This document shows positions 1-64,000 of a DNA stretch of 64,000 nucleotides, one piece after another (positions within the stretch are counted from its first letter, which is position 1; each line of letters starts with the position of its first letter). Source of the stretch: Lentisphaerota bacterium (lineage in GTDB: Bacteria > Verrucomicrobiota > Lentisphaeria > Victivallales > Victivallaceae); the NCBI GenBank assembly GCA_015061605.1, contig SUWH01000001.1, forward strand, positions 62,001-126,000, written 5' to 3'. Position numbers and translations under genes: made by a program. Below the pieces are notes generated by a model. That model was not told where the DNA came from, searched no databases, and worked only from the letters and a program-made list of their open reading frames with translations.

Positions 1-780
1 GAAGCAGAATCGCTGATGCGGGTACTGCGCCGTTTGCGTGCCCCGGACGGTTGTCCGTGGGACCGTAAGCAGACCCGTAACTCTCTGACCCGTCATTTGG
101 AGTCGGAATGCGGTGAATTGATCGATGCCATTGACCGGAATGATCCGCCGCACATTTGCGAAGAGCTGGGCGATGTATTGATGAATCTGCTGTTTCAGGT
201 GGTCATCGCTGAAGAGAACGGTGAATTTACCCTTGAAGATGTCTGGAGAGAGATCATTGAAAAAATGATCCGCCGTCACGCCCATGTTTTCGGTTCGGAA
301 AAAGCAGAAAATGCCGATGAGGTCGTGAAGTTGTGGGAAAAGATCAAAGCTTCCGAAAAACAATCGCGCGGCGAAGAGAGTAAATCGGTACTCGATGGAG
401 TCAAACACTCGCTTTCCGCATTGACCCGCGCTGAAAAATTGCAGAAAAAAGCTGCTGAAGTCAATTTCGACTGGAGCGATGTTTCCGGGATCGTCAGCAA
501 GATCAAAGAGGAAATAGCCGAAGTTGAAACTGCTTTGGCATCCGGTGATGAAGCTGATGTTGACAGCGAGCTTGGTGATTTGATGTTTGCGGTGGTGAAT
601 TTGATCCGTTTCCGGGAGCGGGCTTCGGCAGAGGAGTTGCTTCGCGGAGCCAATCATAAATTTGAACGCCGCTTTAAAATGGTGGAAGAGCTGGCATCTG
701 CCGTCGGTTGCAAGGTGGAAGAATTGTCTTCTGATCAGCTCAACGGGCTTTGGGAGCAGGTTAAACAGACGGAAAGATGA
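1..780 (+). CDS. mazG: Nucleoside triphosphate pyrophosphohydrolase MazG (5' end probably cut by window)
   Basis: MazG hydrolyses NTPs/dNTPs to the monophosphate and pyrophosphate, a house-cleaning role in the cytoplasm. Two all-alpha MazG domains are visible. The first starts with the family N-terminal signature DGCPWDRKQT and has the ELGD metal motif. The second carries KEEIAEVE followed by ELGDLMFAVVN. The C-terminal ERRFKMVEELA block is also typical. In the first domain the usual EExxE reads SECGE, so one acidic ligand is replaced by Ser. The first ATG is at 16, but the reading frame is open back to base 1 and E. coli MazG has about ten residues before this point, so the true start probably lies outside the window. 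The stop overlaps the next gene by four bases (ATGA), suggesting co-transcription. Confidence 0.93.
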   Translation, partial: EAESLMRVLRRLRAPDGCPWDRKQTRNSLTRHLESECGELIDAIDRNDPPHICEELGDVLMNLLFQVVIAEENGEFTLEDVWREIIEKMIRRHAHVFGSEKAENADEVVKLWEKIKASEKQSRGEESKSVLDGVKHSLSALTRAEKLQKKAAEVNFDWSDVSGIVSKIKEEIAEVETALASGDEADVDSELGDLMFAVVNLIRFRERASAEELLRGANHKFERRFKMVEELASAVGCKVEELSSDQLNGLWEQVKQTER

Positions 781-2540
781 ACGATTTTTTTAAATCATTT
801 TTTATTACCGTACTGCCTGAACAGGGCAAGCGGGCATTACTGCTGCTGTCACTGGTCGCATTGTCGGTTTTGCTGATATTTCCCGGTTGCGGAGAATTTT
901 CCGGTATTGAGGGTGAATGGGCGGGGTGTTTCCGGCTCGCTTCTGAATCAGCAAAATTTTTTGATGACTGGATGCCGGAACATTACAACAGTGTTGTTTT
1001 CGGACGGCTGCTCCGGGAGCTTTCCCGTTTTCTGCCGGAAGGCGAATGGTTGATCAGGTTTCCTGCCCTGCTGGCTGCCCTTGCTGCTTTAAGCGGTACT
1101 GTTTTGCTGGCACTGGAAATATTTGACCGTAAGAATGCGGTACTTGCCGGTTGGTTGATGTTGAGTTCATACGGTTTTCTCTACTGGGGGCGGATCGGCA
1201 GCAATGCGATGTTTGCTGCGGCAGCACTGGTATGGTGTGCCGCATTGTTTTATGGCAGAAAATGGTATCAGCCGGCGCCGTTCCGCCGCAGTTTTGATTT
1301 TTCCATATTGCTGTTGATAACGTTGATCCTATGCGGGATAACAGCGGTGCTGGGAATAACAGTTTTTCTTATACCGCAATGGATAAGTTTACTGAAAAAA
1401 GAGCGGTTCAAAATTTCTGATGTCAAGTGGAACATTGCGGGGATCGCAAGTGCCGTTGTAGTTGTTGTATTGATGCTTTACATCGGGATATATTCCGGAA
1501 CACCGGAAAAGTCCTGGCTTGAAAACATCGATAGGATGATACTGTTTTGCCGCCGGATAATAATCTCATCATGGCATGAATTTATCACTCCGGACGGCAG
1601 GAACGGAGTGAAACAGTTTTTGCATTTGTTCAGGTTGTTGCTGCCGTGGAGTTTGTTTGTCCCTGCGACCGTATACAGTTTGTGGAAGAAACGTCGTGAA
1701 TTGCCGGAGGAGTTGAAAAATATTATTTACGGTATCGGAGCGTTTATTCTGCTTATCGGTATATTTCCCGCCCGTCGTTGGGGAAGTATGCTGCCGTTGC
1801 TCGGTCCGGCAATGATTGTCGTGTCATCCGGATTGAGTGCACGTTACCGGAATGTTCGTTGGGTTCAGTTTTCCGAATTTATTGTACGCAGTATTTTTAT
1901 GATCATTGCCGCATTGGCGGCGGCATTGCTGTGTACCTGGCCGTTGTGGGGGAAATTGCTGGATCTGCCGGTGCCGGTATTGTTGATGATAATCTCAACA
2001 GTTACCGGCCTGGCAGCATTGATGGTATTGGCTTTTTGTACTGTTCCGGGAAATTTCGCTGAAATAATAATAAAGCGTCCGGCGCCGCTTGCCGGAACTG
2101 TGTTTGCCGGAGTGATTCTTTCTGTTTTGATCAATTGTGTTGTTCTGCCGCAGATGAGTTTGTTCCGGACGGAGCGCAATTTTTGGAATGATGCTGCCGA
2201 TGAACTTGAGCAGTGTGATCCGGCTCCGGAAATAATAATGTTTTACCGGAGCACTCTTTCCGGTAAAGCTCTCTATTATCTGATGCCGAAACAGCGGATC
2301 GTGGAGATAAATACTCCGGCTGAAGCAGAAAAACTGCTCCGTGATACCGGGGGAAAGGTCGCTGTAATAACCCGGCACAGACCGGAATTTTTAGCCGAAT
2401 TGGAGAAAATTGCCAAAGCCAACCGCAAAAATTTCTTTGCCGACCGTCCTTTGTGCAGCGAAAAACTTCCGGTGGCGTTTGCCGCAAATGATGCCGGTGC
2501 ATTGGACAAATGCCGCGGGCTGTGGCTCTTTGAACTTTGA
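777..2540 (+). CDS. ArnT/PMT-like membrane glycosyltransferase
   Basis: A 587-residue polytopic inner-membrane protein. It has about eleven to twelve hydrophobic segments and a hydrophilic C-terminal domain from about residue 480. After the first membrane helix there is an acidic loop (GIEGEWAGCFRLA) at the place where the PMT/ArnT glycosyltransferase family (GT-C fold) carries its catalytic acidic residue. It is followed by the family-like pattern RFPALLAALAALSGTVLLAL and a YGFLYWGRIGSNAMF block. Family members transfer sugars from polyprenyl-phosphate donors to lipid A or proteins; the donor and acceptor here cannot be read from sequence. Translation is coupled to mazG by an ATGA overlap. 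The family call rests on topology and short motifs only. Confidence 0.7.
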   Translation: MNDFFKSFFITVLPEQGKRALLLLSLVALSVLLIFPGCGEFSGIEGEWAGCFRLASESAKFFDDWMPEHYNSVVFGRLLRELSRFLPEGEWLIRFPALLAALAALSGTVLLALEIFDRKNAVLAGWLMLSSYGFLYWGRIGSNAMFAAAALVWCAALFYGRKWYQPAPFRRSFDFSILLLITLILCGITAVLGITVFLIPQWISLLKKERFKISDVKWNIAGIASAVVVVVLMLYIGIYSGTPEKSWLENIDRMILFCRRIIISSWHEFITPDGRNGVKQFLHLFRLLLPWSLFVPATVYSLWKKRRELPEELKNIIYGIGAFILLIGIFPARRWGSMLPLLGPAMIVVSSGLSARYRNVRWVQFSEFIVRSIFMIIAALAAALLCTWPLWGKLLDLPVPVLLMIISTVTGLAALMVLAFCTVPGNFAEIIIKRPAPLAGTVFAGVILSVLINCVVLPQMSLFRTERNFWNDAADELEQCDPAPEIIMFYRSTLSGKALYYLMPKQRIVEINTPAEAEKLLRDTGGKVAVITRHRPEFLAELEKIAKANRKNFFADRPLCSEKLPVAFAANDAGALDKCRGLWLFEL

Positions 2541-2565
2541 GCGCGAATGTGCTGCGTTTGAAAAA

Positions 2566-3435
2566 TCAGAATGTTCCGTGATAGAGAGTAATCCGTTCCA
2601 TAAGTTCATCCAGCCAGCGTTCTTCACCGTGAATGGCAAATTCTTCATAAACCGGATCGTGCAAATCGCTTCCGGCAGAGGAAAGCATACCGTGCTTTTC
2701 GCAGTATTCGCGGTAGAATACGGAAAGTTCCGCCGGAATGGAGGGGTGGGCACATTCGATGCCGTCCAGCTGGAACATTTCCCGCAAGGTGTCCATGCGT
2801 TTCAGGTCATTTTGCAGGAAGTATCCGCAGGGGTGGGCAATAAAGATCAGACCACCGGCATTTTTGACTGCCTTCACCGTTTGTTCATAGGATGGATAGG
2901 GGGGCATGCCGGTGAAAAGTTTGCGTTTTTCGCGATATTCATCGCGGTCTTTACAAAAGCCGTTTTTGATGCAGTAGTCGATAAGCAGACCGTTTTGGAC
3001 ATGGCTGATACCCTGTTTAGCAATGGTTTTTTCCGGGCGGTAGGATTTGAGCAGTTCAAGTCTTGCGTTGTCATCAAAGGGAAATCCCATGGCGCAGAAG
3101 TTGCGTGAAGCATTGGTACCGCTGGCGATCTGCCAGTTGCGGTAGGTGTCAAAGAGAGCTTCAAGTTCCGGCGTGGGACGGCGTGGCAGGTTGAGGCAGA
3201 CGAGATCGATGGGACCGAATTCGCAGTTGACGGAAATCTCTGAACCGGAAAAGTAACCGACTTCCGGAAATTCAGCGGCGGCATTTGAAACATCTTCATA
3301 ACCGTCCATGAGGTGGTGGTCGGTGATGGCGATGGCGCGGGTATGTTTCTTTTGGGCAAATCGGAAGTAATCGCGCACTTCAGTATGGGCATCGTAACTC
3401 CAGAGGGTATGCAAGTGCAGATCAAATGATGACAT
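2566..3435 (-). CDS. PHP-domain metal-dependent phosphoesterase
   Basis: This 289-residue protein has the full PHP metal-binding set: DLHLHT at residues 5-10, TDHH near residue 39, a central glutamate and histidines, HP in FIAHPCGYF, and a C-terminal GSDLHDP. PHP enzymes hydrolyse phosphoesters with two or three metal ions; stand-alone members include histidinol phosphatase-like and 3',5'-nucleoside bisphosphate phosphatases. The substrate is unknown. A good ribosome-binding site (AAGGAG) lies nine bases upstream of the ATG. The start overlaps the end of the preceding transporter gene by 14 bases, so the two are probably co-transcribed. Confidence 0.85.
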   Translation of the reverse strand: MSSFDLHLHTLWSYDAHTEVRDYFRFAQKKHTRAIAITDHHLMDGYEDVSNAAAEFPEVGYFSGSEISVNCEFGPIDLVCLNLPRRPTPELEALFDTYRNWQIASGTNASRNFCAMGFPFDDNARLELLKSYRPEKTIAKQGISHVQNGLLIDYCIKNGFCKDRDEYREKRKLFTGMPPYPSYEQTVKAVKNAGGLIFIAHPCGYFLQNDLKRMDTLREMFQLDGIECAHPSIPAELSVFYREYCEKHGMLSSAGSDLHDPVYEEFAIHGEERWLDELMERITLYHGTF

Positions 3436-4144
3436 TTTCAGACGCTCCTTTTTGTTCTTCAGGCAGAGAATTCCGCCATTGTATGTAAAATATTATGCCG
3501 CTTATCAGCATGATCATCCACCATATAAGAGTTGCCGCCGAAGTGCCGCCGGTGCTGAAAAATACCCGGCACCACATGATGACTGACAGCGTATTTACTG
3601 CTGTCCACAAAATCCACTGTTCAATACAGCGCTTCAGAGTAAGACACATCGCGGTAACTGAAAGCACGGTCGTAGTTGAATCCACCAGCGGCTGAGCGGC
3701 TCCGAGTTTGTAAAGGACAACTGCATAAAGCAGTATGGCAGCAATATTTATGGTCAGTAAGAGTAAACGCTGTTTCCCGGATAAAGATGCTTTTATTATT
3801 GAACATTCGGCATCAAGACGGTGTTTCCACAATATGACTCCGGCAAACATCATCGGCAGATAGATCGCCCAGTTGAGCATCATATCGCCGTAGATTTTCC
3901 GGGTATAGGCGATATAACCGTAGGTCACGGTGTTGATCATCCCGAAAAAGTAACAGCTGATCTTTCCTTTCCCGGCAAACATGGTATAGAGTGTTCCGGT
4001 GATGGCAGAAATAATACCGATGATGTTATCGCCAAGATAAAATGAAATGACTCCGATAGCGGCGGTACAGCAGAAAATGTAGATCATTTCCCAGCGTTGC
4101 CAGCCGGAAAATTCCTGCATCGCACGGTGAAAAAATTTATTCAT
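3422..4144 (-). CDS. pnuC: PnuC-like nicotinamide riboside/vitamin transporter
   Basis: A 240-residue integral membrane protein with about seven hydrophobic helices. The N-terminal part (SAITGTLYTMFAGKGKISCY, then FFGMINTVTYGYIAY) and MMLNWAIYLPMMFAG match the PnuC pattern, where Trp and Asn residues line the vitamin channel. PnuC proteins facilitate uptake of nicotinamide riboside, with trapping by phosphorylation inside. A vitamin B1 or B2 relative (PnuT, PnuX) cannot be excluded. It overlaps both neighbours by 8-14 bases in a minus-strand operon with a PHP phosphoesterase and a glycosyltransferase. Their functional link is not evident. Confidence 0.8.
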   Translation of the reverse strand: MNKFFHRAMQEFSGWQRWEMIYIFCCTAAIGVISFYLGDNIIGIISAITGTLYTMFAGKGKISCYFFGMINTVTYGYIAYTRKIYGDMMLNWAIYLPMMFAGVILWKHRLDAECSIIKASLSGKQRLLLLTINIAAILLYAVVLYKLGAAQPLVDSTTTVLSVTAMCLTLKRCIEQWILWTAVNTLSVIMWCRVFFSTGGTSAATLIWWMIMLISGIIFYIQWRNSLPEEQKGASENVII

Positions 4145-5198
4145 AATATTCCTTGAATGTCGAAGTTATAAATTCAGCCAGCAGTTTTGCATTGCGTTCA
4201 AAAGAGTATTTTTCCGCTTCATCGGCAATCGCCGGTGACAGTGAAGCGCGGAATCCGGTATCGGCAAGTTTCTGCCATGCCGTGATCCATTCATCAGAAG
4301 TTGAGGCGCAGAAACCGGTTTTGTTTTCCACGATGACGCGGGTGTTTTCACCGACCGCCGAGGCGATCGCCGGAATTCCGGCGCGCAGATATTGAATGAG
4401 TTTAAAAGCTGATTTGCCCCGGGCAAAGGGGGAATCATCCAGCGGCATGATGCCGAGTTGACAACTTTTGAGCAGGGCGTGTTCAGTTTCACCTGACCAG
4501 TTGACATTGCGTGTCGGAATACCGGGGATATCCGGCAGATCTTCTTTGGCAATCACCAGAAGTTCAAAGGGGTGAGCGGCATACATCTTTTGCAGAGTTG
4601 CCGTGTGTTCCCGCAGAAACCGGTGCGTTACCGGGGTGCCGATCCAGCCGATGCGGAGCAGATCGCCGCGCGGAATATCGATTGAAACATCCTGCGGCGG
4701 CAGCGGCGGCACTGTCGGCAGTTTGAAAATATTTTTATTGTACGGCGCAAAACGGTTGAAAAGTTCATCATTGGCAGCGATTATTCCGGCGGCATTGGCG
4801 ATAAGCTGCGGATATTTTTGGCACAGAACCGGAAGTTTTGCATAGCGCAGATCGACCGCATCATCGAAATTCAAAATATATGGACGTTTGGCAAGGAAAT
4901 GTTTTTCAATCAGGTACGGCATAAAGGGGAGCAGTTCATATTCGATAAACAGCGGAACTGCCGGTGCTGTGGCGGCAAGTTCTTTGAATCTCCGGAACAA
5001 AGCCGCAATATAGGCGGTCTTTGATTTACCGTTGCCGGAATAGAGTTGTTTCAAATATAAATCATCAAAAAAATGATGGCTGTCGATGGAAAATCCCGCT
5101 TTTTCCAGTTCCGGGATGAACTGAAAAAAGCGCAATCTGCTGGATGCTCCGAGATTGCCGTAGCGGCACCAGATGGAAAGCGGACGACTTTTTTTCAT
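4137..5198 (-). CDS. GT4-like glycosyltransferase
   Basis: A 353-residue soluble glycosyltransferase of GT-B type. The N-terminus has the acceptor-side start IWCRYGNLGASSRLRF. The C-terminal half has the Rossmann-like donor domain: RIGWIGTPVTHRFL, later CQLGIMPLDDSPFARGKSAFK with a conserved Lys, and the end-of-domain pattern AGIPAIASAVGENTRVI followed by NKTGF. GT4 enzymes use nucleotide-sugar donors with retention of configuration. An envelope polysaccharide role is plausible but not demonstrated. The start overlaps the xseA stop (ATGA type) and the end overlaps pnuC by eight bases. Confidence 0.82.
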   Translation of the reverse strand: MKKSRPLSIWCRYGNLGASSRLRFFQFIPELEKAGFSIDSHHFFDDLYLKQLYSGNGKSKTAYIAALFRRFKELAATAPAVPLFIEYELLPFMPYLIEKHFLAKRPYILNFDDAVDLRYAKLPVLCQKYPQLIANAAGIIAANDELFNRFAPYNKNIFKLPTVPPLPPQDVSIDIPRGDLLRIGWIGTPVTHRFLREHTATLQKMYAAHPFELLVIAKEDLPDIPGIPTRNVNWSGETEHALLKSCQLGIMPLDDSPFARGKSAFKLIQYLRAGIPAIASAVGENTRVIVENKTGFCASTSDEWITAWQKLADTGFRASLSPAIADEAEKYSFERNAKLLAEFITSTFKEYYE

Positions 5199-6385
5199 TT
5201 GGTTTCCACCTTGAGTCTGCCGTCTGAAAAGTGCAGTTCCAATTCTCTGCCGGGAGCGATCTTTGCAGAGGTTATTACATTGCCGCTTTCCGGATCGAAT
5301 GCCATAACGTAACCGCGTTCAAGCTGACTGCGCGGATTGAGGGTGTTGAGCGCGGTCACGGCACGACCGAGCCGATTGGTGTAAAAAGAATGGAAGTTTT
5401 TCAATGCCTGAGCCAACCGCAGATCCATTTCATCCAGATATTGCCGTTTGACATCCAGAGCACGGCGCGGTTCGTGAAAGACCGGACTTCCGGCGAGGCG
5501 TTCAAGGATACTGCGCAGATTGCTTATTTTCAGTTTGACTGTCGCATTGAGGTCTTTTGCAGAGCGTTCCAGCCGGGCGATGAATTCATCCCGTCTTCCT
5601 ATGACCAGTTCCGCTGCTGCCGAGGGAGTCGGTACCCGCAAGTCGGCGGCAAAGTCGCAGATGGTGAAGTCGATCTCGTGTCCGACTGCACTGATGACCG
5701 GGATGCGGCTGTTTGCCACCGCCCGGGCGAGAACTTCTTCATTAAAGGGCCACAGATCCTCCATGCTGCCGCCGCCCCGGGTGACGACGATGACATCGAC
5801 GCAGTGGGTACGGTTGAAAAATTCCACTCCGGCAGCGACCTGTCTTGCCGCCTGTGCGCCCTGCACCAGAGCCGGGTAGATTTTTACATCGGCATCGGGA
5901 AAACGGCGGTCGATGATCTGCAGGAAGTCCCGGATCGCCGCTCCGGTCGGACTGGAAACCACCCCGATCGAACGCGGCAGAAGGGGAATCGGCTTTTTGC
6001 GTTCCGGGGCAAACAATCCCTCCGCTTCCAGTTTGCGTTTGAGTTCCTCAAACCGCTGCTGAAGTGCGCCGATACCGGCAAGGCGGATCTTCTTGATATT
6101 GAACTGGTATTCACCCCGGACTTCGTAAACGGAAAGATTTCCCCAGACCTCCACCAGTGAACCGTTGTCGATCCCAAGTTTGCGGCATTCGGCGGCACCG
6201 CCGAAGTAACAGGCACGGATCTGGGATTTATCATCTTTTATCTGCAAGTAGGCGTGTCCGGAGCGGTGAAGGATCACTGAACCGGCTTCACCGCCCATCC
6301 AGAAGGGCATAAACGCTCCTTCGATAGTTTCCCGTAAGGCACGATTGACTGCACTTACGCTCCAAACCGGTTCACTTTGCTGCAT
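5195..6385 (-). CDS. xseA: Exodeoxyribonuclease VII large subunit
   Basis: XseA is the catalytic large subunit of exonuclease VII, which degrades single-stranded DNA from both ends. An N-terminal OB-fold (WSVSAVNRALRETIEGAF, with HAYLQIKDDKSQIRACYF) is followed by the catalytic domain, which has RSIGVVSSPTGAAIRDFL, VVTRGGGSMEDLWPFN and SAVGHEIDFTICDFAADL. I chose the ATG at 6385 (396 residues) because an AGAGGG ribosome-binding site precedes it and family homology begins here. The frame is open upstream to 6535, but that stretch is AT-rich promoter sequence. The small subunit xseB is not in this window. Confidence 0.94.
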   Translation of the reverse strand: MQQSEPVWSVSAVNRALRETIEGAFMPFWMGGEAGSVILHRSGHAYLQIKDDKSQIRACYFGGAAECRKLGIDNGSLVEVWGNLSVYEVRGEYQFNIKKIRLAGIGALQQRFEELKRKLEAEGLFAPERKKPIPLLPRSIGVVSSPTGAAIRDFLQIIDRRFPDADVKIYPALVQGAQAARQVAAGVEFFNRTHCVDVIVVTRGGGSMEDLWPFNEEVLARAVANSRIPVISAVGHEIDFTICDFAADLRVPTPSAAAELVIGRRDEFIARLERSAKDLNATVKLKISNLRSILERLAGSPVFHEPRRALDVKRQYLDEMDLRLAQALKNFHSFYTNRLGRAVTALNTLNPRSQLERGYVMAFDPESGNVITSAKIAPGRELELHFSDGRLKVETK

Positions 6386-6482
6386 GTTTATTCCCTCTGA
6401 TAATGTTATTGGAGAAAAATAGCACAGTTTGCGCTGAAATGCAAGCTGACAATAAAAATATTGACAATATTTGTTTTTGCTG

Positions 6483-6511
6483 TTGCAAGTGTGTGTCAAG
6501 CCGGATATATT
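6483..6511 (+). promoter_or_regulatory. Sigma70-like promoter TTGCAA-17-TATATT
   Basis: The -35 box TTGCAA (6483-6488) and -10 box TATATT (6506-6511) are separated by exactly 17 bases. They sit about 45 bases upstream of the ATG at 6557, in the divergent gap with xseA. The same two boxes with the same spacing occur ahead of the tRNA-Leu/tuf operon and oadG in this window, which strengthens the call. Confidence 0.6.
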
Positions 6512-6556
6512 ATCTTTGAAACAGATTTTCAACATCCATTACAGAGGGAGCAAGCC

Positions 6557-7432
6557 ATGGCAGTACCGTTGTCGCATTTTTTTGATTTTTCCGAGATACC
6601 GGAGAAATTTTATCCGGGGATCATCAATGAATTCAAAGAGCTTGGTTCGACCAACTTTGTTCTGACTGACCGGATGTTGAAAAATTTTCTTGATGAACCC
6701 TGGGCATGTACCAGATTCAAACGATTGAGTCATATCCATAATATTTCTTTCGGCGATGCCCATATGCCTTTCGGTCAGCCGTATGATCTGTGCTGTTCGG
6801 AAAAGGGGCGCAGAGCAGAGATGATCTCTGATCAGAAGCGGGCCATGGCATATGCGTCAGACATGGGATGCCGTACCTGTACCATCCACATGGGAGCTTA
6901 CGAAAGTGTGGTTTATCACACCCCGAACAGTGAACTGCGTCCGCGTGTGGTCGATGCGTTGGGGCAACTGCTCGAAGAAGCGGAAAAACTGGATATGGTT
7001 CTGGCGATCGAAAACAGTTTTGAGCGTTCCAACACTCCGGCGGAAGTGTTGTACTACATGAGTTGTTTCGATACTCCGCACCTTGGAGTTTGTTACGATG
7101 CCGGACACGCCTGTCTGATGTCCGATTTTCCGGGGAAAGTTCGCGAAAAATATGCTCCGGGTATGGATGCAGCATGGGGGGACGTCGTGGAATGTTACCC
7201 CGATGCTCTGGGCGATCTGCTGCCGCATATCGTCACCTGTCATCTGCATGATAATGACGGTTATTCCGATGCCCACAAAATGCCGGGTGACGGCAGGATC
7301 AACTGGCAGGAACTCATTGCCAAAATCCGTACCGCTCCGCGTCTGATGACCATGCAGAGTGAAGTTTCGATGTTCGGCAACGGTTACTCCATCGGAAATC
7401 TGGTCAGAACATTCAATAAAATAATGCAGTAA
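6557..7432 (+). CDS. Sugar phosphate isomerase/epimerase-like TIM-barrel protein
   Basis: A 291-residue protein of the xylose isomerase-like TIM-barrel superfamily (AP endonuclease 2 / sugar isomerase fold). Visible metal-ligand blocks are CTIHMGAYE, LAIENSF (Glu), GVCYDAGHACLM (Asp and His), VTCHLHDNDG (HxHDN) and MQSEVSMFG (final Glu). Family members isomerise or epimerise sugars and inositols; the substrate here is unknown. The ATG at 6557 is preceded by GAGGGAG and gives a natural N-terminus; the open frame upstream lies in the promoter region. murA follows after 21 bases, suggesting one transcript. Confidence 0.82.
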   Translation: MAVPLSHFFDFSEIPEKFYPGIINEFKELGSTNFVLTDRMLKNFLDEPWACTRFKRLSHIHNISFGDAHMPFGQPYDLCCSEKGRRAEMISDQKRAMAYASDMGCRTCTIHMGAYESVVYHTPNSELRPRVVDALGQLLEEAEKLDMVLAIENSFERSNTPAEVLYYMSCFDTPHLGVCYDAGHACLMSDFPGKVREKYAPGMDAAWGDVVECYPDALGDLLPHIVTCHLHDNDGYSDAHKMPGDGRINWQELIAKIRTAPRLMTMQSEVSMFGNGYSIGNLVRTFNKIMQ

Positions 7433-7453
7433 ATCAGGAAGGATTTTTCATAT

Positions 7454-8743
7454 ATGATCAAAAGTCTTCATATAAAAGGCGGAACTGTCCGGGGAGGCGA
7501 GGTTACCATTTCCGGCAACAAAAATGCGGCGCTTCCGGCAATTTCAGCGATGATGCTGACGGATGAAGAGGTGGTTCTGCACAATATGCCGGATATTCTC
7601 GATGTGCGTACCATGCTGGATATCGCCGGTGAACTCGGTGCGGAATTCACCTTTAAAAACAACACTCTCCGATTCCGCTGTCCTAAAATAAAAACAACTG
7701 TCATCAACCGGGAATTGTGTGCCAAAAACCGGACGAGCATTCTTTTTGCCTCATCACTGATCGGCCGCTGCGGTCAGGCGGAACTCTATCCTCCCGGCGG
7801 TGATGTCATCGGCAGACGGCGGCTGGACGGACACTTTTACGGTCTGACCAAACTCGGAGCGGAGATGGCTCCGGATACCGCGACGTACAAATTCCATGCC
7901 CCCGGCGGTCTGACCGGACGGGAACTGTTTCTGGATGAAGCAAGTGTCACCGGTACGGAACAGATATTGATCGCAGCTTCAGTCGCCGCCGGACGGACGA
8001 TCCTTTATAATGCCGCAAGTGAACCGCATGTTTGCGACCTTGCCGAGCTGCTCAACAAAATGGGGGCGAAAATTTCCGGTATCGGCAGCAATACTCTGAC
8101 CATCGACGGTGTGGAAAAGCTCCACGGCTGTGAACACACCATCTGCTCCGACCATATCGAAGCCGGAAGTTTTATTGCACTTGCAACCGCATGTAATTGT
8201 GAAGTGACTTTGCGCAACACCGGTTTCCCGCGTTGTTACTGGATGACCCGCCGGGTATTTGAACGTCTGGGAGTGAATATCACCCTGCAGCCGGATCTTA
8301 TCCATATCCCCGGCGGTCAATCCCGCGTCATAGAAAGCGATTTCGGCGGTCACATGTTCAAAATTTCCGACGGTCCGTGGCCCCAATTCCCCTCGGACAT
8401 GATGAGCTGTACCATCGTTGCCGCCACGCAGTGCCAGGGAACGGTGATGTTTTTTGAAAAGATGTTTGAAAGCCGCATTTATTTTACTGACCGTCTGATC
8501 AGCATGGGGGCTTCTGCTATCGTCTGCGACCCGCACCGGGTGGTTATTTCCGGCAGAACTCCGCTGCATGGTATCCCGATGTCCAGTCCGGATATCCGTG
8601 CCGGTATGGCGATGGTCATCGCTGCGCTCTGCGCCAATGGCGAAAGCCGCATCGATCAGGCGGGCGTGATTTATCGCGGCTATGAACGGCTTCCGGAAAA
8701 ACTCCGTTTGCTCGGAGCTGATATCGAAGAAATACACGGGTGA
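7454..8743 (+). CDS. murA: UDP-N-acetylglucosamine 1-carboxyvinyltransferase (MurA), Asp-type active site
   Basis: MurA transfers enolpyruvate from PEP to UDP-GlcNAc, the first committed step of peptidoglycan synthesis. The 429-residue length is normal. Conserved features are GNKNAALPAI (Lys23-Asn24, substrate binding), GPWPQFPSDM (catalytic Asp loop) and YRGYERLPEKL near the C-terminus. The active-site loop that in E. coli reads GGCAIGAR reads GGDVIGRR here: the fosfomycin-reactive Cys115 is Asp117 (GAT at 7802-7804). Asp at this position is known from mycobacteria and chlamydiae and makes MurA insensitive to fosfomycin. The gene follows the isomerase-like gene by 21 bases. Confidence 0.95.
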   Translation: MIKSLHIKGGTVRGGEVTISGNKNAALPAISAMMLTDEEVVLHNMPDILDVRTMLDIAGELGAEFTFKNNTLRFRCPKIKTTVINRELCAKNRTSILFASSLIGRCGQAELYPPGGDVIGRRRLDGHFYGLTKLGAEMAPDTATYKFHAPGGLTGRELFLDEASVTGTEQILIAASVAAGRTILYNAASEPHVCDLAELLNKMGAKISGIGSNTLTIDGVEKLHGCEHTICSDHIEAGSFIALATACNCEVTLRNTGFPRCYWMTRRVFERLGVNITLQPDLIHIPGGQSRVIESDFGGHMFKISDGPWPQFPSDMMSCTIVAATQCQGTVMFFEKMFESRIYFTDRLISMGASAIVCDPHRVVISGRTPLHGIPMSSPDIRAGMAMVIAALCANGESRIDQAGVIYRGYERLPEKLRLLGADIEEIHG

Positions 8744-8769
8744 TTTGAAGTTTTCAGGGATTTGTTGCC

Positions 8770-10674
8770 ATGCCGGAATATATTTACGCACTTTCCATGG
8801 TCTTGATGGAGATGCTGTTTCTTTTTGTTACACTTCTGGCGCTGTATCATCAGCGCAAGGTCATTGGAGAAAACGCATTTTTGATGCTTTTGGCTCTGCT
8901 TTTTACCTTTGACCGCTGGATCGCGGCGGCGGATATCCGGGTGGTATTGTGGGGCGATGTTACTTTCAGAGTGGGGGAAGTTGCGATCGGCCTTCCGGCG
9001 CTTGCCGCTTTTTTGCTAGTATACATCATGCAGGGGGTACTGGCGGCCCAGCGGGTGCTGTTGGGAATGATCACTGCTTTTTTCATTTATATTTATATGG
9101 GACAAATCACCCGTTTGCAATGTGAATGGGATGGTTTTTCGCTTTTCCCCGGATTGTACGGCGGTGCATTGGAAGCGTTGTTGAGTTCCGGCAGAGCGAC
9201 GGTCAATTTATTGGCAGTATCGCATTTTTGTGAACTTTTGAGTCTTCCGGTCATCTATAAATTGTGGAGCAATCTTGGACTTTCGCGGCGTTGGTCGGTT
9301 TTTCTGGCGATGCCGTGTGCAATTTTGATCGGATTGCTGCCGCAGGTGGCATCCGGGAGTGTTGCCGGAGATGGTATATCCAGCGTGTTCAGCGGTGATT
9401 TTTATGCCCGGATGTGCGGAGTGGGTATCATGGCAATATTGCTGAATATTTACATTGAACGCTTTGAACATGATGTTTCCGACTCCGGTCACGGGGTATT
9501 TGATTTTATCTTTGCATTTTTCGGCAGCTACGGCCGTTTGCAGGAGGCTGAAAAGAATCTGGTGGAGTGGCAGAACCGTTTTTACACCGTATTTGACCAC
9601 TCAACTGAAATCATCGTCACCTGTGATGAAAACGGCACTTTGCTGGATGCCAATATCGTTGCCAAAAAGTTGTTTCAATTGACAGAAAACCGCAGGGAAG
9701 AAGATATAACTCTGGGAAAACTGCTGAAATTGAGCGATGGTTCAGAGTTTATTCTGCCGGGGGATGAAAATCTGCCGTGGCGGGGCGATTGTATTGCCGG
9801 AGGCAGGATCTTACAGAGTTCGATCTTTCCGGTCAGGGTGCAGAATCAGCGGCTGTTGGTGATGAACGCCCGGGATGTTACGCAGGAGCGGGAGTATGCC
9901 AGAGAAAAAGAACAGCTCACTGAACAGCTCAACCACTCCCAGCGTTTGGAATCCCTCGGCATCCTTGCCGGAGGTATAGCGCATGACTTCAATAACTGCA
10001 TCCACGCCATTTTAGGTTATGTCGATGTCGCTATGATCTTTGGCAAAGATGATCCGGAAACGGTGAATAAACATCTGGAGAAGATCGGCAAAGTAGCTGA
10101 ACAGGCAGGTAAACTTACCGGGCAGATGCTCGGTTTCGCAAGACGCGGCAAATATCATGTGGTCGATATCGTACTGGCGGAACTTTTTGAACAGTGCCGG
10201 ATGCTGCTTGCTCCGCAGAAGTTGAGTGATATCGAATTTACTGTAACTCTGCCGGATAAAGATTTGCGTATTTCAGCAGATATGTTTCAGATACAACAGG
10301 TGTTGATCAATATGCTGCTCAATGCCGTGGATGCCTTGAATGGTGTGGAAAATGCCGGACTGGAACTGTTTGCCGTCCCGGCAAATGAGAGTCCGGTCGC
10401 GTTCGCACCGCCGCCCGGGGATATGGAAAATGCGGATATTTCCGAATACCTTGCCATCATCATCCGGGATAACGGATGCGGTATGCCTCCGGAGGTGGCT
10501 TCACGTATTTTTGAACCGTTTTTTACCACCAAACCGGTGGGCAGCGGTACCGGGATGGGGCTTTCGATGGCATACGGGATCATTGCCAATCACAAAGGAT
10601 GGATACAGTTGGAAAGCGTTCCCGGTCAGGGGACGACTTTTGCCATCTTTATGAAACGGATTTCAGCCGTTTAA
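8770..10674 (+). CDS. Membrane sensor histidine kinase with PAS domain, no receiver domain
   Basis: A 634-residue sensor kinase. Residues 1 to about 230 form a polytopic membrane module of about seven to eight helices rather than a periplasmic sensor. A PAS-like domain follows (about 270-380, starting RFYTVFDHSTEIIVTCDENG). The HisKA H-box is SLGILAGGIAHDFNN with His405 the likely phosphorylation site. The HATPase part has N-box MLLNAVDAL, DNGCGMP and GTGMGLSMAYG. A vitamin-uptake-like sensor module is one possibility for the N-terminus, but I cannot confirm it. No response regulator is adjacent. It follows murA by 26 bases with GGGA before the ATG. Its 3' end overlaps convergent folK by 12 bases. 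Confidence 0.88.
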   Translation: MPEYIYALSMVLMEMLFLFVTLLALYHQRKVIGENAFLMLLALLFTFDRWIAAADIRVVLWGDVTFRVGEVAIGLPALAAFLLVYIMQGVLAAQRVLLGMITAFFIYIYMGQITRLQCEWDGFSLFPGLYGGALEALLSSGRATVNLLAVSHFCELLSLPVIYKLWSNLGLSRRWSVFLAMPCAILIGLLPQVASGSVAGDGISSVFSGDFYARMCGVGIMAILLNIYIERFEHDVSDSGHGVFDFIFAFFGSYGRLQEAEKNLVEWQNRFYTVFDHSTEIIVTCDENGTLLDANIVAKKLFQLTENRREEDITLGKLLKLSDGSEFILPGDENLPWRGDCIAGGRILQSSIFPVRVQNQRLLVMNARDVTQEREYAREKEQLTEQLNHSQRLESLGILAGGIAHDFNNCIHAILGYVDVAMIFGKDDPETVNKHLEKIGKVAEQAGKLTGQMLGFARRGKYHVVDIVLAELFEQCRMLLAPQKLSDIEFTVTLPDKDLRISADMFQIQQVLINMLLNAVDALNGVENAGLELFAVPANESPVAFAPPPGDMENADISEYLAIIIRDNGCGMPPEVASRIFEPFFTTKPVGSGTGMGLSMAYGIIANHKGWIQLESVPGQGTTFAIFMKRISAV

Positions 10675-11124
10675 TTTTTTCAATGCTTCACGGACCGTAA
10701 TTTTTCCCGGGAAATTCCAGTCTGGCGCGATTTCCGCCAGCGGTTCAAGGACAAACCGGCGCTGCAATGCGCGGGGGTGGGGGACGGTAAGATGTGGAAG
10801 GTCGATGATTTCATTTCCGAAAAGAATGATGTCGATATCCAGTACCCGTGATTCCCGGCTGCTGTGTATAGCCGGTCTTCCGGCTTCGACTTCGATGCGT
10901 TGACAAATGCGGAGCAGCTCTTCTGCGGAATTTTTCCACTCTCCGGTGACGGCACGGTCGAGGAAATCAGGCGTGCCGGGAACGCAGTCCACCGCTTCAG
11001 AGTGAAAAATTTTACTGATTCTGTCTGCGGTGAAACCGGAATTTTGCAGCTTTTCAAGGGCAAAATCCATTTTTTCAGGAGTATCCGGCAGGTTGCCGCC
11101 GAGCATTATTGCGATTTTTGACAT
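10663..11124 (-). CDS. folK: 6-hydroxymethyl-7,8-dihydropterin pyrophosphokinase
   Basis: FolK adds pyrophosphate from ATP to 6-hydroxymethyl-dihydropterin in folate synthesis. The 153-residue protein shows the family landmarks in order: AIMLGGNLPDTPEKM at the N-terminus, a central VLDIDIILFG (metal-binding Asp pair), and PHPRALQRRFVLEPLAEIAP. It is transcribed alone, divergently from fmt, and converges on the histidine kinase gene. No other folate genes are in the window. Confidence 0.93.
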   Translation of the reverse strand: MSKIAIMLGGNLPDTPEKMDFALEKLQNSGFTADRISKIFHSEAVDCVPGTPDFLDRAVTGEWKNSAEELLRICQRIEVEAGRPAIHSSRESRVLDIDIILFGNEIIDLPHLTVPHPRALQRRFVLEPLAEIAPDWNFPGKITVREALKKLNG

Positions 11125-11193
11125 AAAAACATTAGCTTTTTAAGAGTTATGGTGTATATTATCTAATATGTATGTATACAGGAGTTTTTGCAA

Positions 11194-12162
11194 GTGTCAA
11201 AGCAATTAAAAGTTATTTTTCTTGGTTCAGGGCCGATCGCGGTGCCGATCCTGGAAGCGTTGTACAATTCTGAATCGATCCGGCTTGCCGGAGTTGTCAC
11301 CCAGCCCGACCGTCCCGCCGGACGCAAGCGGGTGTTGACTCCCACTCCGCTGGGACAGGCGGCGTTGGCACTCGGTATCGAACCGCAGAGAGTTGAAAAT
11401 GTCAACACTCCGGAGTTTCTGGCAACACTTGCGGCACTGGAACCGGATATGCTCTGTGTGGTTTCATTCGGTCAGATATTGAAAACTCCATTGCTTGCTC
11501 TGCCCAAGTACGGTTGTATCAATGTCCACGCCTCCATTCTGCCCAAATACCGGGGGGCTTCGCCCATAACCCAGTGTCTGCTCAATGGGGACGCGGAAAC
11601 GGGACTGGCTTTTATGGAAATGGAGCGCGGACTGGATTCCGGTGCGGTCTACCGTATGGAATATTGTCCGCTTGACGGCAGTGAATATGCCGATTCTCTG
11701 GAGCTGAAACTTGGAAATATCGCCGCCGCTGTCGCAGCTGAAACATTGTGTGATATCGCTTACGGAAAACTTCAGGGTGTTCCGCAGGATCCGGCTCAAG
11801 TTACGGTTTGCCGCAAAATTTCCAAAAGTGAAGGGCGTTTTTCGTGGAATTTTGAAGCCGAAAAGATCGAACGTATGACCCGGGCATTTTTCCCGTGGCC
11901 CGGTGCGGTTTGCAATTATCACAATGCTTCCGGAGTACCGGGGGTGATAAATATCTGCAAAGCCGCAGTCGTTTCCGGATTTGACCTTGCGCCGGGGGAA
12001 TGTGCTGAACTTCCCGGAAGACTTATCGTCGGTTGCGGCGGAAAAAATGCACTGGAAATTCTCGAACTTATCCCGTCCGGTGCCAAAAGGATGAATGCGG
12101 CGGCATTCCGTAACGGATTACGCGGCCAGCTTCCGGTTTTCCCGGAGGAAATATCAATTTAG
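11194..12162 (+). CDS. fmt: Methionyl-tRNA formyltransferase
   Basis: Fmt formylates Met-tRNA(fMet) with 10-formyl-THF for initiation. The N-terminal formyltransferase domain has VIFLGSGPIAVPILEAL, VVTQPDRPAGR, and the catalytic Asn/His block INVHASILPKYRGASPI. A C-terminal OB-like domain starts near SEGRFSWNF. I use GTG at 11194 because AGGAG lies nine bases before it; the in-frame TTG at 11188 is too close to that site. Length is about 322 residues, normal for the family. The usual partner def is not adjacent. The RNase E/G gene follows after 12 bases. Confidence 0.94.
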   Translation: MSKQLKVIFLGSGPIAVPILEALYNSESIRLAGVVTQPDRPAGRKRVLTPTPLGQAALALGIEPQRVENVNTPEFLATLAALEPDMLCVVSFGQILKTPLLALPKYGCINVHASILPKYRGASPITQCLLNGDAETGLAFMEMERGLDSGAVYRMEYCPLDGSEYADSLELKLGNIAAAVAAETLCDIAYGKLQGVPQDPAQVTVCRKISKSEGRFSWNFEAEKIERMTRAFFPWPGAVCNYHNASGVPGVINICKAAVVSGFDLAPGECAELPGRLIVGCGGKNALEILELIPSGAKRMNAAAFRNGLRGQLPVFPEEISI

Positions 12163-12174
12163 AAAGCAGTTTTT

Positions 12175-13779
12175 ATGGAAAACAAAATTAAGGAGATCAT
12201 TCTTAATTGTGAAAAAATGGAACGCCGTTTTGCTCTTTTAGGCGGCGGCAAACTGGAAGAATACAAAATCGAACGCGACAACGATGATCCGGAACCCGGG
12301 GATATTTTTCTCGGTAAGATCGTCAATCTCGATCAGTCGCTTCAGGCGGCATTCGTCGATATCGGCGCCGCTAAAAATGCCTTTCTCCATTTCCGGGATA
12401 TGATGCCGGGCAATTCAGAGTTGATCGAACAATTCAAGATGGAAAAGTTGGAGCGGCAGGCTTCGGCGTGTTCCAAAAAGAAAAAAAATAAATTTTCCGG
12501 TGAAAAGTGTTCGCAGGAGATTTCCCGGCGCAAGGCACGTATTACGCCCGCTGACATCCCGGATATTTTCAAACCCGGTATGGAACTTTTGGTACAGGTC
12601 ACCAAAGGGCAGATCGGCACCAAGGGGGCGCGGGTCACGACCGATATCTCCATCCCCGGTAAGTTCCTGGTGCTGATGCCCTACTGCGGGCATGTCGGAT
12701 TGTCCACCCGTATCGAAAGTTCTGCCGAACGGGAGCGGCTGCACAAGATCATCGAAAATTTGAACATCCCCGAAGGTATGGGTGTTATCTGCCGTACAGC
12801 CGGAGAGGGGCGGCGCGCTTCGGTTTTCAAAAAAGATCTGGAACTGCTGCTGGATTACTGGGAAAAGATTTCCGTGGGCATGGAACGTTCTTCCGCTCCG
12901 GTACAGCTCTTTACCGAACCCAATCTCATCGACCGCACCGTACGCGATTTTGTCACCGAAGAGATCGCCGGTATCACCGTCGATGATCCGGCGGCGTACA
13001 AAGCCATCCGCGATACCTTGAAGCGCATCGGCGGCAGTAAACTGGTTTCCAGAGTGCATCTGTATGGCGGTAACGAGCCGGTTTTTGAATATTACGGTAT
13101 CGATCAGCAGTTGGTGGAGGTCTTCCAACGCAAAGTGAAACTTCCCGGCGGCGGAGAGATCGTCATTGATGAAACTGAAGCGATGATCGCCATCGATGTC
13201 AACTCCGGTCACGGCAGAAAGGCTTCCGAACAACCCGACTTTATCCTGAAAACCAATCTCGAAGCCGCCGAAGAGATCGCCCGGCAACTCCGGTTGCGCG
13301 ACATCGGCGGTCTGGTAGTCATCGACTTTATCGACATGCGCAGTGCCGCCGACCGGGAAACCATCCTCAAAGAGATGAAAAAACTGGTCAAAGATGACCG
13401 GGCCAAGACCCATGTCCTGCCGTTGAGCCGTCTCGGACTTATGGAAATGACCCGCCAGCGTGAACATGAAAGCATCCAGTCGCAGGTTTTCATCCCCTGT
13501 CCATATTGTTCAGGGAGCGGACTGGTCAAGTCGCCAATCACCATGAGTGCGGAGATCCAGCGCAAACTCAATTCCATTATGCGCGACCGTAAATACAAAG
13601 GTGTCCCACTGCGGGTATTCATGCACCCGGAAGTGCTGGCGCGTCTGCGCAACGAGGATGCTCATTTGCTCGATGCTATGGAAGCCAAATATAAAAATGC
13701 CCTTTCGTTCCGTGCCGATCCGATGCTTCATTATGAAGAATTCAAACTGGTCGATACGGAGACCAATGTGGAGTTGTAA
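12175..13779 (+). CDS. rng: Ribonuclease E/G family endoribonuclease
   Basis: A single-strand-specific, 5'-end-sensing endoribonuclease for rRNA maturation and mRNA decay. The N-terminus holds a split S1 domain (PEPGDIFLGKIVNLDQSLQAA). The catalytic DNase I-like region has IAIDVNSGHG (Asp341) and VVIDFIDM (Asp384), the two Mg-binding aspartates. A CPYCSG Zn-link motif lies near residue 443, and a small C-terminal domain follows. At 534 residues with no long unstructured C-terminal scaffold it resembles RNase G. A lysine-rich insertion (about residues 99-110) interrupts the S1 region. The gene is probably co-transcribed with fmt. Confidence 0.93.
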   Translation: MENKIKEIILNCEKMERRFALLGGGKLEEYKIERDNDDPEPGDIFLGKIVNLDQSLQAAFVDIGAAKNAFLHFRDMMPGNSELIEQFKMEKLERQASACSKKKKNKFSGEKCSQEISRRKARITPADIPDIFKPGMELLVQVTKGQIGTKGARVTTDISIPGKFLVLMPYCGHVGLSTRIESSAERERLHKIIENLNIPEGMGVICRTAGEGRRASVFKKDLELLLDYWEKISVGMERSSAPVQLFTEPNLIDRTVRDFVTEEIAGITVDDPAAYKAIRDTLKRIGGSKLVSRVHLYGGNEPVFEYYGIDQQLVEVFQRKVKLPGGGEIVIDETEAMIAIDVNSGHGRKASEQPDFILKTNLEAAEEIARQLRLRDIGGLVVIDFIDMRSAADRETILKEMKKLVKDDRAKTHVLPLSRLGLMEMTRQREHESIQSQVFIPCPYCSGSGLVKSPITMSAEIQRKLNSIMRDRKYKGVPLRVFMHPEVLARLRNEDAHLLDAMEAKYKNALSFRADPMLHYEEFKLVDTETNVEL

Positions 13780-13797
13780 TTTTCAGGAAAAACTGTT

Positions 13798-14907
13798 ATG
13801 AAGATCGTTGCCGATGATAAGATCCCGTATTTAAAAGGAGTTTTTGAGCCATACGCCGAAGTGGTTTATCTGCCGGGGGGCAAAATCACTTCTGCCGATG
13901 TCGCAGATGCCGATGCCCTTATCACCCGTACCCGTACCGGATGTGACAGAGCATTGCTTGAAAACAGCAAAGTCAAAATCGTTGCCACCGCAACAATCGG
14001 TATCGATCACCTCAATACCGCTGAACTGGATGAAATGGGTATCTTATGGCGCAATGCTCCCGGATGCAATGCCGACAGTGTGAAAAATTATATTGCCAGC
14101 GCACTGGCTTCTCTGGATAAAGATTTGAGCGGCAAAACTCTGGGCATTATCGGTGTCGGTCATGTCGGCAAAAAGATTTCCGAAGTTGGCAGAGCATTCA
14201 ATATGGATGTTTTGCTCAATGACCCGCCCCGTGCCGAAGTTGAAGGCGGTTCAGCTTTTACCGGACTTGATGAGCTGTTGTCAAAATCCGATATCGTCAC
14301 CCTCCATGTCCCGCTGGAAATTTCCGGCAGATATCCGACTTTGAATATGGCGGATGAAAACTTTTTTGCCAAAATGAAACCCGGCGCATATTTTTTCAAC
14401 AGCTGCCGGGGTGAAGTAATGGATAAAGCGGCTTTTATTTCAGCCAAAAACTCCGGAAAAATTGCCGGAGCATTGATCGATGTCTGGCCCGGTGAACCCG
14501 ATCTTGATCCGGCGCTGCTTGAGGTGGTTGAGATCGGTACTCCGCATATTGCCGGGTATTCCAGAGAGGGCAAAGCCAACGGCACGACCGCCAGTGTCCG
14601 CGCGGTGGCGGAATTTTTTGATCTTGCGCCGTTGAAAAATTTTCAGCTCCCGGCTCTGCCGCCGCCGGTTTTTCCGGAAATGATCGAACTTGACAATACG
14701 CTCCCCGCTTGGAAACAGATTTCCCAAGCGGTTCTGCATGTTTATGATGTGACGCGCGATGCCGCAGAGTTGAAAGCGGCTCCGTCGCAGTTTGAAGCGT
14801 TGCGCGGGAACTATTGGAACCGCCGGGAGTTTTCCGCGTACACCGTGAAAAACTTTTCTCCCGGAGCAAAAAAATCTCTGGAACTTCTCGGATTTAAAAC
14901 AGGATGA
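13798..14907 (+). CDS. pdxB: 4-phosphoerythronate dehydrogenase
   Basis: PdxB oxidises 4-phospho-D-erythronate in the DXP-dependent pyridoxal phosphate pathway. The 369-residue protein begins MKIVADDKIPYL, has VATATIGIDHLN and NAPGCNADSVKNYI, the NAD-binding GIIGVGHVGKKI, the catalytic Arg in SCRGEVMDKAAF and the catalytic His in HIAGYSREGK. These match PdxB more closely than SerA, and the long C-terminal dimerisation tail is also PdxB-like. It lies 18 bases after the RNase gene and six before cysK. A PLP-synthesis gene next to a PLP-dependent enzyme is a sensible pairing. Confidence 0.92.
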   Translation: MKIVADDKIPYLKGVFEPYAEVVYLPGGKITSADVADADALITRTRTGCDRALLENSKVKIVATATIGIDHLNTAELDEMGILWRNAPGCNADSVKNYIASALASLDKDLSGKTLGIIGVGHVGKKISEVGRAFNMDVLLNDPPRAEVEGGSAFTGLDELLSKSDIVTLHVPLEISGRYPTLNMADENFFAKMKPGAYFFNSCRGEVMDKAAFISAKNSGKIAGALIDVWPGEPDLDPALLEVVEIGTPHIAGYSREGKANGTTASVRAVAEFFDLAPLKNFQLPALPPPVFPEMIELDNTLPAWKQISQAVLHVYDVTRDAAELKAAPSQFEALRGNYWNRREFSAYTVKNFSPGAKKSLELLGFKTG

Positions 14908-14913
14908 GCCAAA

Positions 14914-15831
14914 ATGAAAATTTACAACGATCTTCTGGAAACCGTCGGCAATACCCCGTTGGTGAAAATTTCCAAATTTGATACCCCCGATGCCGAACTC
15001 GTCGCCAAAGTCGAATCTTTCAACCCCGGAGGTTCCGCCAAGGATCGCGTCGGTATCAATATGATCGAAGCCGCCGAAAAAAGCGGCATCCTCGCTCCCG
15101 GCGGTTTGATCATTGAACCCACCAGCGGCAATACCGGGGTCGGACTTGCTCTGGCGGCGGCGGTCAAAGGTTACAAACTCATCCTCACCATGCCCGATTC
15201 CATGAGTGTCGAACGGCGCAAGCTTCTTGCTGCTTACGGCGCAGAGATCGTTCTCACTCCGGGAGCTGAAGGCATGGCGGGCGCGATCGCCAAAGCGGAG
15301 GAATTGCAACGTGCCAATCCGGGCTCTTTCATCGCCGGACAATTCAGCAATCCCGCCAATCCGGATATCCACCGCCGCACCACGGCGCAGGAAATTCTCC
15401 GTGATACGGACGGCAAAATCGATGCCTTTGTCGCCGGTGTCGGTACCGGAGGCACTCTGACCGGCGTGGGTGAAGTGCTTAAAGAATACGACCCCGGAAT
15501 AAAAATCATCGCTGTTGAACCGGATACCAGTGCGGTACTTTCCGGAGGCAAGGCGGGATTCCATAAACTTCAGGGGATCGGCGCCGGATTTGTTCCGGAG
15601 GTGCTGAATACAAAAATCATTGATGAAGTGATTGCCGTTTCCGCAGAGGATGCCGGTGCTTACGCCCGCAAAGCTGCCTGTGAAGAGGGGCTTCTTATAG
15701 GTATTTCCGGAGGTGCCGCACTCTTTGCCGCCGCCTCCGTTGCCAGACGTAAAGAGTTTGCCGGAAAACGCATCGCCGTTTTGCTCCCTGATTCAGGAGA
15801 ACGTTATCTGTCGACATGGTTGTTTGACTGA
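14914..15831 (+). CDS. cysK: Cysteine synthase (O-acetylserine sulfhydrylase)
   Basis: A PLP-dependent enzyme making cysteine from O-acetylserine and sulfide. The PLP lysine is Lys43 in NPGGSAKDR. The substrate loop is EPTSGNTGVGLA and the phosphate-binding loop is GVGTGGTLTGVGEVL. The 305-residue length fits CysK/CysM without a CBS domain. The C-terminus is slightly short but ends in the expected LLPDSGERYLSTWLF block. It is the last gene of the fmt-rng-pdxB-cysK group; a promoter for ftsA follows. Confidence 0.94.
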   Translation: MKIYNDLLETVGNTPLVKISKFDTPDAELVAKVESFNPGGSAKDRVGINMIEAAEKSGILAPGGLIIEPTSGNTGVGLALAAAVKGYKLILTMPDSMSVERRKLLAAYGAEIVLTPGAEGMAGAIAKAEELQRANPGSFIAGQFSNPANPDIHRRTTAQEILRDTDGKIDAFVAGVGTGGTLTGVGEVLKEYDPGIKIIAVEPDTSAVLSGGKAGFHKLQGIGAGFVPEVLNTKIIDEVIAVSAEDAGAYARKAACEEGLLIGISGGAALFAAASVARRKEFAGKRIAVLLPDSGERYLSTWLFD

Positions 15832-15861
15832 TTACGTTTTTTGTCGGGAAATTATATTTTT

Positions 15862-15890
15862 TTGCTTGAATATTCTGTCAGGTGTGATAT
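15862..15890 (+). promoter_or_regulatory. Probable promoter for ftsA-ftsZ
   Basis: TTGCTT (15862-15867) and TGATAT (15885-15890) are 17 bases apart in the 104-base gap between cysK and ftsA, about 45 bases upstream of the ftsA ATG. This resembles the TTGCAA-17-TATATT promoters elsewhere in the window but is weaker in both boxes. Confidence 0.45.
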
Positions 15891-15935
15891 ATTTCCATCA
15901 AGAATATATAATAACCAAAACGGTTGTCAACGATT

Positions 15936-17156
15936 ATGTTCAATAACCAAAATATTGTATGTGCAGTGGAGTTCGGCTCTTCCAAGATCTGTGTGCTGAT
16001 CGGTCAGCTCGAAGGCGATGGCAAAGTCAAACTTCTGGGGTACGAAGCTGTTCCCTCTGCCAATGCGGTCGTCAAGGGCGAAATATCTGATATGAAGCGT
16101 GTGGTCGATGCGTTGCGCAAAGCCTTTGACAGCGCTGAAAGAAAGAGTAACTGCGATCTTTCCCATTGCCGGGTGATAACCGTGGTCGTCACGGGAGGCG
16201 GCATCGACTCCACCCAGGAGACTGCCGGTATCACGGTCAATACTCCAAATGGTATCGTTACCGAAAATGAAAAACGTGCCGTTACCGAAGGCGCCCGAAA
16301 TCTGGCACTGACCAACGGTAAAGAGATCATCAATCTCTGTCCGTCATGTTTCACCATCGATAAGCGGCGGGTCAGTGAGCCCTGCGGACAATCCGGCAAA
16401 TATCTGGAAGCTGATGTCCATGTGGTCAGTGCCAACTGCCGCCGTTTGAACCCGTTTATTCAGGCGTTGCGCGAAACCGGATTTGAAGATGTCGATATCG
16501 AACCGGTTTTTGCTCCGCTTGCCGATGTCAACGGCGCCGTCGATGATGAGACTCACGAACCGGGATTTATTCTTTTGGACATCGGTGCCGGAACTACGGA
16601 ATATCTGCTCAATATCGATGAGGGCATCCGGGCATCCGGTGTGGTCAGGGTCGGTATGGAGCATGCTGCCAATGATCTGGCGATAGGATTGTCTCTGCCG
16701 ATCGATCAGTGCCGCCGTTTCTTTACTTCCGGCACGCTTGCAGAAGCCATCCGCAATAAGCAGGAATTTATTGAAGTTCCGGTGCGTCCGCGGCATATCC
16801 GGAAAATTCCGGTAAGCAGTTGCGAATCCATTGTCGATGCGCGGTTGCACGAGTTGATGAATATCGTTTACAGTAAAGTTTCTGCCAATTTTAATTTGAA
16901 TACCCTCGGAGCAGGCGGGCTGTTGACCGGAGGAGGTGCACTTTATGCGCCGGTAAAAGATATTTTTTCTTCAGTATTCGATATATCCTGCCGTACGGTC
17001 GTCCCCCGCAATACTCATTGCGGTGCATTGGAGAATCCCCGGTTCAGTTCGGTGTGGGGTGCGTTGACTCTGGCTCCGGACTTTGTTGATTATCCGGTGC
17101 AGGACAGCAAGCTGCAGCAGTTCCTCAAATTTTTCAACCGGGATCGCAGGGGGTGA
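15936..17156 (+). CDS. ftsA: Cell division protein FtsA
   Basis: FtsA is the actin-like ATPase that tethers FtsZ to the inner membrane. Visible features are the phosphate-1 loop CAVEFGSSKICVLIG (usually D-I-G-T-S, here E-F-G-S-S), phosphate-2 ILLDIGAGTTEYLL, and the adenosine motif LTGGGALYAPV. The C-terminus QQFLKFFNRDRRG looks like the amphipathic membrane-targeting helix. I start at ATG 15936 (406 residues) rather than the TTG at 15924; no clear ribosome-binding site serves either. The gene is followed after five bases by an ftsZ-like gene but lies beside cysK, not in a dcw cluster. Confidence 0.9.
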   Translation: MFNNQNIVCAVEFGSSKICVLIGQLEGDGKVKLLGYEAVPSANAVVKGEISDMKRVVDALRKAFDSAERKSNCDLSHCRVITVVVTGGGIDSTQETAGITVNTPNGIVTENEKRAVTEGARNLALTNGKEIINLCPSCFTIDKRRVSEPCGQSGKYLEADVHVVSANCRRLNPFIQALRETGFEDVDIEPVFAPLADVNGAVDDETHEPGFILLDIGAGTTEYLLNIDEGIRASGVVRVGMEHAANDLAIGLSLPIDQCRRFFTSGTLAEAIRNKQEFIEVPVRPRHIRKIPVSSCESIVDARLHELMNIVYSKVSANFNLNTLGAGGLLTGGGALYAPVKDIFSSVFDISCRTVVPRNTHCGALENPRFSSVWGALTLAPDFVDYPVQDSKLQQFLKFFNRDRRG

Positions 17157-17161
17157 ATGTT

Positions 17162-18361
17162 ATGAGTGAACGTAAAATGACCATTTTGGGTATCGGCGGT
17201 GCCGGTTGCCGGATCATCCGGCAGATCTCTCTTGCCCCGGGTGCGGATAAACTCCGGCTGCTCGCACTGGATTCCGATACCGCAAGTTTGGAAGAGTCCG
17301 GACTGCCGCCGGAAAACCGGATCATCGCCGGTATGAATCTGCGTTCCGGTCGCGGCTGCGGCGGCAATGAAATCATCGGCAGAAGCGCTGTCGCTGTGGA
17401 AAGACCCCGGCTGGGACGGATATTGGAAGGTACGGATATATTGCTTATCATCGGTGGTCTGGGCGGCGGATTGTGTACCGGAGGTCTTCCGGTCATTCTC
17501 GGAATTGCCCGTCATATGCATATAACGACGATGCTGATGCTTTCTCTGCCTTTTGCCATGGAAGGCTATGGGCGGCGCAAGCAGGCGGATGACCGTATAT
17601 GTTCAGATCTTCTGCCGCTGGCAGATTGTCTTATCGCTTTGCCCAATGATCTGCTTTTTTCCACACTGCCGCCGGAAACTCCGCTTGCACAGGCATTGGA
17701 ACTGGCGGATGTGGAAATGGCGCGGACGGCAATGGCTCTTTCCTCGATCCTTTTTGCCGGAAATATTTTCAGTGCTGATATATCCAATTTTTCAGCGATG
17801 CTCAAACCCAATGCACTCTGTTCGCTTGGAGTCGGAGTTGTTCCGGCAGGAGAAGAAAATGCCGTGGAAAAAGCTGTGGAAAAGATGATGCTGTCTCCTC
17901 TTCTGGGCGGTCCGGCTGAATTGCAGCGTTCTGATGCAGTGATATTCACTGTTATCGGCGGGCCGCAACTTTCGCTCGGTGAAGCCAAAAAAGCTTTGGA
18001 TCTTGCCAATAAACAACTGGATAAATCTCCCGGCAGAACCGTGCTGCTGGGCGCCGGAACTGCTCCGGAATGGCAGGATTTTATCCAGATAACCGCCCTT
18101 ACGGTGCGTTACACTGATAAGTCGGTGGTAAAAACTGCTGCACCGGCTGCCGCAGTAAAAAGCGGTGCAGCAAGCCGTCCGGCAGCGATCCAGCGTAAAG
18201 TCGCGGTGGCTTCAGATGCATCGTTTGTCCAGCAGACATTGGAACTTGATACCATCGACAAGGGCATTATGGAAAATACCACGCCGGACTTTTTCAATGG
18301 CGAAGATCTGGATATCCCGACCTTCAAACGGCGCGGGATCATCGTCGACCCCGGCAAATAA
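17162..18361 (+). CDS. ftsZ: Divergent FtsZ (tubulin-like division protein)
   Basis: The FtsZ assignment rests on the N-terminal ILGIGGAGCRIIRQI, the overall length (about 399 residues), the position directly after ftsA, and a C-terminal DLDIPTFKRRG that matches the conserved FtsA/ZipA-binding tail peptide. The GTP-binding T4 loop, normally GGGTGTG, reads GGGLCTG (residues 101-107). The T7 catalytic loop, normally N-x-D-F-A-D, reads S-A-D-I-S-N (residues 204-209), so the equivalents of E. coli Asn207 and Asp212 are Ser and Asn. GTP hydrolysis may therefore be weak or absent. I use ATG 17162 with AGGGGG eight bases upstream; GTG 17153 is an alternative. Confidence 0.85.
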   Translation: MSERKMTILGIGGAGCRIIRQISLAPGADKLRLLALDSDTASLEESGLPPENRIIAGMNLRSGRGCGGNEIIGRSAVAVERPRLGRILEGTDILLIIGGLGGGLCTGGLPVILGIARHMHITTMLMLSLPFAMEGYGRRKQADDRICSDLLPLADCLIALPNDLLFSTLPPETPLAQALELADVEMARTAMALSSILFAGNIFSADISNFSAMLKPNALCSLGVGVVPAGEENAVEKAVEKMMLSPLLGGPAELQRSDAVIFTVIGGPQLSLGEAKKALDLANKQLDKSPGRTVLLGAGTAPEWQDFIQITALTVRYTDKSVVKTAAPAAAVKSGAASRPAAIQRKVAVASDASFVQQTLELDTIDKGIMENTTPDFFNGEDLDIPTFKRRGIIVDPGK

Positions 18362-18385
18362 ATCAAAGAAAGAATTTCCCGCATT

Positions 18386-20161
18386 ATGAAAAGTTGTGAA
18401 ATCACCTGGGATCTTGAATCTCTTTACTCCTCCACCAAACTCTGGGATGAGGATTTTGCCAAACTGGAAGCTCTGGCACAGGAATTTGCCGCTTACAAGG
18501 GGAAACTGGCTGAAAGTCCGGCGGTTTTCAAAGCGGCGATCGAAGCATCTGACGCTTTTGACCGTTTGGCAGAAAAACTTTATACCTATGCTCATTTGCG
18601 TTCCGATGAAAATACTTCCATCGGTGTAAACCGCGCCAGAGTGGATAAGATTTGTGCCAAACTGGCGGAACTTTCGGCATTGGAAGCGTGGTTCGAGCCG
18701 GAAGTTATGGCGATCCCCGATGACCGGATGAAAGAGCTTCTGGAATCGGATGAGCTCGCCTTTTACCGCCGCAGTATCGAGGAACTCCTCCGGGAAAAGA
18801 AGCACGTTTTAAGCGAATGTGAAGAGCGTCTGCTCGGACAGCTTTCCGATGTGCTTGGCACTTCCGGGGATCTGTTCTCCACCTTGAATGATACCGATTT
18901 GCGTTTCGGCAAAGTCCGCGGCGAAGACGGCAAACTGCAGACTCTTTCCCACGGCAGTTACCGCCGTTTTCTGGAAAGTTCCGACCGCAACGTGCGCCGC
19001 AACGCTTTCCGCAAACTGTACAACACCTATGAAAAATTCCGCAATACCTTTGCCGTGACATTGGATGCCACGGTCAAACGGCATGTCGCTTCGGCGCGGA
19101 TACGTAAATTTGATTCCGCTTTGCAGCAGGCACTTTATCCGGATAACATCCCTGAAGCGGTCTATCTCAATCTGATTTCCACCGTTCACAACAATCTGGA
19201 CGGACTTTTTGACTACTTCAAACTCCGCGGTGAAGTTCTCGGTCTGGACAAGGTCGATATGTACGATCTGCATTGTCCGCTGGTGACAGAGTGCAAAAAA
19301 GAGTATGATTTTGCCGCGGCATCAAATCTGGTGCAAAAATCACTTGCTCCACTGGGAGAGGATTATATCCGGAATTTGAAGCGCGCCTGGAGTGAACGCT
19401 GGATCGATGTTCCGGAACGGCAGGGAAAACGTTCGGGAGCCTATTCTTCCGGATGCTATGACAGTTTCCCCTATCTGCTGTTGAATTTCCAGAATACCTT
19501 TGATGATGTATTCACTCTGACCCATGAACTCGGTCACTCCATGCACAGTTTTTATTCCCGTAAATATCAGGAATATCACTATGCTGATTACGAGATTTTT
19601 GTCGCAGAAGTCGCCAGTACCACCAATGAACTTCTGCTGTCACGTTATCTGCTGCAGAATACGGATGATCACGCTTTCCGCGCTTATTTGCTCGGACACC
19701 TTGCCGACGAGATCCGCGCCACTATTTACCGTCAGACCATGTTTGCCGAATTTGAACTCGGCATCCACCGGGCAGTCTGGGACGGCGAAGTGTTGACCGC
19801 CGATTTCCTCGATGAAAATTACTTCAAACTCAATGCCGAATATCATGGCCCCTTTGTGGAAACCGATCCGCAGATCGCTCTGGAATGGGCGCGCATACCT
19901 CACTTCCACTACAACTTCTATGTCTATAAATATGCAACGGGAATGTCGGCGGCGATCCGGCTTTCGGAAAAGATACTTTCCGGTGATCCCTCTGCTGTTG
20001 AAGCCTATTTGAATTTCCTCAAAGCGGGCGATTCCAAAGATGTGCTGGACATCATGCGCGATGCCGGTGTCGATCTTGCCACTCCCGAACCCATTGATGC
20101 CGCTTTGAAGTTCTTCAAAGGGACAGTTACTGAACTGCGCAAAGAGTTGAGCTTTATTTGA
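18386..20161 (+). CDS. pepF: Oligoendopeptidase F (M3 metallopeptidase)
   Basis: A cytosolic zinc metallopeptidase degrading oligopeptides. The zinc motif HELGH is at residues 380-384 within TLTHELGHSMHS, and the third ligand Glu lies downstream in YEIFVAEVASTTNE. The N-terminal helical domain starts WDLESLYSSTKLWDEDF, the standard PepF opening, and the C-terminus has HFHYNFYVYKYATGMSAA. Length 591 is normal. It follows ftsZ by 24 bases and its stop overlaps the start of the next gene, so it may belong to the ftsA-ftsZ transcript. No functional link to division is implied. Confidence 0.94.
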   Translation: MKSCEITWDLESLYSSTKLWDEDFAKLEALAQEFAAYKGKLAESPAVFKAAIEASDAFDRLAEKLYTYAHLRSDENTSIGVNRARVDKICAKLAELSALEAWFEPEVMAIPDDRMKELLESDELAFYRRSIEELLREKKHVLSECEERLLGQLSDVLGTSGDLFSTLNDTDLRFGKVRGEDGKLQTLSHGSYRRFLESSDRNVRRNAFRKLYNTYEKFRNTFAVTLDATVKRHVASARIRKFDSALQQALYPDNIPEAVYLNLISTVHNNLDGLFDYFKLRGEVLGLDKVDMYDLHCPLVTECKKEYDFAAASNLVQKSLAPLGEDYIRNLKRAWSERWIDVPERQGKRSGAYSSGCYDSFPYLLLNFQNTFDDVFTLTHELGHSMHSFYSRKYQEYHYADYEIFVAEVASTTNELLLSRYLLQNTDDHAFRAYLLGHLADEIRATIYRQTMFAEFELGIHRAVWDGEVLTADFLDENYFKLNAEYHGPFVETDPQIALEWARIPHFHYNFYVYKYATGMSAAIRLSEKILSGDPSAVEAYLNFLKAGDSKDVLDIMRDAGVDLATPEPIDAALKFFKGTVTELRKELSFI

Positions 20162-21984
20162 TGAAAAAAAGTCCTCCCGAAACTGTTCCGGAAATAATGC
20201 CGCTTAAAATAAAATTATGCGGCATGTTATTTGTATTCAGCGCATTTTTACTGCCGCTGAAGTGGGGGACACTCGCTTCGATGTCGGAGGCAGCGGGATT
20301 TTTTCCGGAATCGTGGATCGACTATTGGTACATCACCTGGCCCGCGCACTCATTCGGTTTGTGGAGCGGGATACTGCTGCTGCTGATTTTGATTTCCGGC
20401 GGCAGGGCATCATGCCGTAATATTCCTGCGCTGTTTGCATTGCTGTGGAGTGCAGGTCTGCTGCTTGCTGTCCTGCCGGGGATGTTCGCGCCGGGGGCGG
20501 AACCGAATTTTGCCTTTGTGGAATTTTCCAATATTGCCGGTATCGCCGCCTGGGTATTGGCGGTGTGGCAATTGCATTGTGCAGCTCCGCAATGGACCAG
20601 ACGCATGGCGGCGGCATTTATGCTCGGAATGCTGATCACAGCGGTGAATGGTTATTATCAGTATTTTTTCGGCTTTGAGGTGATGAAAGAATTTCTTCAA
20701 AGTCAGTTGGATTCCGGAATTCAGGTTCCTGAAGCGATTCAGATCAAATTGACCGATACCCGTATCACCGGTTTTATGGCTTCTCCCAATGCGTTGGCAG
20801 GAGCGTTGCTCATAACATTGCCGCCGGTGTTTTATTTCGGAAGCAGGTGGGGGAAGATGTTTGAACCGGCAAAGGTCAGTATTGCATTGTTCCGGGGATG
20901 CGGAGTAATTTTGCTTGGCGGGGCATTGATCTTATGCCGGTCGCGCAGTGTATTTATTTCCCTTGTCTTTGCCGGGGCGATTGCGGTGTTTTCCGCGCCG
21001 TTTATCAAGCGGAAATTCAAGATGATTGCTGCGGTTGCGGTTGTGCTTTTGCTGCTTGGCGGAGTCGGGTTTGCATGGAAATACGGCCGCGGTTTCGGTT
21101 CGATCGCAGAACGGGCGGATTATCTGCGGACTTCTGCCGTACTGACTTTGGAACATCCTTTTATGGGAGCCGGATGGGGTGGATTTTTTTTCCGTCATAT
21201 GCAAATAAAACTCACTTCTATTGCAGAGGCGGCGCGCGATCCGCACAATGCCGTTGCCGCTTTCGCCGGCCAATCAGGTGTCGTCAGCGGGATTATCGTA
21301 CTTGCAGCATTGTTATTGCCGCTGATAATATTGTGGAAAGAACGTTTTTCCGGCAGCTGGAAGTGTACGGTATTCTGGAGCGGAGTGTTTTTCACTTTAC
21401 ACATTTTAATGGATTGCGATATGCATATTCCCGCAATCATGGCGGGGATGATATTGCTTTACTTCAGCGCATTTGATGTACCTCCGGAACCGCCGCGCTG
21501 TTGGGAAAAGTGGTCAATTTTCATTCTGGGTACTGTTATTGCCGCAGTTTCGCTGTGGAGCAATTATTTGACATTGGATGGCGAATACCGTCTGGCGCAG
21601 TTTACCGAATTTCTCAATCCGTCCAGTGTGGAAAGCCGTCAGCGTTTCGCCGGCTTGCCGGTGGAAGGATTTGAAAACGCCGCTGCTGCCGTCCGTCCAA
21701 AGCTGGCATTGATACCGGAACTCGCCGGAGACTGGTTTTTGAGCCGGGGCGATCCGGAAAGTGCAAAAATGCGTTATCTCAAGGCGATGGAACTTGAACC
21801 GCGCCGTCCGGGGATCTATCGCCGGCTGGCACGGGTCGCCTGTATGCAAGGTGATTTTGAACGGGGAGCCGATTTGCTGATTCAGGCGCAGAAAATGTTC
21901 CCGCGCAATCCAAAATATTTAATCGAACACCCGGAAAACCGTATGATGTTTCCGGCTGATTTTGAAAGAGCAAAAGAAAAATGA
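20161..21984 (+). CDS. O-antigen ligase/polymerase-like membrane protein with TPR-like tail
   Basis: A roughly 607-residue membrane protein with about ten to twelve helices. It resembles the Wzy/WaaL (O-antigen ligase) superfamily: a large periplasmic loop near residues 280-350 carries LEHPFMGAGWGGFFFRHM and later DPHNAVAAFAGQSG, like the G-x-G and H-N pattern of the family. The C-terminal 120 residues are soluble and look like TPR repeats (GDPESAKMRYLKAMELEPRRPGIYR-type helices). The precise lipid or protein acceptor is unknown. Start ATG 20161 overlaps the pepF stop by one base; a TTG immediately upstream is also possible. Confidence 0.72.
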   Translation: MKKSPPETVPEIMPLKIKLCGMLFVFSAFLLPLKWGTLASMSEAAGFFPESWIDYWYITWPAHSFGLWSGILLLLILISGGRASCRNIPALFALLWSAGLLLAVLPGMFAPGAEPNFAFVEFSNIAGIAAWVLAVWQLHCAAPQWTRRMAAAFMLGMLITAVNGYYQYFFGFEVMKEFLQSQLDSGIQVPEAIQIKLTDTRITGFMASPNALAGALLITLPPVFYFGSRWGKMFEPAKVSIALFRGCGVILLGGALILCRSRSVFISLVFAGAIAVFSAPFIKRKFKMIAAVAVVLLLLGGVGFAWKYGRGFGSIAERADYLRTSAVLTLEHPFMGAGWGGFFFRHMQIKLTSIAEAARDPHNAVAAFAGQSGVVSGIIVLAALLLPLIILWKERFSGSWKCTVFWSGVFFTLHILMDCDMHIPAIMAGMILLYFSAFDVPPEPPRCWEKWSIFILGTVIAAVSLWSNYLTLDGEYRLAQFTEFLNPSSVESRQRFAGLPVEGFENAAAAVRPKLALIPELAGDWFLSRGDPESAKMRYLKAMELEPRRPGIYRRLARVACMQGDFERGADLLIQAQKMFPRNPKYLIEHPENRMMFPADFERAKEK

Positions 21985-22730
21985 CAAGAAAATATGTTTT
22001 CGGGCCCATAAATTCCCGGCGGCTGGGAGTTTCACTGGGGGTTGACCTCGTGCCGCTGAAAGTTTGCCCGCTGGATTGTGTTTACTGCGAAGCGCGGGCA
22101 ACAACATTGCTTACCATGGAGCGTAAAGAGTATGTCCCGGTGGATACGGTGCTTGAGGAATTGGACAATGTTCTTGCCGCTTCGCCGCAACTGGATTACA
22201 TCACCTTTTCCGGTTCCGGTGAACCGACTCTCAATTCCCGTATCGGTGATGTTATCCGTTTCGTCAAAAGCCGTTATCCGCAGTACAAGGTGTGTCTGCT
22301 CACCAATGGATTGCTGCTGGGCGATAAAGAGCTGCAAAAGGATATTTCTCAACTTGATCTGCTCATACCTTCGCTGGACGGTTCCAACGCTGCCGAATAT
22401 GAAGCGGTCAACCGCCCGGTTTCTTCCATGCCTTTTGACAGATTTATTTCCGACTTGAAAGATTATCTCCCCCGCGCCCCGATGCCGGTCTATCTGGAAC
22501 TCTTTATTCTGCCGGGAGTGAATGATTCGGATGAAGCGGTTTCCCGCTTCGCTGAAATTATCAAATCCCTCAAGGTTGATCGAGTGCAGTTAAACACTCT
22601 TGACCGTCCCGGGGCGGTTCCTGATCTCAAGTGCGCTGATGAAGCAACGGTGAAGCGGTTCATAGCCGGATTAAAAGATGCCGCTCCCGTCGAAGCTGTC
22701 GGAAAATATAAATATTTGAATATAACCTGA
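21981..22730 (+). CDS. Radical SAM protein, COG0731-like
   Basis: A 249-residue radical SAM enzyme. The cluster-binding CxxxCxxC motif is CPLDCVYC. The N-terminal FGPINSRRLGVSLGVDL is the signature of the small stand-alone family distantly related to wyosine-type tRNA synthetases (COG0731). The SAM-binding GSGEPTLN block and a TNGLLL strand follow. These bacterial members have no established substrate. The start overlaps the upstream membrane protein stop (ATGA). Confidence 0.85.
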   Translation: MTRKYVFGPINSRRLGVSLGVDLVPLKVCPLDCVYCEARATTLLTMERKEYVPVDTVLEELDNVLAASPQLDYITFSGSGEPTLNSRIGDVIRFVKSRYPQYKVCLLTNGLLLGDKELQKDISQLDLLIPSLDGSNAAEYEAVNRPVSSMPFDRFISDLKDYLPRAPMPVYLELFILPGVNDSDEAVSRFAEIIKSLKVDRVQLNTLDRPGAVPDLKCADEATVKRFIAGLKDAAPVEAVGKYKYLNIT

Positions 22731-22738
22731 AATATAAC

Positions 22739-22767
22739 TTGAAAATTATTTTTTCCGGCACTATATT
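22739..22767 (+). promoter_or_regulatory. Promoter TTGAAA-17-TATATT for the symporter gene
   Basis: TTGAAA (22739-22744) and TATATT (22762-22767) are separated by 17 bases and lie about 63 bases upstream of the ATG at 22830. The -10 box is identical to the other strong promoters seen in the window. Confidence 0.6.
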
Positions 22768-22829
22768 ACCGGATAATAATTAAGAACAGTTAACAAAAAA
22801 CTGATAAAAGCAGGAGAAAATTAAATTTT

Positions 22830-25217
22830 ATGAGCGCATTGTGGAATTTTTTAACCAATGATACATGGTTTTTTGTGAGTCCGCTGGACTGGCTGATCAT
22901 TGTACTGCCGCTGGCATTTGTGCTGTATATGGGATGGCATTCCCGGCGGTATGTGGCACAGGTGTCGGACTTCCTGACCGCCGGACGGTTGAGCGGACGT
23001 TATCTCATCGGGGTCGCAGATATTGCCAACGGATTGTCGATCATCAGTCTGGTCGCCTACGTCGAAGTGCATTACCGTACCGGTTTTGCGTTGACATTCT
23101 GGCAGAACCTCACCCTGCCGCTCGGCGTTATTTTGAGTTTGACCGGATTTGTCACCTACCGTTACCGCTGTACCAAAGCGATGAGTTTCGGGCAGTTTAT
23201 TGAAATGCGTTACAGTCGTGGTCTGCGTATTTTTGCAAGTGCCCTGCGTTCGACTTCCGAAGTGCTTGCCAATATGATCATGCCTGCTATTGCCGGCCGC
23301 TTTTTCATCTATTATTTCGGCTTGCCGCAGTATTTCACTTTGTTCGGAATTGAGTTCCAGACTTTCAATGTTCTGATCATTGTCTGTTTGTCCATAGCAC
23401 TGGGGATCGTTCTGATGGGTGGCCGTTTGGCATTGATGATCACCGACGCTATCCAGGGATTGTTCTGCTATCCCATCATGGCGATTTTTGTCGGATTCAT
23501 CCTCTACAAATTCTCCTGGAACGATCAGATCATACCGGTATTGACCGACCGGGTCGCTCATCAGAGCTTCCTTGACCCCTATGATATTTCCGAATTGCGC
23601 GACTTCAACTTATTCTTTGTCGGTGTTACATTGGTCACGGCATTTCTGAACCGCGGCAGCTGGCTGGGGTCCGGTAATGACAGCTGCGCCAAATCTCCGC
23701 ATGAGCAGAAAATGGCTTCGATGCTCGGAGCTTACCGCGGCAGTTTGAACAGCGTTTTTTATGTATTGATTTCGGTTGCACTTATTACTTACTTCAATCA
23801 TAAAGATTTTGCTTCGCAGGCCAGAGAGGTGCGCAACAGTATCAGTACCAAGATCGCTACCGGCGTTTTTCACGATCCCGCCCATCAGAATTTGAAAGCC
23901 AAAGTGATGGATGCTATCGAAAAACAGCCGCAAATAGTTCACAATATCGGAAAAGATACTGCCCTTTCTGAAAATCAGAACCTGGACACCGTCTATCTTG
24001 CCAATATCAAGCGGATCATCGACAGCAACCAGGATGCTTCTCCGGCTGTCAATGCTGACATGTATCAGCAGTTCCGTACTCTTTATAATCAGATGCGTAC
24101 TGCAGTCGGCGTCCGCCATTTGCTGCCGCCGGGATTGAGCGGACTCTTCTGTCTGCTGATGATCATGGCGATGATCTCAACCGACGACACCCGTATGCTC
24201 TCCTCGTCGATCACGATTTCGCAGGATGTTATTCTGCCGTTTATCAAAAAGCCGTTGACTCCGGAACAGCACATGCGTTTGCTGCGGTTCGTTGCTGCCG
24301 GTGTGGCGGTCTGCTTCTACTTCGGTTCGACGCTGATGAGCCAGCTGGACTACATCAACTTGTTTGTGGCGACGATGGTTACGATGTGGATCGGTGCCGG
24401 TTCAATGATCATCTTCGGTCTTTATTCCCGTTTCGGAACCACTGCCGGAGCCTGGACCGGTGTGATGACCGGTTGTATCATGTCGCTGTGCTACATCGGA
24501 ATGAAGCAGTACTGGACCGACTTCTATGCGTTCCTGGTCAACATGGGCTGGCTGGAAGGTTTTACCAAAGTTGTGGAAAGTATTTCCCGTCCTCTGGAAC
24601 CGATCATCGTCTGGCGCGTGAATCCCTACAAATGCTTCATGAATGCCTATGAATTCAAACTCATTGTCACGGTGCTTGCCACGATTCTCTACGTGGTGGT
24701 TTCCAAACTCACCTGTAAAGAGCCGTTCAATCTGGATCGTATGCTCCACCGCGGCAAATACAATGTGGAGAATCTCAATCAGCAGGAATTTGTCTGGAGT
24801 TGGAGAACGGTTCTCAACAAGCTCATCTCCATCACTCCGCAGTACTCTTTCTGGGATCGTGTCATCGCCCGGTCGATCTTCTTCTATTCGATCGTCTACC
24901 GCTTTTTGTTCGCTTTCCTCTTTGTGATGATCTGGAACCTCTTTGACCGCTGGCCCAAGGAATGGTGGAGCGGTTACTTCCTGGTGACCAGTATGCTGGT
25001 TCCGGGGGCGATCGCGGTGATCGTTACTTTCTGGTTCGGTATCGGTTCGATCCGGGATATGCGGCAGCTTTTCCGCGACCTCAAGACCCGTAAGCTCAAC
25101 TTCCTGGATAACGGGGTGGTCGAAGGCAATATGTCACTGGCGGACAAAGCTGAACTTGAAGCAGTCGATGCTGCTGAAAAAGATAAATCAAAAGAAACTG
25201 CCGCTGACAAACAGTAA
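22830..25217 (+). CDS. Large sodium:solute symporter family protein
   Basis: A 795-residue SSS-family (LeuT-fold) transporter. N-terminal helices include SPLDWLIIVLPLAFVLYMGW and the family block VSDFLTAGRLSGRYLIGVAD. A helix near SSITISQDV carries the conserved regulatory stretch. Two features set it apart from typical 500-600 residue members: a hydrophilic insertion of about 110 residues (roughly 315-425, Gln/Asn/Lys-rich) between two helices, and an extended C-terminus with two further helices and a charged tail. The substrate cannot be inferred. It is a single-gene unit with its own promoter. Confidence 0.83.
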   Translation: MSALWNFLTNDTWFFVSPLDWLIIVLPLAFVLYMGWHSRRYVAQVSDFLTAGRLSGRYLIGVADIANGLSIISLVAYVEVHYRTGFALTFWQNLTLPLGVILSLTGFVTYRYRCTKAMSFGQFIEMRYSRGLRIFASALRSTSEVLANMIMPAIAGRFFIYYFGLPQYFTLFGIEFQTFNVLIIVCLSIALGIVLMGGRLALMITDAIQGLFCYPIMAIFVGFILYKFSWNDQIIPVLTDRVAHQSFLDPYDISELRDFNLFFVGVTLVTAFLNRGSWLGSGNDSCAKSPHEQKMASMLGAYRGSLNSVFYVLISVALITYFNHKDFASQAREVRNSISTKIATGVFHDPAHQNLKAKVMDAIEKQPQIVHNIGKDTALSENQNLDTVYLANIKRIIDSNQDASPAVNADMYQQFRTLYNQMRTAVGVRHLLPPGLSGLFCLLMIMAMISTDDTRMLSSSITISQDVILPFIKKPLTPEQHMRLLRFVAAGVAVCFYFGSTLMSQLDYINLFVATMVTMWIGAGSMIIFGLYSRFGTTAGAWTGVMTGCIMSLCYIGMKQYWTDFYAFLVNMGWLEGFTKVVESISRPLEPIIVWRVNPYKCFMNAYEFKLIVTVLATILYVVVSKLTCKEPFNLDRMLHRGKYNVENLNQQEFVWSWRTVLNKLISITPQYSFWDRVIARSIFFYSIVYRFLFAFLFVMIWNLFDRWPKEWWSGYFLVTSMLVPGAIAVIVTFWFGIGSIRDMRQLFRDLKTRKLNFLDNGVVEGNMSLADKAELEAVDAAEKDKSKETAADKQ

Positions 25218-25227
25218 CAGCGGCAGT
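25197..25227 (-). terminator. Hairpin terminator for the rsmB operon, overlapping symporter stop
   Basis: A perfect 10-bp stem (25197-25206 with 25218-25227, ACTGCCGCTG/CAGCGGCAGT) sits exactly between the convergent symporter and rsmB genes. Read on the minus strand it is followed by a T-rich run (TTTCTTTTGATTT). On the plus strand no T-run follows, so efficiency there is doubtful. Confidence 0.55.
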
Positions 25228-26441
25228 CAACCCAACCGGCAGCGGGCGGCGAATGCGCCGTCATGCTGCGATGACGGCATAATGGTCTGCTGAATTTCGC
25301 AATGGAGAGCTGGATCAAGTGAACAGAAGAACTTGACCAGCTCTCCGTTTTCTTCCGGTTCGATACTGCAAGTGCTGATGATGATTATGCCGCCTGGTGC
25401 GAGCAGTTTGAGGGCGGACTTCAAAATCTCTTTCTGTATGTCACAGATTTCCTGAAATTTCTTTTCTGAAAAGTTCCACAACGCATCCGGACGTTTGCGG
25501 AACACGCCGGTATTGGAACAGGGAAGATCGGCAAGAATGATATCATATTGACCGTATAACTCACCGGCAGTAGCAGTAACAACTTCATAATTGCGTTTGC
25601 GCAAGGTGAAATTTTCCCGGGTGCGCTCCTGACGGCGGGAGCTTATATCAGCGGCGACGATCCGGCAGTCAGTGGAGCATAATTCGCCCAGCATCAGAGT
25701 TTTTCCGCCCGGGGCGGCGCAGAGATCAAGAACATTTTTTGCATTTTTTGCATCATTTCCGGCAAGCGAAACGGCAAAACTGGTCGCCGGATCCTGAATA
25801 TAAAAGCCGCCGGACTTCAAGGTTTCACTGTTGATGACCTCTGCCGCCGGAGCTGAAGCAAAGCGGAAATCGCCCCATGCTTCAATGGGGGTGCTGTTTT
25901 CGATTGCTTCTGCTCTGGGGAGGATGCGGTAGGTAAAGTCAGCTTCCTGCTGAAACAGTCCGGCAAGTTCTGTTAATTCACCTTTGCTGAAACGTTTCTG
26001 CCAGCGGCGGAAGATCGTCCCCGGAAGAATGTCGGCGGCATTGGATGGTGGAGTGAATCCACTGCGCAGAAAATTCCGCAGTACAGCATTGACAAATTTA
26101 TCCGCATGAAATGTTTTGGCAAAATCTACCGCTACATTTACCGCCGATTCCGGAACGATGCCGCTTTGAAAACAACATTGCACCGCCGCCAGAGTCAAAA
26201 GATCCATGACTTCAGTTGACGGCGGCCGTTTGATGAATTTATTCAGAGCTTTGCCGACCGTTTTGCGATGGCGGTAAAAGGTGAAGAGCAGGTGTTCAAT
26301 GATCCGGCGGCAATCATCCGGAAGCAGGTCAACGGCATCGTCGAGAGTGATTTCTCCTTTGTCGCACCGGGAGATGACTGAAAGCGCATTTTTCAGCACC
26401 TTTCCGGCGATGCCGTGACTTGGGATATGGGATTTACTCAT
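25227..26441 (-). CDS. rsmB: 16S rRNA (cytosine-967-C5)-methyltransferase
   Basis: RsmB/Sun methylates C967 of 16S rRNA. Residues 1 to about 140 form a NusB-like RNA-binding domain. The SAM-binding motif is DLCAAPGGKTLML. The two catalytic cysteines are in LPCSNTGVFRKRPD (motif IV, where PCSGTG is usual) and STCSIEPEENGEL (motif VI). Length 404 fits. It is the last gene of the trmH-nadK-hldD-rsmB minus-strand unit and overlaps hldD by eight bases. Confidence 0.93.
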   Translation of the reverse strand: MSKSHIPSHGIAGKVLKNALSVISRCDKGEITLDDAVDLLPDDCRRIIEHLLFTFYRHRKTVGKALNKFIKRPPSTEVMDLLTLAAVQCCFQSGIVPESAVNVAVDFAKTFHADKFVNAVLRNFLRSGFTPPSNAADILPGTIFRRWQKRFSKGELTELAGLFQQEADFTYRILPRAEAIENSTPIEAWGDFRFASAPAAEVINSETLKSGGFYIQDPATSFAVSLAGNDAKNAKNVLDLCAAPGGKTLMLGELCSTDCRIVAADISSRRQERTRENFTLRKRNYEVVTATAGELYGQYDIILADLPCSNTGVFRKRPDALWNFSEKKFQEICDIQKEILKSALKLLAPGGIIIISTCSIEPEENGELVKFFCSLDPALHCEIQQTIMPSSQHDGAFAARCRLG

Positions 26442-27417
26442 CGCCCAGATATGAACCCTTTTCCAGATAGTTTACCAGATAGTCCTTTACCGCATCTTCC
26501 AGAGTCATGATCTCGCGGTCATATCCCCGATCGCGGAGTTTGGTGATTTCGGCGCAGGTGTAATACTGGTAACGGTCGCGCAGGGATTCCGGCATATCGA
26601 TATATTTTATATTGCAGGGTTTGCCGAGGGCGGAAAATGCGGCATTGACCAGTTTGTTCCAGCTTTCCGCCTTGCCGCTGCCGATATTGTATAATCCGGC
26701 GGCTTTGGGATCGTTGAAAAGGAATTCGACCATCGCCACCGCATCTTTCACATAGAGGAAGTCGCGGAGCTGTTCGCCGTCGGCGTACTCTTTTTTATAT
26801 GAGCGGAAAAGTTCCATGCATCCCGTGGCAGTTATCTGTTCCCAGCTGCGTAAAACCACGCTGCGCATATTGGCTTTGTGGCGTTCATTGGGGCCGTAGA
26901 TGTTGGAAAATTTACATCCGACCAGATGTTTCAGATATCCGCGCCGCTTTGCCCAGAGATCGAACATCTGCTTGCTGTAACCGTACATATTGAGCGGCCG
27001 GAGATTTTCGATAGTGTTTTCGTCATCCTTGTAGCCGCAGCTGCCGTCGCCGTAGGTGGCGCAGCTGGAAGCGTAGAGCATCCGGATGTTGCGGGGAATG
27101 CAGAATTCCGCGAGCATGGCGGTGTAACGGAAGTTGTTTTCGACCAGATAAGTGGCATCGCGTTCAGTGGTCGCTGAACAGGCTCCGAAGTGGTAGACCC
27201 CTTCGATCTTTGCTCCGTTGAAGTCGCCGCGGAGCAGTTTTTCCTGAAACTTGTCGCGTTCAAGATAGTCGTTATAGCGCAGCGGGGCGAGATTTTTCCA
27301 TTTATCGGTCGTATTACCCAGATGATCGACGATCAGAATATCATCGACCCCGGCTCGGTTGAGCTGCCAGACCATGGAACTGCCGATAAGTCCGGCTCCA
27401 CCGGTTACAATAATCAT
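26434..27417 (-). CDS. hldD: ADP-L-glycero-D-manno-heptose-6-epimerase
   Basis: HldD converts ADP-D-glycero- to ADP-L-glycero-D-manno-heptose for LPS inner core. It is an extended SDR: the NAD(P) motif is MIIVTGGAGLIGSS, the catalytic triad shows as Ser in ASSCATYG and YxxxK in YGYSKQMFD, and NIYGPNE and YDREI lie further on. Length 327. An AAGGAG site precedes the ATG. Together with the heptose kinase gene at 36.7-37.8 kb it indicates a heptose-containing LPS core. Confidence 0.93.
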   Translation of the reverse strand: MIIVTGGAGLIGSSMVWQLNRAGVDDILIVDHLGNTTDKWKNLAPLRYNDYLERDKFQEKLLRGDFNGAKIEGVYHFGACSATTERDATYLVENNFRYTAMLAEFCIPRNIRMLYASSCATYGDGSCGYKDDENTIENLRPLNMYGYSKQMFDLWAKRRGYLKHLVGCKFSNIYGPNERHKANMRSVVLRSWEQITATGCMELFRSYKKEYADGEQLRDFLYVKDAVAMVEFLFNDPKAAGLYNIGSGKAESWNKLVNAAFSALGKPCNIKYIDMPESLRDRYQYYTCAEITKLRDRGYDREIMTLEDAVKDYLVNYLEKGSYLGDE

Positions 27418-27447
27418 AACTTAAAACTCCTTATCTAACAAAATAAA

Positions 27448-28167
27448 TTATATTCCGTGACGTATCTTGCGGCACGCGCCGCACATGAAACCTTCAAGAC
27501 CGAAAATGGTGACAAATTTTTCCGACTTTCGGAAAATGACACTTTCGCCGTTTTCCAGCTGCAAATGCTCCGGATCGTTGTCGGCAATGACCATGCCCGG
27601 GCCCCGGATGATGGTGAGTTCCACCACCGATGATGTATCCAGGATCAGGTGGTCGATTTCAGCGTTGGCGTGGCTGAATGCCAATCCCATTCCGACTCTG
27701 AACATCCCCCCGGTTATGGAACGGTAATATGCTGAACTTCCGTGTACCGTTGAAAGACAAACTCCATCGCCCCGGACTTCCGGAGCAAAGAGTTCTCCAT
27801 CGATTTTTACTTGAAACCGCAATGATGATGTGCGGTTGATATTGTGCAGAAACAGGTCGTTGATACCGTAGAGCGTGCCATTTGCTGATTCGGCACAGAG
27901 TTTGTACAGTACAGTCTGTTTCAAATCTCCGGCAACGAAGCGGTCGAGAACCATTCCTGCCTCATGCAGAGAACAGGTGGGAGCGGTCGCTGCATCCCGG
28001 ATCGCCAGAATGGGCAGAGTGGAAAAATCTCTGGCAGCACCGAGCAGCGCGCCGTCTCCGCCGTAAGTTATGACCGCTTCGGCACCGGATTCGGTTTCTT
28101 CCAGACTGCGTGATTCAAGCAGCGGACGTATATCGTCAAGATTTTTTCCCAGAAGTTTTATCTTCAT
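27448..28167 (-). CDS. nadK: NAD kinase-like protein
   Basis: A 239-residue protein with the NAD kinase hallmark YGGDGALL (Asp38) and the later GDGVCLSTVHGSSAYYRSITGG, corresponding to the G-D-G-x-x-x-S-T-P-x-G-S-T-A-Y region of NadK (here with H for P). NAD kinase makes NADP from NAD and ATP. It is shorter than the usual 270-300 residues and the middle region is compact, so a diverged kinase is possible. The start overlaps the methyltransferase stop (ATGA). Confidence 0.83.
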   Translation of the reverse strand: MKIKLLGKNLDDIRPLLESRSLEETESGAEAVITYGGDGALLGAARDFSTLPILAIRDAATAPTCSLHEAGMVLDRFVAGDLKQTVLYKLCAESANGTLYGINDLFLHNINRTSSLRFQVKIDGELFAPEVRGDGVCLSTVHGSSAYYRSITGGMFRVGMGLAFSHANAEIDHLILDTSSVVELTIIRGPGMVIADNDPEHLQLENGESVIFRKSEKFVTIFGLEGFMCGACRKIRHGI

Positions 28168-28646
28168 TTTACAATTCCGTTTTTCGCCGCGACCGCATAC
28201 ATGATGGCAGCGGCGGCATTGCCGACATTTATTGACGCTTTCCCGCCCAGCATAGGCAGAGAAACGATATCATCCACATTTGACAAAGTATCTTCAGATA
28301 CCCCCAGAGCCTCATTGCCGAATACGATTGCCAGCGGAAACTCGTACTCCATTTCCCAGGCGCCTTTGCCGCCGGGTTCAGCGGCGAGGATCATTTTGAA
28401 TCCTTCGGCCCGTAAGGTCTGCACCGCTTCAAGCGAAGTTTCAAAATGGCGGCACTTTACCATTTTATCACTGCCCATGGCAGTTTTTTCCAGCTTCGGA
28501 TGAGGCGGAAAAGGGGTATACCCGCAGGCGGCGATCTCTGCATTCAGAGCTTCGGCAATGCGGAATATATTGCCGGTATTGTGGGCGCTGCGCAAACGGT
28601 CAAGCACCAGCACGACCCGGAAATCTGTTCTCCCGATCTTTGTCAT
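28164..28646 (-). CDS. TrmH/SpoU-family RNA 2'-O-methyltransferase
   Basis: A roughly 160-residue SPOUT methyltransferase. Motif 1 region RSAHNTGNIFRIAEAL, motif 2 LAIVFGNEALGVS and motif 3 SLPMLGGKASINVGNAAAAIMY form the knotted SAM site. Homology starts near MTKIGRTDFRVVLVLD, so I use the ATG at 28646. The frame stays open to 28757, but that stretch overlaps the lpxA promoter and has an unlikely composition. The RNA target is uncertain (tRNA or rRNA). First gene of a four-gene minus-strand unit. Confidence 0.85.
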   Translation of the reverse strand: MTKIGRTDFRVVLVLDRLRSAHNTGNIFRIAEALNAEIAACGYTPFPPHPKLEKTAMGSDKMVKCRHFETSLEAVQTLRAEGFKMILAAEPGGKGAWEMEYEFPLAIVFGNEALGVSEDTLSNVDDIVSLPMLGGKASINVGNAAAAIMYAVAAKNGIVK

Positions 28647-28691
28647 ACTTATAAAGTAACGCAACAATTCAAATTTTACAAGTAAAAGCAC

Positions 28692-28720
28692 TTGCCGTAA
28701 CGCATTTTTGATGATATAGT
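28692..28720 (+). promoter_or_regulatory. Promoter TTGCCG-17-TATAGT for lpxA
   Basis: TTGCCG (28692-28697) and TATAGT (28715-28720) are 17 bases apart, about 55 bases upstream of the lpxA ATG, in the divergent gap with the trmH-type gene. Confidence 0.5.
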
Positions 28721-28774
28721 ATATAAATGACATGAATTTTTCAACAAAAACAAACATTATAAAGGAAAAAGACT

Positions 28775-29569
28775 ATGGCTAAAATTCATCCTACCAGTGT
28801 TGTTATGGACGGAGCCATTCTCGGAGAAGATGTTGAAATCGGACCGCTCTGTTATGTCGGTCCCAATGTGAAGATCGGAAACGGTACACGTTTGATCTCT
28901 CATTGCAACGTTGACGGTTATACCACCCTCGGCGAAAACAATGTCCTCCATCCTTTTGCCGCCATCGGTCAGGTTGCCCAGGATCATGCTGTTGAAGCAG
29001 GCAGCATTTCCTATGTTGAAATCGGTGACCGCAACGTTTTCCGCGAATGCACCACCGTTCATACCGGAACCAAACCCGAAACCAAAACCATCATCGGTAA
29101 TGACTGCCTCTTTATGGCAAACAGCCATGTCGCTCACAACTGCAAGGTGGGAAATCATGTTATCTATGTAAATGGTTCTGTTACCGGCGGTTACGCTGAA
29201 GTTCAGGATCATGCGATCCTTTCCGGACTGGTTGCGATCCATCAGTTCTGCCGGGTTGGACGTTTTACGATCGTCTCCGGTTCTTCTGCATTTTCCAAAG
29301 ATATTCCGCCCTTCATGGTCGCCGAAGGCCGCAACGGCGGACCTTCCACGATCAATAAAATCGGTTTGCAGCGTGCCGGATTTGACAGCGAAACCATATC
29401 GGTGATCAGACAGCTGCACCGCATTTATTTCCGCAGTGAGTTGACATTCCCCAATGCGTTGGAAAAAATCAAAACTGAATTGCCGCAGATCCCCGAAGTG
29501 CTGGAATTTATCGAATTTTGCGAAAACAGCCCGCGCGGCGTTGTCGGTAAGACCGGTCACCACCGTTAA
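28775..29569 (+). CDS. lpxA: UDP-N-acetylglucosamine O-acyltransferase
   Basis: LpxA performs the first acylation of lipid A synthesis. The protein is a left-handed beta-helix with hexapeptide repeats from residue 1 (IHPTSVVMDGAILGEDVEIG and onwards). The catalytic His is His121 in SHVAHNCKVGN. The VAIHQFCRVG block and the C-terminal helices after NKIGLQRAGF fit. Length 264. AAGGA precedes the start. It is separate from other lpx genes and co-oriented with gpmI. Confidence 0.94.
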   Translation: MAKIHPTSVVMDGAILGEDVEIGPLCYVGPNVKIGNGTRLISHCNVDGYTTLGENNVLHPFAAIGQVAQDHAVEAGSISYVEIGDRNVFRECTTVHTGTKPETKTIIGNDCLFMANSHVAHNCKVGNHVIYVNGSVTGGYAEVQDHAILSGLVAIHQFCRVGRFTIVSGSSAFSKDIPPFMVAEGRNGGPSTINKIGLQRAGFDSETISVIRQLHRIYFRSELTFPNALEKIKTELPQIPEVLEFIEFCENSPRGVVGKTGHHR

Positions 29570-29592
29570 TATTATCTCAAGGAATCTTTATC

Positions 29593-31248
29593 ATGTTGAA
29601 CGCATTGGAAAAAAACAGCAAATTCAATCCCCGTCGCGGTCCGGTCGTCCTGGCGATCCTCGACGGCGTAGGTTTCGGTAAATACGCCGACGGCGATGCA
29701 GTCGCCAAAGCCAACACCCCCGTGCTGGATGCCCTTATGGCAGAAAATCCCACCACTTCCCTCAAAGCTCACGGTACCGCCGTCGGTATGCCGTCAGATG
29801 CCGATATGGGCAACAGCGAAGTCGGTCACAACGCTATCGGTTCCGGCCGGGTTTTTTCCCAGGGGGCAAAACTTGTAGGTGAAGCGGTCGCTTCCGGTAA
29901 ACTCTTTGAGGGCGAAGTCTGGAAAAAACTCATTGCCAATGTCAAAGAAAAAAATTCTGCACTTCATCTGATCGGTCTGGTTTCCGACGGCAACGTCCAC
30001 AGCCACATCGACCACCTCTTTGCCATGATCGACAACGCCGCCAAAGCCGGTGTCAATACCGTCCGTGTCCATGCACTTTTTGACGGCCGTGATGTGCCGG
30101 AAACTTCCGCTATGGACTATCTCAATCCGCTCGAAGCCAAGCTTGCAGAAATTTCCGCTTCCGGCAAAGATTACCGCATCGCTTCCGGCGGCGGCCGCAT
30201 GGTCATCACCATGGACCGTTACGGTGCTGACTGGGATATGGTCAAACGCGGCTGGGAGACCCATGTCCACGGCAACGGAGAATTTTTCAAATCTGCCACT
30301 GAAGCGGTCACTGCTCTGCGTGAACGTACCGGTGCTATCGACCAGGATCTGCCCGCATTCGTCATCAGCGATGATGGAAAAAATCCGGTCGGCGCAATGA
30401 AAGACGGTGATTCTGTGGTGCTTTTCAACTTCCGCGGCGACCGCGCTCTGGAACTTACTGCTGCTTTTGAAAGCGGCGATGATTTTGACAAATTTGACCG
30501 CGGCGTGCGCCCCGATGTCATGTATGCCGGTATGATGGAGTATGACGGCGACCTTCACGCCCCCAAACTCTATCTGGTCAATCCGCCGGAAATCACCGAA
30601 ACCATGGACGAATATCTCTGCGCCACCAAGGTCAAACAGCTGGCGGTCAGCGAAACCCAGAAATACGGTCACGTTACCTACTTTTTCAACGGCAACCGCT
30701 CCGGCAAATTTGACGAACTCTATGACGAATATGTCGAGATCCGTTCCGATGTCGTTCCCTTTGAACAGCGTCCGTGGATGAAGTGCGCCGAAATCACCGA
30801 TGCGGTGGTCGAAGCCATCGCTTCCGGCAAATATGATATGATCCGCCTCAACTATCCCAATGGCGATATGGTCGGTCACACCGGCAGCATGGAAGCGGTT
30901 CTGGTTGCCATGGGAGCGCTTGATCTCTGCCTCGGACGGATCAAAGAAGCGGTCAAAGCCGCTGGCGGCGTGCTGGTCATCTCCGCTGATCACGGCAACG
31001 CCGATGATATGCTTGAACATGACAAAAAAGGCAATGTCAAACTCGATGCCAACGGCGTTCCCGCCCGCAAGACCAGCCATTCCCTCAATCCGGTTCCCTG
31101 TATCATCTACGATCCGGAAAATAAAGGCGAATACAGTGCTGAACTCAAAGAAGGTCTCGGGATCAGTTCGCTTGCCGCTACCTGTATCGAATTGCTCGGC
31201 TACAAAGCTCCTGCCAATTACGATCCCAGCGTGCTGAATTGGAAGTAA
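29593..31248 (+). CDS. gpmI: 2,3-bisphosphoglycerate-independent phosphoglycerate mutase
   Basis: A Mn-dependent glycolytic enzyme of the alkaline phosphatase superfamily. The catalytic Ser is Ser75 in DADMGNSEVGHN. LDGVG at residues 23-27 provides a metal Asp; the substrate segment VHALFDGRDVPETSA and the metal block VISADHGNADDM follow, with an Arg-Lys-Thr-Ser-His block near the C-terminus. At 551 residues it is somewhat longer than the usual 510-520, with a short N-terminal extension. AAGGA precedes the ATG; it lies 23 bases after lpxA. Confidence 0.95.
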   Translation: MLNALEKNSKFNPRRGPVVLAILDGVGFGKYADGDAVAKANTPVLDALMAENPTTSLKAHGTAVGMPSDADMGNSEVGHNAIGSGRVFSQGAKLVGEAVASGKLFEGEVWKKLIANVKEKNSALHLIGLVSDGNVHSHIDHLFAMIDNAAKAGVNTVRVHALFDGRDVPETSAMDYLNPLEAKLAEISASGKDYRIASGGGRMVITMDRYGADWDMVKRGWETHVHGNGEFFKSATEAVTALRERTGAIDQDLPAFVISDDGKNPVGAMKDGDSVVLFNFRGDRALELTAAFESGDDFDKFDRGVRPDVMYAGMMEYDGDLHAPKLYLVNPPEITETMDEYLCATKVKQLAVSETQKYGHVTYFFNGNRSGKFDELYDEYVEIRSDVVPFEQRPWMKCAEITDAVVEAIASGKYDMIRLNYPNGDMVGHTGSMEAVLVAMGALDLCLGRIKEAVKAAGGVLVISADHGNADDMLEHDKKGNVKLDANGVPARKTSHSLNPVPCIIYDPENKGEYSAELKEGLGISSLAATCIELLGYKAPANYDPSVLNWK

Positions 31249-31271
31249 ACCATTAATTCCGACCGGCGGCT

Positions 31272-32486
31272 ATGCAGTCAACTCCCAAATCTTTACGGCT
31301 TCAGATATTGTTTGCCGGCAGAATAAATGCCGGCAAATCTTCGGTGGTAAATCTTCTTTCCGGACAGAATACCGCCATTATCTCTGCTGAAAGAGGCACC
31401 ACCACCGATGTGGTGGAAAAAGCCATGGAACTGCGTCCCATCGGTCCGGTGCTGCTTCTGGACAGTGCCGGTACTGATGACAATACACCGCTGGGTGCGC
31501 TCCGCATCGAACGCACCCGGCAGGCAATGCAGAAAGCGGATGTATTGATCATCGTCACATCTCCCGGAGTCTGGGAACAGCCGGAACAGGAATTGTTTGA
31601 CAAAGCGCAGGAGTTGAAACTTCCGGTGCTGATCGTGGTCAATAAATGCGATACCGCACATCCGTCCGATTCCTTTATTGCCGGATTGTCCGCTGTCTCC
31701 GGTACCGCCCCGATTTTGACCGCTGCGATCGATCCTGCCAACCGCGACCGATTTATCGAACAGCTGGTCAACGCTCTGCTTAAAATAGTGCCGGAAGATT
31801 ATTTCCAACCGCTCCCGCTTCTGCACGATCTGCTTCCTGCCGGAGGTCATGTCGTGATGATGGTTCCCATCGACACTCAAGCTCCCAAAGGGCGGCTGAT
31901 CCTGCCGCAGGTGCAGGCGATCCGGGATGCTCTGGACGGCAATGCCGTTTGCACCGTTGCCAAAGCGGATGTTTTCCCGGAAATATATTCCCGTTTCACG
32001 ACTCCCCCTGATCTGGTCATCTGCGATTCACAGGTGGTAAAGACCATGATCGACACCCTGCCGGAAAATGTGCCATGTACCACTTTTTCCATCCTGATGG
32101 CGCGGATGAAAGGTGATTTACCGCAGTTGATCAACGGAGCGCGCGCCATTTCCGGATTAAGAGAAAACGACCCGGTTCTTATCGCCGAAGCCTGTACTCA
32201 CCATGCGGGTACTGATGATATCGGCAGAGTGAAAATCCCGATGCTGCTGCAGAAAAAATGCGGCTGCAAACTTGATTTTGAATTTTTTTCCGGAGCGGAT
32301 TTCCCGGAGGATTTGAGCAAGTACAAACTGGTGATCCATTGCGGCGGATGTATGCTCAACCGCAAAGCAATGCTCAACCGGCTTTCTCATGTCGGTGCCG
32401 CCAAAGTCCCGGTTACCAACTACGGTATTTGCATATCTTACTGTACCGGGGTATTGGACAAAGTTATCTCTCCTTTTGAAATATAA
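31272..32486 (+). CDS. hydF: [FeFe]-hydrogenase H-cluster maturation GTPase HydF
   Basis: HydF is the scaffold on which the di-iron subcluster of [FeFe]-hydrogenase is assembled. The N-terminal G domain has P-loop GRINAGKSS (residues 16-24), GTTTD switch I, DSAG and NKCD. The C-terminal cluster domain shows the defining CxH (Cys308, His310) and HCGGC (356-360) motifs with about 45 residues between. Length 404 is typical. HydE, HydG and the hydrogenase are not in the window, so hydF is separated from its usual partners here. No strong ribosome-binding site is visible. Its presence argues for anaerobic hydrogen metabolism. Confidence 0.93.
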   Translation: MQSTPKSLRLQILFAGRINAGKSSVVNLLSGQNTAIISAERGTTTDVVEKAMELRPIGPVLLLDSAGTDDNTPLGALRIERTRQAMQKADVLIIVTSPGVWEQPEQELFDKAQELKLPVLIVVNKCDTAHPSDSFIAGLSAVSGTAPILTAAIDPANRDRFIEQLVNALLKIVPEDYFQPLPLLHDLLPAGGHVVMMVPIDTQAPKGRLILPQVQAIRDALDGNAVCTVAKADVFPEIYSRFTTPPDLVICDSQVVKTMIDTLPENVPCTTFSILMARMKGDLPQLINGARAISGLRENDPVLIAEACTHHAGTDDIGRVKIPMLLQKKCGCKLDFEFFSGADFPEDLSKYKLVIHCGGCMLNRKAMLNRLSHVGAAKVPVTNYGICISYCTGVLDKVISPFEI

Positions 32487-32516
32487 CGGAGCTTTTTGAT
32501 TTGCCGGAAATGAAAA

Positions 32517-32551
32517 AGCTGTTGCAAAATCAGATGTTTTACAACAGCTTC
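32517..32551 (-). terminator. Intrinsic terminator (minus strand), possibly bidirectional
   Basis: A 14-position stem with a single mismatch (32517-32530 with 32538-32551) lies between convergent hydF and the endonuclease/phosphatase gene. On the minus strand it is followed by TTTTTC, as expected for an intrinsic terminator of the envelope gene cluster. On the plus strand the T-run is missing. Confidence 0.6.
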
Positions 32552-32675
32552 TTGAAGCATTTTGTGATTTCAGAAATTTCTGATCAGAAGTTCCGGTATG
32601 AGTTCTTCATTTCCTTTTACGATCAATGCCTGTGACTGGTCTCTCAATGTGCTGACGTCGCGTCCGGCAGAAATA

Positions 32676-33518
32676 TCATTTAAGAACAATCGTTGCTGCA
32701 ACCGGGAAGTGGTCGCTGGAAGCAAAGCCATTCTTGAAATCATCAATAACCTGAAATGTTTTCACTTTGACGGCATTGTCATTGACAAAGATGTAGTCAA
32801 TAGGCACACTCAACCGGCGTTTGGCAGGATCTGCCCGATAGGCGTGATAGGTCTGTTTTGCCCCCGGCAGCGTTTTTTCGCTGATATGGCGGGCATCGCT
32901 CATGAAGCCGGAAATCTTTTTATAGACCTCTGAATCCGGACGCGCATTGAAATCTCCGGTAAGTATGTACGGATAGTCAAGTTTGAATTTTTTCAAATAT
33001 TTTATGATCAGTTCAATTCCTTTTTCTCTGGCAAGCCGGCTTTTGTGATCGAGATGGGTGTTGACATAGACAAATATTTTCCCGCTTGCCTTATGGGTGA
33101 AATATCCCACTGTACATATACGCGGGCAGGCGGTATTCCAGCTTTTTGAACCGGTGACATCGGGAGTTTCAGAGAGCCAGAAGGTTTCAGTCTTTTCCAG
33201 TTCCAATATTTCAGGATTGTAAAAAATCGTGGAATATTCTGCATTTTTTTTGTTTTCACGGGGCAGACCGATCGCTTTGTAACCGATTGAAGTTATGGTA
33301 TCAATATGGCACTTCTGGGTTTCCTGGGTACCGAAGATATCAAATTTTTCCGCTTTGAGCACTTCGAGACAGCGGGGGGCACGTTGTTTCCAGCTGTTGA
33401 ACGGCAGGTCACGGGGGACGTTTGTACGGAGATTGTATGAACCGACTTTAAGCTCTGCCGGAGCTGCAGTCAGTGACAAAAATAACAGGGTGATTATAAA
33501 AACAGACAAATTTTTCAT
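32676..33518 (-). CDS. Exported endonuclease/exonuclease/phosphatase-family protein
   Basis: A 280-residue protein with an N-terminal signal peptide (hydrophobic core FIITLLFLSLTAAPA) followed by an EEP-fold domain. Motifs are VGSYNLRTN (metal Asn), FGTQET (metal Glu), VNTHLDHKS, LTGDFNARPDS and a final SSDHFPVAAT (catalytic Asp-His). The family contains nucleases and phosphatases for sugars, lipids and nucleotides; an exported member could be a nuclease or a phosphodiesterase. The start overlaps the upstream LptA-like gene (ATGA). Confidence 0.87.
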   Translation of the reverse strand: MKNLSVFIITLLFLSLTAAPAELKVGSYNLRTNVPRDLPFNSWKQRAPRCLEVLKAEKFDIFGTQETQKCHIDTITSIGYKAIGLPRENKKNAEYSTIFYNPEILELEKTETFWLSETPDVTGSKSWNTACPRICTVGYFTHKASGKIFVYVNTHLDHKSRLAREKGIELIIKYLKKFKLDYPYILTGDFNARPDSEVYKKISGFMSDARHISEKTLPGAKQTYHAYRADPAKRRLSVPIDYIFVNDNAVKVKTFQVIDDFKNGFASSDHFPVAATIVLK

Positions 33519-35833
33519 TTTTCTTTTTCCTTGTCTTTTTCAAAATCTTCATCCGGAACGACCCGGACATTGCCTTCGCCCTGAAGCTCTTCAGTGCGAA
33601 GATTACCGCGGATGAGATCACTGTACTGGATCCTTCCGGCACGGCGCAGCATAGCGCGGCGCGGGGCATCGGCAGTTATTACAATATCACCGGTCTTAAC
33701 GGTGTATATTGCAGTATCGCCACCGGCACGGGTCATTTTGCCGTCCTTATCTTTATTGATCAAAACAACATCATTTTTGCACACGATCCGCTCCAGATCA
33801 ACGCCATCTGAAAGCGCAATGCGGGAGGGGGCGGCATTTTCGGTTTGATTGAGTTCAAACGGATCGGCATCCGGATCATCGGCTTTGACTTCTGCTTTTT
33901 TCTCCGGAGCCGGAGTTTCCGGTGCCGCTCCGGTGTAGACGAACATATCTTTACAGAACAGCTCGCTGGCATCTTCTTTCAAATAAACTTTTTTATGAAA
34001 TTCGGAACGGTTTTTCAACAGGTCACTCATTGCATGTTCAGCTTTCAAGGTGCGCTGTTTTACATCTTTTTTCTGCAATCCGGGCAGACTGTTGGCGACG
34101 ACTTTGCCGTCACAGGTGACCCGGATGAGCTGAATGTCATTGGTGGCAAACATGCCCGGGGCTTTTTTTGTGCCGGGCGGCAGCTCTTTGAAATCGAGAG
34201 TCATAAGCTCCGTTGAAAGATCGCTTTCTTTATCTTTCATATAGACATTGCCGGAAGCAATTGCGCGGGTCAACGTTTTATTTCCGGAACCCCTGCCGCC
34301 GAATGCCACTCCCGATGACGGCTGTTTGTCAGAAGATTTCCGGTATCGGGAATCTTTGAGAAAGAGATCGAGCCGGTCACAATCGAGATTGTCTCCCTGA
34401 TGATCGACTTTGACATTTTCATGGAATATCAGTTTGTCGGCAGGATAATCCAGCACACACCATTTGGAGGTTATCGTGCTGGGCTGTGCCGGAACAGACT
34501 TTTTGTCCGCAGTATTTACTGACGGTTTGGGAATGCTGATGATCTTCACATTGCCTTTGCAGTGGATCCGGTCAAGTTCCTGCGAACCGCTGACCGGTGA
34601 AAACTCCTGATTGTCTGATTTTTCTTTCGCTTTTTTGCCGCTCTGCGGCGCCGGTTTGAGAAATACCTCCATCCGGTCGCAGGTGATGATGGCATCACTC
34701 TCTTTTACTTTGACATTGCCGGTAAAAATGTTCAAGTTGGCATCTCCATCAAAGTCTCCACGGTCAGAATCGATCGTGCGGGCAGGGAGTTTTTTATCGC
34801 CGGTCTGCTGATATTCCGTGATCCGGCAACGATCTTTTACGAACGCCTTGCGGGAGAAGCGGAGCAATTCGATACGTTTTCCGGTCAGGGTGTAATTATC
34901 CTGGGTGAGCTTCGGCATTCCGTCCTCATCGGTAAGTATGATGAGTCCGCTGTCAAAATCATAGTCAAGATGTTCGCAATGGGCGGTCTGCAGATTATTT
35001 GAAGCACCACCTTCCGGTTTCCGGATCAGTACGACTTCGCCGTCTGCCAGCATCCGGGAAATACCTTTGAGCATGGCGCTGCTGTCTCCGGTATCTGTTC
35101 TGACCTCATTTTTTGCCGGTGATTTTTTCTGTTGAGCTTTGGATTTCAGAAAGATCGTCAGCCGGTCACAAGTCAGAGTAGTCATCCCATCTACGACTTT
35201 GACATTTCCGATAAGCATAAGTTCATTGTTGTTCATATCCATACGCAATGAATCAGCGGTCGCGGTAACTGTGGTATAGATTTTCGGCAGAGGAAGTCTG
35301 CCGGGGATGATTTCCCGGGGATCGCTGTCATCCCTCCGGGCAACGATCTGCACATCGGAGTTGATTTCAAGCTCTTTTTTGGTAAGGTCAGTACGGAATC
35401 CGATTCCATCCAAGTCAAATGACGGCGTGCGCATTTTTACATCATCACTGCTGTAAACGACATTGTTTTTGCGGTCAAAATTACATCTGGGGGTGAATAT
35501 GACAGCTTCGCTTGAAGTGTACCGTTTTTTCCAGAACTTCAGAACATCCGGTAGTCCGGCATTCAGGGGGTAAATCTTTTCCTGCCAGCCGTCGGGGATT
35601 CTGTCGACATCAACATTCTCCAACAACCGGTCGATCAACGTGTTTCTGCCGGAAAGCATCAGAGAACGGCGGTTGCCGCTGTCGGCAAAGATGATGAAAT
35701 CCAGTTTCCCTTTCTGGTAAACCGGGATCTTGACATGACCGAGTTCAAAATCCCGCACCATATCAGATGCAATGGCAGGCAGGCTTGAAAACAGCATGGC
35801 AAAGCCTGAAAGAATGCTGAAGAATTTTCTCAT
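33515..35833 (-). CDS. Large periplasmic LptC/LptA (OstA)-like multidomain protein
   Basis: A 772-residue exported protein (signal peptide about residues 1-22). A region near residues 120-175 resembles LptC (NNVVYSSDDVKMRTPSFDLDG). After it, beta-rich OstA-like units recur, each with a 'dark' strand ending in a CDR motif: LTCDRLTIFLKS, ITCDRMEVFLKP and LDCDRLDLFLKD. These are separated by charged, low-complexity linkers. LptA forms the periplasmic bridge for LPS between the inner and outer membrane, normally as a ~180-residue protein. Here several such units appear fused. The gene sits with kdsA and heptose kinase, which supports an LPS role. Domain borders are estimates. Confidence 0.75.
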   Translation of the reverse strand: MRKFFSILSGFAMLFSSLPAIASDMVRDFELGHVKIPVYQKGKLDFIIFADSGNRRSLMLSGRNTLIDRLLENVDVDRIPDGWQEKIYPLNAGLPDVLKFWKKRYTSSEAVIFTPRCNFDRKNNVVYSSDDVKMRTPSFDLDGIGFRTDLTKKELEINSDVQIVARRDDSDPREIIPGRLPLPKIYTTVTATADSLRMDMNNNELMLIGNVKVVDGMTTLTCDRLTIFLKSKAQQKKSPAKNEVRTDTGDSSAMLKGISRMLADGEVVLIRKPEGGASNNLQTAHCEHLDYDFDSGLIILTDEDGMPKLTQDNYTLTGKRIELLRFSRKAFVKDRCRITEYQQTGDKKLPARTIDSDRGDFDGDANLNIFTGNVKVKESDAIITCDRMEVFLKPAPQSGKKAKEKSDNQEFSPVSGSQELDRIHCKGNVKIISIPKPSVNTADKKSVPAQPSTITSKWCVLDYPADKLIFHENVKVDHQGDNLDCDRLDLFLKDSRYRKSSDKQPSSGVAFGGRGSGNKTLTRAIASGNVYMKDKESDLSTELMTLDFKELPPGTKKAPGMFATNDIQLIRVTCDGKVVANSLPGLQKKDVKQRTLKAEHAMSDLLKNRSEFHKKVYLKEDASELFCKDMFVYTGAAPETPAPEKKAEVKADDPDADPFELNQTENAAPSRIALSDGVDLERIVCKNDVVLINKDKDGKMTRAGGDTAIYTVKTGDIVITADAPRRAMLRRAGRIQYSDLIRGNLRTEELQGEGNVRVVPDEDFEKDKEKEK

Positions 35834-35895
35834 TTCTGTTTAAATACCAATATCAGTTGAGCTCTTTTCTGCACTGTTTTGTATGTTTGGGCAAA

Positions 35896-36708
35896 TCAGT
35901 GTTGAAGATCGTGGATCGCTTTTACCTGGATCAATGTTTCGCGGATCTGGGCAAAATCGAGTGAATTGGGACCATCTGACCACGCTTCTGCCGGTCGGGG
36001 GTGGACTTCGGTAAAGAGCGCATCGATACCTACTGCCGCTGCGGCACGTGCCAATGGCAGAACAAATTCTTTGCGGCCGCCGGAGGCGTTACCGAGTCCA
36101 CCCGGGAGCTGCACCGAGTGGGTGGCATCAAAGACCACCGGAACTCCCATCGCGCGCATGGTGGTCAAGCCGCGCATGTCAACGACGAGGTTGTGATAAC
36201 CGAAACTGGTACCGCGTTCACAGAGCATGATTTTGTCATTGCCGGTGGAACGGACTTTCTCCACGACGCCTGCCATATCTTCCGGAGCCATGAATTGTCC
36301 TTTCTTTATGTTGACCGGCAATCCGGTTTTGCCGCAGGCAACCAGCAGATCGGTCTGGCGGCAGAGAAATGCCGGGATCTGGAGCAGATCGACCACATCG
36401 GCGGCACGGATCGCTTCGGCGCTTTCATGGACATCCGTTACAACGGGGATATTGAAGTGTTTCTTTACTGATTGCAGGATCGCCAGCCCTTTCTCCATGC
36501 CCAGCCCGCGTTTGGCATTGATACTGGAACGGTTCGCTTTATCATAGGATGCTTTGAAAACATATTGAATATCCAATTCGGCGCAGAGTCCGATCAGATA
36601 TTCAGCGATTTCCAGACAGAGTTTTTCTGATTCAGCGACACAGGGCCCGCCGAGCAGCAGCAGTTTGCCGTTGCCGGCGACGACGGAATTTCCGATCTTG
36701 ATTTCCAT
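35896..36708 (-). CDS. kdsA: 3-deoxy-D-manno-octulosonate 8-phosphate synthase (metal-dependent type)
   Basis: KdsA condenses PEP and arabinose 5-phosphate to Kdo8P for LPS. The substrate motif KASYDKANRSS is present, as are VVTDVHES, FLCRQTDLL and DATHSVQLPGG. The N-terminal loop reads LLGGPCVAES with Cys23 where E. coli has Asn; Cys here marks the metal-dependent class (as in Aquifex). Length 270. It lies 26 bases or more from the heptose kinase gene upstream and about 60 bases from the LptC/A-like gene downstream. Confidence 0.94.
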   Translation of the reverse strand: MEIKIGNSVVAGNGKLLLLGGPCVAESEKLCLEIAEYLIGLCAELDIQYVFKASYDKANRSSINAKRGLGMEKGLAILQSVKKHFNIPVVTDVHESAEAIRAADVVDLLQIPAFLCRQTDLLVACGKTGLPVNIKKGQFMAPEDMAGVVEKVRSTGNDKIMLCERGTSFGYHNLVVDMRGLTTMRAMGVPVVFDATHSVQLPGGLGNASGGRKEFVLPLARAAAAVGIDALFTEVHPRPAEAWSDGPNSLDFAQIRETLIQVKAIHDLQH

Positions 36709-36734
36709 AATTATATACCGTTTATATAATGAGT

Positions 36735-37754
36735 TTATTGATTGTCGTTGATTGCCGCCATTAATTCATCAAACAGGATGGGGGCGGTACCGATTTTTCC
36801 CACTACCACTCCGGCGGCACGGTTGGCAAGTTCGGCTGCCTGCCGCACATCACAGCCGGTGGCAAGCGCCAGTGTGCAGACTGCGGCTACGGTGTCCCCG
36901 GCTCCGGAAACATCGAAAACCTCTCTTGCGCGGGTCGGGATTATCTGCGGGGCTGAACCGGCGGGGAAAAGGATCATGCCTTGGGCCGCCAGAGAAATAA
37001 GCAGATTTTCCGGTTGCCAGATTTCAAATATTTTTTCGGCAGCCCGGTGAAGCATCTGGTCTTTATCCGGAGTCGCCGCCGGACCGGGATCATTGATGCC
37101 GGCCAGAGCAAAGGCTTCACTCCGGTTGGGTTTCAGCAATGTCAATCCGGCAACCGGGGTTACACCACCGGCTTTGGGTTTGGGATCGAGCATGGTGAAT
37201 ATCCGATTTTTTCGTGCTTCTTTGATGATGATTTTAAGCATATCCGCGCACAACACACCTTTGGCGTAGTCATCAAAAATAATGGCATCGATCTCTTTTT
37301 TGCGGATAAGACGGACGATTTTGCCGACCAGTTTATCCCGGTCTGTTTCTGAAATCGGGGTCGTATCTTCAAAGTCTGCCCGCAAAAGCTGCTGAGCTCC
37401 GGCAACCACCCGGCATTTTTCGGTGGTTCGCCGTTCGTTGGAACGGATTATACCGCTGACATCGGTTCCATAATCTTTGAGCAGATTGATCACCTCCCGG
37501 CCGGCGGGGTCGTTCCCGACGATCCCGAAAGCCTTTGCCTGACCGTGCAAAGTTGCAAGGTTGCGCATGACGTTGGCAGCTCCTCCCGGACAGCAGCTGC
37601 GACGGCGGACATCCACCACCGGTACCGGGGCTTCCGGGGAGATACGGTTTACGGCTCCCCATAAATAGGCATCGAGCATGATGTCACCGATAACAGCGAC
37701 CCGTCCGGCAGAAAAACGATTCAGTGCCGCGATATCTTTATTGAGCTTTTTCAT
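36735..37754 (-). CDS. hldE: D-glycero-beta-D-manno-heptose-7-phosphate kinase (kinase domain only)
   Basis: A PfkB-family sugar kinase matching the N-terminal half of HldE/RfaE. It has VAVIGDIMLDAYLWG, the characteristic NRISPEAPVPVVDV, GGAANVMRNLA, and the C-terminal FDVSGAGDTVAAV with the catalytic Asp. About 339 residues, with no cytidylyl/adenylyltransferase domain, so the second HldE activity must be encoded elsewhere. I start at ATG 37754, which has GGAG twelve bases upstream; an in-frame ATG at 37772 is also possible. Either start overlaps the upstream membrane protein gene. Confidence 0.9.
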   Translation of the reverse strand: MKKLNKDIAALNRFSAGRVAVIGDIMLDAYLWGAVNRISPEAPVPVVDVRRRSCCPGGAANVMRNLATLHGQAKAFGIVGNDPAGREVINLLKDYGTDVSGIIRSNERRTTEKCRVVAGAQQLLRADFEDTTPISETDRDKLVGKIVRLIRKKEIDAIIFDDYAKGVLCADMLKIIIKEARKNRIFTMLDPKPKAGGVTPVAGLTLLKPNRSEAFALAGINDPGPAATPDKDQMLHRAAEKIFEIWQPENLLISLAAQGMILFPAGSAPQIIPTRAREVFDVSGAGDTVAAVCTLALATGCDVRQAAELANRAAGVVVGKIGTAPILFDELMAAINDNQ

Positions 37755-38244
37755 TACGGAGTATTTCTCCATTGGTTTGTTTCAGAAGTTTATTTATATA
37801 TGCGGAAGTGTCGAGCCGGTTTTCCCTGGAGTAGCTTCTGCCTCGGGATAATCCGGATGCAACTTTATAAAGTTCAGTTATTATTTTTCTGACTCTGACG
37901 ACCTCATCCGGCGTCATTTGATCACCTTCTTCCCGCATATAGCGGGCGAAGCGGTCAAGAGCATCGGAGAGCAATTGTTTTTCTGTTGAAATGAGATTAT
38001 CCTCCTGTCCCCGGGCGTTTTTTCCGGTGATCGAATTACACAGAACTCTGGTTTTGTCAAACAGCAACAGCAGATCATTTCTGGCGGCTTCCTCTGCCAT
38101 GAGATCTTCATTGCGCATTGCAACCGGTATGACCGTCGCCAGAGCGATTTCTCCGGTGATTATCAGAACGAAAAGAAATACCGCCAGAAAAGCAACATAA
38201 TTTCTCCGGTACTTCGCTGTAAAACTGATTTTGTTGTCTGCCAC
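37738..38244 (-). CDS. Single-pass membrane protein of unknown function
   Basis: A 168-residue protein I do not recognise. There is a basic N-terminus (KYRRNY), one strong membrane helix (about residues 16-40, AFLAVFLFVLIITGEIALA), then a helical, charged periplasmic or cytoplasmic domain rich in Glu, Arg and Leu that could form coiled coil. It is the first gene of the minus-strand unit with heptose kinase, kdsA and the LptC/A-like gene, so an envelope role is a fair inference. The 3' end overlaps the kinase start. Confidence 0.7.
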   Translation of the reverse strand: MADNKISFTAKYRRNYVAFLAVFLFVLIITGEIALATVIPVAMRNEDLMAEEAARNDLLLLFDKTRVLCNSITGKNARGQEDNLISTEKQLLSDALDRFARYMREEGDQMTPDEVVRVRKIITELYKVASGLSRGRSYSRENRLDTSAYINKLLKQTNGEILRNEKAQ

Positions 38245-38361
38245 TTTAGAACGGTCCTTGAGCTTTATATTTGCCGGAACATCCGGTAATCACTTTGCTG
38301 CAATCAGGTGTTTCTTCAGATAAAACCGTCATGCAACTATGAAATATAACACACGTTGACC

Positions 38362-38425
38362 AAAAATACCAGTTTTTTCTTCAATATATAGTTGAAAAAA
38401 TACCATTTTGGTGGTCTATTATAAT
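38362..38425 (+). promoter_or_regulatory. Candidate regulated promoter with repeated operator-like motifs
   Basis: Two direct copies of AAAAATACCA (38362-38371 and 38396-38405, 34 bases apart) flank an inverted repeat TTCAA-TATATAG-TTGAA (38380-38396). A consensus -10 TATAAT follows (38420-38425) without a recognisable -35 box at 17 bases. The palindrome ACCATTTTGGT overlaps the second copy. This pattern suggests activator or repressor binding ahead of the large gene at 38466. The rest of the 221-base gap shows nothing else clear. Confidence 0.4.
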
Positions 38426-38465
38426 GTTACAGCATAAAAGCAACTTGAAAATAAAGGAAAATATC

Positions 38466-40505
38466 ATGGCTGAAATCACCTGGAGTTTGATGCATCCGAC
38501 CCCGTTGGATGTCGATTACATGAAGCTGGTCGTAAAAAATGCCCCGAAATACCGGGTCGACAGTTTTGAAATTTGCGCCGACTGTCACACCAACCTCGGC
38601 GGCATGGACGGGCTTACCGACTATGCTGATTTTCCGGTCACTCACAAGTCGATCGATCTGGCGGGTATCGAAGCCAACCGTAAGAAATTGCGTGAAGTTC
38701 TGGCAGTTGCCCACTCCATCAACAAGCCGGTTTATTATTGGCACCGCGAAGCGATGGTCCCCGCCGGTCTGCTGACAGACCGTCCCGATCTTCTTGATTC
38801 CAATGGCGAATTTGACCTTTTGGGTAAAGCATACGAAGAGCTCCTCCGTTACAAAATCGACAGCAGTTTCAAGAGCGTTCCGGAGCTGGACGGTCTGGTG
38901 CTGACTCTTACCGAAGCGACCTATTCCGTCATCCACAATTCCAACAAGGAAAAATATCCGCCGCAGAAAGTGGTCGAACACATCGTCCGCATTTTTGCTT
39001 CTGAACTGGCGGCGCGCGGCAAGCGTTTTATCCTCCGTTCCTTCGGTTCCATTGCCCAGGACTATGAAGACATCATTGCCGGTGCCCGCGGCGCGGCGCA
39101 GGAGTACGGTTTTGAGATCGAAACCAAGATCACTCCTTATGACTTCGATCCGTTCCTGCCGATCAACCCGTTCCTGCACAGTGTTCCCGGTGCCACTCTC
39201 GGTGCCGAATGTGACTGCCTGGGCGAGTTTCTCGGTGCCGGTAAACTTCCTGCTGAAAACGTTGAGAATATCGTCAAATATGTCCGTACCGGACAGGCTG
39301 CCGGTGTCGACCGCTACGCCATCCGTCTTGACCGTGTCGGCAACAATATCTTTGAATCCTATGAAATCAACCTTTATGCCTACGAGCGGGCGATCGACGA
39401 TCCGGAAGTGACCGCCGAAACTATCCGCAAAGAATGGCTGGAAATGCATGCTCCGGCTTCGGCGCGTGAGGCGTTTTACAAGCTCGGTATTGATGGTTTC
39501 CGGATGGTTGAACGCAACAACTTTATCGATGGTCACGTTATTTTCCACACTTTCCCGCTTCAGAAAATCCTTAAATATGTCAAGGCGGCTTTTGTTCCCG
39601 CCTTCTTCAAGAACGGTGTCAGTCTGAAGAACGGTGAAGGTGTCTGGTCGGTATTGTATGATAAGAATACTCCGGGACGCGATGCGATCATCCGCGAAAA
39701 AGAGGAGGCGGTCGCTATCGCCGATGCCGGTTTGGAACTGCTGAAATCCCTTCCGCGCGAAGCCGGTTTTGAACACGAATACGTCTGGCGTGAACAGCTT
39801 TGGACCAACGCCACCAAAATCACCCGTACTTTCCTTGAATATATGCGCGTGATGGCGGCGTACTTCGATTCCATGGAAGCCGGTGATCCGGAAGGCAAGC
39901 TCCTGCGCGCTGCTGCCGCTGAAGCACGCAAACGGCTTCAGGCGATGGCAAAATATCCGCTGGAAGAACCCGTTCCTGCCAAGACTGCCTTTGTCAATGG
40001 TATCGAGCAGCATCTTTTCCGCGGCAAGCGTGAACTCGAAGAGATCTATATCCAGCCGACCTATGTGATAACCAAGGTGCTTGAGGCAGAATATGATGCT
40101 GAATTTGCCGCCCGCAAGGAGTTCGGAGAAGGCGCTCATGACCTGATCCTCTGCGGAGGTCTGGTCGATGAATGGCGTATTGCCCGCTATATGCATTCGG
40201 CGCACTCCTCTCTGGAGAACGGCTATCAGATCCGCTGGGCAGGCAATACTGTCTTCCCGAATGGTTTCCTGGATATGGAACTTTCCCGCCCCGCCGGTAA
40301 TTGTGCGCTTTATGTCTGGGGTGACACCGAGGAGACCAGTGATTTCATCTGTACCATCGACGGTGTCCGCAAGCAGTACAAGTTCGATGACAGGGGCTGC
40401 TGCCGGATCGAACTTGCTGCCGGATCTGAAACGGTCAAGGTCCGTCTTGAAAAGGCACCCGGAGTCTGCTATCCCCGGTTCCGCGCTGTCGGCGTGAAGA
40501 ACTGA
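38466..40505 (+). CDS. Uncharacterised glycoside-hydrolase-like protein
   Basis: A 679-residue cytoplasmic protein (no signal peptide). The start at 38466 is preceded by AAGGA; the upstream in-frame ATG lies in the leader. The N-terminal 350 residues look like a TIM barrel with acidic patches (FEICADCH, DGLVLTLTEATYS, GAECDCLGEFLG, DRYAIRLDRVG). A helical middle follows, and a C-terminal beta-rich portion (GNCALYVWGDTEETSDF). The layout resembles large carbohydrate-active enzymes such as alpha-glucuronidase-like proteins, but I cannot name a family or identify catalytic residues with confidence. It is a single-gene unit with an operator-like upstream region. Confidence 0.55.
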   Translation: MAEITWSLMHPTPLDVDYMKLVVKNAPKYRVDSFEICADCHTNLGGMDGLTDYADFPVTHKSIDLAGIEANRKKLREVLAVAHSINKPVYYWHREAMVPAGLLTDRPDLLDSNGEFDLLGKAYEELLRYKIDSSFKSVPELDGLVLTLTEATYSVIHNSNKEKYPPQKVVEHIVRIFASELAARGKRFILRSFGSIAQDYEDIIAGARGAAQEYGFEIETKITPYDFDPFLPINPFLHSVPGATLGAECDCLGEFLGAGKLPAENVENIVKYVRTGQAAGVDRYAIRLDRVGNNIFESYEINLYAYERAIDDPEVTAETIRKEWLEMHAPASAREAFYKLGIDGFRMVERNNFIDGHVIFHTFPLQKILKYVKAAFVPAFFKNGVSLKNGEGVWSVLYDKNTPGRDAIIREKEEAVAIADAGLELLKSLPREAGFEHEYVWREQLWTNATKITRTFLEYMRVMAAYFDSMEAGDPEGKLLRAAAAEARKRLQAMAKYPLEEPVPAKTAFVNGIEQHLFRGKRELEEIYIQPTYVITKVLEAEYDAEFAARKEFGEGAHDLILCGGLVDEWRIARYMHSAHSSLENGYQIRWAGNTVFPNGFLDMELSRPAGNCALYVWGDTEETSDFICTIDGVRKQYKFDDRGCCRIELAAGSETVKVRLEKAPGVCYPRFRAVGVKN

Positions 40506-40521
40506 AATGATTTTTCCGGAT

Positions 40522-40543
40522 CGGGCGGGGGAACCGCCGCCCG
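40522..40543 (+). terminator. GC-rich hairpin after the glycoside-hydrolase-like gene
   Basis: A 7-bp stem CGGGCGG (40522-40528) with CCGCCCG (40537-40543) starts 16 bases after the stop codon. No clear T-run follows, so it may need Rho or act as an RNA 3' end stabiliser. The remainder of the 219-base gap holds the tRNA-Leu promoter. Confidence 0.4.
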
Positions 40544-40638
40544 GCTTCAATATCAGTGTGAATCCGGCAAAATTCAGCGTTTTGCCGGAGAAAACAGAAA
40601 AATATTGAAGTTTTTTTGAAAAAATATGCAAAAACGAT

Positions 40639-40667
40639 TTGCAAAACAACCAATCAGCATATATATT
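40639..40667 (+). promoter_or_regulatory. Promoter TTGCAA-17-TATATT for the tRNA-tuf operon
   Basis: TTGCAA (40639-40644) and TATATT (40662-40667), spacer 17, about 58 bases upstream of tRNA-Leu. The boxes are identical to those upstream of the genes at 6557 and 61481. Confidence 0.68.
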
Positions 40668-40724
40668 AGGTGATGTTCCATGTACGGCATGCGCGATGAT
40701 GCGGCTCGTGAGTGGAATTAAAAT

Positions 40725-40809
40725 GCCCGGGTGGCGGAATTGGCAGACGCGTATGGTTGAGGTCCATATGGAGCGATCCTTGGGGGTTCAAATCCCCCCT
40801 CGGGTACCA
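40725..40809 (+). tRNA. tRNA-Leu (anticodon GAG)
   Basis: An 85-base class II tRNA including the encoded CCA. The acceptor GCCCGGG pairs with CTCGGGT (G1-U72 as in E. coli tRNA-Leu-GAG). The D arm is GGCGGAATTGGCAGACGC. The anticodon stem TATGG/CCATA holds loop TTGAGGT, and the long variable arm has stem GGA/TCC. The T arm is GGGGG-TTCAAAT-CCCCC. It opens the tRNA-tuf-rpmG-tRNA-secE-nusG transcript. Confidence 0.95.
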
Positions 40810-40820
40810 CTTTGTGATAT

Positions 40821-40896
40821 GCCTGCATAGCTCAGTCGGTAGAGCACATCCTTGGTAAGGATGAGGTCTCCGGTTCAAGTCCGGATGCAGGCTCCA
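40821..40896 (+). tRNA. tRNA-Thr (anticodon GGT)
   Basis: A 76-base tRNA with CCA encoded. Acceptor GCCTGCA/TGCAGGC, D arm GCTC...GAGC, anticodon stem CATCC/GGATG with loop TTGGTAA, T arm TCCGG-TTCAAGT-CCGGA. It lies 11 bases after tRNA-Leu and 59 before tuf. Confidence 0.96.
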
Positions 40897-40955
40897 TTGT
40901 TTGTATATGTGAGTATCTGGTAAGGTAACCAAAGAAAACTTGTCAGGAGGACAAA

Positions 40956-42152
<1,197 letters not shown>

Positions 42153-42184
42153 CACTGAAGGGTAATAACCCGTTAGTGAATCGG

Positions 42185-42214
42185 TCCCGAACCGCCGCTA
42201 TCGACGGTTCGGGA
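42185..42214 (+). other. Stable hairpin between tuf and rpmG
   Basis: A perfect 10-bp stem TCCCGAACCG (42185-42194) with CGGTTCGGGA (42205-42214) and a 10-base loop lies 33 bases after the tuf stop. No T-run follows. It could be a partial terminator or an RNA-processing site that lets tuf be made in excess over downstream genes. Confidence 0.5.
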
Positions 42215-42253
42215 TGATCTGTAAAATTACAATTATAACTTTAGAGTGTTAAA

Positions 42254-42406
42254 ATGGCGCGTGAACTGGTTATCATGGAGTGCACTGAGTGCAAGCGTCG
42301 CAATTATACGACGATGAAAGAAAAGCGCAACACTCCTGAGCGTCTGGAAAAGAAGAAATATTGCCCCTTCGAGCGCAAGCACACCGTGCATAAAGAAACG
42401 CGCTGA
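42254..42406 (+). CDS. rpmG: 50S ribosomal protein L33
   Basis: A 50-residue L33 reading [20 protein letters not shown] at the start and HTVHKETR at the end. It is of the zinc-ribbon type, but the second cysteine pair is incomplete: CTEC is intact while the usual CPxC reads CPFE, so one of four zinc ligands is Glu. It lies between tuf and tRNA-Trp, the typical bacterial position ahead of secE. Confidence 0.95.
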
Positions 42407-42432
42407 CGCCGGGAAGTTTAGATAATCTCTGG

Positions 42433-42509
42433 AGGAGAGTAGCTCAGTTGGCTAGAGCAGCGGTCTCCAAAACCGCAGGTCGTGAGTTCGAGCCTCACCT
42501 CTCCTGCCA
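42433..42509 (+). tRNA. tRNA-Trp (anticodon CCA)
   Basis: A 77-base tRNA with encoded CCA. Acceptor AGGAGAG/CTCTCCT, D arm GCTC-AGTTGGCTAGA-GC, anticodon stem GCGGT/ACCGC with loop CTCCAAA, T arm GTGAG-TTCGAGC-CTCAC. It lies between rpmG and secE, a placement conserved in many bacteria. Confidence 0.96.
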
Positions 42510-42553
42510 GTATTTTTGGTTTTTAATTGAGTATTAACATTGAGGAACTCTGG

Positions 42554-42793
42554 ATGGGTAAAGACAAAAAAGGCGGCATGATTGCCGGATTTGATTCCGT
42601 GATGGGACGGGTCCGTGGTTTTATTGCCGATACGATTTCTGAACTCCGCCGCTGTTCCTGGCCAAGCCGCCGGGAGCTTCTGGAGTCCACGGTTCTTGTC
42701 GTGGTCGCTATGGTCATTCTGGCACTTTTTGTTGCCGGAGTCGATGAGTTGGCGATGAAGCTGATCCGTCTGGTTACGGTCCGCAATGCCTGA
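42554..42793 (+). CDS. secE: Preprotein translocase subunit SecE
   Basis: A 79-residue SecE, the clamp helix of SecYEG. The conserved cytoplasmic amphipathic segment ISELRRCSWPSRREL precedes one membrane helix (TVLVVVAMVILALFVAGVDEL). I start at ATG 42554 because GAGGAA lies seven bases before it; a TTG at 42527 is in frame but close to tRNA-Trp. Confidence 0.94.
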   Translation: MGKDKKGGMIAGFDSVMGRVRGFIADTISELRRCSWPSRRELLESTVLVVVAMVILALFVAGVDELAMKLIRLVTVRNA

Positions 42794-42814
42794 TATAAAT
42801 TTTCAGTTGGAGCT

Positions 42815-43405
42815 ATGACAATAGATATGAACGATACACTTGAAATGAGAGACGATCGTGGTCAGTGGTTTGTCGTGCAGACTCTGTCCGGTCACGAAAA
42901 TAAGGTGCGTGATACTATCAACCGTCAACTCCGTCTCGGGGATTCTGTGCCGGTTTATGAGGCGATGATCCCGGTTGAACGTGTAATGGAGATCCGCCGC
43001 GGTAAAAAGGTTCAGGTCACCCGCAAATTTTTCCCGGGCTATATTCTGGTTCGCATGGATCTTTATGATATGGACGGACGCATTGATGAAAAAGCGTGGT
43101 ATTTCGTCCGCAGTGTTCAGGGTGTGCTCGGATTTCTCGGCGGTGCCAACCGCCCGACCCCGCTTACCGAGCAGGAATTTCAGGATATGAATCCGACTCT
43201 CGGCGAAGATGCTCCGCAGCCCACGCTGGTCATCGGTGCCAAAGTCGGCGACATCGTCCGTATCAAGGACGGTGCATTTATGGGTTATGAGGGTAATGTC
43301 CAGACGGTCGATGAGACCCGCGGTCGTCTCACGGTCGTCATTTCGATCTTCGGACGTTCCACCCCGGTAGATTTGGAGTTTTGGCAGGTCGAACAGGCTG
43401 TTTGA
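42815..43405 (+). CDS. nusG: Transcription termination/antitermination factor NusG
   Basis: NusG binds RNA polymerase and couples it to the ribosome or Rho. The N-terminal NGN domain has QWFVVQTLSGHENKVRDTI and RKFFPGYILVRMDL. The C-terminal KOW domain has GDIVRIKDGAFMGYEGNVQ. It has 196 residues, with a short linker. GGAG lies only two bases before ATG 42815; an in-frame ATG at 42827 is an alternative start. It lies 21 bases after secE. Confidence 0.96.
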   Translation: MTIDMNDTLEMRDDRGQWFVVQTLSGHENKVRDTINRQLRLGDSVPVYEAMIPVERVMEIRRGKKVQVTRKFFPGYILVRMDLYDMDGRIDEKAWYFVRSVQGVLGFLGGANRPTPLTEQEFQDMNPTLGEDAPQPTLVIGAKVGDIVRIKDGAFMGYEGNVQTVDETRGRLTVVISIFGRSTPVDLEFWQVEQAV

Positions 43406-43498
43406 GCTTGTTCGGGACTTTAATTAAAAGGTGACAACCGTTTCGGGAGAATTCCTGTCAGTTCGTACCGCATCGGTGTCGTAATTAAGGAAAAAATC

Positions 43499-43927
43499 AT
43501 GGCAAAGAAGGTTACAGGCTTGATCCGCTTGCAGATCCCGGCTGGTGCCGCCAATCCGGCTCCCCCGATTGGTCCCGCACTCGGTGCCGCAGGCTGCAAC
43601 ATTATGGAGTTCTGTAAGCAGTTCAATGCCGCCACTCAGGCTCAGAGCGGTACGGTTATTCCTGTCGTGATCACGGTCTATCAGGACCGGTCTTTCACGT
43701 TTATCTGCAAGTCGCCCCCGGCCGCTGTGCTGGTGAAAAAGGCGGCTGGTCTGGCTTCCGGTGCCCACAAGCCCGGCAGTGAAAAAGCTGGTAAAATCAC
43801 CCGCGAGCAGATCCGTGAAATCGTTCAGATCAAGAAGGAAGATATCAACGCCCGGAGCGAAGAAGCGGCGATGCGCATCATCGAAGGAACCGCGCGCAGC
43901 ATGGGAATCGAGGTGGTCGATGCGTAG
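43499..43927 (+). CDS. rplK: 50S ribosomal protein L11
   Basis: A 142-residue L11 with the proline-rich N-terminal [20 protein letters not shown] (thiostrepton/L11-stalk domain) and the C-terminal rRNA-binding [10 protein letters not shown]. The 93-base nusG-rplK gap has AAGGA just before the ATG. The end overlaps rplA by eight bases. Confidence 0.97.
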
Positions 43928-44624
43928 AAGTAAACTGTACAAAAAGCAGCTCGAATCTCTCGGAGATTTGCAGTTGCGTCACGGCGTGACCGAAGCGATC
44001 AACAAACTCAAGGCTCTGCCTGGAGTCAAGTTTGATCAGACGGTCGAAGTCGCGATGAAGTTGGGTATTGATCCCCGTAAATCCGACCAGACGGTCCGCG
44101 GTGTCGTTCCGATGCCCAGCGGTACCGGTAAAACTGTCCGCGTTGCGGTGGTTTGCGAAGGTGCCCAAGCTCAGGAAGCTCAGGAAGCCGGTGCAGATGT
44201 TGTCGGTTACGAAGATCTGGTTCAGAAGATCAAAGACGGTTTTCAGGATTTCGACACCCTGATCGCCACTCCGGAAGCGATGAAGATGGTTCGTCCTCTT
44301 GGTCGTCAGCTCGGACCGCGCGGTTTGATGCCGAACCCCAAAACCGGTACCGTTACCGACGCTGTCGGTGCTGCGGTGCGTGAAGCCAAGGCCGGTCGTG
44401 CGGAATTCCGCGCTGATCGTGGTGCCTGCATTCACGTCCCCATCGGTAAACTTTCTTTTGAAACCGATGCATTGCAGGTCAACTTTGATGCTCTTGCCGA
44501 TGCGATCCAGAAGGCCCGTCCGGCATCTGCCAAAGGTACTTACATCCTGTCCTGCACCATTTCCGGTACTATGACTCCCGGTCTTAAGATCAACCTTAAA
44601 GAACTGGCGAAGGTGGCGAAATGA
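43920..44624 (+). CDS. rplA: 50S ribosomal protein L1
   Basis: L1 binds the 23S L1 stalk and can repress its own operon. The 234-residue protein has [13 protein letters not shown], then [15 protein letters not shown] and [22 protein letters not shown] use ATG 43920 (MRRSKLYKK), which overlaps the rplK stop and matches family length. A longer in-frame start inside rplK is rejected. The end overlaps rplJ (ATGA). Confidence 0.96.
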
Positions 44625-45148
44625 GAATTGAAAAACAGTTTCTGGTTCAGTCGATCGTCAACGCGGTCAAGGAATCTGACTTCGTTTACTTCGTCTCCTA
44701 TGCCGGTCTGAAGGTCAAAGATTTTTCTGATTTGCGCGATCAGATCGCCGCTCAGGGCGCATTCTGTCAGGTTCAGAAGAATACCTTGATCAAAAAGGCC
44801 GCAGCTCAGCTCGAATTGAGCGGTGTCGAAGCTATTGATCTTACCGCCAGCACCGCGATGGTGTTCGGTAAAGGTGATTGCAGTGCTGTTGCCAAACTTC
44901 TGCTTGAGTTCGGCAAAAAGAATGAACAGGTCAAGGCAAAAGGCGGTTACATGGATGGCGCGGTGCTGTCCAGCGCAGAAGTCGATGCACTTGCTGAACT
45001 GCCGACCAAACCCGTGCTTCAGTCTATGTTGCTTGGCGTCCTCCAGGCGCCTGCGCGTAACCTCGTTACGGTCCTCAATGCCAAAGCTGCGAGCATCGTC
45101 AATGTGGTCAACGCCTACAAAGACAAACTTGAGAACGCTAACAACTAA
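44621..45148 (+). CDS. rplJ: 50S ribosomal protein L10
   Basis: L10 anchors the L7/L12 dimers on the ribosomal stalk. 175 residues. The N-terminal part has FVYFVSYAGLKVKDFSDLRDQ and a C-terminal helix for L7/L12 binding (NAKAASIVNVVNAYKDKLEN). The start overlaps the rplA stop, so there is no intergenic space for the L10 leader found upstream of rplJ in many bacteria. Confidence 0.96.
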   Translation: MRIEKQFLVQSIVNAVKESDFVYFVSYAGLKVKDFSDLRDQIAAQGAFCQVQKNTLIKKAAAQLELSGVEAIDLTASTAMVFGKGDCSAVAKLLLEFGKKNEQVKAKGGYMDGAVLSSAEVDALAELPTKPVLQSMLLGVLQAPARNLVTVLNAKAASIVNVVNAYKDKLENANN

Positions 45149-45171
45149 TATAAATACAGGAGGCATTTAAG

Positions 45172-45561
45172 ATGTCTGAAGAAAACAAAATGGAAGAATT
45201 CGTTTCCTATATCGAAAACATGACCGTTTTGGAACTCTCCAAGCTGGTCAAGACCCTTGAAGAACGTCTCGGTGTCAGCGCTGCTGCTCCGGTCGCCGTC
45301 GCTGCTGCTGCTCCGGCTGCTGCCGCTGCCGCTCCGGCTGAAGAAAAAACCGAATTTGACGTCATCCTGGCCGGCTTCGATGCTGCCAAGAAAATCGGCG
45401 TCATCAAAGAAGTCCGCGGCGTGACCGGTCTCGGTCTGAAAGAAGCCAAAGACCTCGTCGAAGGCGCTCCCAAGGCTCTCAAGGAAGCTGTTTCCAAAGA
45501 CGAAGCCGAAAAGATCAAAGCCGCGCTCGAAGCCGCTGGTGCCAAGATCGAAGTCAAGTAA
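45172..45561 (+). CDS. rplL: 50S ribosomal protein L7/L12
   Basis: The 129-residue stalk protein has a helical N-terminal dimerisation domain, an Ala/Pro-rich hinge (about residues 37-60) and the globular factor-binding domain [19 protein letters not shown] with [21 protein letters not shown] precedes the start. A hairpin and a repeat array follow before rpoB. Confidence 0.97.
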
Positions 45562-45579
45562 TTTTGACTGTTGTTTTCA

Positions 45580-45610
45580 CGGCGAAAAGGGCATTTTGCC
45601 CTCTTCGCCG
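45580..45610 (+). other. Strong hairpin just after rplL (attenuator or processing site)
   Basis: A 13-position stem with one A-C mismatch (45580-45592 with 45598-45610, arms CGGCGAAAAGGGC and GCCCTCTTCGCCG) starts 18 bases after rplL. There is no T-run, so simple intrinsic termination is unlikely. In E. coli the same gap carries an attenuator and an RNase III site that lower rpoBC expression relative to rplJL. Confidence 0.6.
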
Positions 45611-45620
45611 CGATTTCGTG

Positions 45621-45665
45621 TCTGCCCTCCGGAGTTTTGGCGGGCAGATGCAAAACTGGATCTGC
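45621..45665 (+). promoter_or_regulatory. Mutually exclusive stem pairings in the rpoB leader
   Basis: The segment GGGCAGAT (45642-45649) can pair upstream with TCTGCCC (45621-45627, 7 bp) or downstream with ATCTGC (45660-45665, 6 bp). The downstream arm shares its last two bases with the stem of the first repeat hairpin. Such competing pairings are typical of attenuators, but chance is possible in a short GC-containing leader. Confidence 0.35.
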
Positions 45666-45858
45666 GGTGTGGACTTTTTGCCGTGTTTCCAGTAAATTTT
45701 TCCCGGTATGGTGTGGTTTTTTGCCATGGCGGGAGAGCAAATTGAATAGTTGCGGTGTGGTTTTTTGCCGCCTTTTCAATAAAAATTCCCGGTGCGGTGT
45801 GGTTTTTTGCCGGCAGGGAAAATCTTATGCAGGTGAGCGATGTGGATTTTTGTCGCTG
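45664..45858 (+). repeat. Five-copy hairpin repeat array in the rplL-rpoB leader
   Basis: Five degenerate copies of a ~20-base unit occur at 45664, 45708, 45752, 45794 and 45837, spaced 44, 44, 42 and 43 bases. Each has a loop TGTGGTTTTTTG (variants A/AC in the middle) closed by a short stem. Stems differ but keep pairing: GCGG/CCGT, ATGG/CCAT, GCGG/CCGC, (G)CGG/CCG(G), AGCGA/TCGCT. A related hairpin GTACTG-TAAATTTTTTG-CAGTAC follows at 45893-45915. The full 494-base gap (45562-46055) has no gene. The rest of it, up to the rpoB ribosome-binding site, holds only a small AGCAG-TTTT-CTGCT stem. Confidence 0.75.
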
Positions 45859-46055
45859 CCTCCGGTTCCGATGTCTGCGGACAGCCGTTACTGTACTGTA
45901 AATTTTTTGCAGTACGGACAACGTTTGTCGGCGGAGGTCGGTTGTTTTGTCTAAAGACTATGGTTTTCCGCAGAAAATTGTTGAAAAAATCAGCAGTTTT
46001 CTGCTTTGATGTGTAAAATATTTTTTAAAAAATAACAACTACAGGAAAAGTACAA

Positions 46056-49000
46056 GTGGAACGGAAAAGTTTTGGAAAACTCCGCGATGTTCTGGAGATG
46101 CCTGATTTGATCGCACTTCAGGTCGATTCCTACGACAATTTTCTGCAGCGTTACGTCCCCCCTGCCGAACGTAAACGTCAGGGCCTGCAGGAAGTTTTCA
46201 TGGAAATCTTCCCGATCGAAAGTTTCGACAAACAGACTTCACTGGAATTTGTCTCCTATGAAATCGGTGAATGCCCCGAACAGAAAAGCAATGTCATCGA
46301 CTGCATCAAAGACGGCAAGATCTACGATGCCCCGCTTCATGTGAATTTTCTGCTCAAGACCGAAAAGGGTGAATTCGCCGACAAGGTCTTCATGGGCGAT
46401 ATCCCCATCATGACCGAGCAGGGTACTTTTATTATCAACGGTGCCGAACGTGTTATCATCAGCCAGCTGCACCGCAGCCCCGGCATCTGCTTTGAAAAGA
46501 CCCGGCACACCTCCGGCCGCACCCTTTACAGCTACCGGGTCATTCCCGATCGCGGTTCCTGGATGGATGTGCAGTTTGATACCAGCGGCTGCATCTGGAT
46601 CTATCTTGACCGCCGCCGCCGCCGCCGGAAATTCTATATCACCACTTTCCTCCGCGCCATCGGTTATCCGACCAACCGCGACATCCTCAAAGAGTTCTAT
46701 CCGCTGAAGAAATTCACCATTTCCCAGCTGCTCAAAGAAAAAGATCTTTCCAAGTTCTACACCATTGACGATGTTACCAATGCCGCCGACGAAGTCATCG
46801 TCAGTGAGCCGGTGCAGCTCAATGAAAAGATCCTTGCCGATATGCAGGATGGCGGTATCAGCGAAGTCGAACTGGCGATCGTTCCGCCCAAGGAAGATTA
46901 TATCTTTGCCAGCTTGCGTAAAGATCCCGCCCGCGATGAAGAAGATGCTCTCAAAGAGATCTACCGCCGTATGCGTCCCGGTGATCCGCTCAATCTGGGT
47001 AACGCCAAACTGCTCATCAAGCGTCTGTTCTTTGACAACCGCCGCTATGATCTGGGCGCAGTCGGCCGTTACAAACTCAACGAACGGCTCAAACTTGACA
47101 TCCCGATGGATGTCCGTACCCTCGATCCGCGCGATCTGATGGCTGCGACCAAGATGCTTATCGATCTGCATCACACCAACGGTCAGGTCGATGATATCGA
47201 CCATCTCGGCGCCCGCCGTGTCCGTACCGTCGGTGAATTGCTCCAGAACCAGTGCCGTGCCGGTCTGTTGCGTACCGAACGTCTCATCCGTGAACGTATG
47301 ACCTACGATGATGCGGATATGACTCCGTCCAAGCTGATCAATCCGAAGACCTTTGCCGGTGTTATCCGCGACTTCTTCGCCCGCAGTCAGCTTTCCCAGT
47401 TCATGGATCAGACCAACCCGTTGAGCGAATTGACCAACAAGCGCCGTTTCTCAGCGTTGGGCCCCGGCGGTTTGAGCCGTGACCGTGCCGGATTTGAAGT
47501 CCGTGACGTTCACTCCAGCCACTACGGCCGTATCTGTCCGATCGAAACTCCGGAAGGTCCGAACATCGGTCTTATTTCTTCCATGTCGCTCTACGCGATC
47601 ATCAACGAATACGGTTTCCTCGAAACCCCCTACCGCAAGGTGGTTGACGGTCAGGTCACCGAACAGATCGACTATCTGACCGCTGATAAGGAAGAACAGT
47701 TTGTCATCGCCCAGGCCAACGCGCTGCTGGATGAAAACAACCGCTTTGTCCGTCCGATGATCATGTGCCGTAAGGCCGGTGAATCCGGCGAGCATCCGCG
47801 GGAAGAGGTCCAGTATATGGACGTTTCTCCGAAACAGCTCGTCAGCGCCGCTGCCGGCATCATCCCCTTCCTTGAACACGACGACGCCAACCGTGCGTTG
47901 ATGGGTTCAAACATGCAGCGTCAGGCGGTTTCCCTGCTCAATCCGGAATCCCCCTATGTCGGTACCGGTTTGGAAAAACGCATCGCCCGCGACTCCCGCG
48001 CCGTGGTTATCGCCCGTGAGGATGGCGTGGTCGCCGAAGTAAACAGCGAACGCATCGTTGTCACCCCCGATGGTTCACTTCCCACTGAAGAAAACCCCGG
48101 ACGCACCTACCGCCTTTACAAATATCTGCGCAGCAATGCCGGTACCTGTATCAACCAGCGTCCCCGCGTCCACAGCGGCGATGTGGTGAAAAAAGGCGAC
48201 TTGCTCGCCGACGGCGCCGCTACCCATCAGGGAGAACTTGCTCTCGGCCGCAACGTGTTGGTCGCTTTCATGCCCTGGTGCGGATACAACTTTGAAGACG
48301 CTATCATCGTCAGCGAACGTCTGGTGAAAGAAGATACCTACACCAGTATTCACGTTGATGAGTTTGAAATCACCAGCCGCGATACCAAGCTCGGTCCGGA
48401 AGAGATCACCCGCGATATTCCCAACGTCGGTGAAGATGCCCTGCGCAATCTCGACAGCCGCGGTATCGTTATCGAAGGTGCTGAAGTCAAACCCGGTGAT
48501 ATCCTCGTCGGTAAGATCACTCCCAAGAGCGAAACTGAACTCGCTCCGGAAGAACGTCTGCTCCGTGCCATCTTCGGTGAAAAAGCTGCTGATGTCAAAG
48601 ATTCCAGCTTGACCGTTTCCAGCGGCAAGGGCGGTATCGTTATGGATATCCGCATCGATTATGCCAAAGAGCAGCCTGTCCGCGGCGGCATGACCAAAGC
48701 TGACAAGAAGAACCAGGAACGTCAGATCCGCAACGATTACCGCGAAGCGTACAATGATCTCGTTGAAGAACTCACCGGTCGCCTCTGTGATGCGCTCCTC
48801 GGCTTGAAGCTCAAGAATCCGATCATTGACGGTGCTGACGAAAACGGTAAAGTTCTGGTTCCCGCCAACCGCAAGATCACCCGCAGCCCGCTGCAGAAAC
48901 TTGCGGCTCACTACAACAGCTGGACCATGGAAGATTGCGAACAGAAATCTGCCATCGCCGCCATCATCGACTCTTTCAAACCCCAGTTTGAGGAAAATGA

Positions 49001-49865
49001 GGCCCGTCTGCACAACCTCGGTAATGACAATCCCGATCAGAATACCAATGGCACCATCCGCCGGGTCAAAGTCTATGTCGCCTGCAAACGCAAGCTTCAG
49101 GTCGGTGACAAGATGGCCGGCCGCCACGGTAACAAAGGTATCGTTTCCCGTATCGTCCCCGTTGAAGATATGCCGTTCCTCGAAGACGGTACTCCGGTCG
49201 ACATCGTGTTGAACCCGCTCGGCGTGCCGAGCCGTATGAATATCGGTCAGGTTTTGGAAACCCACCTCGGCTGGGCTGCCAAAATGCTCGGTATCAAAGT
49301 CGCGACCCCGGTCTTCGATGGTGTTACGGAAGAGATGATCGTTGACCTCATGGGCAAAGCCAATGAGAAGTTCGCCGAAGAAAACGGCAAGAACTATCAC
49401 TGGGGATTTGTCAAACAGGAAGACGGTTCCTATGTGTACGATGGTAAGGCCGATGTCTTTGACGGACGTACCGGTGACCGCTTCGATCAGCGCGTCATGG
49501 TCGGTCAGATCTACATGCTCAAACTTGACCACCTGGTCGCCAACAAGATCCACGCCCGTGCCGTCGGCCCCTATTCGCTGGTCACCCAGCAGCCGTTGGG
49601 CGGTAAAGCGCAGCACGGCGGTCAGCGTTTCGGAGAAATGGAGGTCTGGGCGCTTGAAGCGTACGGTGCAGCCTACACGCTGCAGGAAATGCTTACGGTC
49701 AAGTCTGACGATGTCGGCGGCCGTTCCAGAATCTATGAGTCGATCGTCAAAGGTCACAACGTGCTGTCTGCCGGACGTCCGGAATCTTTCAACGTGTTGA
49801 TGAAAGAAATGCAGAGTCTCGGTCTTGATATCCGCACCGTCCGTGACGGCGGCGAAGAACGGTAA
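46056..49865 (+). CDS. rpoB: DNA-directed RNA polymerase beta subunit
   Basis: A 1269-residue beta subunit. GTG start at 46056 with AGGA nine bases upstream. Typical blocks include [36 protein letters not shown], and near the C-terminus [15 protein letters not shown] and [20 protein letters not shown]. In the rifampicin cluster the sequence [12 protein letters not shown] has Asn461 (AAC at 47436-47438) where E. coli has His526; other key positions (Q513, D516, S531 equivalents) are conserved. rpoC follows after 25 bases. Confidence 0.98.
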
Positions 49866-49890
49866 TTAAATTTCGAGGGAGGACTGAACC

Positions 49891-52800
49891 TTGATTGACA
49901 ATACTTATGCTTATCGTGAACTGCTCGGCAAAGAAGCCGGCACTTCATTCGGTGCGATCTCCATCAGTGTCGCCTCTCCGGATGTGATCCGGAGCTGGTC
50001 GCACGGCGAGATCAAGAATCCTGAAACCATTAACTACCGTTCTCTCAAACCGGAGAAGGGCGGACTTTTCTGCGAACGCATTTTCGGACCCACCCGGGAC
50101 TGGGAATGTAACTGCGGAAAGTACAAACGCATCAAGCACAAAGGCGTTATCTGCGACCGTTGCGGTGTTGAAGTCACCCAGGCCAAAGTGCGCCGTGAAC
50201 GCATGGGCCATATTGAACTCGCCGTTCCGGTGAGCCACATCTGGTTTTTCAAGTGTATGCCCAGCCGCATCGGTCTGATGCTGGATATGACCGGCAAACA
50301 GTTGGAAAAGGTTCTTTATTATGAAGAATATGCTGTTACCGATCCCGGTGACACTCCGCTGGAAAAAGGTCAGGTTCTGACCGAGGTCGATTACTGGCAG
50401 GCCCGTGAAGACTACGGCGATGCCTTTGTCGCCGATATGGGTGCGCCCGCGATCAAGGCGCTGCTTGAAGACATCAACCTGGAAGATATGCGCAACCAGT
50501 TGGAAGCCGAACTTGCCACCACCGGCAACAAAGCTCTGCGCAAGAAATTTTCCAAACGTCTCCGTCTGGTCGAAGGCTTCATCGCCAGCAATTCCCGTCC
50601 GGAATATATGATGATGTCGGTGCTTCCGGTCATCCCGCCGGATCTGCGTCCGCTGGTTCCGTTGGAAGGCGGCCGTTTCGCCACCAGTGACCTCAACGAC
50701 CTTTACCGCCGCGTCATCAACCGCAACAACCGGTTGAAAAACCTGCTTCAGCTCCGCACTCCGGAAGTTATTATCCGCAATGAAAAGCGCATGCTTCAGG
50801 AAGCGGTCGACTCCCTGATGGACAACGGCCGTCACGGCCGTATCGTCACCGGTGCCGGCAACCGCCCCCTCAAGAGCCTGTCTGATATGCTCAAAGGTAA
50901 ACAGGGCCGTTTCCGTCAGAACCTGCTGGGTAAACGTGTCGACTACTCCGGCCGTTCGGTGATCGTTGTCGGTCCGGAATTGAAGATCCACCAGTGCGGT
51001 CTGCCCAAAAAGATGGCGATGATCCTCTTTGAACCCTTTATCATCCGTCACCTCAAAGGTCGTGGCTATGCCCACACCGTCCGCGGTGCCAAGAAGATGA
51101 TCGAACGCGGTGAACCCGTCGTCTGGGATATCCTCGATGAAGTGACCAAGGGACATCCGGTCATGCTCAACCGTGCGCCTACCTTGCACCGTTTGAGTAT
51201 CCAGGCGTTTGACCCGGTTCTTATCGAAGGTTCCGCCATCCGTCTGCACCCGTTGGTCTGTACTGCGTACAACGCTGACTTCGACGGTGACCAGATGGCT
51301 GTTCACGTGCCGCTTTCAAACGAAGCGCAGATGGAGACCAAGCTGCTGATGCTTTCTCCCAACAACATCTTCTCTCCCGCCAACGGTAAACCGATCGCTT
51401 CACCGACCCACGATATCACGCTCGGCAGCTACTATCTTACGATTGAACCGCTGAAAAAACCTGCCAAGCTCTATCGCGATTACTATGAAGTGCTTTATGC
51501 CATGCAGGCCGGATTCCTGAAGATCCATGATCCGGTCCGTATCCCCAACCCCGACTACGGTCGTGATACCATTTACGGTGATAAGGATTCACGCTTCATC
51601 ACCACCACTCCGGGACGTTGCCTTTTCAACGAGATCTGGGACAAGCGTCTTGGATTCTACAACAGCGTTGCCAAAAAGAAAAGTCTGGGTAAACTTATCA
51701 GTGATTCCTATGAAGTTGCCGGTCATGAAGCTACCATCAAGCTGCTGGATGATCTGAAAGATCTCGGTTACAAGCACTCCACGCTCGCCGGACTTTCCAT
51801 CTCCATCGCCGACTTGAAGGTCCCCGAAGCTAAAGTCGAAATCATCGACAATGCCCGCGCCCAGATCGACGAAGTTCTCAAACAGTATGCCAACGGTATG
51901 CTGACCGACGGTGAACGTCACAAAAAGGTCATCGATATCTGGACCCAGGCTGGTGACGCGGTCAAAAATGAACTTTTTGAAAGCTTGGAAGAAGCCAGCC
52001 GCCGCGGCGAAGTCAACCCGGTTTACGCGATGATGGATTCCGGTGCCCGAGGCAGCAAAGATCAGATCAAACAGCTCGCCGGTATGCGCGGTTTGATGGC
52101 CAAACCGAATGGTGACATTATCGAACGTCCGATCATCTCCAACTTCCGTGAAGGACTTTCGGTGCTGGAATACTTCATCTCCACCCACGGTGCCCGTAAA
52201 GGTTTGGCTGATACCGCGTTGAAAACCGCGGACTCCGGTTACATGACCCGCCGTCTGGTCGACGTCGCCCAGGATGTCATCTGCCGCGAATATGACTGCG
52301 GAACCAGCAAAGGTGTCTGGACCAGTGCCATTGTCGAAGGTGACGAAGTCCAGATGCCGCTGCGCGACCGTCTGATCGGCCGTTACAGCGCTCAGGATAT
52401 CCGCGACCCGGCATACAACGACGGCCGCATGATCATCCGTGCCGGTGAAGAATTCACTCCGGAAATCGCTGATCTCATTGAGAAACGCGGTATTCTTAAA
52501 GTGTTGATCCGTTCCGCGCTCACCTGTGAAACTCTCCACGGTCTCTGCGTCAAATGCTACGGCAAAAACCTTGCCAGCGACCGCGAAGCCCGCCCCGGTG
52601 ATGCTCTCGGTATCATTGCCGCCCAGTCCATCGGTGAACCCGGTACCCAGCTTACCATGCGTACCTTCCACATCGGCGGTACCGCGTCTGCTGCTTACAA
52701 ACAGCCGGTCATTTCCGCGCGTCACGCCGGTAAGATCAAGCTGTTGAATGTCCGTACTGTGGTCAACCAGAAGGGCAAGACCGTTGTGGTCAACAAAAAC

Positions 52801-54240
52801 GGCTGCGTCATCATCTATGATCCGGAAAAAGCCAAGGCTGCCGAAGACAAGGCCCGTGCCGCATTGGAAGCTGAAGCCGCTATTCTGGGCATGATGCGCA
52901 AGGATTATGACTTCACCGAAGATGCCATTATCGAAGCCGAACTTGAACGTTATGACCTTGAACCCGGTTCGATCCTTGATCTCGGTGACGGCGATCTTGT
53001 TAAAGCCAATGAGGCCTTTGTCCGCTGGGAACCTGACCACGTGCCTATTATTATTGAAGAAAGCGGTGTGGTCGAACTTACCGACCTGGTCGAAGGTGTC
53101 ACCATTCAGAAGCAGAAACGCGGCAGTGGTTCCGGTGACCAGGGTACGGTTATGGAACACCGTGACGACCTGCACCCGCAGATCACCGTCAAGGATGCTG
53201 AAGACAATCTGCTTTCCAACTATCCGCTTCCTGCCGGTGCTGTGTTGATGGTCAAAAACGGAGCAAAAGTCACTCCGGGTATGGTCGTCGCCCGTGTGCC
53301 GCGTCAGTCCGCCAAAAACAAAGACATCACCGGTGGTTTGCCGCGTATTGCCGAATTGTTTGAAGCCCGTATGCCCAAGGATGTCGCTGAAATCGCCAAG
53401 ATCGACGGTTTCGTTGAAGTCGACAAACTGGTGCGCGGCAAACGGCAGCTGGTCATCAAAGACCCGGTTTCCGGTATGACTGAAGAACACAACGCCATTC
53501 CGCTGCACAAACATTTGGCAGTGAGCAAAGGCGACTTTGTACACAAGGGACAGAAACTTACTGAAGGTTCCATTGTTCCGCACGCATTGCTCGAGGTTTG
53601 CGGTATTCATGAGTTGCAGCGCCATCTGGTCGACGAGATCCAGCTGGTGTACCGCGCCCAGGGTGTGGAAATCAGCGACAAGCACGTTGAGATCATCATC
53701 CGTCAGATGATGCAGAAAGTGCGGATCACCGATCCGGGACAGACTCCGTATCTGGTCGGCGAACAGCCTGACCGGGTGGAATTCAACCGGATCAACCGCG
53801 AAGTGAGTGCCCGCGGCGAACGTCCGGCAGAAGCCGAACCGGTGCTGCTCGGTATCACCAAAGCGGCTCTGGAAACCGAAAGTTTCATCTCCGCCGCCAG
53901 CTTCCAGGATACCACCCGTATCCTTACTGAAGCTGCTACGATGGGTAAAGTCGACCGTTTGGCCGGTTTCAAAGAAAACGTCATTACCGGACATCTCATT
54001 CCTGCCGGTACCGGTGCCGCCAAGTTCCAGAATCTCCGTCTGAAATATCTGGGCACCGAGATCGAACCGGAACTCCCGGCGCAGGAAGAAGCCCCGCGCT
54101 CCTATGATGATGTCGCCGCCGAATGGCGCGATGCCGATGGGGCTGATGATGAGTTCCCCGAGGAGACCACTGAAGTGGTTTTCGATGAGGAAGAACTTGA
54201 CGGTTTCGGCGAAACTGACGCAGGAATCGATGAAAATTGA
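49891..54240 (+). CDS. rpoC: DNA-directed RNA polymerase beta' subunit
   Basis: A 1449-residue beta' subunit starting at TTG 49891 with GGAGG eight bases before. The N-terminal zinc ribbon is [20 protein letters not shown]. The catalytic NADFDGD is at residues 461-467, binding the active-site Mg with three Asp. A second zinc site is [13 protein letters not shown]. The C-terminus ends in an unusually acidic tail of about 50 residues (runs of E and D). A terminator follows, separating it from rpsL. Confidence 0.98.
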
Positions 54241-54266
54241 GGTTTTTTGAGTAAAATTTCAATATC

Positions 54267-54307
54267 GGATTTGAAAATAGCACAAAGTTGTGCTATTTTA
54301 TAAATCC
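54267..54307 (+). terminator. Terminator between rpoC and rpsL
   Basis: An 11-bp perfect stem AAAATAGCACA (54274-54284) with TGTGCTATTTT (54289-54299), extended outward by GGATTT/AAATCC. The descending arm ends in TTTT. It lies 27 bases after the rpoC stop. An AT-rich stretch after it (TTGATT around 54329, TATAAA around 54350, spacer about 15) may be the rpsL promoter. Confidence 0.65.
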
Positions 54308-54378
54308 GTCGATGTGTTGTGTTTGATTCGTAAGAGTTTTTTATATAAAGTGTAGAGTAAAAAAATCAGGAAATTACC

Positions 54379-54780
54379 ATGCCGACAATCAATCAGCTGG
54401 TGCGTCTCGGACGCGAAGAGAAAGAAAAGAAAAGTAAATCAAAGGCGTTGACCGCCTGCCCGCAGCGCCGTGGCGTCTGCTTGCAGGTTACGACCCGTAC
54501 CCCGAAAAAGCCGAACTCGGCGTTGCGCAAGATCGCCCGTGTGCGTCTGACCAACGGTCAGGAAGTTACCGCTTACATCGGCGGTGAAGGTCACAACCTT
54601 CAGGAACACTCCGTGGTTCTGGTCAAAGGCGGCCGTGTCCGTGACCTTCCCGGTGTGCGTTACCACATCGTCCGCGGTTCTCTGGACAGCCTCGGTGTTG
54701 ACAAACGCCGTCAGGGCCGTTCCAAATACGGTGCCAAACGCCCGAAACCGGGTGCCGAAGACGCTAAAAAGAAAAAATAA
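54379..54780 (+). CDS. rpsL: 30S ribosomal protein S12
   Basis: S12 lines the decoding site. 133 residues, with [20 protein letters not shown] (Lys43 conserved) and [19 protein letters not shown]. The next loop reads [11 protein letters not shown]: residue 88 is Arg (CGT at 54640-54642), where most bacteria have Lys (E. coli Lys88 counting Met). Lys-to-Arg here confers streptomycin resistance in mycobacteria. rpsG follows after 18 bases. The C-terminus is lysine-rich. Confidence 0.97.
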
Positions 54781-54798
54781 TACGGGAGTAATCGTGCT

Positions 54799-55269
54799 AT
54801 GAGAAGACGTAGAGTCGTCAAGCGGGAGTTGACTCCCGATGTGAAGTACAACAGTTTGCTGGTCGCCCGGTTGATCAATACCATCATGACCCGCGGCAAA
54901 AAATCCACCGCCCAGGGCATTGTTTACAGTGCTTTTGAGCTGATGGAAGCCAAAAAGCCGGATATGCCGGCGATCGATATCTTTACCCAGGCGCTTGAAA
55001 ATGTCAAGCCCAAGGTCGAAGTCAAGAGCCGTCGTGTCGGCGGTGCCACCTATCAGGTGCCCATCGATGTCGATCCGGAACGTCAGGTCGCTCTGGCCAT
55101 GCGCTGGATCACCACCTATTCCCGCGGCCGCAAAGGCAAATCCATGGTCGAATCCCTCGCCGGTGAACTGCTGGATGCCTTCGACAACACCGGTGCTTCT
55201 GTGAAGAAAAAAGAAGACACCTTCAAAATGGCGCAGGCGAACAAGGCGTTCGCTCACTACCGCTGGTAA
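54799..55269 (+). CDS. rpsG: 30S ribosomal protein S7
   Basis: S7 nucleates assembly of the 30S head. 156 residues starting MRRRRVVKRELTPDVKYNS, with GGATYQVPIDVDPERQVALA and a C-terminal AQANKAFAHYRW. Standard str-operon position between rpsL and fusA. Confidence 0.97.
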   Translation: MRRRRVVKRELTPDVKYNSLLVARLINTIMTRGKKSTAQGIVYSAFELMEAKKPDMPAIDIFTQALENVKPKVEVKSRRVGGATYQVPIDVDPERQVALAMRWITTYSRGRKGKSMVESLAGELLDAFDNTGASVKKKEDTFKMAQANKAFAHYRW

Positions 55270-55287
55270 TCCGGGGCTGGTTTCACT

Positions 55288-57399
55288 ATGAACGACAAAG
55301 TATTTGCAGAGTCCCCGAACCGTCTGGTTCCGCTCCGTCAGGTGCGCAACATCGGTATTATGGCTCACATCGACGCCGGTAAGACCACTCTTACCGAGCG
55401 TATCCTTTACTATACCGGCAGAAACTACAAGATCGGTGATACCCACGAAGGTACCGCCACCATGGACTGGATGAAACAGGAACAGGAACGCGGTATCACC
55501 ATTACCTCCGCTGCCACCACCTGCTTCTGGGAGTTGAACGGTGTCAAGCATCGTGTCAACATCATCGACACTCCGGGACACGTCGACTTCACCGCTGAAG
55601 TTGAACGTTCTCTCCGTGTTTTGGACGGTGCTGTCGCTGTCTTCTGTTCCGTCGGTAAAGTCCAGCCCCAGACTGAAACCGTCTGGCGCCAGGCCCAGAA
55701 ATACGGCGTGCCCATCATTGCTTTGATCAACAAAATGGACCGTACCGGTGCCGATTTTGAAGGTGCGGTCGGTGAAATCAAGAGCAAACTCGGAGCCACC
55801 CCGATCCCGGTCACCATTCCGATCGGTAAAGAAAATGAATTCCGCGGCGTGATCGACGTTTTCGCCAACAAGGCGATCTACTTCGATGGCGACAACGGTG
55901 AAAAGATGCGCGTTGAAGAGGTTCCGGCTGATCTTCAGGATTACCGCGAACAGTTCTATCACGAAGGTCTGGAAGTTCTGGCTGAAGTCGATGACGAAGT
56001 CATGGAACTCTACCTCGAAGAGAAGACCCCCGATTATGATATGATCCAGGCCGCTCTCCGCCGCGCCACGCTGGCTGCCAAAGCGGTTCCCGTCTGCTGC
56101 GCTTCTGCGTTCAAAAAACGCGGTGTCCAGCCGCTGCTCGATGCGGTCGTCCGTTATCTGCCCTCTCCGGTCGACACCTGGGAAATTCAGGGTACTGATC
56201 CGGATACCGGTGCTGACAAGACCCGCCACGTCGGCGACAAGCAGCCGTTCAGCGCACTGGTCTTCAAGATCATGACCGACCCGTTCGTCGGTAAACTTTA
56301 CTATTTCCGTGTGTACTCCGGTGTTGCCCAGCAGGGTATGACCGTTTTCAACCCGCGTACCAATAAACGTGAACGTCTCGGCCGTCTGCTTCAGATGCAC
56401 GCCAACCAGCGTGAAGAACGTGACGAGATCTTCTCCGGTGATATCGCGGCTGCGGTCGGTTTGAAGAACGTTACCACCGGTGACACCATCTGCCTTGAAG
56501 ATGATCCCATCGTTCTGGAATCCATGAGCTTCCCCGAACCGGTTATCTCCATCGCTGTTGAACCCAACTCATCCGGCGACCGTGACAAACTTTCCAAAGG
56601 TTTGATTGCTCTTGCCGAAGAAGACCCGACCTTCCAGGTCCAGAGCAACGAAGAAACCGGACAGACCATCATCTCCGGTATGGGTGAGCTGCACCTCGAA
56701 ATCATTCTCGACCGTCTGGTCCGTGAATTCAAGGTCGAAGCTGCCACCGGTGCTCCGCAGGTCGCTTACCGTGAAGCCATCTGCAAACCGGCAACTTCCG
56801 ATATGAAGTTCGTCCGTCAGAGCGGTGGTCGCGGTCAGTATGGTCACTGTATCATCAATCTTATCCCGCAGGAACGCGGTGCCGGTATCACCGTTGAAAA
56901 CAAAGTCGTCGGCGGTAACATTCCCAAGGAATTTATCAAACCGATCGAAAACGGTATCCGTGAAGCTGCCGCCAGCGGTGTGCTCGCCGGTTATTCCGTG
57001 GTTGACTTCAAAATCGAAATCATTGACGGCAGCTATCACCCGGTAGACTCTTCGGAAATGGCGTTTAAGATCGCCGGTTCCATGGCATTCAAAGATGCCG
57101 CCAAAAAGGCCGGAATCGAGCTCCTTGAACCGATCATGAAGGTCGAATTGACCACTCCGGATGAAAACATGGGTGACCTTATCGGTGACTTGACCAGCCG
57201 TCGCGGTGCGATCGCCGAGATCAATGCCGGTGACAATGGTTTCACCCGGGTCAATGCCAATGTTCCGCTTGCCGAAATGTTCGGTTATGCCACAGCGATC
57301 CGTTCGCTGTCCCGCGGCCGTGCCTCTTATTCAATGGAGCCGGCGCACTTTGAGAAGGTTCCAAAGCAAGTTCAAGATAAAATCGTGGAGAAAAAGTAA
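55288..57399 (+). CDS. fusA: Elongation factor G
   Basis: EF-G is the GTPase that drives translocation. It is 703 residues with P-loop AHIDAGKT (26-33), [20 protein letters not shown] and [10 protein letters not shown], domain II, and a domain IV containing GGRGQYGHC and [11 protein letters not shown]. The stop lies four bases before the rpsJ ATG region with no tuf between, so the str and S10 operons are directly joined. Confidence 0.97.
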
Positions 57400-57402
57400 G
57401 TT

Positions 57403-57726
57403 ATGGCTACGGCAAAAAGTCAGCGTATCCGCATCCGGCTTCAGGCTTATGAACACCGGATCCTGGATCAGAGCGTTAACGAGATTTTGGATGCGGCCAA
57501 GCGTACCGGTGTTGTTGTCGCCGGTCCGATTCCGCTTCCGACCCGCATTGAGCGGTGGACGGTCAACCGTTCTCCCCATGTCGACAAAAAGTCCATGGAG
57601 CAGTTCGAAATCCGTACCCACAAGCGCATGCTGGACATCGTCAATCCCAATGCCCGCACCGTGGATGAGCTGAAAAAGCTCAATCTGCCCGCCGGTGTGG
57701 ATATTTCGATCAAAACGGGCTTCTGA
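57403..57726 (+). CDS. rpsJ: 30S ribosomal protein S10
   Basis: 107 residues with the S10 pattern [16 protein letters not shown] and [19 protein letters not shown]. It directly follows fusA. In E. coli the regulated S10 leader lies upstream of this gene; here the structured leader is downstream, before rplC. Confidence 0.97.
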
Positions 57727-57741
57727 TAAACAGAAGTCCGG

Positions 57742-57805
57742 GATTTCCGGGTGACGTGCCCGGAAATCTGATACCGACGCTCCCGGCCGATTGGGAGTGA
57801 GTATC
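57742..57805 (+). promoter_or_regulatory. Two-hairpin leader upstream of rplC
   Basis: Hairpin 1 is a perfect 10-bp stem GATTTCCGGG (57742-57751) with CCCGGAAATC (57759-57768). Hairpin 2 has an outer stem GATAC (57770-57774) with GTATC (57801-57805) and an inner stem CTCCC (57780-57784) with GGGAG (57793-57797). Both lie in the 113-base gap between rpsJ and rplC. A ribosomal-protein-binding (L4-type autoregulatory) or processing role is an inference. Confidence 0.5.
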
Positions 57806-57839
57806 ATCAGAAACTTTCTCAAAAATTGAGAGGAGAAAA

Positions 57840-58481
57840 ATGAAAGGTTTAATCGGTAAAAAGCTCGGCATGACTCAGGTCTACGACGAGAAGGGCGTTC
57901 TGATCCCGGTGACGGTGATCGAAGTCGGTCCCTGCGTTGTCACCGCGGTCAAGACTGTTGAGCGCGACGGCTACAGCGCCATTCAGTTGGGCTACGGCTC
58001 TCGCAAAGCAAAAAATGTTACGAAGGCGTGTCAGGGCCACTTGGCCAAGGCCGGTGTTACCGGCGCGGCATTGCCGGCGGTGCTGCGTGAAATCCGCACC
58101 GCGGAGACTGTTGAAGCAGGTACTGTCCTCAAGGCTGATATCTTTTCCGCCGGAGAGTATCTCGATGTGACCGGGACTACCAAAGGTCGTGGTTTCCAGG
58201 GCTGCGTCAAGCGTTGGAACTTCGGCGGCGGCCGTGCCAGCCACGGTGGTGACTGGGAACGTCGTCCAGGTTCTATCGGACAGTGCGAATTCCCCGGTCG
58301 TGTTGCCAAGGGCAAAAAGATGCCCGGACACTACGGCAATGACCGCTGCACTGTGCAGAATCTCAAGATCGTCCGCGTTATGGCCGAGGAAAATGTTATC
58401 CTCGTCAAAGGCGCCATCCCCGGTGCCAACGGCGGTTTGTTGACAGTCAAGAGCGCGCTGAAAAAAGCCGCAGCGAAATAA
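57840..58481 (+). CDS. rplC: 50S ribosomal protein L3
   Basis: 213 residues with GLIGKKLGMTQVYDEKG at the N-terminus, and the long loop near the peptidyl transferase centre, GGGRASHGGDWERRPGSIGQ. GAGGAG precedes the ATG. First gene after the structured leader; rplD follows after 15 bases. Confidence 0.97.
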   Translation: MKGLIGKKLGMTQVYDEKGVLIPVTVIEVGPCVVTAVKTVERDGYSAIQLGYGSRKAKNVTKACQGHLAKAGVTGAALPAVLREIRTAETVEAGTVLKADIFSAGEYLDVTGTTKGRGFQGCVKRWNFGGGRASHGGDWERRPGSIGQCEFPGRVAKGKKMPGHYGNDRCTVQNLKIVRVMAEENVILVKGAIPGANGGLLTVKSALKKAAAK

Positions 58482-58496
58482 GAGGAGGCAATACAA

Positions 58497-59126
58497 ATGT
58501 CAAATATTTTGGATATCCTCGATTGCAGCGGTGCCAAGGTTGGTGAATACACCATCCCCGAAGGCGTGATCGAGATGGAAAAAGGCGCACAGGCAGTTCA
58601 CGATACTGTCGTCGCTTATCTGGCCGGTGCCCGTGCCGGCAGTGCCTGCACCAAGACCCGCGGACTGGTTCGCGGCGGTGGTGCCAAACCCTGGCGTCAG
58701 AAAGGCCGCGGCGGTGCCCGTGCCGGTTCCAACCGTTCACCCGTCTGGGTCGGCGGCGGTACCATCTTCGGACCCCAGCCCCGTTCCTTCGCCAAGAAGG
58801 TCAACAAAAAAGTTCTGGTTCTCGCTCTGAAGCGCGCTCTTTCTGAACGTATTGCCGAAGGCGATGTCGTGGTGCTCGATAAGTTCGCGATCGCGGATCA
58901 CAAGACCCGCAGCGCTTATGCTGTGCTCAAGAACCTCAAGATTCAGAATGATACCATCATGCTCACTGTCAGCGAATATGATGAAGCCACCGTCTGCGCG
59001 ACCGGCAACATTCCGAACCTCGTTCTGCGCCGCTCCGGCACCGTCAATGTTTACGAACTGCTCCGGTTCAAGAAGCTGGTCTTCAGCAAGGATGCACTGG
59101 ACGCTTTCATCGGACGCCTGGCGTAA
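58497..59126 (+). CDS. rplD: 50S ribosomal protein L4
   Basis: 209 residues. The exit-tunnel loop contains TRGLVRGGGAKPWRQKGRGG and ARAGSNRSPVWVGGGTIFGP. L4 autogenously represses the S10 operon in gamma-proteobacteria. GGAGG precedes the start. Confidence 0.97.
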   Translation: MSNILDILDCSGAKVGEYTIPEGVIEMEKGAQAVHDTVVAYLAGARAGSACTKTRGLVRGGGAKPWRQKGRGGARAGSNRSPVWVGGGTIFGPQPRSFAKKVNKKVLVLALKRALSERIAEGDVVVLDKFAIADHKTRSAYAVLKNLKIQNDTIMLTVSEYDEATVCATGNIPNLVLRRSGTVNVYELLRFKKLVFSKDALDAFIGRLA

Positions 59127-59141
59127 TAAGGAGATATCAAG

Positions 59142-59423
59142 ATGAATAACGCTTTTGATGTTATTATCGCGCCGGTTGTCACTGAAAAGTGCAACGCGCT
59201 GATGCAGGAAAAGAAGTATACTTTCAAAGTCAACCCCAAAGCCGGCCGTATCGAAATCGCCCGCGCTGTGGAAGAACTTTTCAAAGTCAAAGTCGCCAAG
59301 GTCAACGTGATGAACTATCAGGGCAAAGCCAAACGCGCCGGACGTACCATGAAAATGGGTCGCCGTGCCGATTGGAAACGCGCTGTCGTCACCCTCGCCG
59401 AAGGCAGTATTGAAATCATCTAA
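59142..59423 (+). CDS. rplW: 50S ribosomal protein L23
   Basis: 93 residues, with PVVTEKCNALMQEKKYTFKV and VAKVNVMNYQGKAKR. L23 sits at the tunnel exit and docks trigger factor and SRP. AAGGAG precedes the ATG; standard position between rplD and rplB. Confidence 0.97.
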   Translation: MNNAFDVIIAPVVTEKCNALMQEKKYTFKVNPKAGRIEIARAVEELFKVKVAKVNVMNYQGKAKRAGRTMKMGRRADWKRAVVTLAEGSIEII

Positions 59424-59439
59424 GGGAGTTTAAGATAAC

Positions 59440-60267
59440 ATGGCTATCAAAAGTTACAATCCGACGACTCCCTCACGGCGGCACATGACCGTGATCGACA
59501 CTGCCACTTTGAGCAAGGTCGCTCCCGAGAAGAGCCTGCTGAAGGGTAAAAAATCCACCGGTGGCCGTAACAATCAGGGTCGTATCACCACCCGTTTCCG
59601 CGGTGCCGGTAACAAGCGCAGCTACCGTATGGTTGACTTCTATCGTACCAAAGACAATGTCGTGGCAAAAGTTGCTACCATTGAGTACGATCCCAACCGT
59701 ACCGCCAACATCGCGCTTATCAACTACGCCGATGGCGAAAAAGCCTACATCCTCGCCCCCGTCGGCCTCAAGGTCGGCGACAAGGTGATGAATGGTGCCA
59801 ACGCGGAACTCAAACCGGGCAACTGCCTCAAGCTGCGGGACATCCCCGTCGGTATCGAGATCTGCTGCATCGAAATGACTCCGGGCTCCGGTGCCAAACT
59901 TGTCCGCTCCGCCGGTCAGGTCGCCACCCTCCGTGGTAAAGAAGAAAACTATGCGCAGATCAAGCTGCCGTCAGGTGAAGTCCGCATGATCCATCTCGAT
60001 TGCCGCGCGATGATCGGTCAGATCGGCAATGCTGATATCATGAATACCAAGCTCGGTAAAGCCGGTAAGAAACGTTACAAAGGTTTCCGTCCGCACGTCC
60101 GCGGTGTTGCTCAGAACCCGGTCGACCATCCGATGGGTGGTGGTGAAGGTCGTGAGTCCGGTGGCGGTCATCCCGTTTCTCCCTGGGGCAAACTTGCCAA
60201 AGGCAAACGTACCCGCAATCCGCGTAAAGGTTCCAAGAACTTCATTGTTGAACGGAGGAAGAAGTAA
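59440..60267 (+). CDS. rplB: 50S ribosomal protein L2
   Basis: 275 residues. Signature regions are [32 protein letters not shown] and the conserved C-terminal [21 protein letters not shown], which holds the His implicated in peptidyl transfer. Its stop overlaps the rpsS ATG by one base. Confidence 0.97.
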
Positions 60268-60533
60268 TGGCCAGATCCATCAAAAAAGGACCGTTTGTCG
60301 ATCAGTATCTTATCGACAAGATCTCCAAGATGACCGCCGCCAACAAAACTGCGGTCAAAACCTGGTCCCGCCGGTCTCTTATCATTCCGGATTTTGTCGG
60401 ACACACCTTCAATGTGCATAACGGCAAAAGCTTTGTCCCGGTGTTCGTCACTGAAAACATGGTCGGTCACAAGCTTGGCGAATTCGCCCCGACCCGCGTC
60501 TTCAAAGAACACGGTGTTATGTCCGGTAAGTAA
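60267..60533 (+). CDS. rpsS: 30S ribosomal protein S19
   Basis: 88 residues with [14 protein letters not shown] and [22 protein letters not shown], ending HGVMSGK. It is the last gene of the cluster: a strong terminator follows within 14 bases. The rplV-rpsC-rplP continuation expected in nearly all bacteria is missing here. Confidence 0.97.
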
Positions 60534-60546
60534 TCCTTACTGCGCC

Positions 60547-60576
60547 AAAAGCTCCCAGAACTCTGGGAGCTTTTTT
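60547..60576 (+). terminator. Rho-independent terminator after rpsS
   Basis: The stem AAAAGCTCCCAGA (60547-60559) pairs with TCTGGGAGCTTTT (60562-60574), followed by a run of T. This is the best intrinsic terminator in the window and ends the long str-S10 transcript after rpsS. Confidence 0.9.
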
Positions 60577-60611
60577 GTTTTTCACGGAGCATTCTCGCTT
60601 TGCAGGGACGT

Positions 60612-61010
60612 GCCTTGCTGTCGTCGCCGCTCGGGTCGAGTACTGGAGTACACTCCCCTCGCGGACTCCTCTGCAAAACACGTCCTGCTGTGCGATAATG
60701 CTCCTGATTTCTGACCGCTGGCGTTTGCGCTTGTTGTCGGGCTGTCGCCCGACAGGCGGATGGTAGTGTTTGGTTCCGCCTGACGGCGGTTGTTGCGAAG
60801 CAACCCGATCAAGCCCGACCAACGGGAAGGGCGCGACACCTCGCAGCGGCACGTTTGCCGCCGTCCTGCTGTGCGATAATGCTCCTGATTCCGGGTTGGC
60901 TGGCATTGGTGCCTATTGTCGCGCCTCCGGCACGACAGGCAAGGTAGTGTTTGATTCCGCCTGACGGCGGTATTTTTTTGGGGGCGCGCCTTGCGGTAGT
61001 CGCCGCTCGG
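60612..61010 (+). repeat. Duplicated ~181-base structured repeat unit
   Basis: Three pairs of near-identical blocks repeat: a 29-base block at 60681-60709 and 60862-60890 (identical), a 29-base block at 60762-60790 and 60943-60971 (28/29), and a 23-base block at 60612-60634 and 60988-61010 (21/23). The first two pairs have the same offset of 181. Between them each unit has a hairpin: TGTCGGGC/GCCCGACA with loop TGTC (60735-60754), and its counterpart at 60917-60937 with a changed but still paired apical stem and loop TCC. This is part of a 947-base gene-free gap (60534-61480). I see no transposase, integrase or RNA gene in it. Confidence 0.8.
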
Positions 61011-61060
61011 AGATGGGCTGGCGCACGTACATAGTGCCGCATGGAGCGATGTTGTCTAAC

Positions 61061-61099
61061 GGACAAAAACGGACTTAAACGGACGGTACGGACAATAAG
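61061..61099 (+). repeat. Tandem array 1: four GGAC-led decamers
   Basis: Four consecutive units begin with GGAC at 61061, 61071, 61081 and 61090 (spacing 10, 10, 9). Read on the other strand each contains GTCC, mostly as GTCCGT, the same core as arrays 2 and 3. Confidence 0.7.
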
Positions 61100-61150
61100 T
61101 CGCCCATTGTCTTTACGCCGGCGAGTGCCGCATTGTATTTACTGCCGCGA

Positions 61151-61190
61151 GTCCGTACTCCTCCGTATATCTCCGTACCTCTCCGTACTT
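61151..61190 (+). repeat. Tandem array 2: four CTCCGTA decamers
   Basis: Four exact 10-base units (61151, 61161, 61171, 61181) of the form (C/G)TCCGTANNN. It is preceded by a block at 61101-61150 that is clearly related (about 70 percent by eye) to the block at 61233-61283 preceding array 3. Confidence 0.8.
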
Positions 61191-61283
61191 ACCGCGCCCA
61201 ATCATCAAACCAACGTTGTCTTACTCTCAAACCGCCCCTTGTCTTTATGTCTGCGGATACCGCATGGTCTGTTTTTGCCGCGC

Positions 61284-61328
61284 GTCCGACCCGTCTGACA
61301 TGTCCGACTTGTCCGACTTGTCCGTACA
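61284..61328 (+). repeat. Tandem array 3: five GTCCGACTT nonamers
   Basis: Five 9-base units at 61284, 61293, 61302, 61311 and 61320. Two are perfect GTCCGACTT copies and the others differ at one to three positions. The whole region from 61061 to 61329 thus has three short arrays around a GTCCG core, in both orientations. Confidence 0.8.
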
Positions 61329-61385
61329 GACGGTAAAAATACCAGATTTTTCAAGATAACTTTTTGGTTATCTTTGTTTTCTTGC

Positions 61386-61414
61386 TTGCAAAAACACGGT
61401 TCCGGTGCTATATT
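61386..61414 (+). promoter_or_regulatory. Promoter TTGCAA-17-TATATT for oadG-oadA
   Basis: TTGCAA (61386-61391) and TATATT (61409-61414), spacer 17, about 67 bases upstream of the oadG ATG. The boxes are the same as at 6483 and 40639. Confidence 0.65.
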
Positions 61415-61480
61415 AATTGAGATTACAGTTTTTACCAATTAACTTATTTGTCAAAGACAAAAAATTTTAAGGAGATGTCA

Positions 61481-61738
61481 ATGAACAAAGAAATGCTGCT
61501 CAATGGTGTGCAGTTGATGGTGTTCGGAATGGGCATGGTCTATGTCTTTCTGATCGTCATGATTTTCTGCATGAAACTTCTCAATGCTGTCCTCGCGCCG
61601 ATCGTCAAGCGTCAGCAGGAAGCCGAAGCCGCCGCCAAGGCCGCAGAAGCTGCCAAAAAACCTGCCGCCGCCGCTTCTTCCGATGATCTGGCTCTGGTTG
61701 CCGCCGCCGTTGCTTCGGTTGCCGCCGCCCGCCGCTGA
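61481..61738 (+). CDS. oadG: Oxaloacetate decarboxylase gamma-like subunit (OadG family)
   Basis: An 85-residue single-pass membrane protein: a short N-terminus, one helix (VQLMVFGMGMVYVFLIVMIF), then a basic junction and an Ala/Lys-rich linker. This is the OadG layout, the small subunit that stabilises sodium-pumping biotin decarboxylases and contacts the alpha chain. Start at ATG 61481 with AAGGAG six bases upstream. oadA follows after 42 bases. Confidence 0.85.
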   Translation: MNKEMLLNGVQLMVFGMGMVYVFLIVMIFCMKLLNAVLAPIVKRQQEAEAAAKAAEAAKKPAAAASSDDLALVAAAVASVAAARR

Positions 61739-61780
61739 ATAACGAAATCAAACAACAATTATTAAATAAAAGGTGTCCAA

Positions 61781-63631
61781 ATGAAAAAAATCAAATTCAT
61801 GGATTGCTCGTTCCGCGACGGATTCCAGTCCTGCCTCGGTGCCCGTGTCAAAACTGAAGATTTCCTGCCCGCGCTCGAAGCCGCTGTCAAAGCCGGTATC
61901 AACTACATCGAAATCGGCGGCGGTGCCCGTTTCCAGAGCCTTTTTTTCTACACCCAGGAAAACGCCTTTGAAGAAATGGACAAATGGCGTGCTTGTGTCG
62001 ATTCCGTCACTCCCGGCGTGAATCTGCAGACCCTTTCCCGCGGTGTCAACGTGGTCGGTCTTTCCAGCCAGAGCAGCGACATCATCGACCTCCATGCCAA
62101 GCTGTTCAAGAAGCATGGTATCACCACCATCCGTAACTTCGACGCGCTCAACGACGTCCGCAACCTCGACGTCTCCGGTCGCGCCATCGCCAAATACGGT
62201 CTGAAACATCAGGTCACTGTTACCCTGATGGGTTTGGCTCCCGGATTGAATGAATCCTATGCCCACACCCCGAAATTCTACATCGACAGCTTGAACAACA
62301 TCATCGCTTCCGGCATCCCCTTCGACAGCCTCGCTTTCAAAGATGCTTCCGGTACCAGCACCCCCGCCACCGTTTTTGAAACTGTCAAGCAGGCGCGCGC
62401 CATCCTCGACAACACCTACGGCGCCGGTGCCAAAGAGATCCAGTTCCACACCCACGACACTGCCGGTATGGCTGTTGCCTGCAACATGGCGGCTATCGAA
62501 GCCGGTGCGGATGTGATCGACCTCGCCATGAGCCCGCTTTCCGGCGGCACCTGCGAAGCTGACATCCTCGTCATGTATCAGCGTCTGCGCGGCACCGAAT
62601 ACACCCTCGACATCGATCCGGAAAAAATCCTCGAAGCTGAAAAAGTTTTCGAAAAATGCATGGACAAATACTTCATGCCCCCCGAATCCATGCAGGTTTC
62701 TCCGAAGATCATCTTCTCCCCCATGCCCGGCGGCGCGCTCACTGCCAATACCCAGATGATGCGCGACAACAAGTGCCTCGACAAATACGACAAGTGCATC
62801 GAAGAAATGCGTGAAGTCGTTGCCAAAGGCGGTTTCGGTACCTCCGTTACCCCGGTCAGTCAGTTCTACTTCCAGCAGGCGTTCCGTAACGCCATGCAGG
62901 GCAAAAACGCTGACGGTTCCTGGAAGATGGACCCCAACGGCTACGGCAAAATGGTCCTGGGCTACTTCGGCAAGACCCCGGTCGCTCCCGATCCGCAGCT
63001 GGTCAAATGGGCGAGCGAACAGCTCAACCTCGAACCCACCACCAAAGCTGTCGTTGAAATCAACGATGCCAACCCCAAACTCGGTATCGCCTACAACACC
63101 CAGCTTCTGAAAGACAACGGTATCGAAGTTACCGAAGAAAACATCTTCATCGCCGCCGCCTGCGGTGAAAAAGGTATCAACTTCCTCAAGGGCGACAAGC
63201 CCATGGGTATCCGTTACAAAGAAGAAGCCAAACCCGCCGCCAAGGGTGGTGCTTACACCGCTGATATCGATGGTGCCAAAGTCGCCGTCGAAGTCAACGC
63301 CGCCAACGGAACCTACACCGCCAAGGTCAATGGCAAGAGCTACACCGTCAAACTCGCTGACGGCATCGATGCTGCTGCCGCTTCTGCACCGGCTGCCGCT
63401 CCCGCTGCCGGCGGTGCTGCCGCTCCCCTGACCACTCCGCTTCCCGGAACCGTCATGAAGATCGAGGTCAAAGCCGGTCAGGCGGTCAAAAACGGCGATA
63501 CCATCATGATCCTCGAAGCTATGAAAATGGAAACCCCGGTCACTGCTGACCGCGACGGTGTCATCGCTTCCATCGAAGTTGCCGTCGGCGATGTCGTCGG
63601 CGAAGGCGATACCCTCGTCATGATCGGCTGA
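61781..63631 (+). CDS. oadA: Biotin-dependent carboxyltransferase/decarboxylase alpha subunit (OadA/PycB-like)
   Basis: A 616-residue protein. The TIM-barrel carboxyltransferase domain (about 1-300) has FMDCSFRDGFQS (usually RDAHQS; the His is Phe here), FDALNDVRNL, Lys in SLAFKDASG (carboxylation/transfer lysine) and QFHTHDTAG with the metal HxH. The conserved carboxylase domain follows. A C-terminal Ala/Pro linker leads to a biotinyl domain with EAMKME, Lys being the biotinylation site. With OadG upstream it likely forms a sodium-translocating oxaloacetate (or related) decarboxylase. The beta subunit is not seen before the window ends. The acid substrate is not proven. Confidence 0.87.
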   Translation: MKKIKFMDCSFRDGFQSCLGARVKTEDFLPALEAAVKAGINYIEIGGGARFQSLFFYTQENAFEEMDKWRACVDSVTPGVNLQTLSRGVNVVGLSSQSSDIIDLHAKLFKKHGITTIRNFDALNDVRNLDVSGRAIAKYGLKHQVTVTLMGLAPGLNESYAHTPKFYIDSLNNIIASGIPFDSLAFKDASGTSTPATVFETVKQARAILDNTYGAGAKEIQFHTHDTAGMAVACNMAAIEAGADVIDLAMSPLSGGTCEADILVMYQRLRGTEYTLDIDPEKILEAEKVFEKCMDKYFMPPESMQVSPKIIFSPMPGGALTANTQMMRDNKCLDKYDKCIEEMREVVAKGGFGTSVTPVSQFYFQQAFRNAMQGKNADGSWKMDPNGYGKMVLGYFGKTPVAPDPQLVKWASEQLNLEPTTKAVVEINDANPKLGIAYNTQLLKDNGIEVTEENIFIAAACGEKGINFLKGDKPMGIRYKEEAKPAAKGGAYTADIDGAKVAVEVNAANGTYTAKVNGKSYTVKLADGIDAAAASAPAAAPAAGGAAAPLTTPLPGTVMKIEVKAGQAVKNGDTIMILEAMKMETPVTADRDGVIASIEVAVGDVVGEGDTLVMIG

Positions 63632-63651
63632 ATCTGAGGAGTAAAACACAA

Positions 63652-64000
63652 ATGAGTAACTTCAAAAAATTCAGCGTTGCTCTCATCTTCGCAGTTGCGG
63701 CAATTTTTACCGCAACTGCCGGAGATTGCAAATCCGGTTGCAATGAGATCAAAATTCCGAAAAAACTTACCCTTGACAAAAAGACCAGCGATGGCATTTT
63801 TGCCTGGTACAAGACTAATGACGGCCGCCGTTTCCTGAAATATGTTCACGAGAAACCCGCGACCATCTACACCGTCACCATCCCTTATAACGGTATTTGC
63901 AAACCCGGCCGCCAGATGATGATGTATCATCCGGAAGGCTGCAGCAAAGGTCTGCTCAATTCCAGTGTCACCATCAAACGCGTGAAACTTGCTTCCTGTG
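63652..64000 (+). CDS. Exported protein of unknown function (truncated by window end)
   Basis: The reading frame opens at ATG 63652 (GAGGAG about ten bases upstream) and is still open at base 64000, at least 116 residues. The N-terminus MSNFKKFSVALIFAVAAIF is a signal peptide, probably cleaved after ATAG. The mature part has several Cys (CKSGC, GICK, EGCS) and a basic beta-rich stretch. I recognise no family. It interrupts the expected oadA-oadB order or lies after a two-gene unit. Confidence 0.75.
   Translation, partial: MSNFKKFSVALIFAVAAIFTATAGDCKSGCNEIKIPKKLTLDKKTSDGIFAWYKTNDGRRFLKYVHEKPATIYTVTIPYNGICKPGRQMMMYHPEGCSKGLLNSSVTIKRVKLASC

Follow-up and report, generated by a model that had tools for sequence, protein, structure and literature searches.

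The window analysed here, a stretch of 64,000 nucleotides from contig SUWH01000001.1 of a Lentisphaerota bacterium, carries an ftsA gene followed, five bases after its stop codon, by the start codon (ATG) of an ftsZ gene, whose product is referred to below as P0001 (Table 1). The ftsA product passes the NCBI FtsA model TIGR01174 with 199.3 bits (cut-off 175.85), and P0001 ends in a conserved peptide that we take, from established knowledge of FtsZ, to be the FtsA-binding tail.

Table 1. Features of the ftsA-ftsZ locus in window coordinates, with residue numbers of P0001 and their E. coli FtsZ equivalents.
Feature	Position	Strand	Basis
ftsA, membrane anchor partner, directly upstream of ftsZ	15924..17156	+	TIGR01174; SHS2_FTSA and FtsA Pfam domains; ORF
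ftsZ (P0001, 399 aa), ATG to end of stop codon	17162..18361	+	PF00091; PF12327; AlphaFold2; Foldseek
T1 loop GIGGAGCR; R17 at the N24 place	17189..17212	+	E. coli alignment
T2 loop LDSDT; D37 at the N43 place, D39 = D45	17267..17281	+	Alignment
T4 loop GGLGGGLCTGG, residues 98-108; L104 and C105 replace T108 and G109	17453..17485	+	Alignment
EGYGRR; E134 (E138) and R138 (R142) kept	17561..17578	+	Alignment
T7 loop GNIFSADISNFS, residues 200-211; S204 (N207), D206 (D209, kept), N209 (D212)	17759..17794	+	Alignment
Linker, residues 324-362, predicted disordered, mostly pLDDT <50	18131..18247	+	AlphaFold2
C-terminal FtsA-binding peptide DLDIPTFKRR, residues 382-391	18305..18334	+	Sequence

P0001 is an FtsZ by orthology, fold and context. 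Both domains of the family score above their cut-offs, the tubulin/FtsZ GTPase domain (PF00091) with 68.1 bits against 33 and the FtsZ C-terminal domain (PF12327) with 32.9 bits against 27, and the neighbouring ftsA gene and the tail supply the genomic context. The AlphaFold2 model, computed from 56 sequences with a structure alignment that took in 55 of the 80 loci from the scan of named genomes, has a mean pLDDT of 87.5, lower in the linker and in the T7 stretch (76 for residues 201-210). All 50 Foldseek matches listed against the PDB are FtsZ, the best listed being 2vap (E 2.9e-30). In the scan of named genomes the nearest records are the Lentisphaeria gut MAGs RGIG4094 and SIG81, and Victivallis vadensis DSM 14823 belongs to the same family. 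P0001 reaches 141.4 bits with the NCBIfam equivalog TIGR00065, below its cut-off of 295.2, an annotation threshold passed by only 34 of the 387 phylum genomes. The canonical T7 loop follows the pattern NxDxxD; P0001 reads SADISN, with the middle Asp alone kept. Likewise, the tubulin signature, given as [SAG]GGTG[SAT]G in the excerpted text of PMC1845146, is replaced by GGGLCTG. Because these two motif tests fail, P0001 is not classed as a canonical FtsZ.

Alignment with E. coli FtsZ (26.9% identity) allows the extent of these departures to be stated residue by residue. The preliminary description had pointed to GGGLCTG in place of GGGTGTG, to Ser and Asn at the T7 places of N207 and D212, to an intact DIPTFKRR tail and to the position of the gene behind ftsA, all of which we recover. 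It had not recorded that residues D206 (D209), E134 (E138), R138 (R142) and D39 (D45) are kept, nor that three further positions are changed (N24 to R17, N43 to D37 and Q47 to A41). P0001 thus has in common with the canonical FtsZs of E. coli and S. aureus the two-domain tubulin/FtsZ fold, the preceding ftsA, the tail, the pocket glycines and the equivalents of D45, E138, R142 and D209, but differs from them in GGGTGTG and at N24, N43, Q47, N207 and D212.

The roles of these positions are best documented in S. aureus FtsZ, whose numbering is that of E. coli plus one and whose NxDxxD residues are N208, D210 and D213. In the portion of PMC8936486 available, the catalytic water is placed by a swing of D210 (E. 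coli D209), with D213 and G72 holding the site and R143 in a role resembling that of an arginine finger, and N44 and D46 bind Mg2+ waters; the changes D46A, R143Q, N208L, D210N and D213N stop assembly, and Q48A and R143K leave assembly with less GTPase activity. For E. coli FtsZ, the accessible part of PMC4383033 describes D212A as slow and reports that D212G supports division without hydrolysing GTP. The low-GTPase laboratory mutants D212A, D212G and FtsZ84 resemble P0001 in being altered at the D212 aspartate or in the T4 loop, but each has one change in an otherwise canonical protein, whereas P0001 occurs naturally, as the only FtsZ found in its genome, and has several. FtsZ84 divides at the permissive temperature. 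Its hydrolysis rate is put at 0.47 against 7 GTP per FtsZ per minute in the part of PMC4603965 at hand.

Among the papers listed for FtsZ in Lentisphaerae/Lentisphaerota, none was evidently concerned with these motif changes; Pilhofer 2008, which reportedly covers the division genes of Lentisphaerae, may say more. FtsZ or dcw genes are recorded as present in Lentisphaerae/Lentisphaerota in what is available of PMC5147048 and PMC12283558, and the FtsZ of V. spinosum is already termed divergent in the available text of PMC1845146 and PMC12283558.

The distribution of the changes was analysed across the class Lentisphaeria. Of 173 class proteins extracted, 142 were kept and 31 set aside (26 from family f21, three from genus g56 in genomes G087-G089, and the two fragments L129 and L131); 24 of the 197 class genomes have no row, having no match, an unlisted place, a sequence that was not obtained or a gene split between contigs (e.g. 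G006, G016, G055). The comparison was with a canonical set of 35 proteins, made up of E. coli FtsZ, four loci from other phyla and 30 of the 34 genomes in the phylum that exceed the TIGR00065 cut-off. In the class, position 43 is Asp in 140 of 142 proteins and Asn in none, and position 24 is Arg or Lys in 124 of the 141 proteins with a residue there; each of these two changes occurs in 0/35 of the canonical set, which places the changes seen in P0001 beyond chance. Other positions are worn to different degrees, with Gly at 109 in 32/142 (Ala in 93), Thr at 108 in 97/142, Asn at 207 in 19/142, Asp at 209 in 119/142, Asp at 212 in 58/142 and Gln at 47 in 4/142. Much of the GTP pocket is strongly constrained: among the 142 proteins, G105, P134 and E138 are kept in 142, G107 in 141, D45 in 140, D166 in 135, N165 in 133 and G111 in 132, with Arg or Lys at 142 in 130. 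On the tree, N43 to Asp needs a single change, and the fewest changes required on the same tree are 11 for N207, 15 each for D209, T108 and G109, and 16 for D212.

The canonical set has Asn in all 35 proteins at position 43 and in 31 at position 207, but Asp in only seven at position 212. Loss of D212 as a special feature of P0001 was thus rejected, the residue being replaced in 28 of the 35 canonical-set proteins, most of them Verrucomicrobiota above the NCBI cut-off, and in 30 of 43 named loci outside the class (Asp in 13, Thr in 25), a count from which five of 48 titled loci are omitted (four of other phyla, one titled 'uncultured') and in which two of the loci are titled 'Lentisphaerae'. 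On the sequences compared, loss of D212 is widespread in Verrucomicrobiota, and the combined change at N24 and N43 marks the class Lentisphaeria. The FtsZs of other Verrucomicrobiota, such as V. spinosum and Opitutia, are like P0001 in being divergent, often with D212 replaced, but unlike it they have an unaltered GGGTG[ST]G, retain both N24 and N43, and in most cases have Asn at 207. V. vadensis and the class share the family and set of changes of P0001; V. vadensis FtsZ reads GGGTASG and GNLLAADFNNF (N207 to Ala, D212 to Asn), and P0001 differs from it in also having Leu and Cys in T4. P0001 is, in short, a genuine FtsZ and the only one found, but its catalytic loop is worn, and it represents one stage of a drift that runs through the class. 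Many Verrucomicrobiota FtsZs (L152-L181, L214-L258) combine an intact GGGTG[ST]G with Thr, Ala or Ser at the D212 place, and replacement of the LINLDFATLRQ type is also seen in the cultured Opitutaceae bacterium EW11.

An acid is present at position 209 or 212 in 138 of the 142 class proteins and in all 70 family proteins; four class proteins have none at either place. Loss of one goes with presence of the other (Fisher p 2e-5 in the family and 2.4e-4 in the class), and a Pagel-type test that allows for descent gives p 0.0046 and 0.033, respectively. The simulated number of double losses is compatible with independence (0.42 in the family, 0.08 in the class), and independent pairs, which are too few, do not reject it either. 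These comparisons point only tentatively to continuing selection on some T7 chemistry, with a strict rule of one carboxylate no more than suggestive. Coupling of R142 or T108 with D212 was discarded as a candidate: among the results listed, Fisher p is small but the independent-pair median p is 0.375-1.

FtsZ is further reduced in class family f21 (29 genomes; loci L302-L327, genomes G104-G132), in which 26 genomes match the f21 FtsZ profile. Nine encode full-length FtsZs with T7 residues worn or missing, and 15 carry complete ftsZ genes that are stubs of 247-297 residues (G105-G107, G109, G112-G119, G130-G132); in the remaining two, a stub is cut by the contig end (G108) or the match covers the tail only (G124). 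In the stubs the FtsZ N-domain runs directly into the tail (GIF ... LD-x-P-T/S), with neither T7 loop nor C-terminal domain. FtsZ_C is found in five of the 29 genomes (G104, G125, G127, G128, G129) and in none of the stub genomes. Wherever both genes are placed in a stub genome, ftsA adjoins the stub. Closely related stubs have dN/dS of 0.04-0.22 in pairs with unsaturated dS, and every measurable pair indicates purifying selection. Because the T7 interface is missing, canonical protofilaments look impossible for these proteins.

Very weak FtsZ matches are also present in three near-complete genomes of family f13, genus g56 (L139, L141, L144 in G087-G089), where frames of 349-357 aa not located beside ftsA match with E of 1e-6 to 1e-7; this genus may have nearly lost FtsZ. 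In two other Verrucomicrobiota families, f30 and f35 (e.g. G372, G232, G237), whose genomes are mostly 87-99% complete, the best FtsZ match is very weak, with E of 1e-8 to 1e-27, and FtsZ may be wearing down in these families too.

Several explanations of P0001 may be considered, and two of them concern the standing of the gene itself. The preliminary description offered a second FtsZ as one option, here taken to mean a specialised copy in addition to a canonical FtsZ, and suggested searching the genome for another ftsZ. That search returned one PF00091 match in the window's assembly (G000), namely P0001 itself; no second PF00091 match was found in any genome of the window's family (f1), and a TubZ-like profile matched neither this assembly nor the family. 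With P0001 as query, an orthologue is found in 73 of 78 family genomes and in every one of the 36 that are of good quality; completeness is 76-87% in the five that lack a match, and the two matches each in G006 and G055 are pieces on two contigs. The assembly is 88.7% complete, so that a second ftsZ could lie in its missing part, and this incompleteness is all that speaks for the proposal, which was rejected as very improbable. Identity of P0001 as an FtsZ paralogue or TubZ-like protein was rejected as well, there being no second tubulin-superfamily gene found in G000. Decay into a pseudogene, to which the low score against the NCBI FtsZ model might point, is hardly credible in view of the open frame, the presence in 73/78 family genomes, the confident fold and the substitution rates. 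Between the window and G38, ftsZ has dN 0.16 and dS 1.14, and between the window and G38, G45 and G50 dN is 0.16-0.18 and dS 1.1-1.2; the less saturated pair G45-G50 gives dN 0.054 and dS 0.72, and the corresponding values for ftsA are 0.19-0.25 and 1.2-1.9. By these rates, P0001 is encoded by a working gene under purifying selection.

The remaining explanations differ in what becomes of GTP. We assign a probability of roughly 0.58 to the reading in which P0001 is a true GTP-binding division FtsZ, anchored by FtsA, that hydrolyses GTP slowly with one carboxylate. It would be inherited vertically and serve as the only division FtsZ of a Victivallaceae-like gut bacterium of the Lentisphaeria. 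GTP binding is probably retained, given that the glycines of the pocket, the T2 Asp (D45) and the residues equivalent to E138 and R142 are kept, and the subunits would assemble head to tail. Slow hydrolysis would then rely on D206 of T7 in place of the N-D-D triad, within a pocket rebuilt by the class (N43 to Asp, N24 to Arg or Lys, G109 to Ala or Cys), and FtsA would keep the filaments at the membrane, so that a low turnover rate could be tolerated. The preliminary description had considered that another residue might provide the catalytic carboxylate, which is half borne out, since the D209 equivalent is present and some relatives without D209 keep D212; of its readings, altered GTPase kinetics is the best supported, a second FtsZ falls away, and a scaffold retains some weight. 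Against slow hydrolysis, our analysis would count the changes at the N207, D212 and Q47 places, where S. aureus changes affect assembly or GTPase activity, and the carboxylate pattern, which is not secured against shared descent and has its four exceptions. The same changes lend some weight to a non-hydrolysing scaffold, in which there is no GTP cycle: P0001 would either assemble with GTP or GDP bound or do no more than coat FtsA filaments by means of its tail, and the dynamic work would fall to FtsA or wall-synthesis enzymes. Both T4 and T7 are altered, single S. aureus changes at these places stop assembly (PMC8936486, available portion), the E. coli mutant D212G reportedly still serves division although it does not hydrolyse GTP (PMC4383033, accessible part), and the f21 stubs without T7 keep the tail; however, the D209 equivalent is kept in P0001, at least one acid is present in 138/142 class proteins, and the GTP pocket is strongly constrained, so that we consider the scaffold unlikely. 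An ordinary GTPase whose altered residues compensate one another (e.g. R17 with D37) at a normal rate appears more improbable still: N24 to Arg or Lys and N43 to Asp do go together class-wide, and Thr or Met occupies position 212 in cultured Verrucomicrobiota, but the N207, D212 and Q47 equivalents are all changed in P0001, and each such change lowers assembly or GTPase activity in S. aureus, as far as the available portion of PMC8936486 reports.

Taken with the f21 stubs, slow or absent hydrolysis in P0001 would raise the tentative and somewhat doubtful idea that Lentisphaeria form a natural series along which first the GTPase cycle of FtsZ and later its protofilaments are lost, with the FtsA-binding tail kept throughout, P0001-like proteins standing at the start and the stubs at the end. 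Were this so, the f21 stub would act on FtsA as an adaptor consisting of a nucleotide domain, and division in those cells would be driven by something other than FtsZ filaments, such as FtsA filaments or wall synthesis. Mutants are the usual means of asking if division needs GTP hydrolysis and treadmilling by FtsZ. In the present case an entire class, to which the named species Victivallis vadensis belongs, has a worn FtsZ catalytic loop, in the sole FtsZ as far as the window's family is concerned, and one family has an FtsZ seemingly unable to form canonical protofilaments; the worn sole FtsZ and the stubs thereby open the need for the GTP cycle to direct biochemistry and comparative genetics, as a natural test of whether cell division requires it. 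They may, in addition, represent stages on the way from division based on FtsZ to the division without FtsZ of Planctomycetes and Chlamydiae in the same superphylum.

A well-conserved chromosomal TubZ/PhuZ-like protein of about 366 aa, with GGGTGNG and about 60% column identity, was observed in 58 of the 197 class genomes (loci L118-L121, L149, L150, L370-L394; families f2, f6, f11, f13-f24); a 59th match, in G175, overlaps the FtsZ of that genome. As a hydrolysing partner in the window genome it was rejected, having no match in G000 or the window's family. A search of phage and plasmid collections with one query sequence found no relatives, and strong matches outside the class occur only in G250 and G360. 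In the other families the gene is not beside ftsA and lies behind a small gene with weak winged-helix matches, which it adjoins in five of six neighbourhoods, like a TubR-TubZ pair.

Follow-up and report, generated by a model that had tools for sequence, protein, structure and literature searches.

A conserved leader between rplL and rpoB

In the window (the whole stretch of 64,000 nucleotides analyzed, to which all coordinates refer), rpoB and rpoC belong to the gene cluster tuf-secE-nusG-rplKAJL-rpoBC-rpsL-rpsG-fusA and follow rplL after a leader of approximately 495 bases, extending from the rplL stop (45561) to the rpoB start (46056). What does this leader do, and could it set the expression of rpoBC apart from that of the ribosomal-protein genes upstream? 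From 5' to 3', it contains a hairpin behind rplL, termed (a), an array of five hairpins with the common loop UGUGG-N-UUUUUG (45655-45863), termed (b), a long hairpin with a U-rich tail, termed (c), and an A+T-rich stretch that precedes rpoB. The features are given below, with matches to the covariance model R1 described further on.

45172-45561, forward strand: rplL (ribosomal protein L7/L12), 5' of the leader; ORF of 129 aa
45577-45615, forward strand: hairpin (a), directly after the rplL stop and followed by GAUUUCGUGU; -24.1 kcal/mol, z = -5.8
45655-45693, forward strand: unit 1, loop UGUGGACUUUUUG; R1 match 45658-45690, 26.1 bits, E = 7e-5 in the window; fold z = -3.7
45701-45734, forward strand: unit 2, loop UGUGGUUUUUUG; R1 match 45702-45733, 33.4 bits, E = 5.5e-7; z = -4.2
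45741-45780, forward strand: unit 3, loop UGUGGUUUUUUG; R1 match 45746-45777, 31.9 bits, E = 1.5e-6; z = -2.3
45786-45820, forward strand: unit 4, loop UGUGGUUUUUUG, inner stem disturbed; R1 match 45788-45819, 29.0 bits, E = 1.1e-5; z = -1.4
45829-45863, forward strand: unit 5, loop UGUGGAUUUUUG; R1 match 45831-45862, 30.6 bits, E = 3.6e-6; z = -1.8
45868-45954, forward strand: element (c), hairpin 45868-45941 with base CCGAU/GGUCGG and tail UUGUUUUGUCUAA, also given as UUGUUUUGUCU; -42.9 kcal/mol, z = -7.0
46056-49865, forward strand: rpoB (RNA polymerase beta), GTG start, 3' of the leader; ORF of 1269 aa
49891-54240: rpoC, after rpoB; ORF of 1449 aa

The position of the leader between co-directional genes suggests that it is transcribed. 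Folding of the region 45640-45960 gave -127.1 kcal/mol, as compared to -97.3 +/- 4.7 for shuffled sequences (z = -6.4). Homologues of rplL were found in 54 of 60 relatives, and the hairpin that follows rplL, with the tail UUUCGUGU or UUCUUUUGUGU, is kept through the order, also in genomes that lack the array. Further upstream in the cluster, rplA and rplJ overlap (44624/44621; window 44600-44640), and the usual site for an L10 leader RNA is thus absent here.

Architecture of the array units

The preliminary description of this locus had proposed five units at a period of 42 to 44 bases, each with a short stem closing a 12-base loop. All five units are present, with spacings of 44, 44, 42, and 43 bases, and they do form hairpins; their stems are longer than had been noted, and the effective loop is shorter. 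When folded singly, a unit has two stems, outer and inner, with a small internal loop between them. RNAalifold further predicted a neck of a U.G pair followed by an R.U pair (G.U or A-U), with UGG-N-UUUU remaining as an octaloop. The mismatch reported in the copy at 45794 corresponds to the disturbed inner stem of unit 4, but the hairpin at 45893-45915 that had been counted as a sixth copy proved to be the apex of the separate, larger hairpin 45868-45941.

Evidence for a selected RNA structure

Alignment A2 comprised 71 distinct units, in which 82.5% of the pairs were standard; approximately 13% of the standard pairs counted were G-U. Its covariation score was 0.657, as compared to 0.248 +/- 0.021 after shuffling and at most 0.23 in slid registers, and two-sided changes were observed in all seven stem pairs. 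Among all column pairs, an APC-corrected G-test placed stem pairs at ranks 1 to 5. The exact probability of this covariation is weakened by the kinship of the sequences, and the shuffles ignore the tree; the blind covariance-model search reported below is free of this weakness. The covariation was strong, and the loop is nearly invariant on stems whose sequence is free to vary, which bears out the initial proposal that the structure is under selection.

Pairing was also tied to the loop itself. At least 3 consecutive pairs flanked the loop core in 99 of the 111 cases in the rplL-rpoB gaps of the family (122 matches minus 11 in the downstream tail), as compared to 2 of 36 occurrences of the core in other parts of the loci retrieved (38 minus 2 in a second rpoB leader). 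Within the gaps, the core was found 80 times in the sense orientation (the rpoB strand) and 0 times in antisense. A coding repeat was rejected because the unit spacings modulo 3 (16/19/20) break the reading frame. Taken together, covariation, strand bias, frame-blind spacing, and the loop-anchored control exclude chance and a coding repeat and practically exclude double-strand DNA sites. There is good support for the array acting in cis as RNA.

An indication of how the loop is used came from genome G018, where both copies share the altered loop UAUCGAUUUUUG on different stems. This concerted change supports one shared trans-acting reader and argues against gene conversion.

Distribution in relatives

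Units were found in all 28 genomes of the same genus that hold the rplL-rpoB gap, with 1 to 5 copies each. Six genus members without an array match also had no rplL match, indicating that the gap is missing from these assemblies. Across the family, the gaps that were read contained units in 46 genomes from eight genera (g1, g3, g25, g26, g27, g28, g32, and g38) and none in 18 genomes from ten other genera; gaps read from other families had no units. The homologous arrays anticipated upstream of rpoB in related genomes thus exist, in every genus member that has the gap and in seven further genera. Variant necks were seen in g32 (CAG-GUGGUUUUUU-CUG) and g26 (AUC-GUGGUUUUUU-GGC), both below the R1 threshold.

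Model R1 was built from 71 units and searched against overlapping sets of 137 (order), 198 (class), and 388 (phylum) genomes. At the thresholds used, the matches listed were all within the window's own family, and among those listed none came from the other families of the 388-genome phylum sample. The search of related genomes that had been suggested at the outset was informative: 12 genomes outside the training set were matched blind, 11 of them in the rplL-rpoB gap, and the twelfth (G116) is an assembly without rplL. Within the genome of the window itself, E < 0.1 was reached by no sequence other than the five array units; the lack of any other site at this threshold indicates that the element is dedicated to rpoBC. 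A REP-like dispersed palindromic repeat was rejected because these five units are the only copies genome-wide at that threshold.

Weak R1 matches inspected at other loci in relatives lay in or across ORFs, with one exception in a tig-clpP gap, and were treated as chance. L181, on the reverse strand of G001:C16 (1001-1033), is a hairpin with weak likeness to a unit (GGTGACGGTATGGATTTTCTGCCGTCACC, E = 0.035), flanked by tig-like and clpP-like ORFs; it may be either chance or a second site.

On a quick tree of rpoB N-terminal sequences, in which G035 was mislabelled as array-less, the presence of the array required 4 changes, as compared to 25.7 with shuffled labels. This fits an array that arose few times and was inherited vertically. 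The median gap length was 427 bases with the array versus 185 bases without it.

Several other features were observed in these gaps. Within the array region of the g32 loci (L187, L188, and L236) there is an inverted repeat, long but imperfect, GTCAATTTCAAAGATAA ... TTATCTTTGGAATTGAC. Three array-less g33 genomes (L237, L238, and L239) have another conserved leader in common, CTTGACCGAATCTTTCCGGT ... CATGCCGC ... ATCTAACTCACTTGGCAAGA. The g36 gaps (L241 and L242) have the common blocks CTGAACCTGATTTATTCATAAGACCG and ATTTATGATTAACTCAGGTTTTGG, which are partly complementary, lie approximately 100 to 150 bases apart, and are perhaps another rpoB leader structure. G033 contains two different rplL-rpoB leaders (L011 in G033:C162 and L177 in G033:C124), one identical to that of G008 and the other similar to that of G017, and is probably a mixed bin. 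Among named sequences, the closest matches to the window's rpoB come mostly from Verrucomicrobiota, an uncultured Lentisphaerae bacterium among them; the window probably stems from a Lentisphaeria (Victivallales-like) lineage. L038, a MAG labelled Candidatus Paceibacterota, has a Verrucomicrobiota-like rpoB that is the best named match to that of the window (63% identity), and is probably misnamed or a mixed bin.

The hairpin downstream of the array

Element (c) is also conserved. In relatives, the base CCGAU/AUCGG and the tail UU[GC]UUUGUGU are maintained and the apex is variable; CCGA/UCGG at the base is invariant in 32 of the 32 members compared, the tail occurs in most, and the upper stem co-varies. 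The tail is an imperfect U-tract. In shape, (c) resembles an intrinsic terminator or a hairpin-assisted pause and, as judged from its sequence, may be called terminator- or pause-like. The tails contain TTGTTT or TTCTTT, which fits the TTNTTT motif of Bacillus subtilis NusG (PMC7819879). A gapped pattern search for (c) in the window's own genome gave 0 matches and carries no information, since the true copy exceeds the length that the pattern permitted.

In several g38 genomes (G126, G129, and G131-G134), the array loop unit forms the tip of (c), directly above the U-rich tail, an arrangement that ties the loop to this hairpin. Members of g25, g27, g28, g32, and g26 with units had no clear match to (c). 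Whole-leader folding predicted no pairing between the array and (c), and a switch made of RNA only is thus not supported.

Comparison with known systems

In Escherichia coli, an attenuator at the rplL-rpoB junction decouples ribosomal-protein from polymerase expression, and the control of rpoBC has been called incompletely understood (PMC4670729). The leader described here resembles that attenuator in its position, in having a hairpin ahead of rpoB that is followed by a U-rich tail, and in its presumed job of decoupling the two groups of genes (PMC4670729). An RNase III processing site accompanies the attenuator in E. coli. Terminator-like hairpins of the E. coli type are present between rplL and rpoB in the form of (c) and the post-rplL hairpin. 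The two systems differ in that an array of identical-loop hairpins is not reported for E. coli in the literature found, and no sequence or structure match between them was found. As in other leader RNAs, the structure is conserved with covariation and its position is constant, namely, the rplL-rpoB gap in all array-bearing genomes that hold this gap.

Lacto-rpoB (RF01709) is likewise a predicted structured RNA named for rpoB, in Lactobacillales (PMC2864571), but it belongs to another phylum. Searches with cmscan found no match to Lacto-rpoB or any other Rfam family in window positions 40000-55000 (E up to 1) or in ten relatives (E up to 0.5), and the array thus appears to be a new RNA family.

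The multi-site leaders of TRAP and CsrA likewise repeat a short motif several times within a single leader, an arrangement that suits cooperative binding. TRAP recognizes spaced triplets in single-stranded RNA, unlike the hairpin array. For CsrA, the difference lies in the loop, which is UGG-N-UUUU here and contains the GGA core in just 10 of 111 loops. Antitermination by NusG paralogs of the LoaP/RfaH type is similar in that a nucleic-acid signal in the leader alters read-through of downstream terminators; however, the 88.7%-complete genome has a single PF02357 match, the housekeeping nusG of this operon, which makes such a factor unlikely.

A working model and its alternatives

Considering the freely varying stems, the fixed loop, the several copies, and the single dedicated locus, it appears that the loop is read by something. 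We assign a probability of roughly 55% to the reading that the array is a docking site for a trans-acting factor and, together with (c), sets rpoBC read-through. The stem would serve only to present the UGG-N-UUUU loop, held by the wobble neck. A single RNA-binding factor acting in trans, with a protein as the likeliest candidate, would recognize the repeated loop, and the several copies would permit cooperative or graded loading of this factor onto the nascent RNA. Once loaded, the factor would change the behavior of RNA polymerase at the terminator- or pause-like element (c), just downstream, and the read-through into rpoBC would thereby be set apart from the upstream ribosomal-protein genes. 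Factor-mediated control at (c) is favored by the shape of (c), by the loop-tip arrangement in g38, by the evidence for a reader in trans, and by the parallel with the E. coli attenuator. That the partner is a protein, that (c) attenuates, and which sign the effect has are what we infer from these observations.

The genome of the window carries one RRM gene, which was considered as a source of the partner. It was rejected: RRM genes are equally present in families without the array and hence give no specific support for an RRM partner, and the leaders of RRM genes had no such hairpin. By its mere presence, an RRM protein is a weak candidate.

A possible though unlikely alternative is that the leader is a processing or stability module, in which the hairpins are cutting sites of the RNase III/E type or barriers to 3' exonucleases, so that rplJL would give a stable and rpoBC a separate, less stable message. 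This would agree with the strong hairpin seen across the order just behind the rplL stop and with the title of Barry et al. 1980, as listed in PMC5371410, according to which the E. coli rplJL-rpoBC RNA is attenuated and processed. However, a barrier or double-strand cleavage leaves unexplained why a near-invariant loop sits on freely changing stems, and the concerted loop change in G018 is equally unaccounted for.

We consider it rather improbable that the loops are a means of autogenous sensing, in which RNA polymerase, NusG, or a ribosomal protein of the same operon binds them and represses rpoBC, with the array titrating free polymerase. The dedication of the array to the rpoBC locus, the autogenous control of rpoBC in E. 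coli (PMC10931766), and a NusG that is the only one in the genome and is itself a product of this operon all speak for this possibility, as do the TTNTTT non-template motifs that recruit B. subtilis NusG (PMC7819879), given TTGTTT or TTCTTT in the (c) tails. Against it, the candidate proteins are universal, whereas the array is limited to one clade of one family. A variant that we likewise regard as doubtful is a gauge tuned by valency: RNA polymerase or the operon-encoded NusG would bind the nascent leader, and rpoBC read-through would depend on the number of filled sites (1 to 5). If true, this would be a mode of polymerase autoregulation not previously described.

The preliminary description had offered a tandem RNA element binding either a protein or a small RNA. 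The selected RNA element stood up to analysis; the partner is something we infer, and pairing of a small RNA with the repeated loops is very unlikely, since the loop is indeed single-stranded and repeated but its full sequence, TGTGGNTTTTTG, to which such an RNA would have to be complementary, has just three occurrences beyond the array in the window's own genome, all within ORFs. The least probable reading is that the array consists of factor sites in the DNA, as also raised at first, or of a mobile repeat of the dispersed, REP-like kind, which the tandem near-identical 12-base cores might suggest but which is countered by the covarying stems with their G-U pairs, the 80:0 strand bias, the single locus per genome, and the ancient, diverged copies.

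Significance

No published description of the array was found in a search that covered few subscription papers. As far as this search extends, the array is a new tandem RNA element, specific to this family, at the point where rpoBC is controlled, with a job of a known kind and a new solution to it. How the level of RNA polymerase is set outside model bacteria is poorly known, and here the rpoBC control point is occupied, across a whole bacterial clade, by an RNA element that is clean, ancient, and dedicated to it alone. Its natural variation in copy number (1 to 5) and loop sequence makes the mechanism directly testable. The array points to on-message control of the amount of RNA polymerase in these bacteria and implies a new RNA-binding partner.
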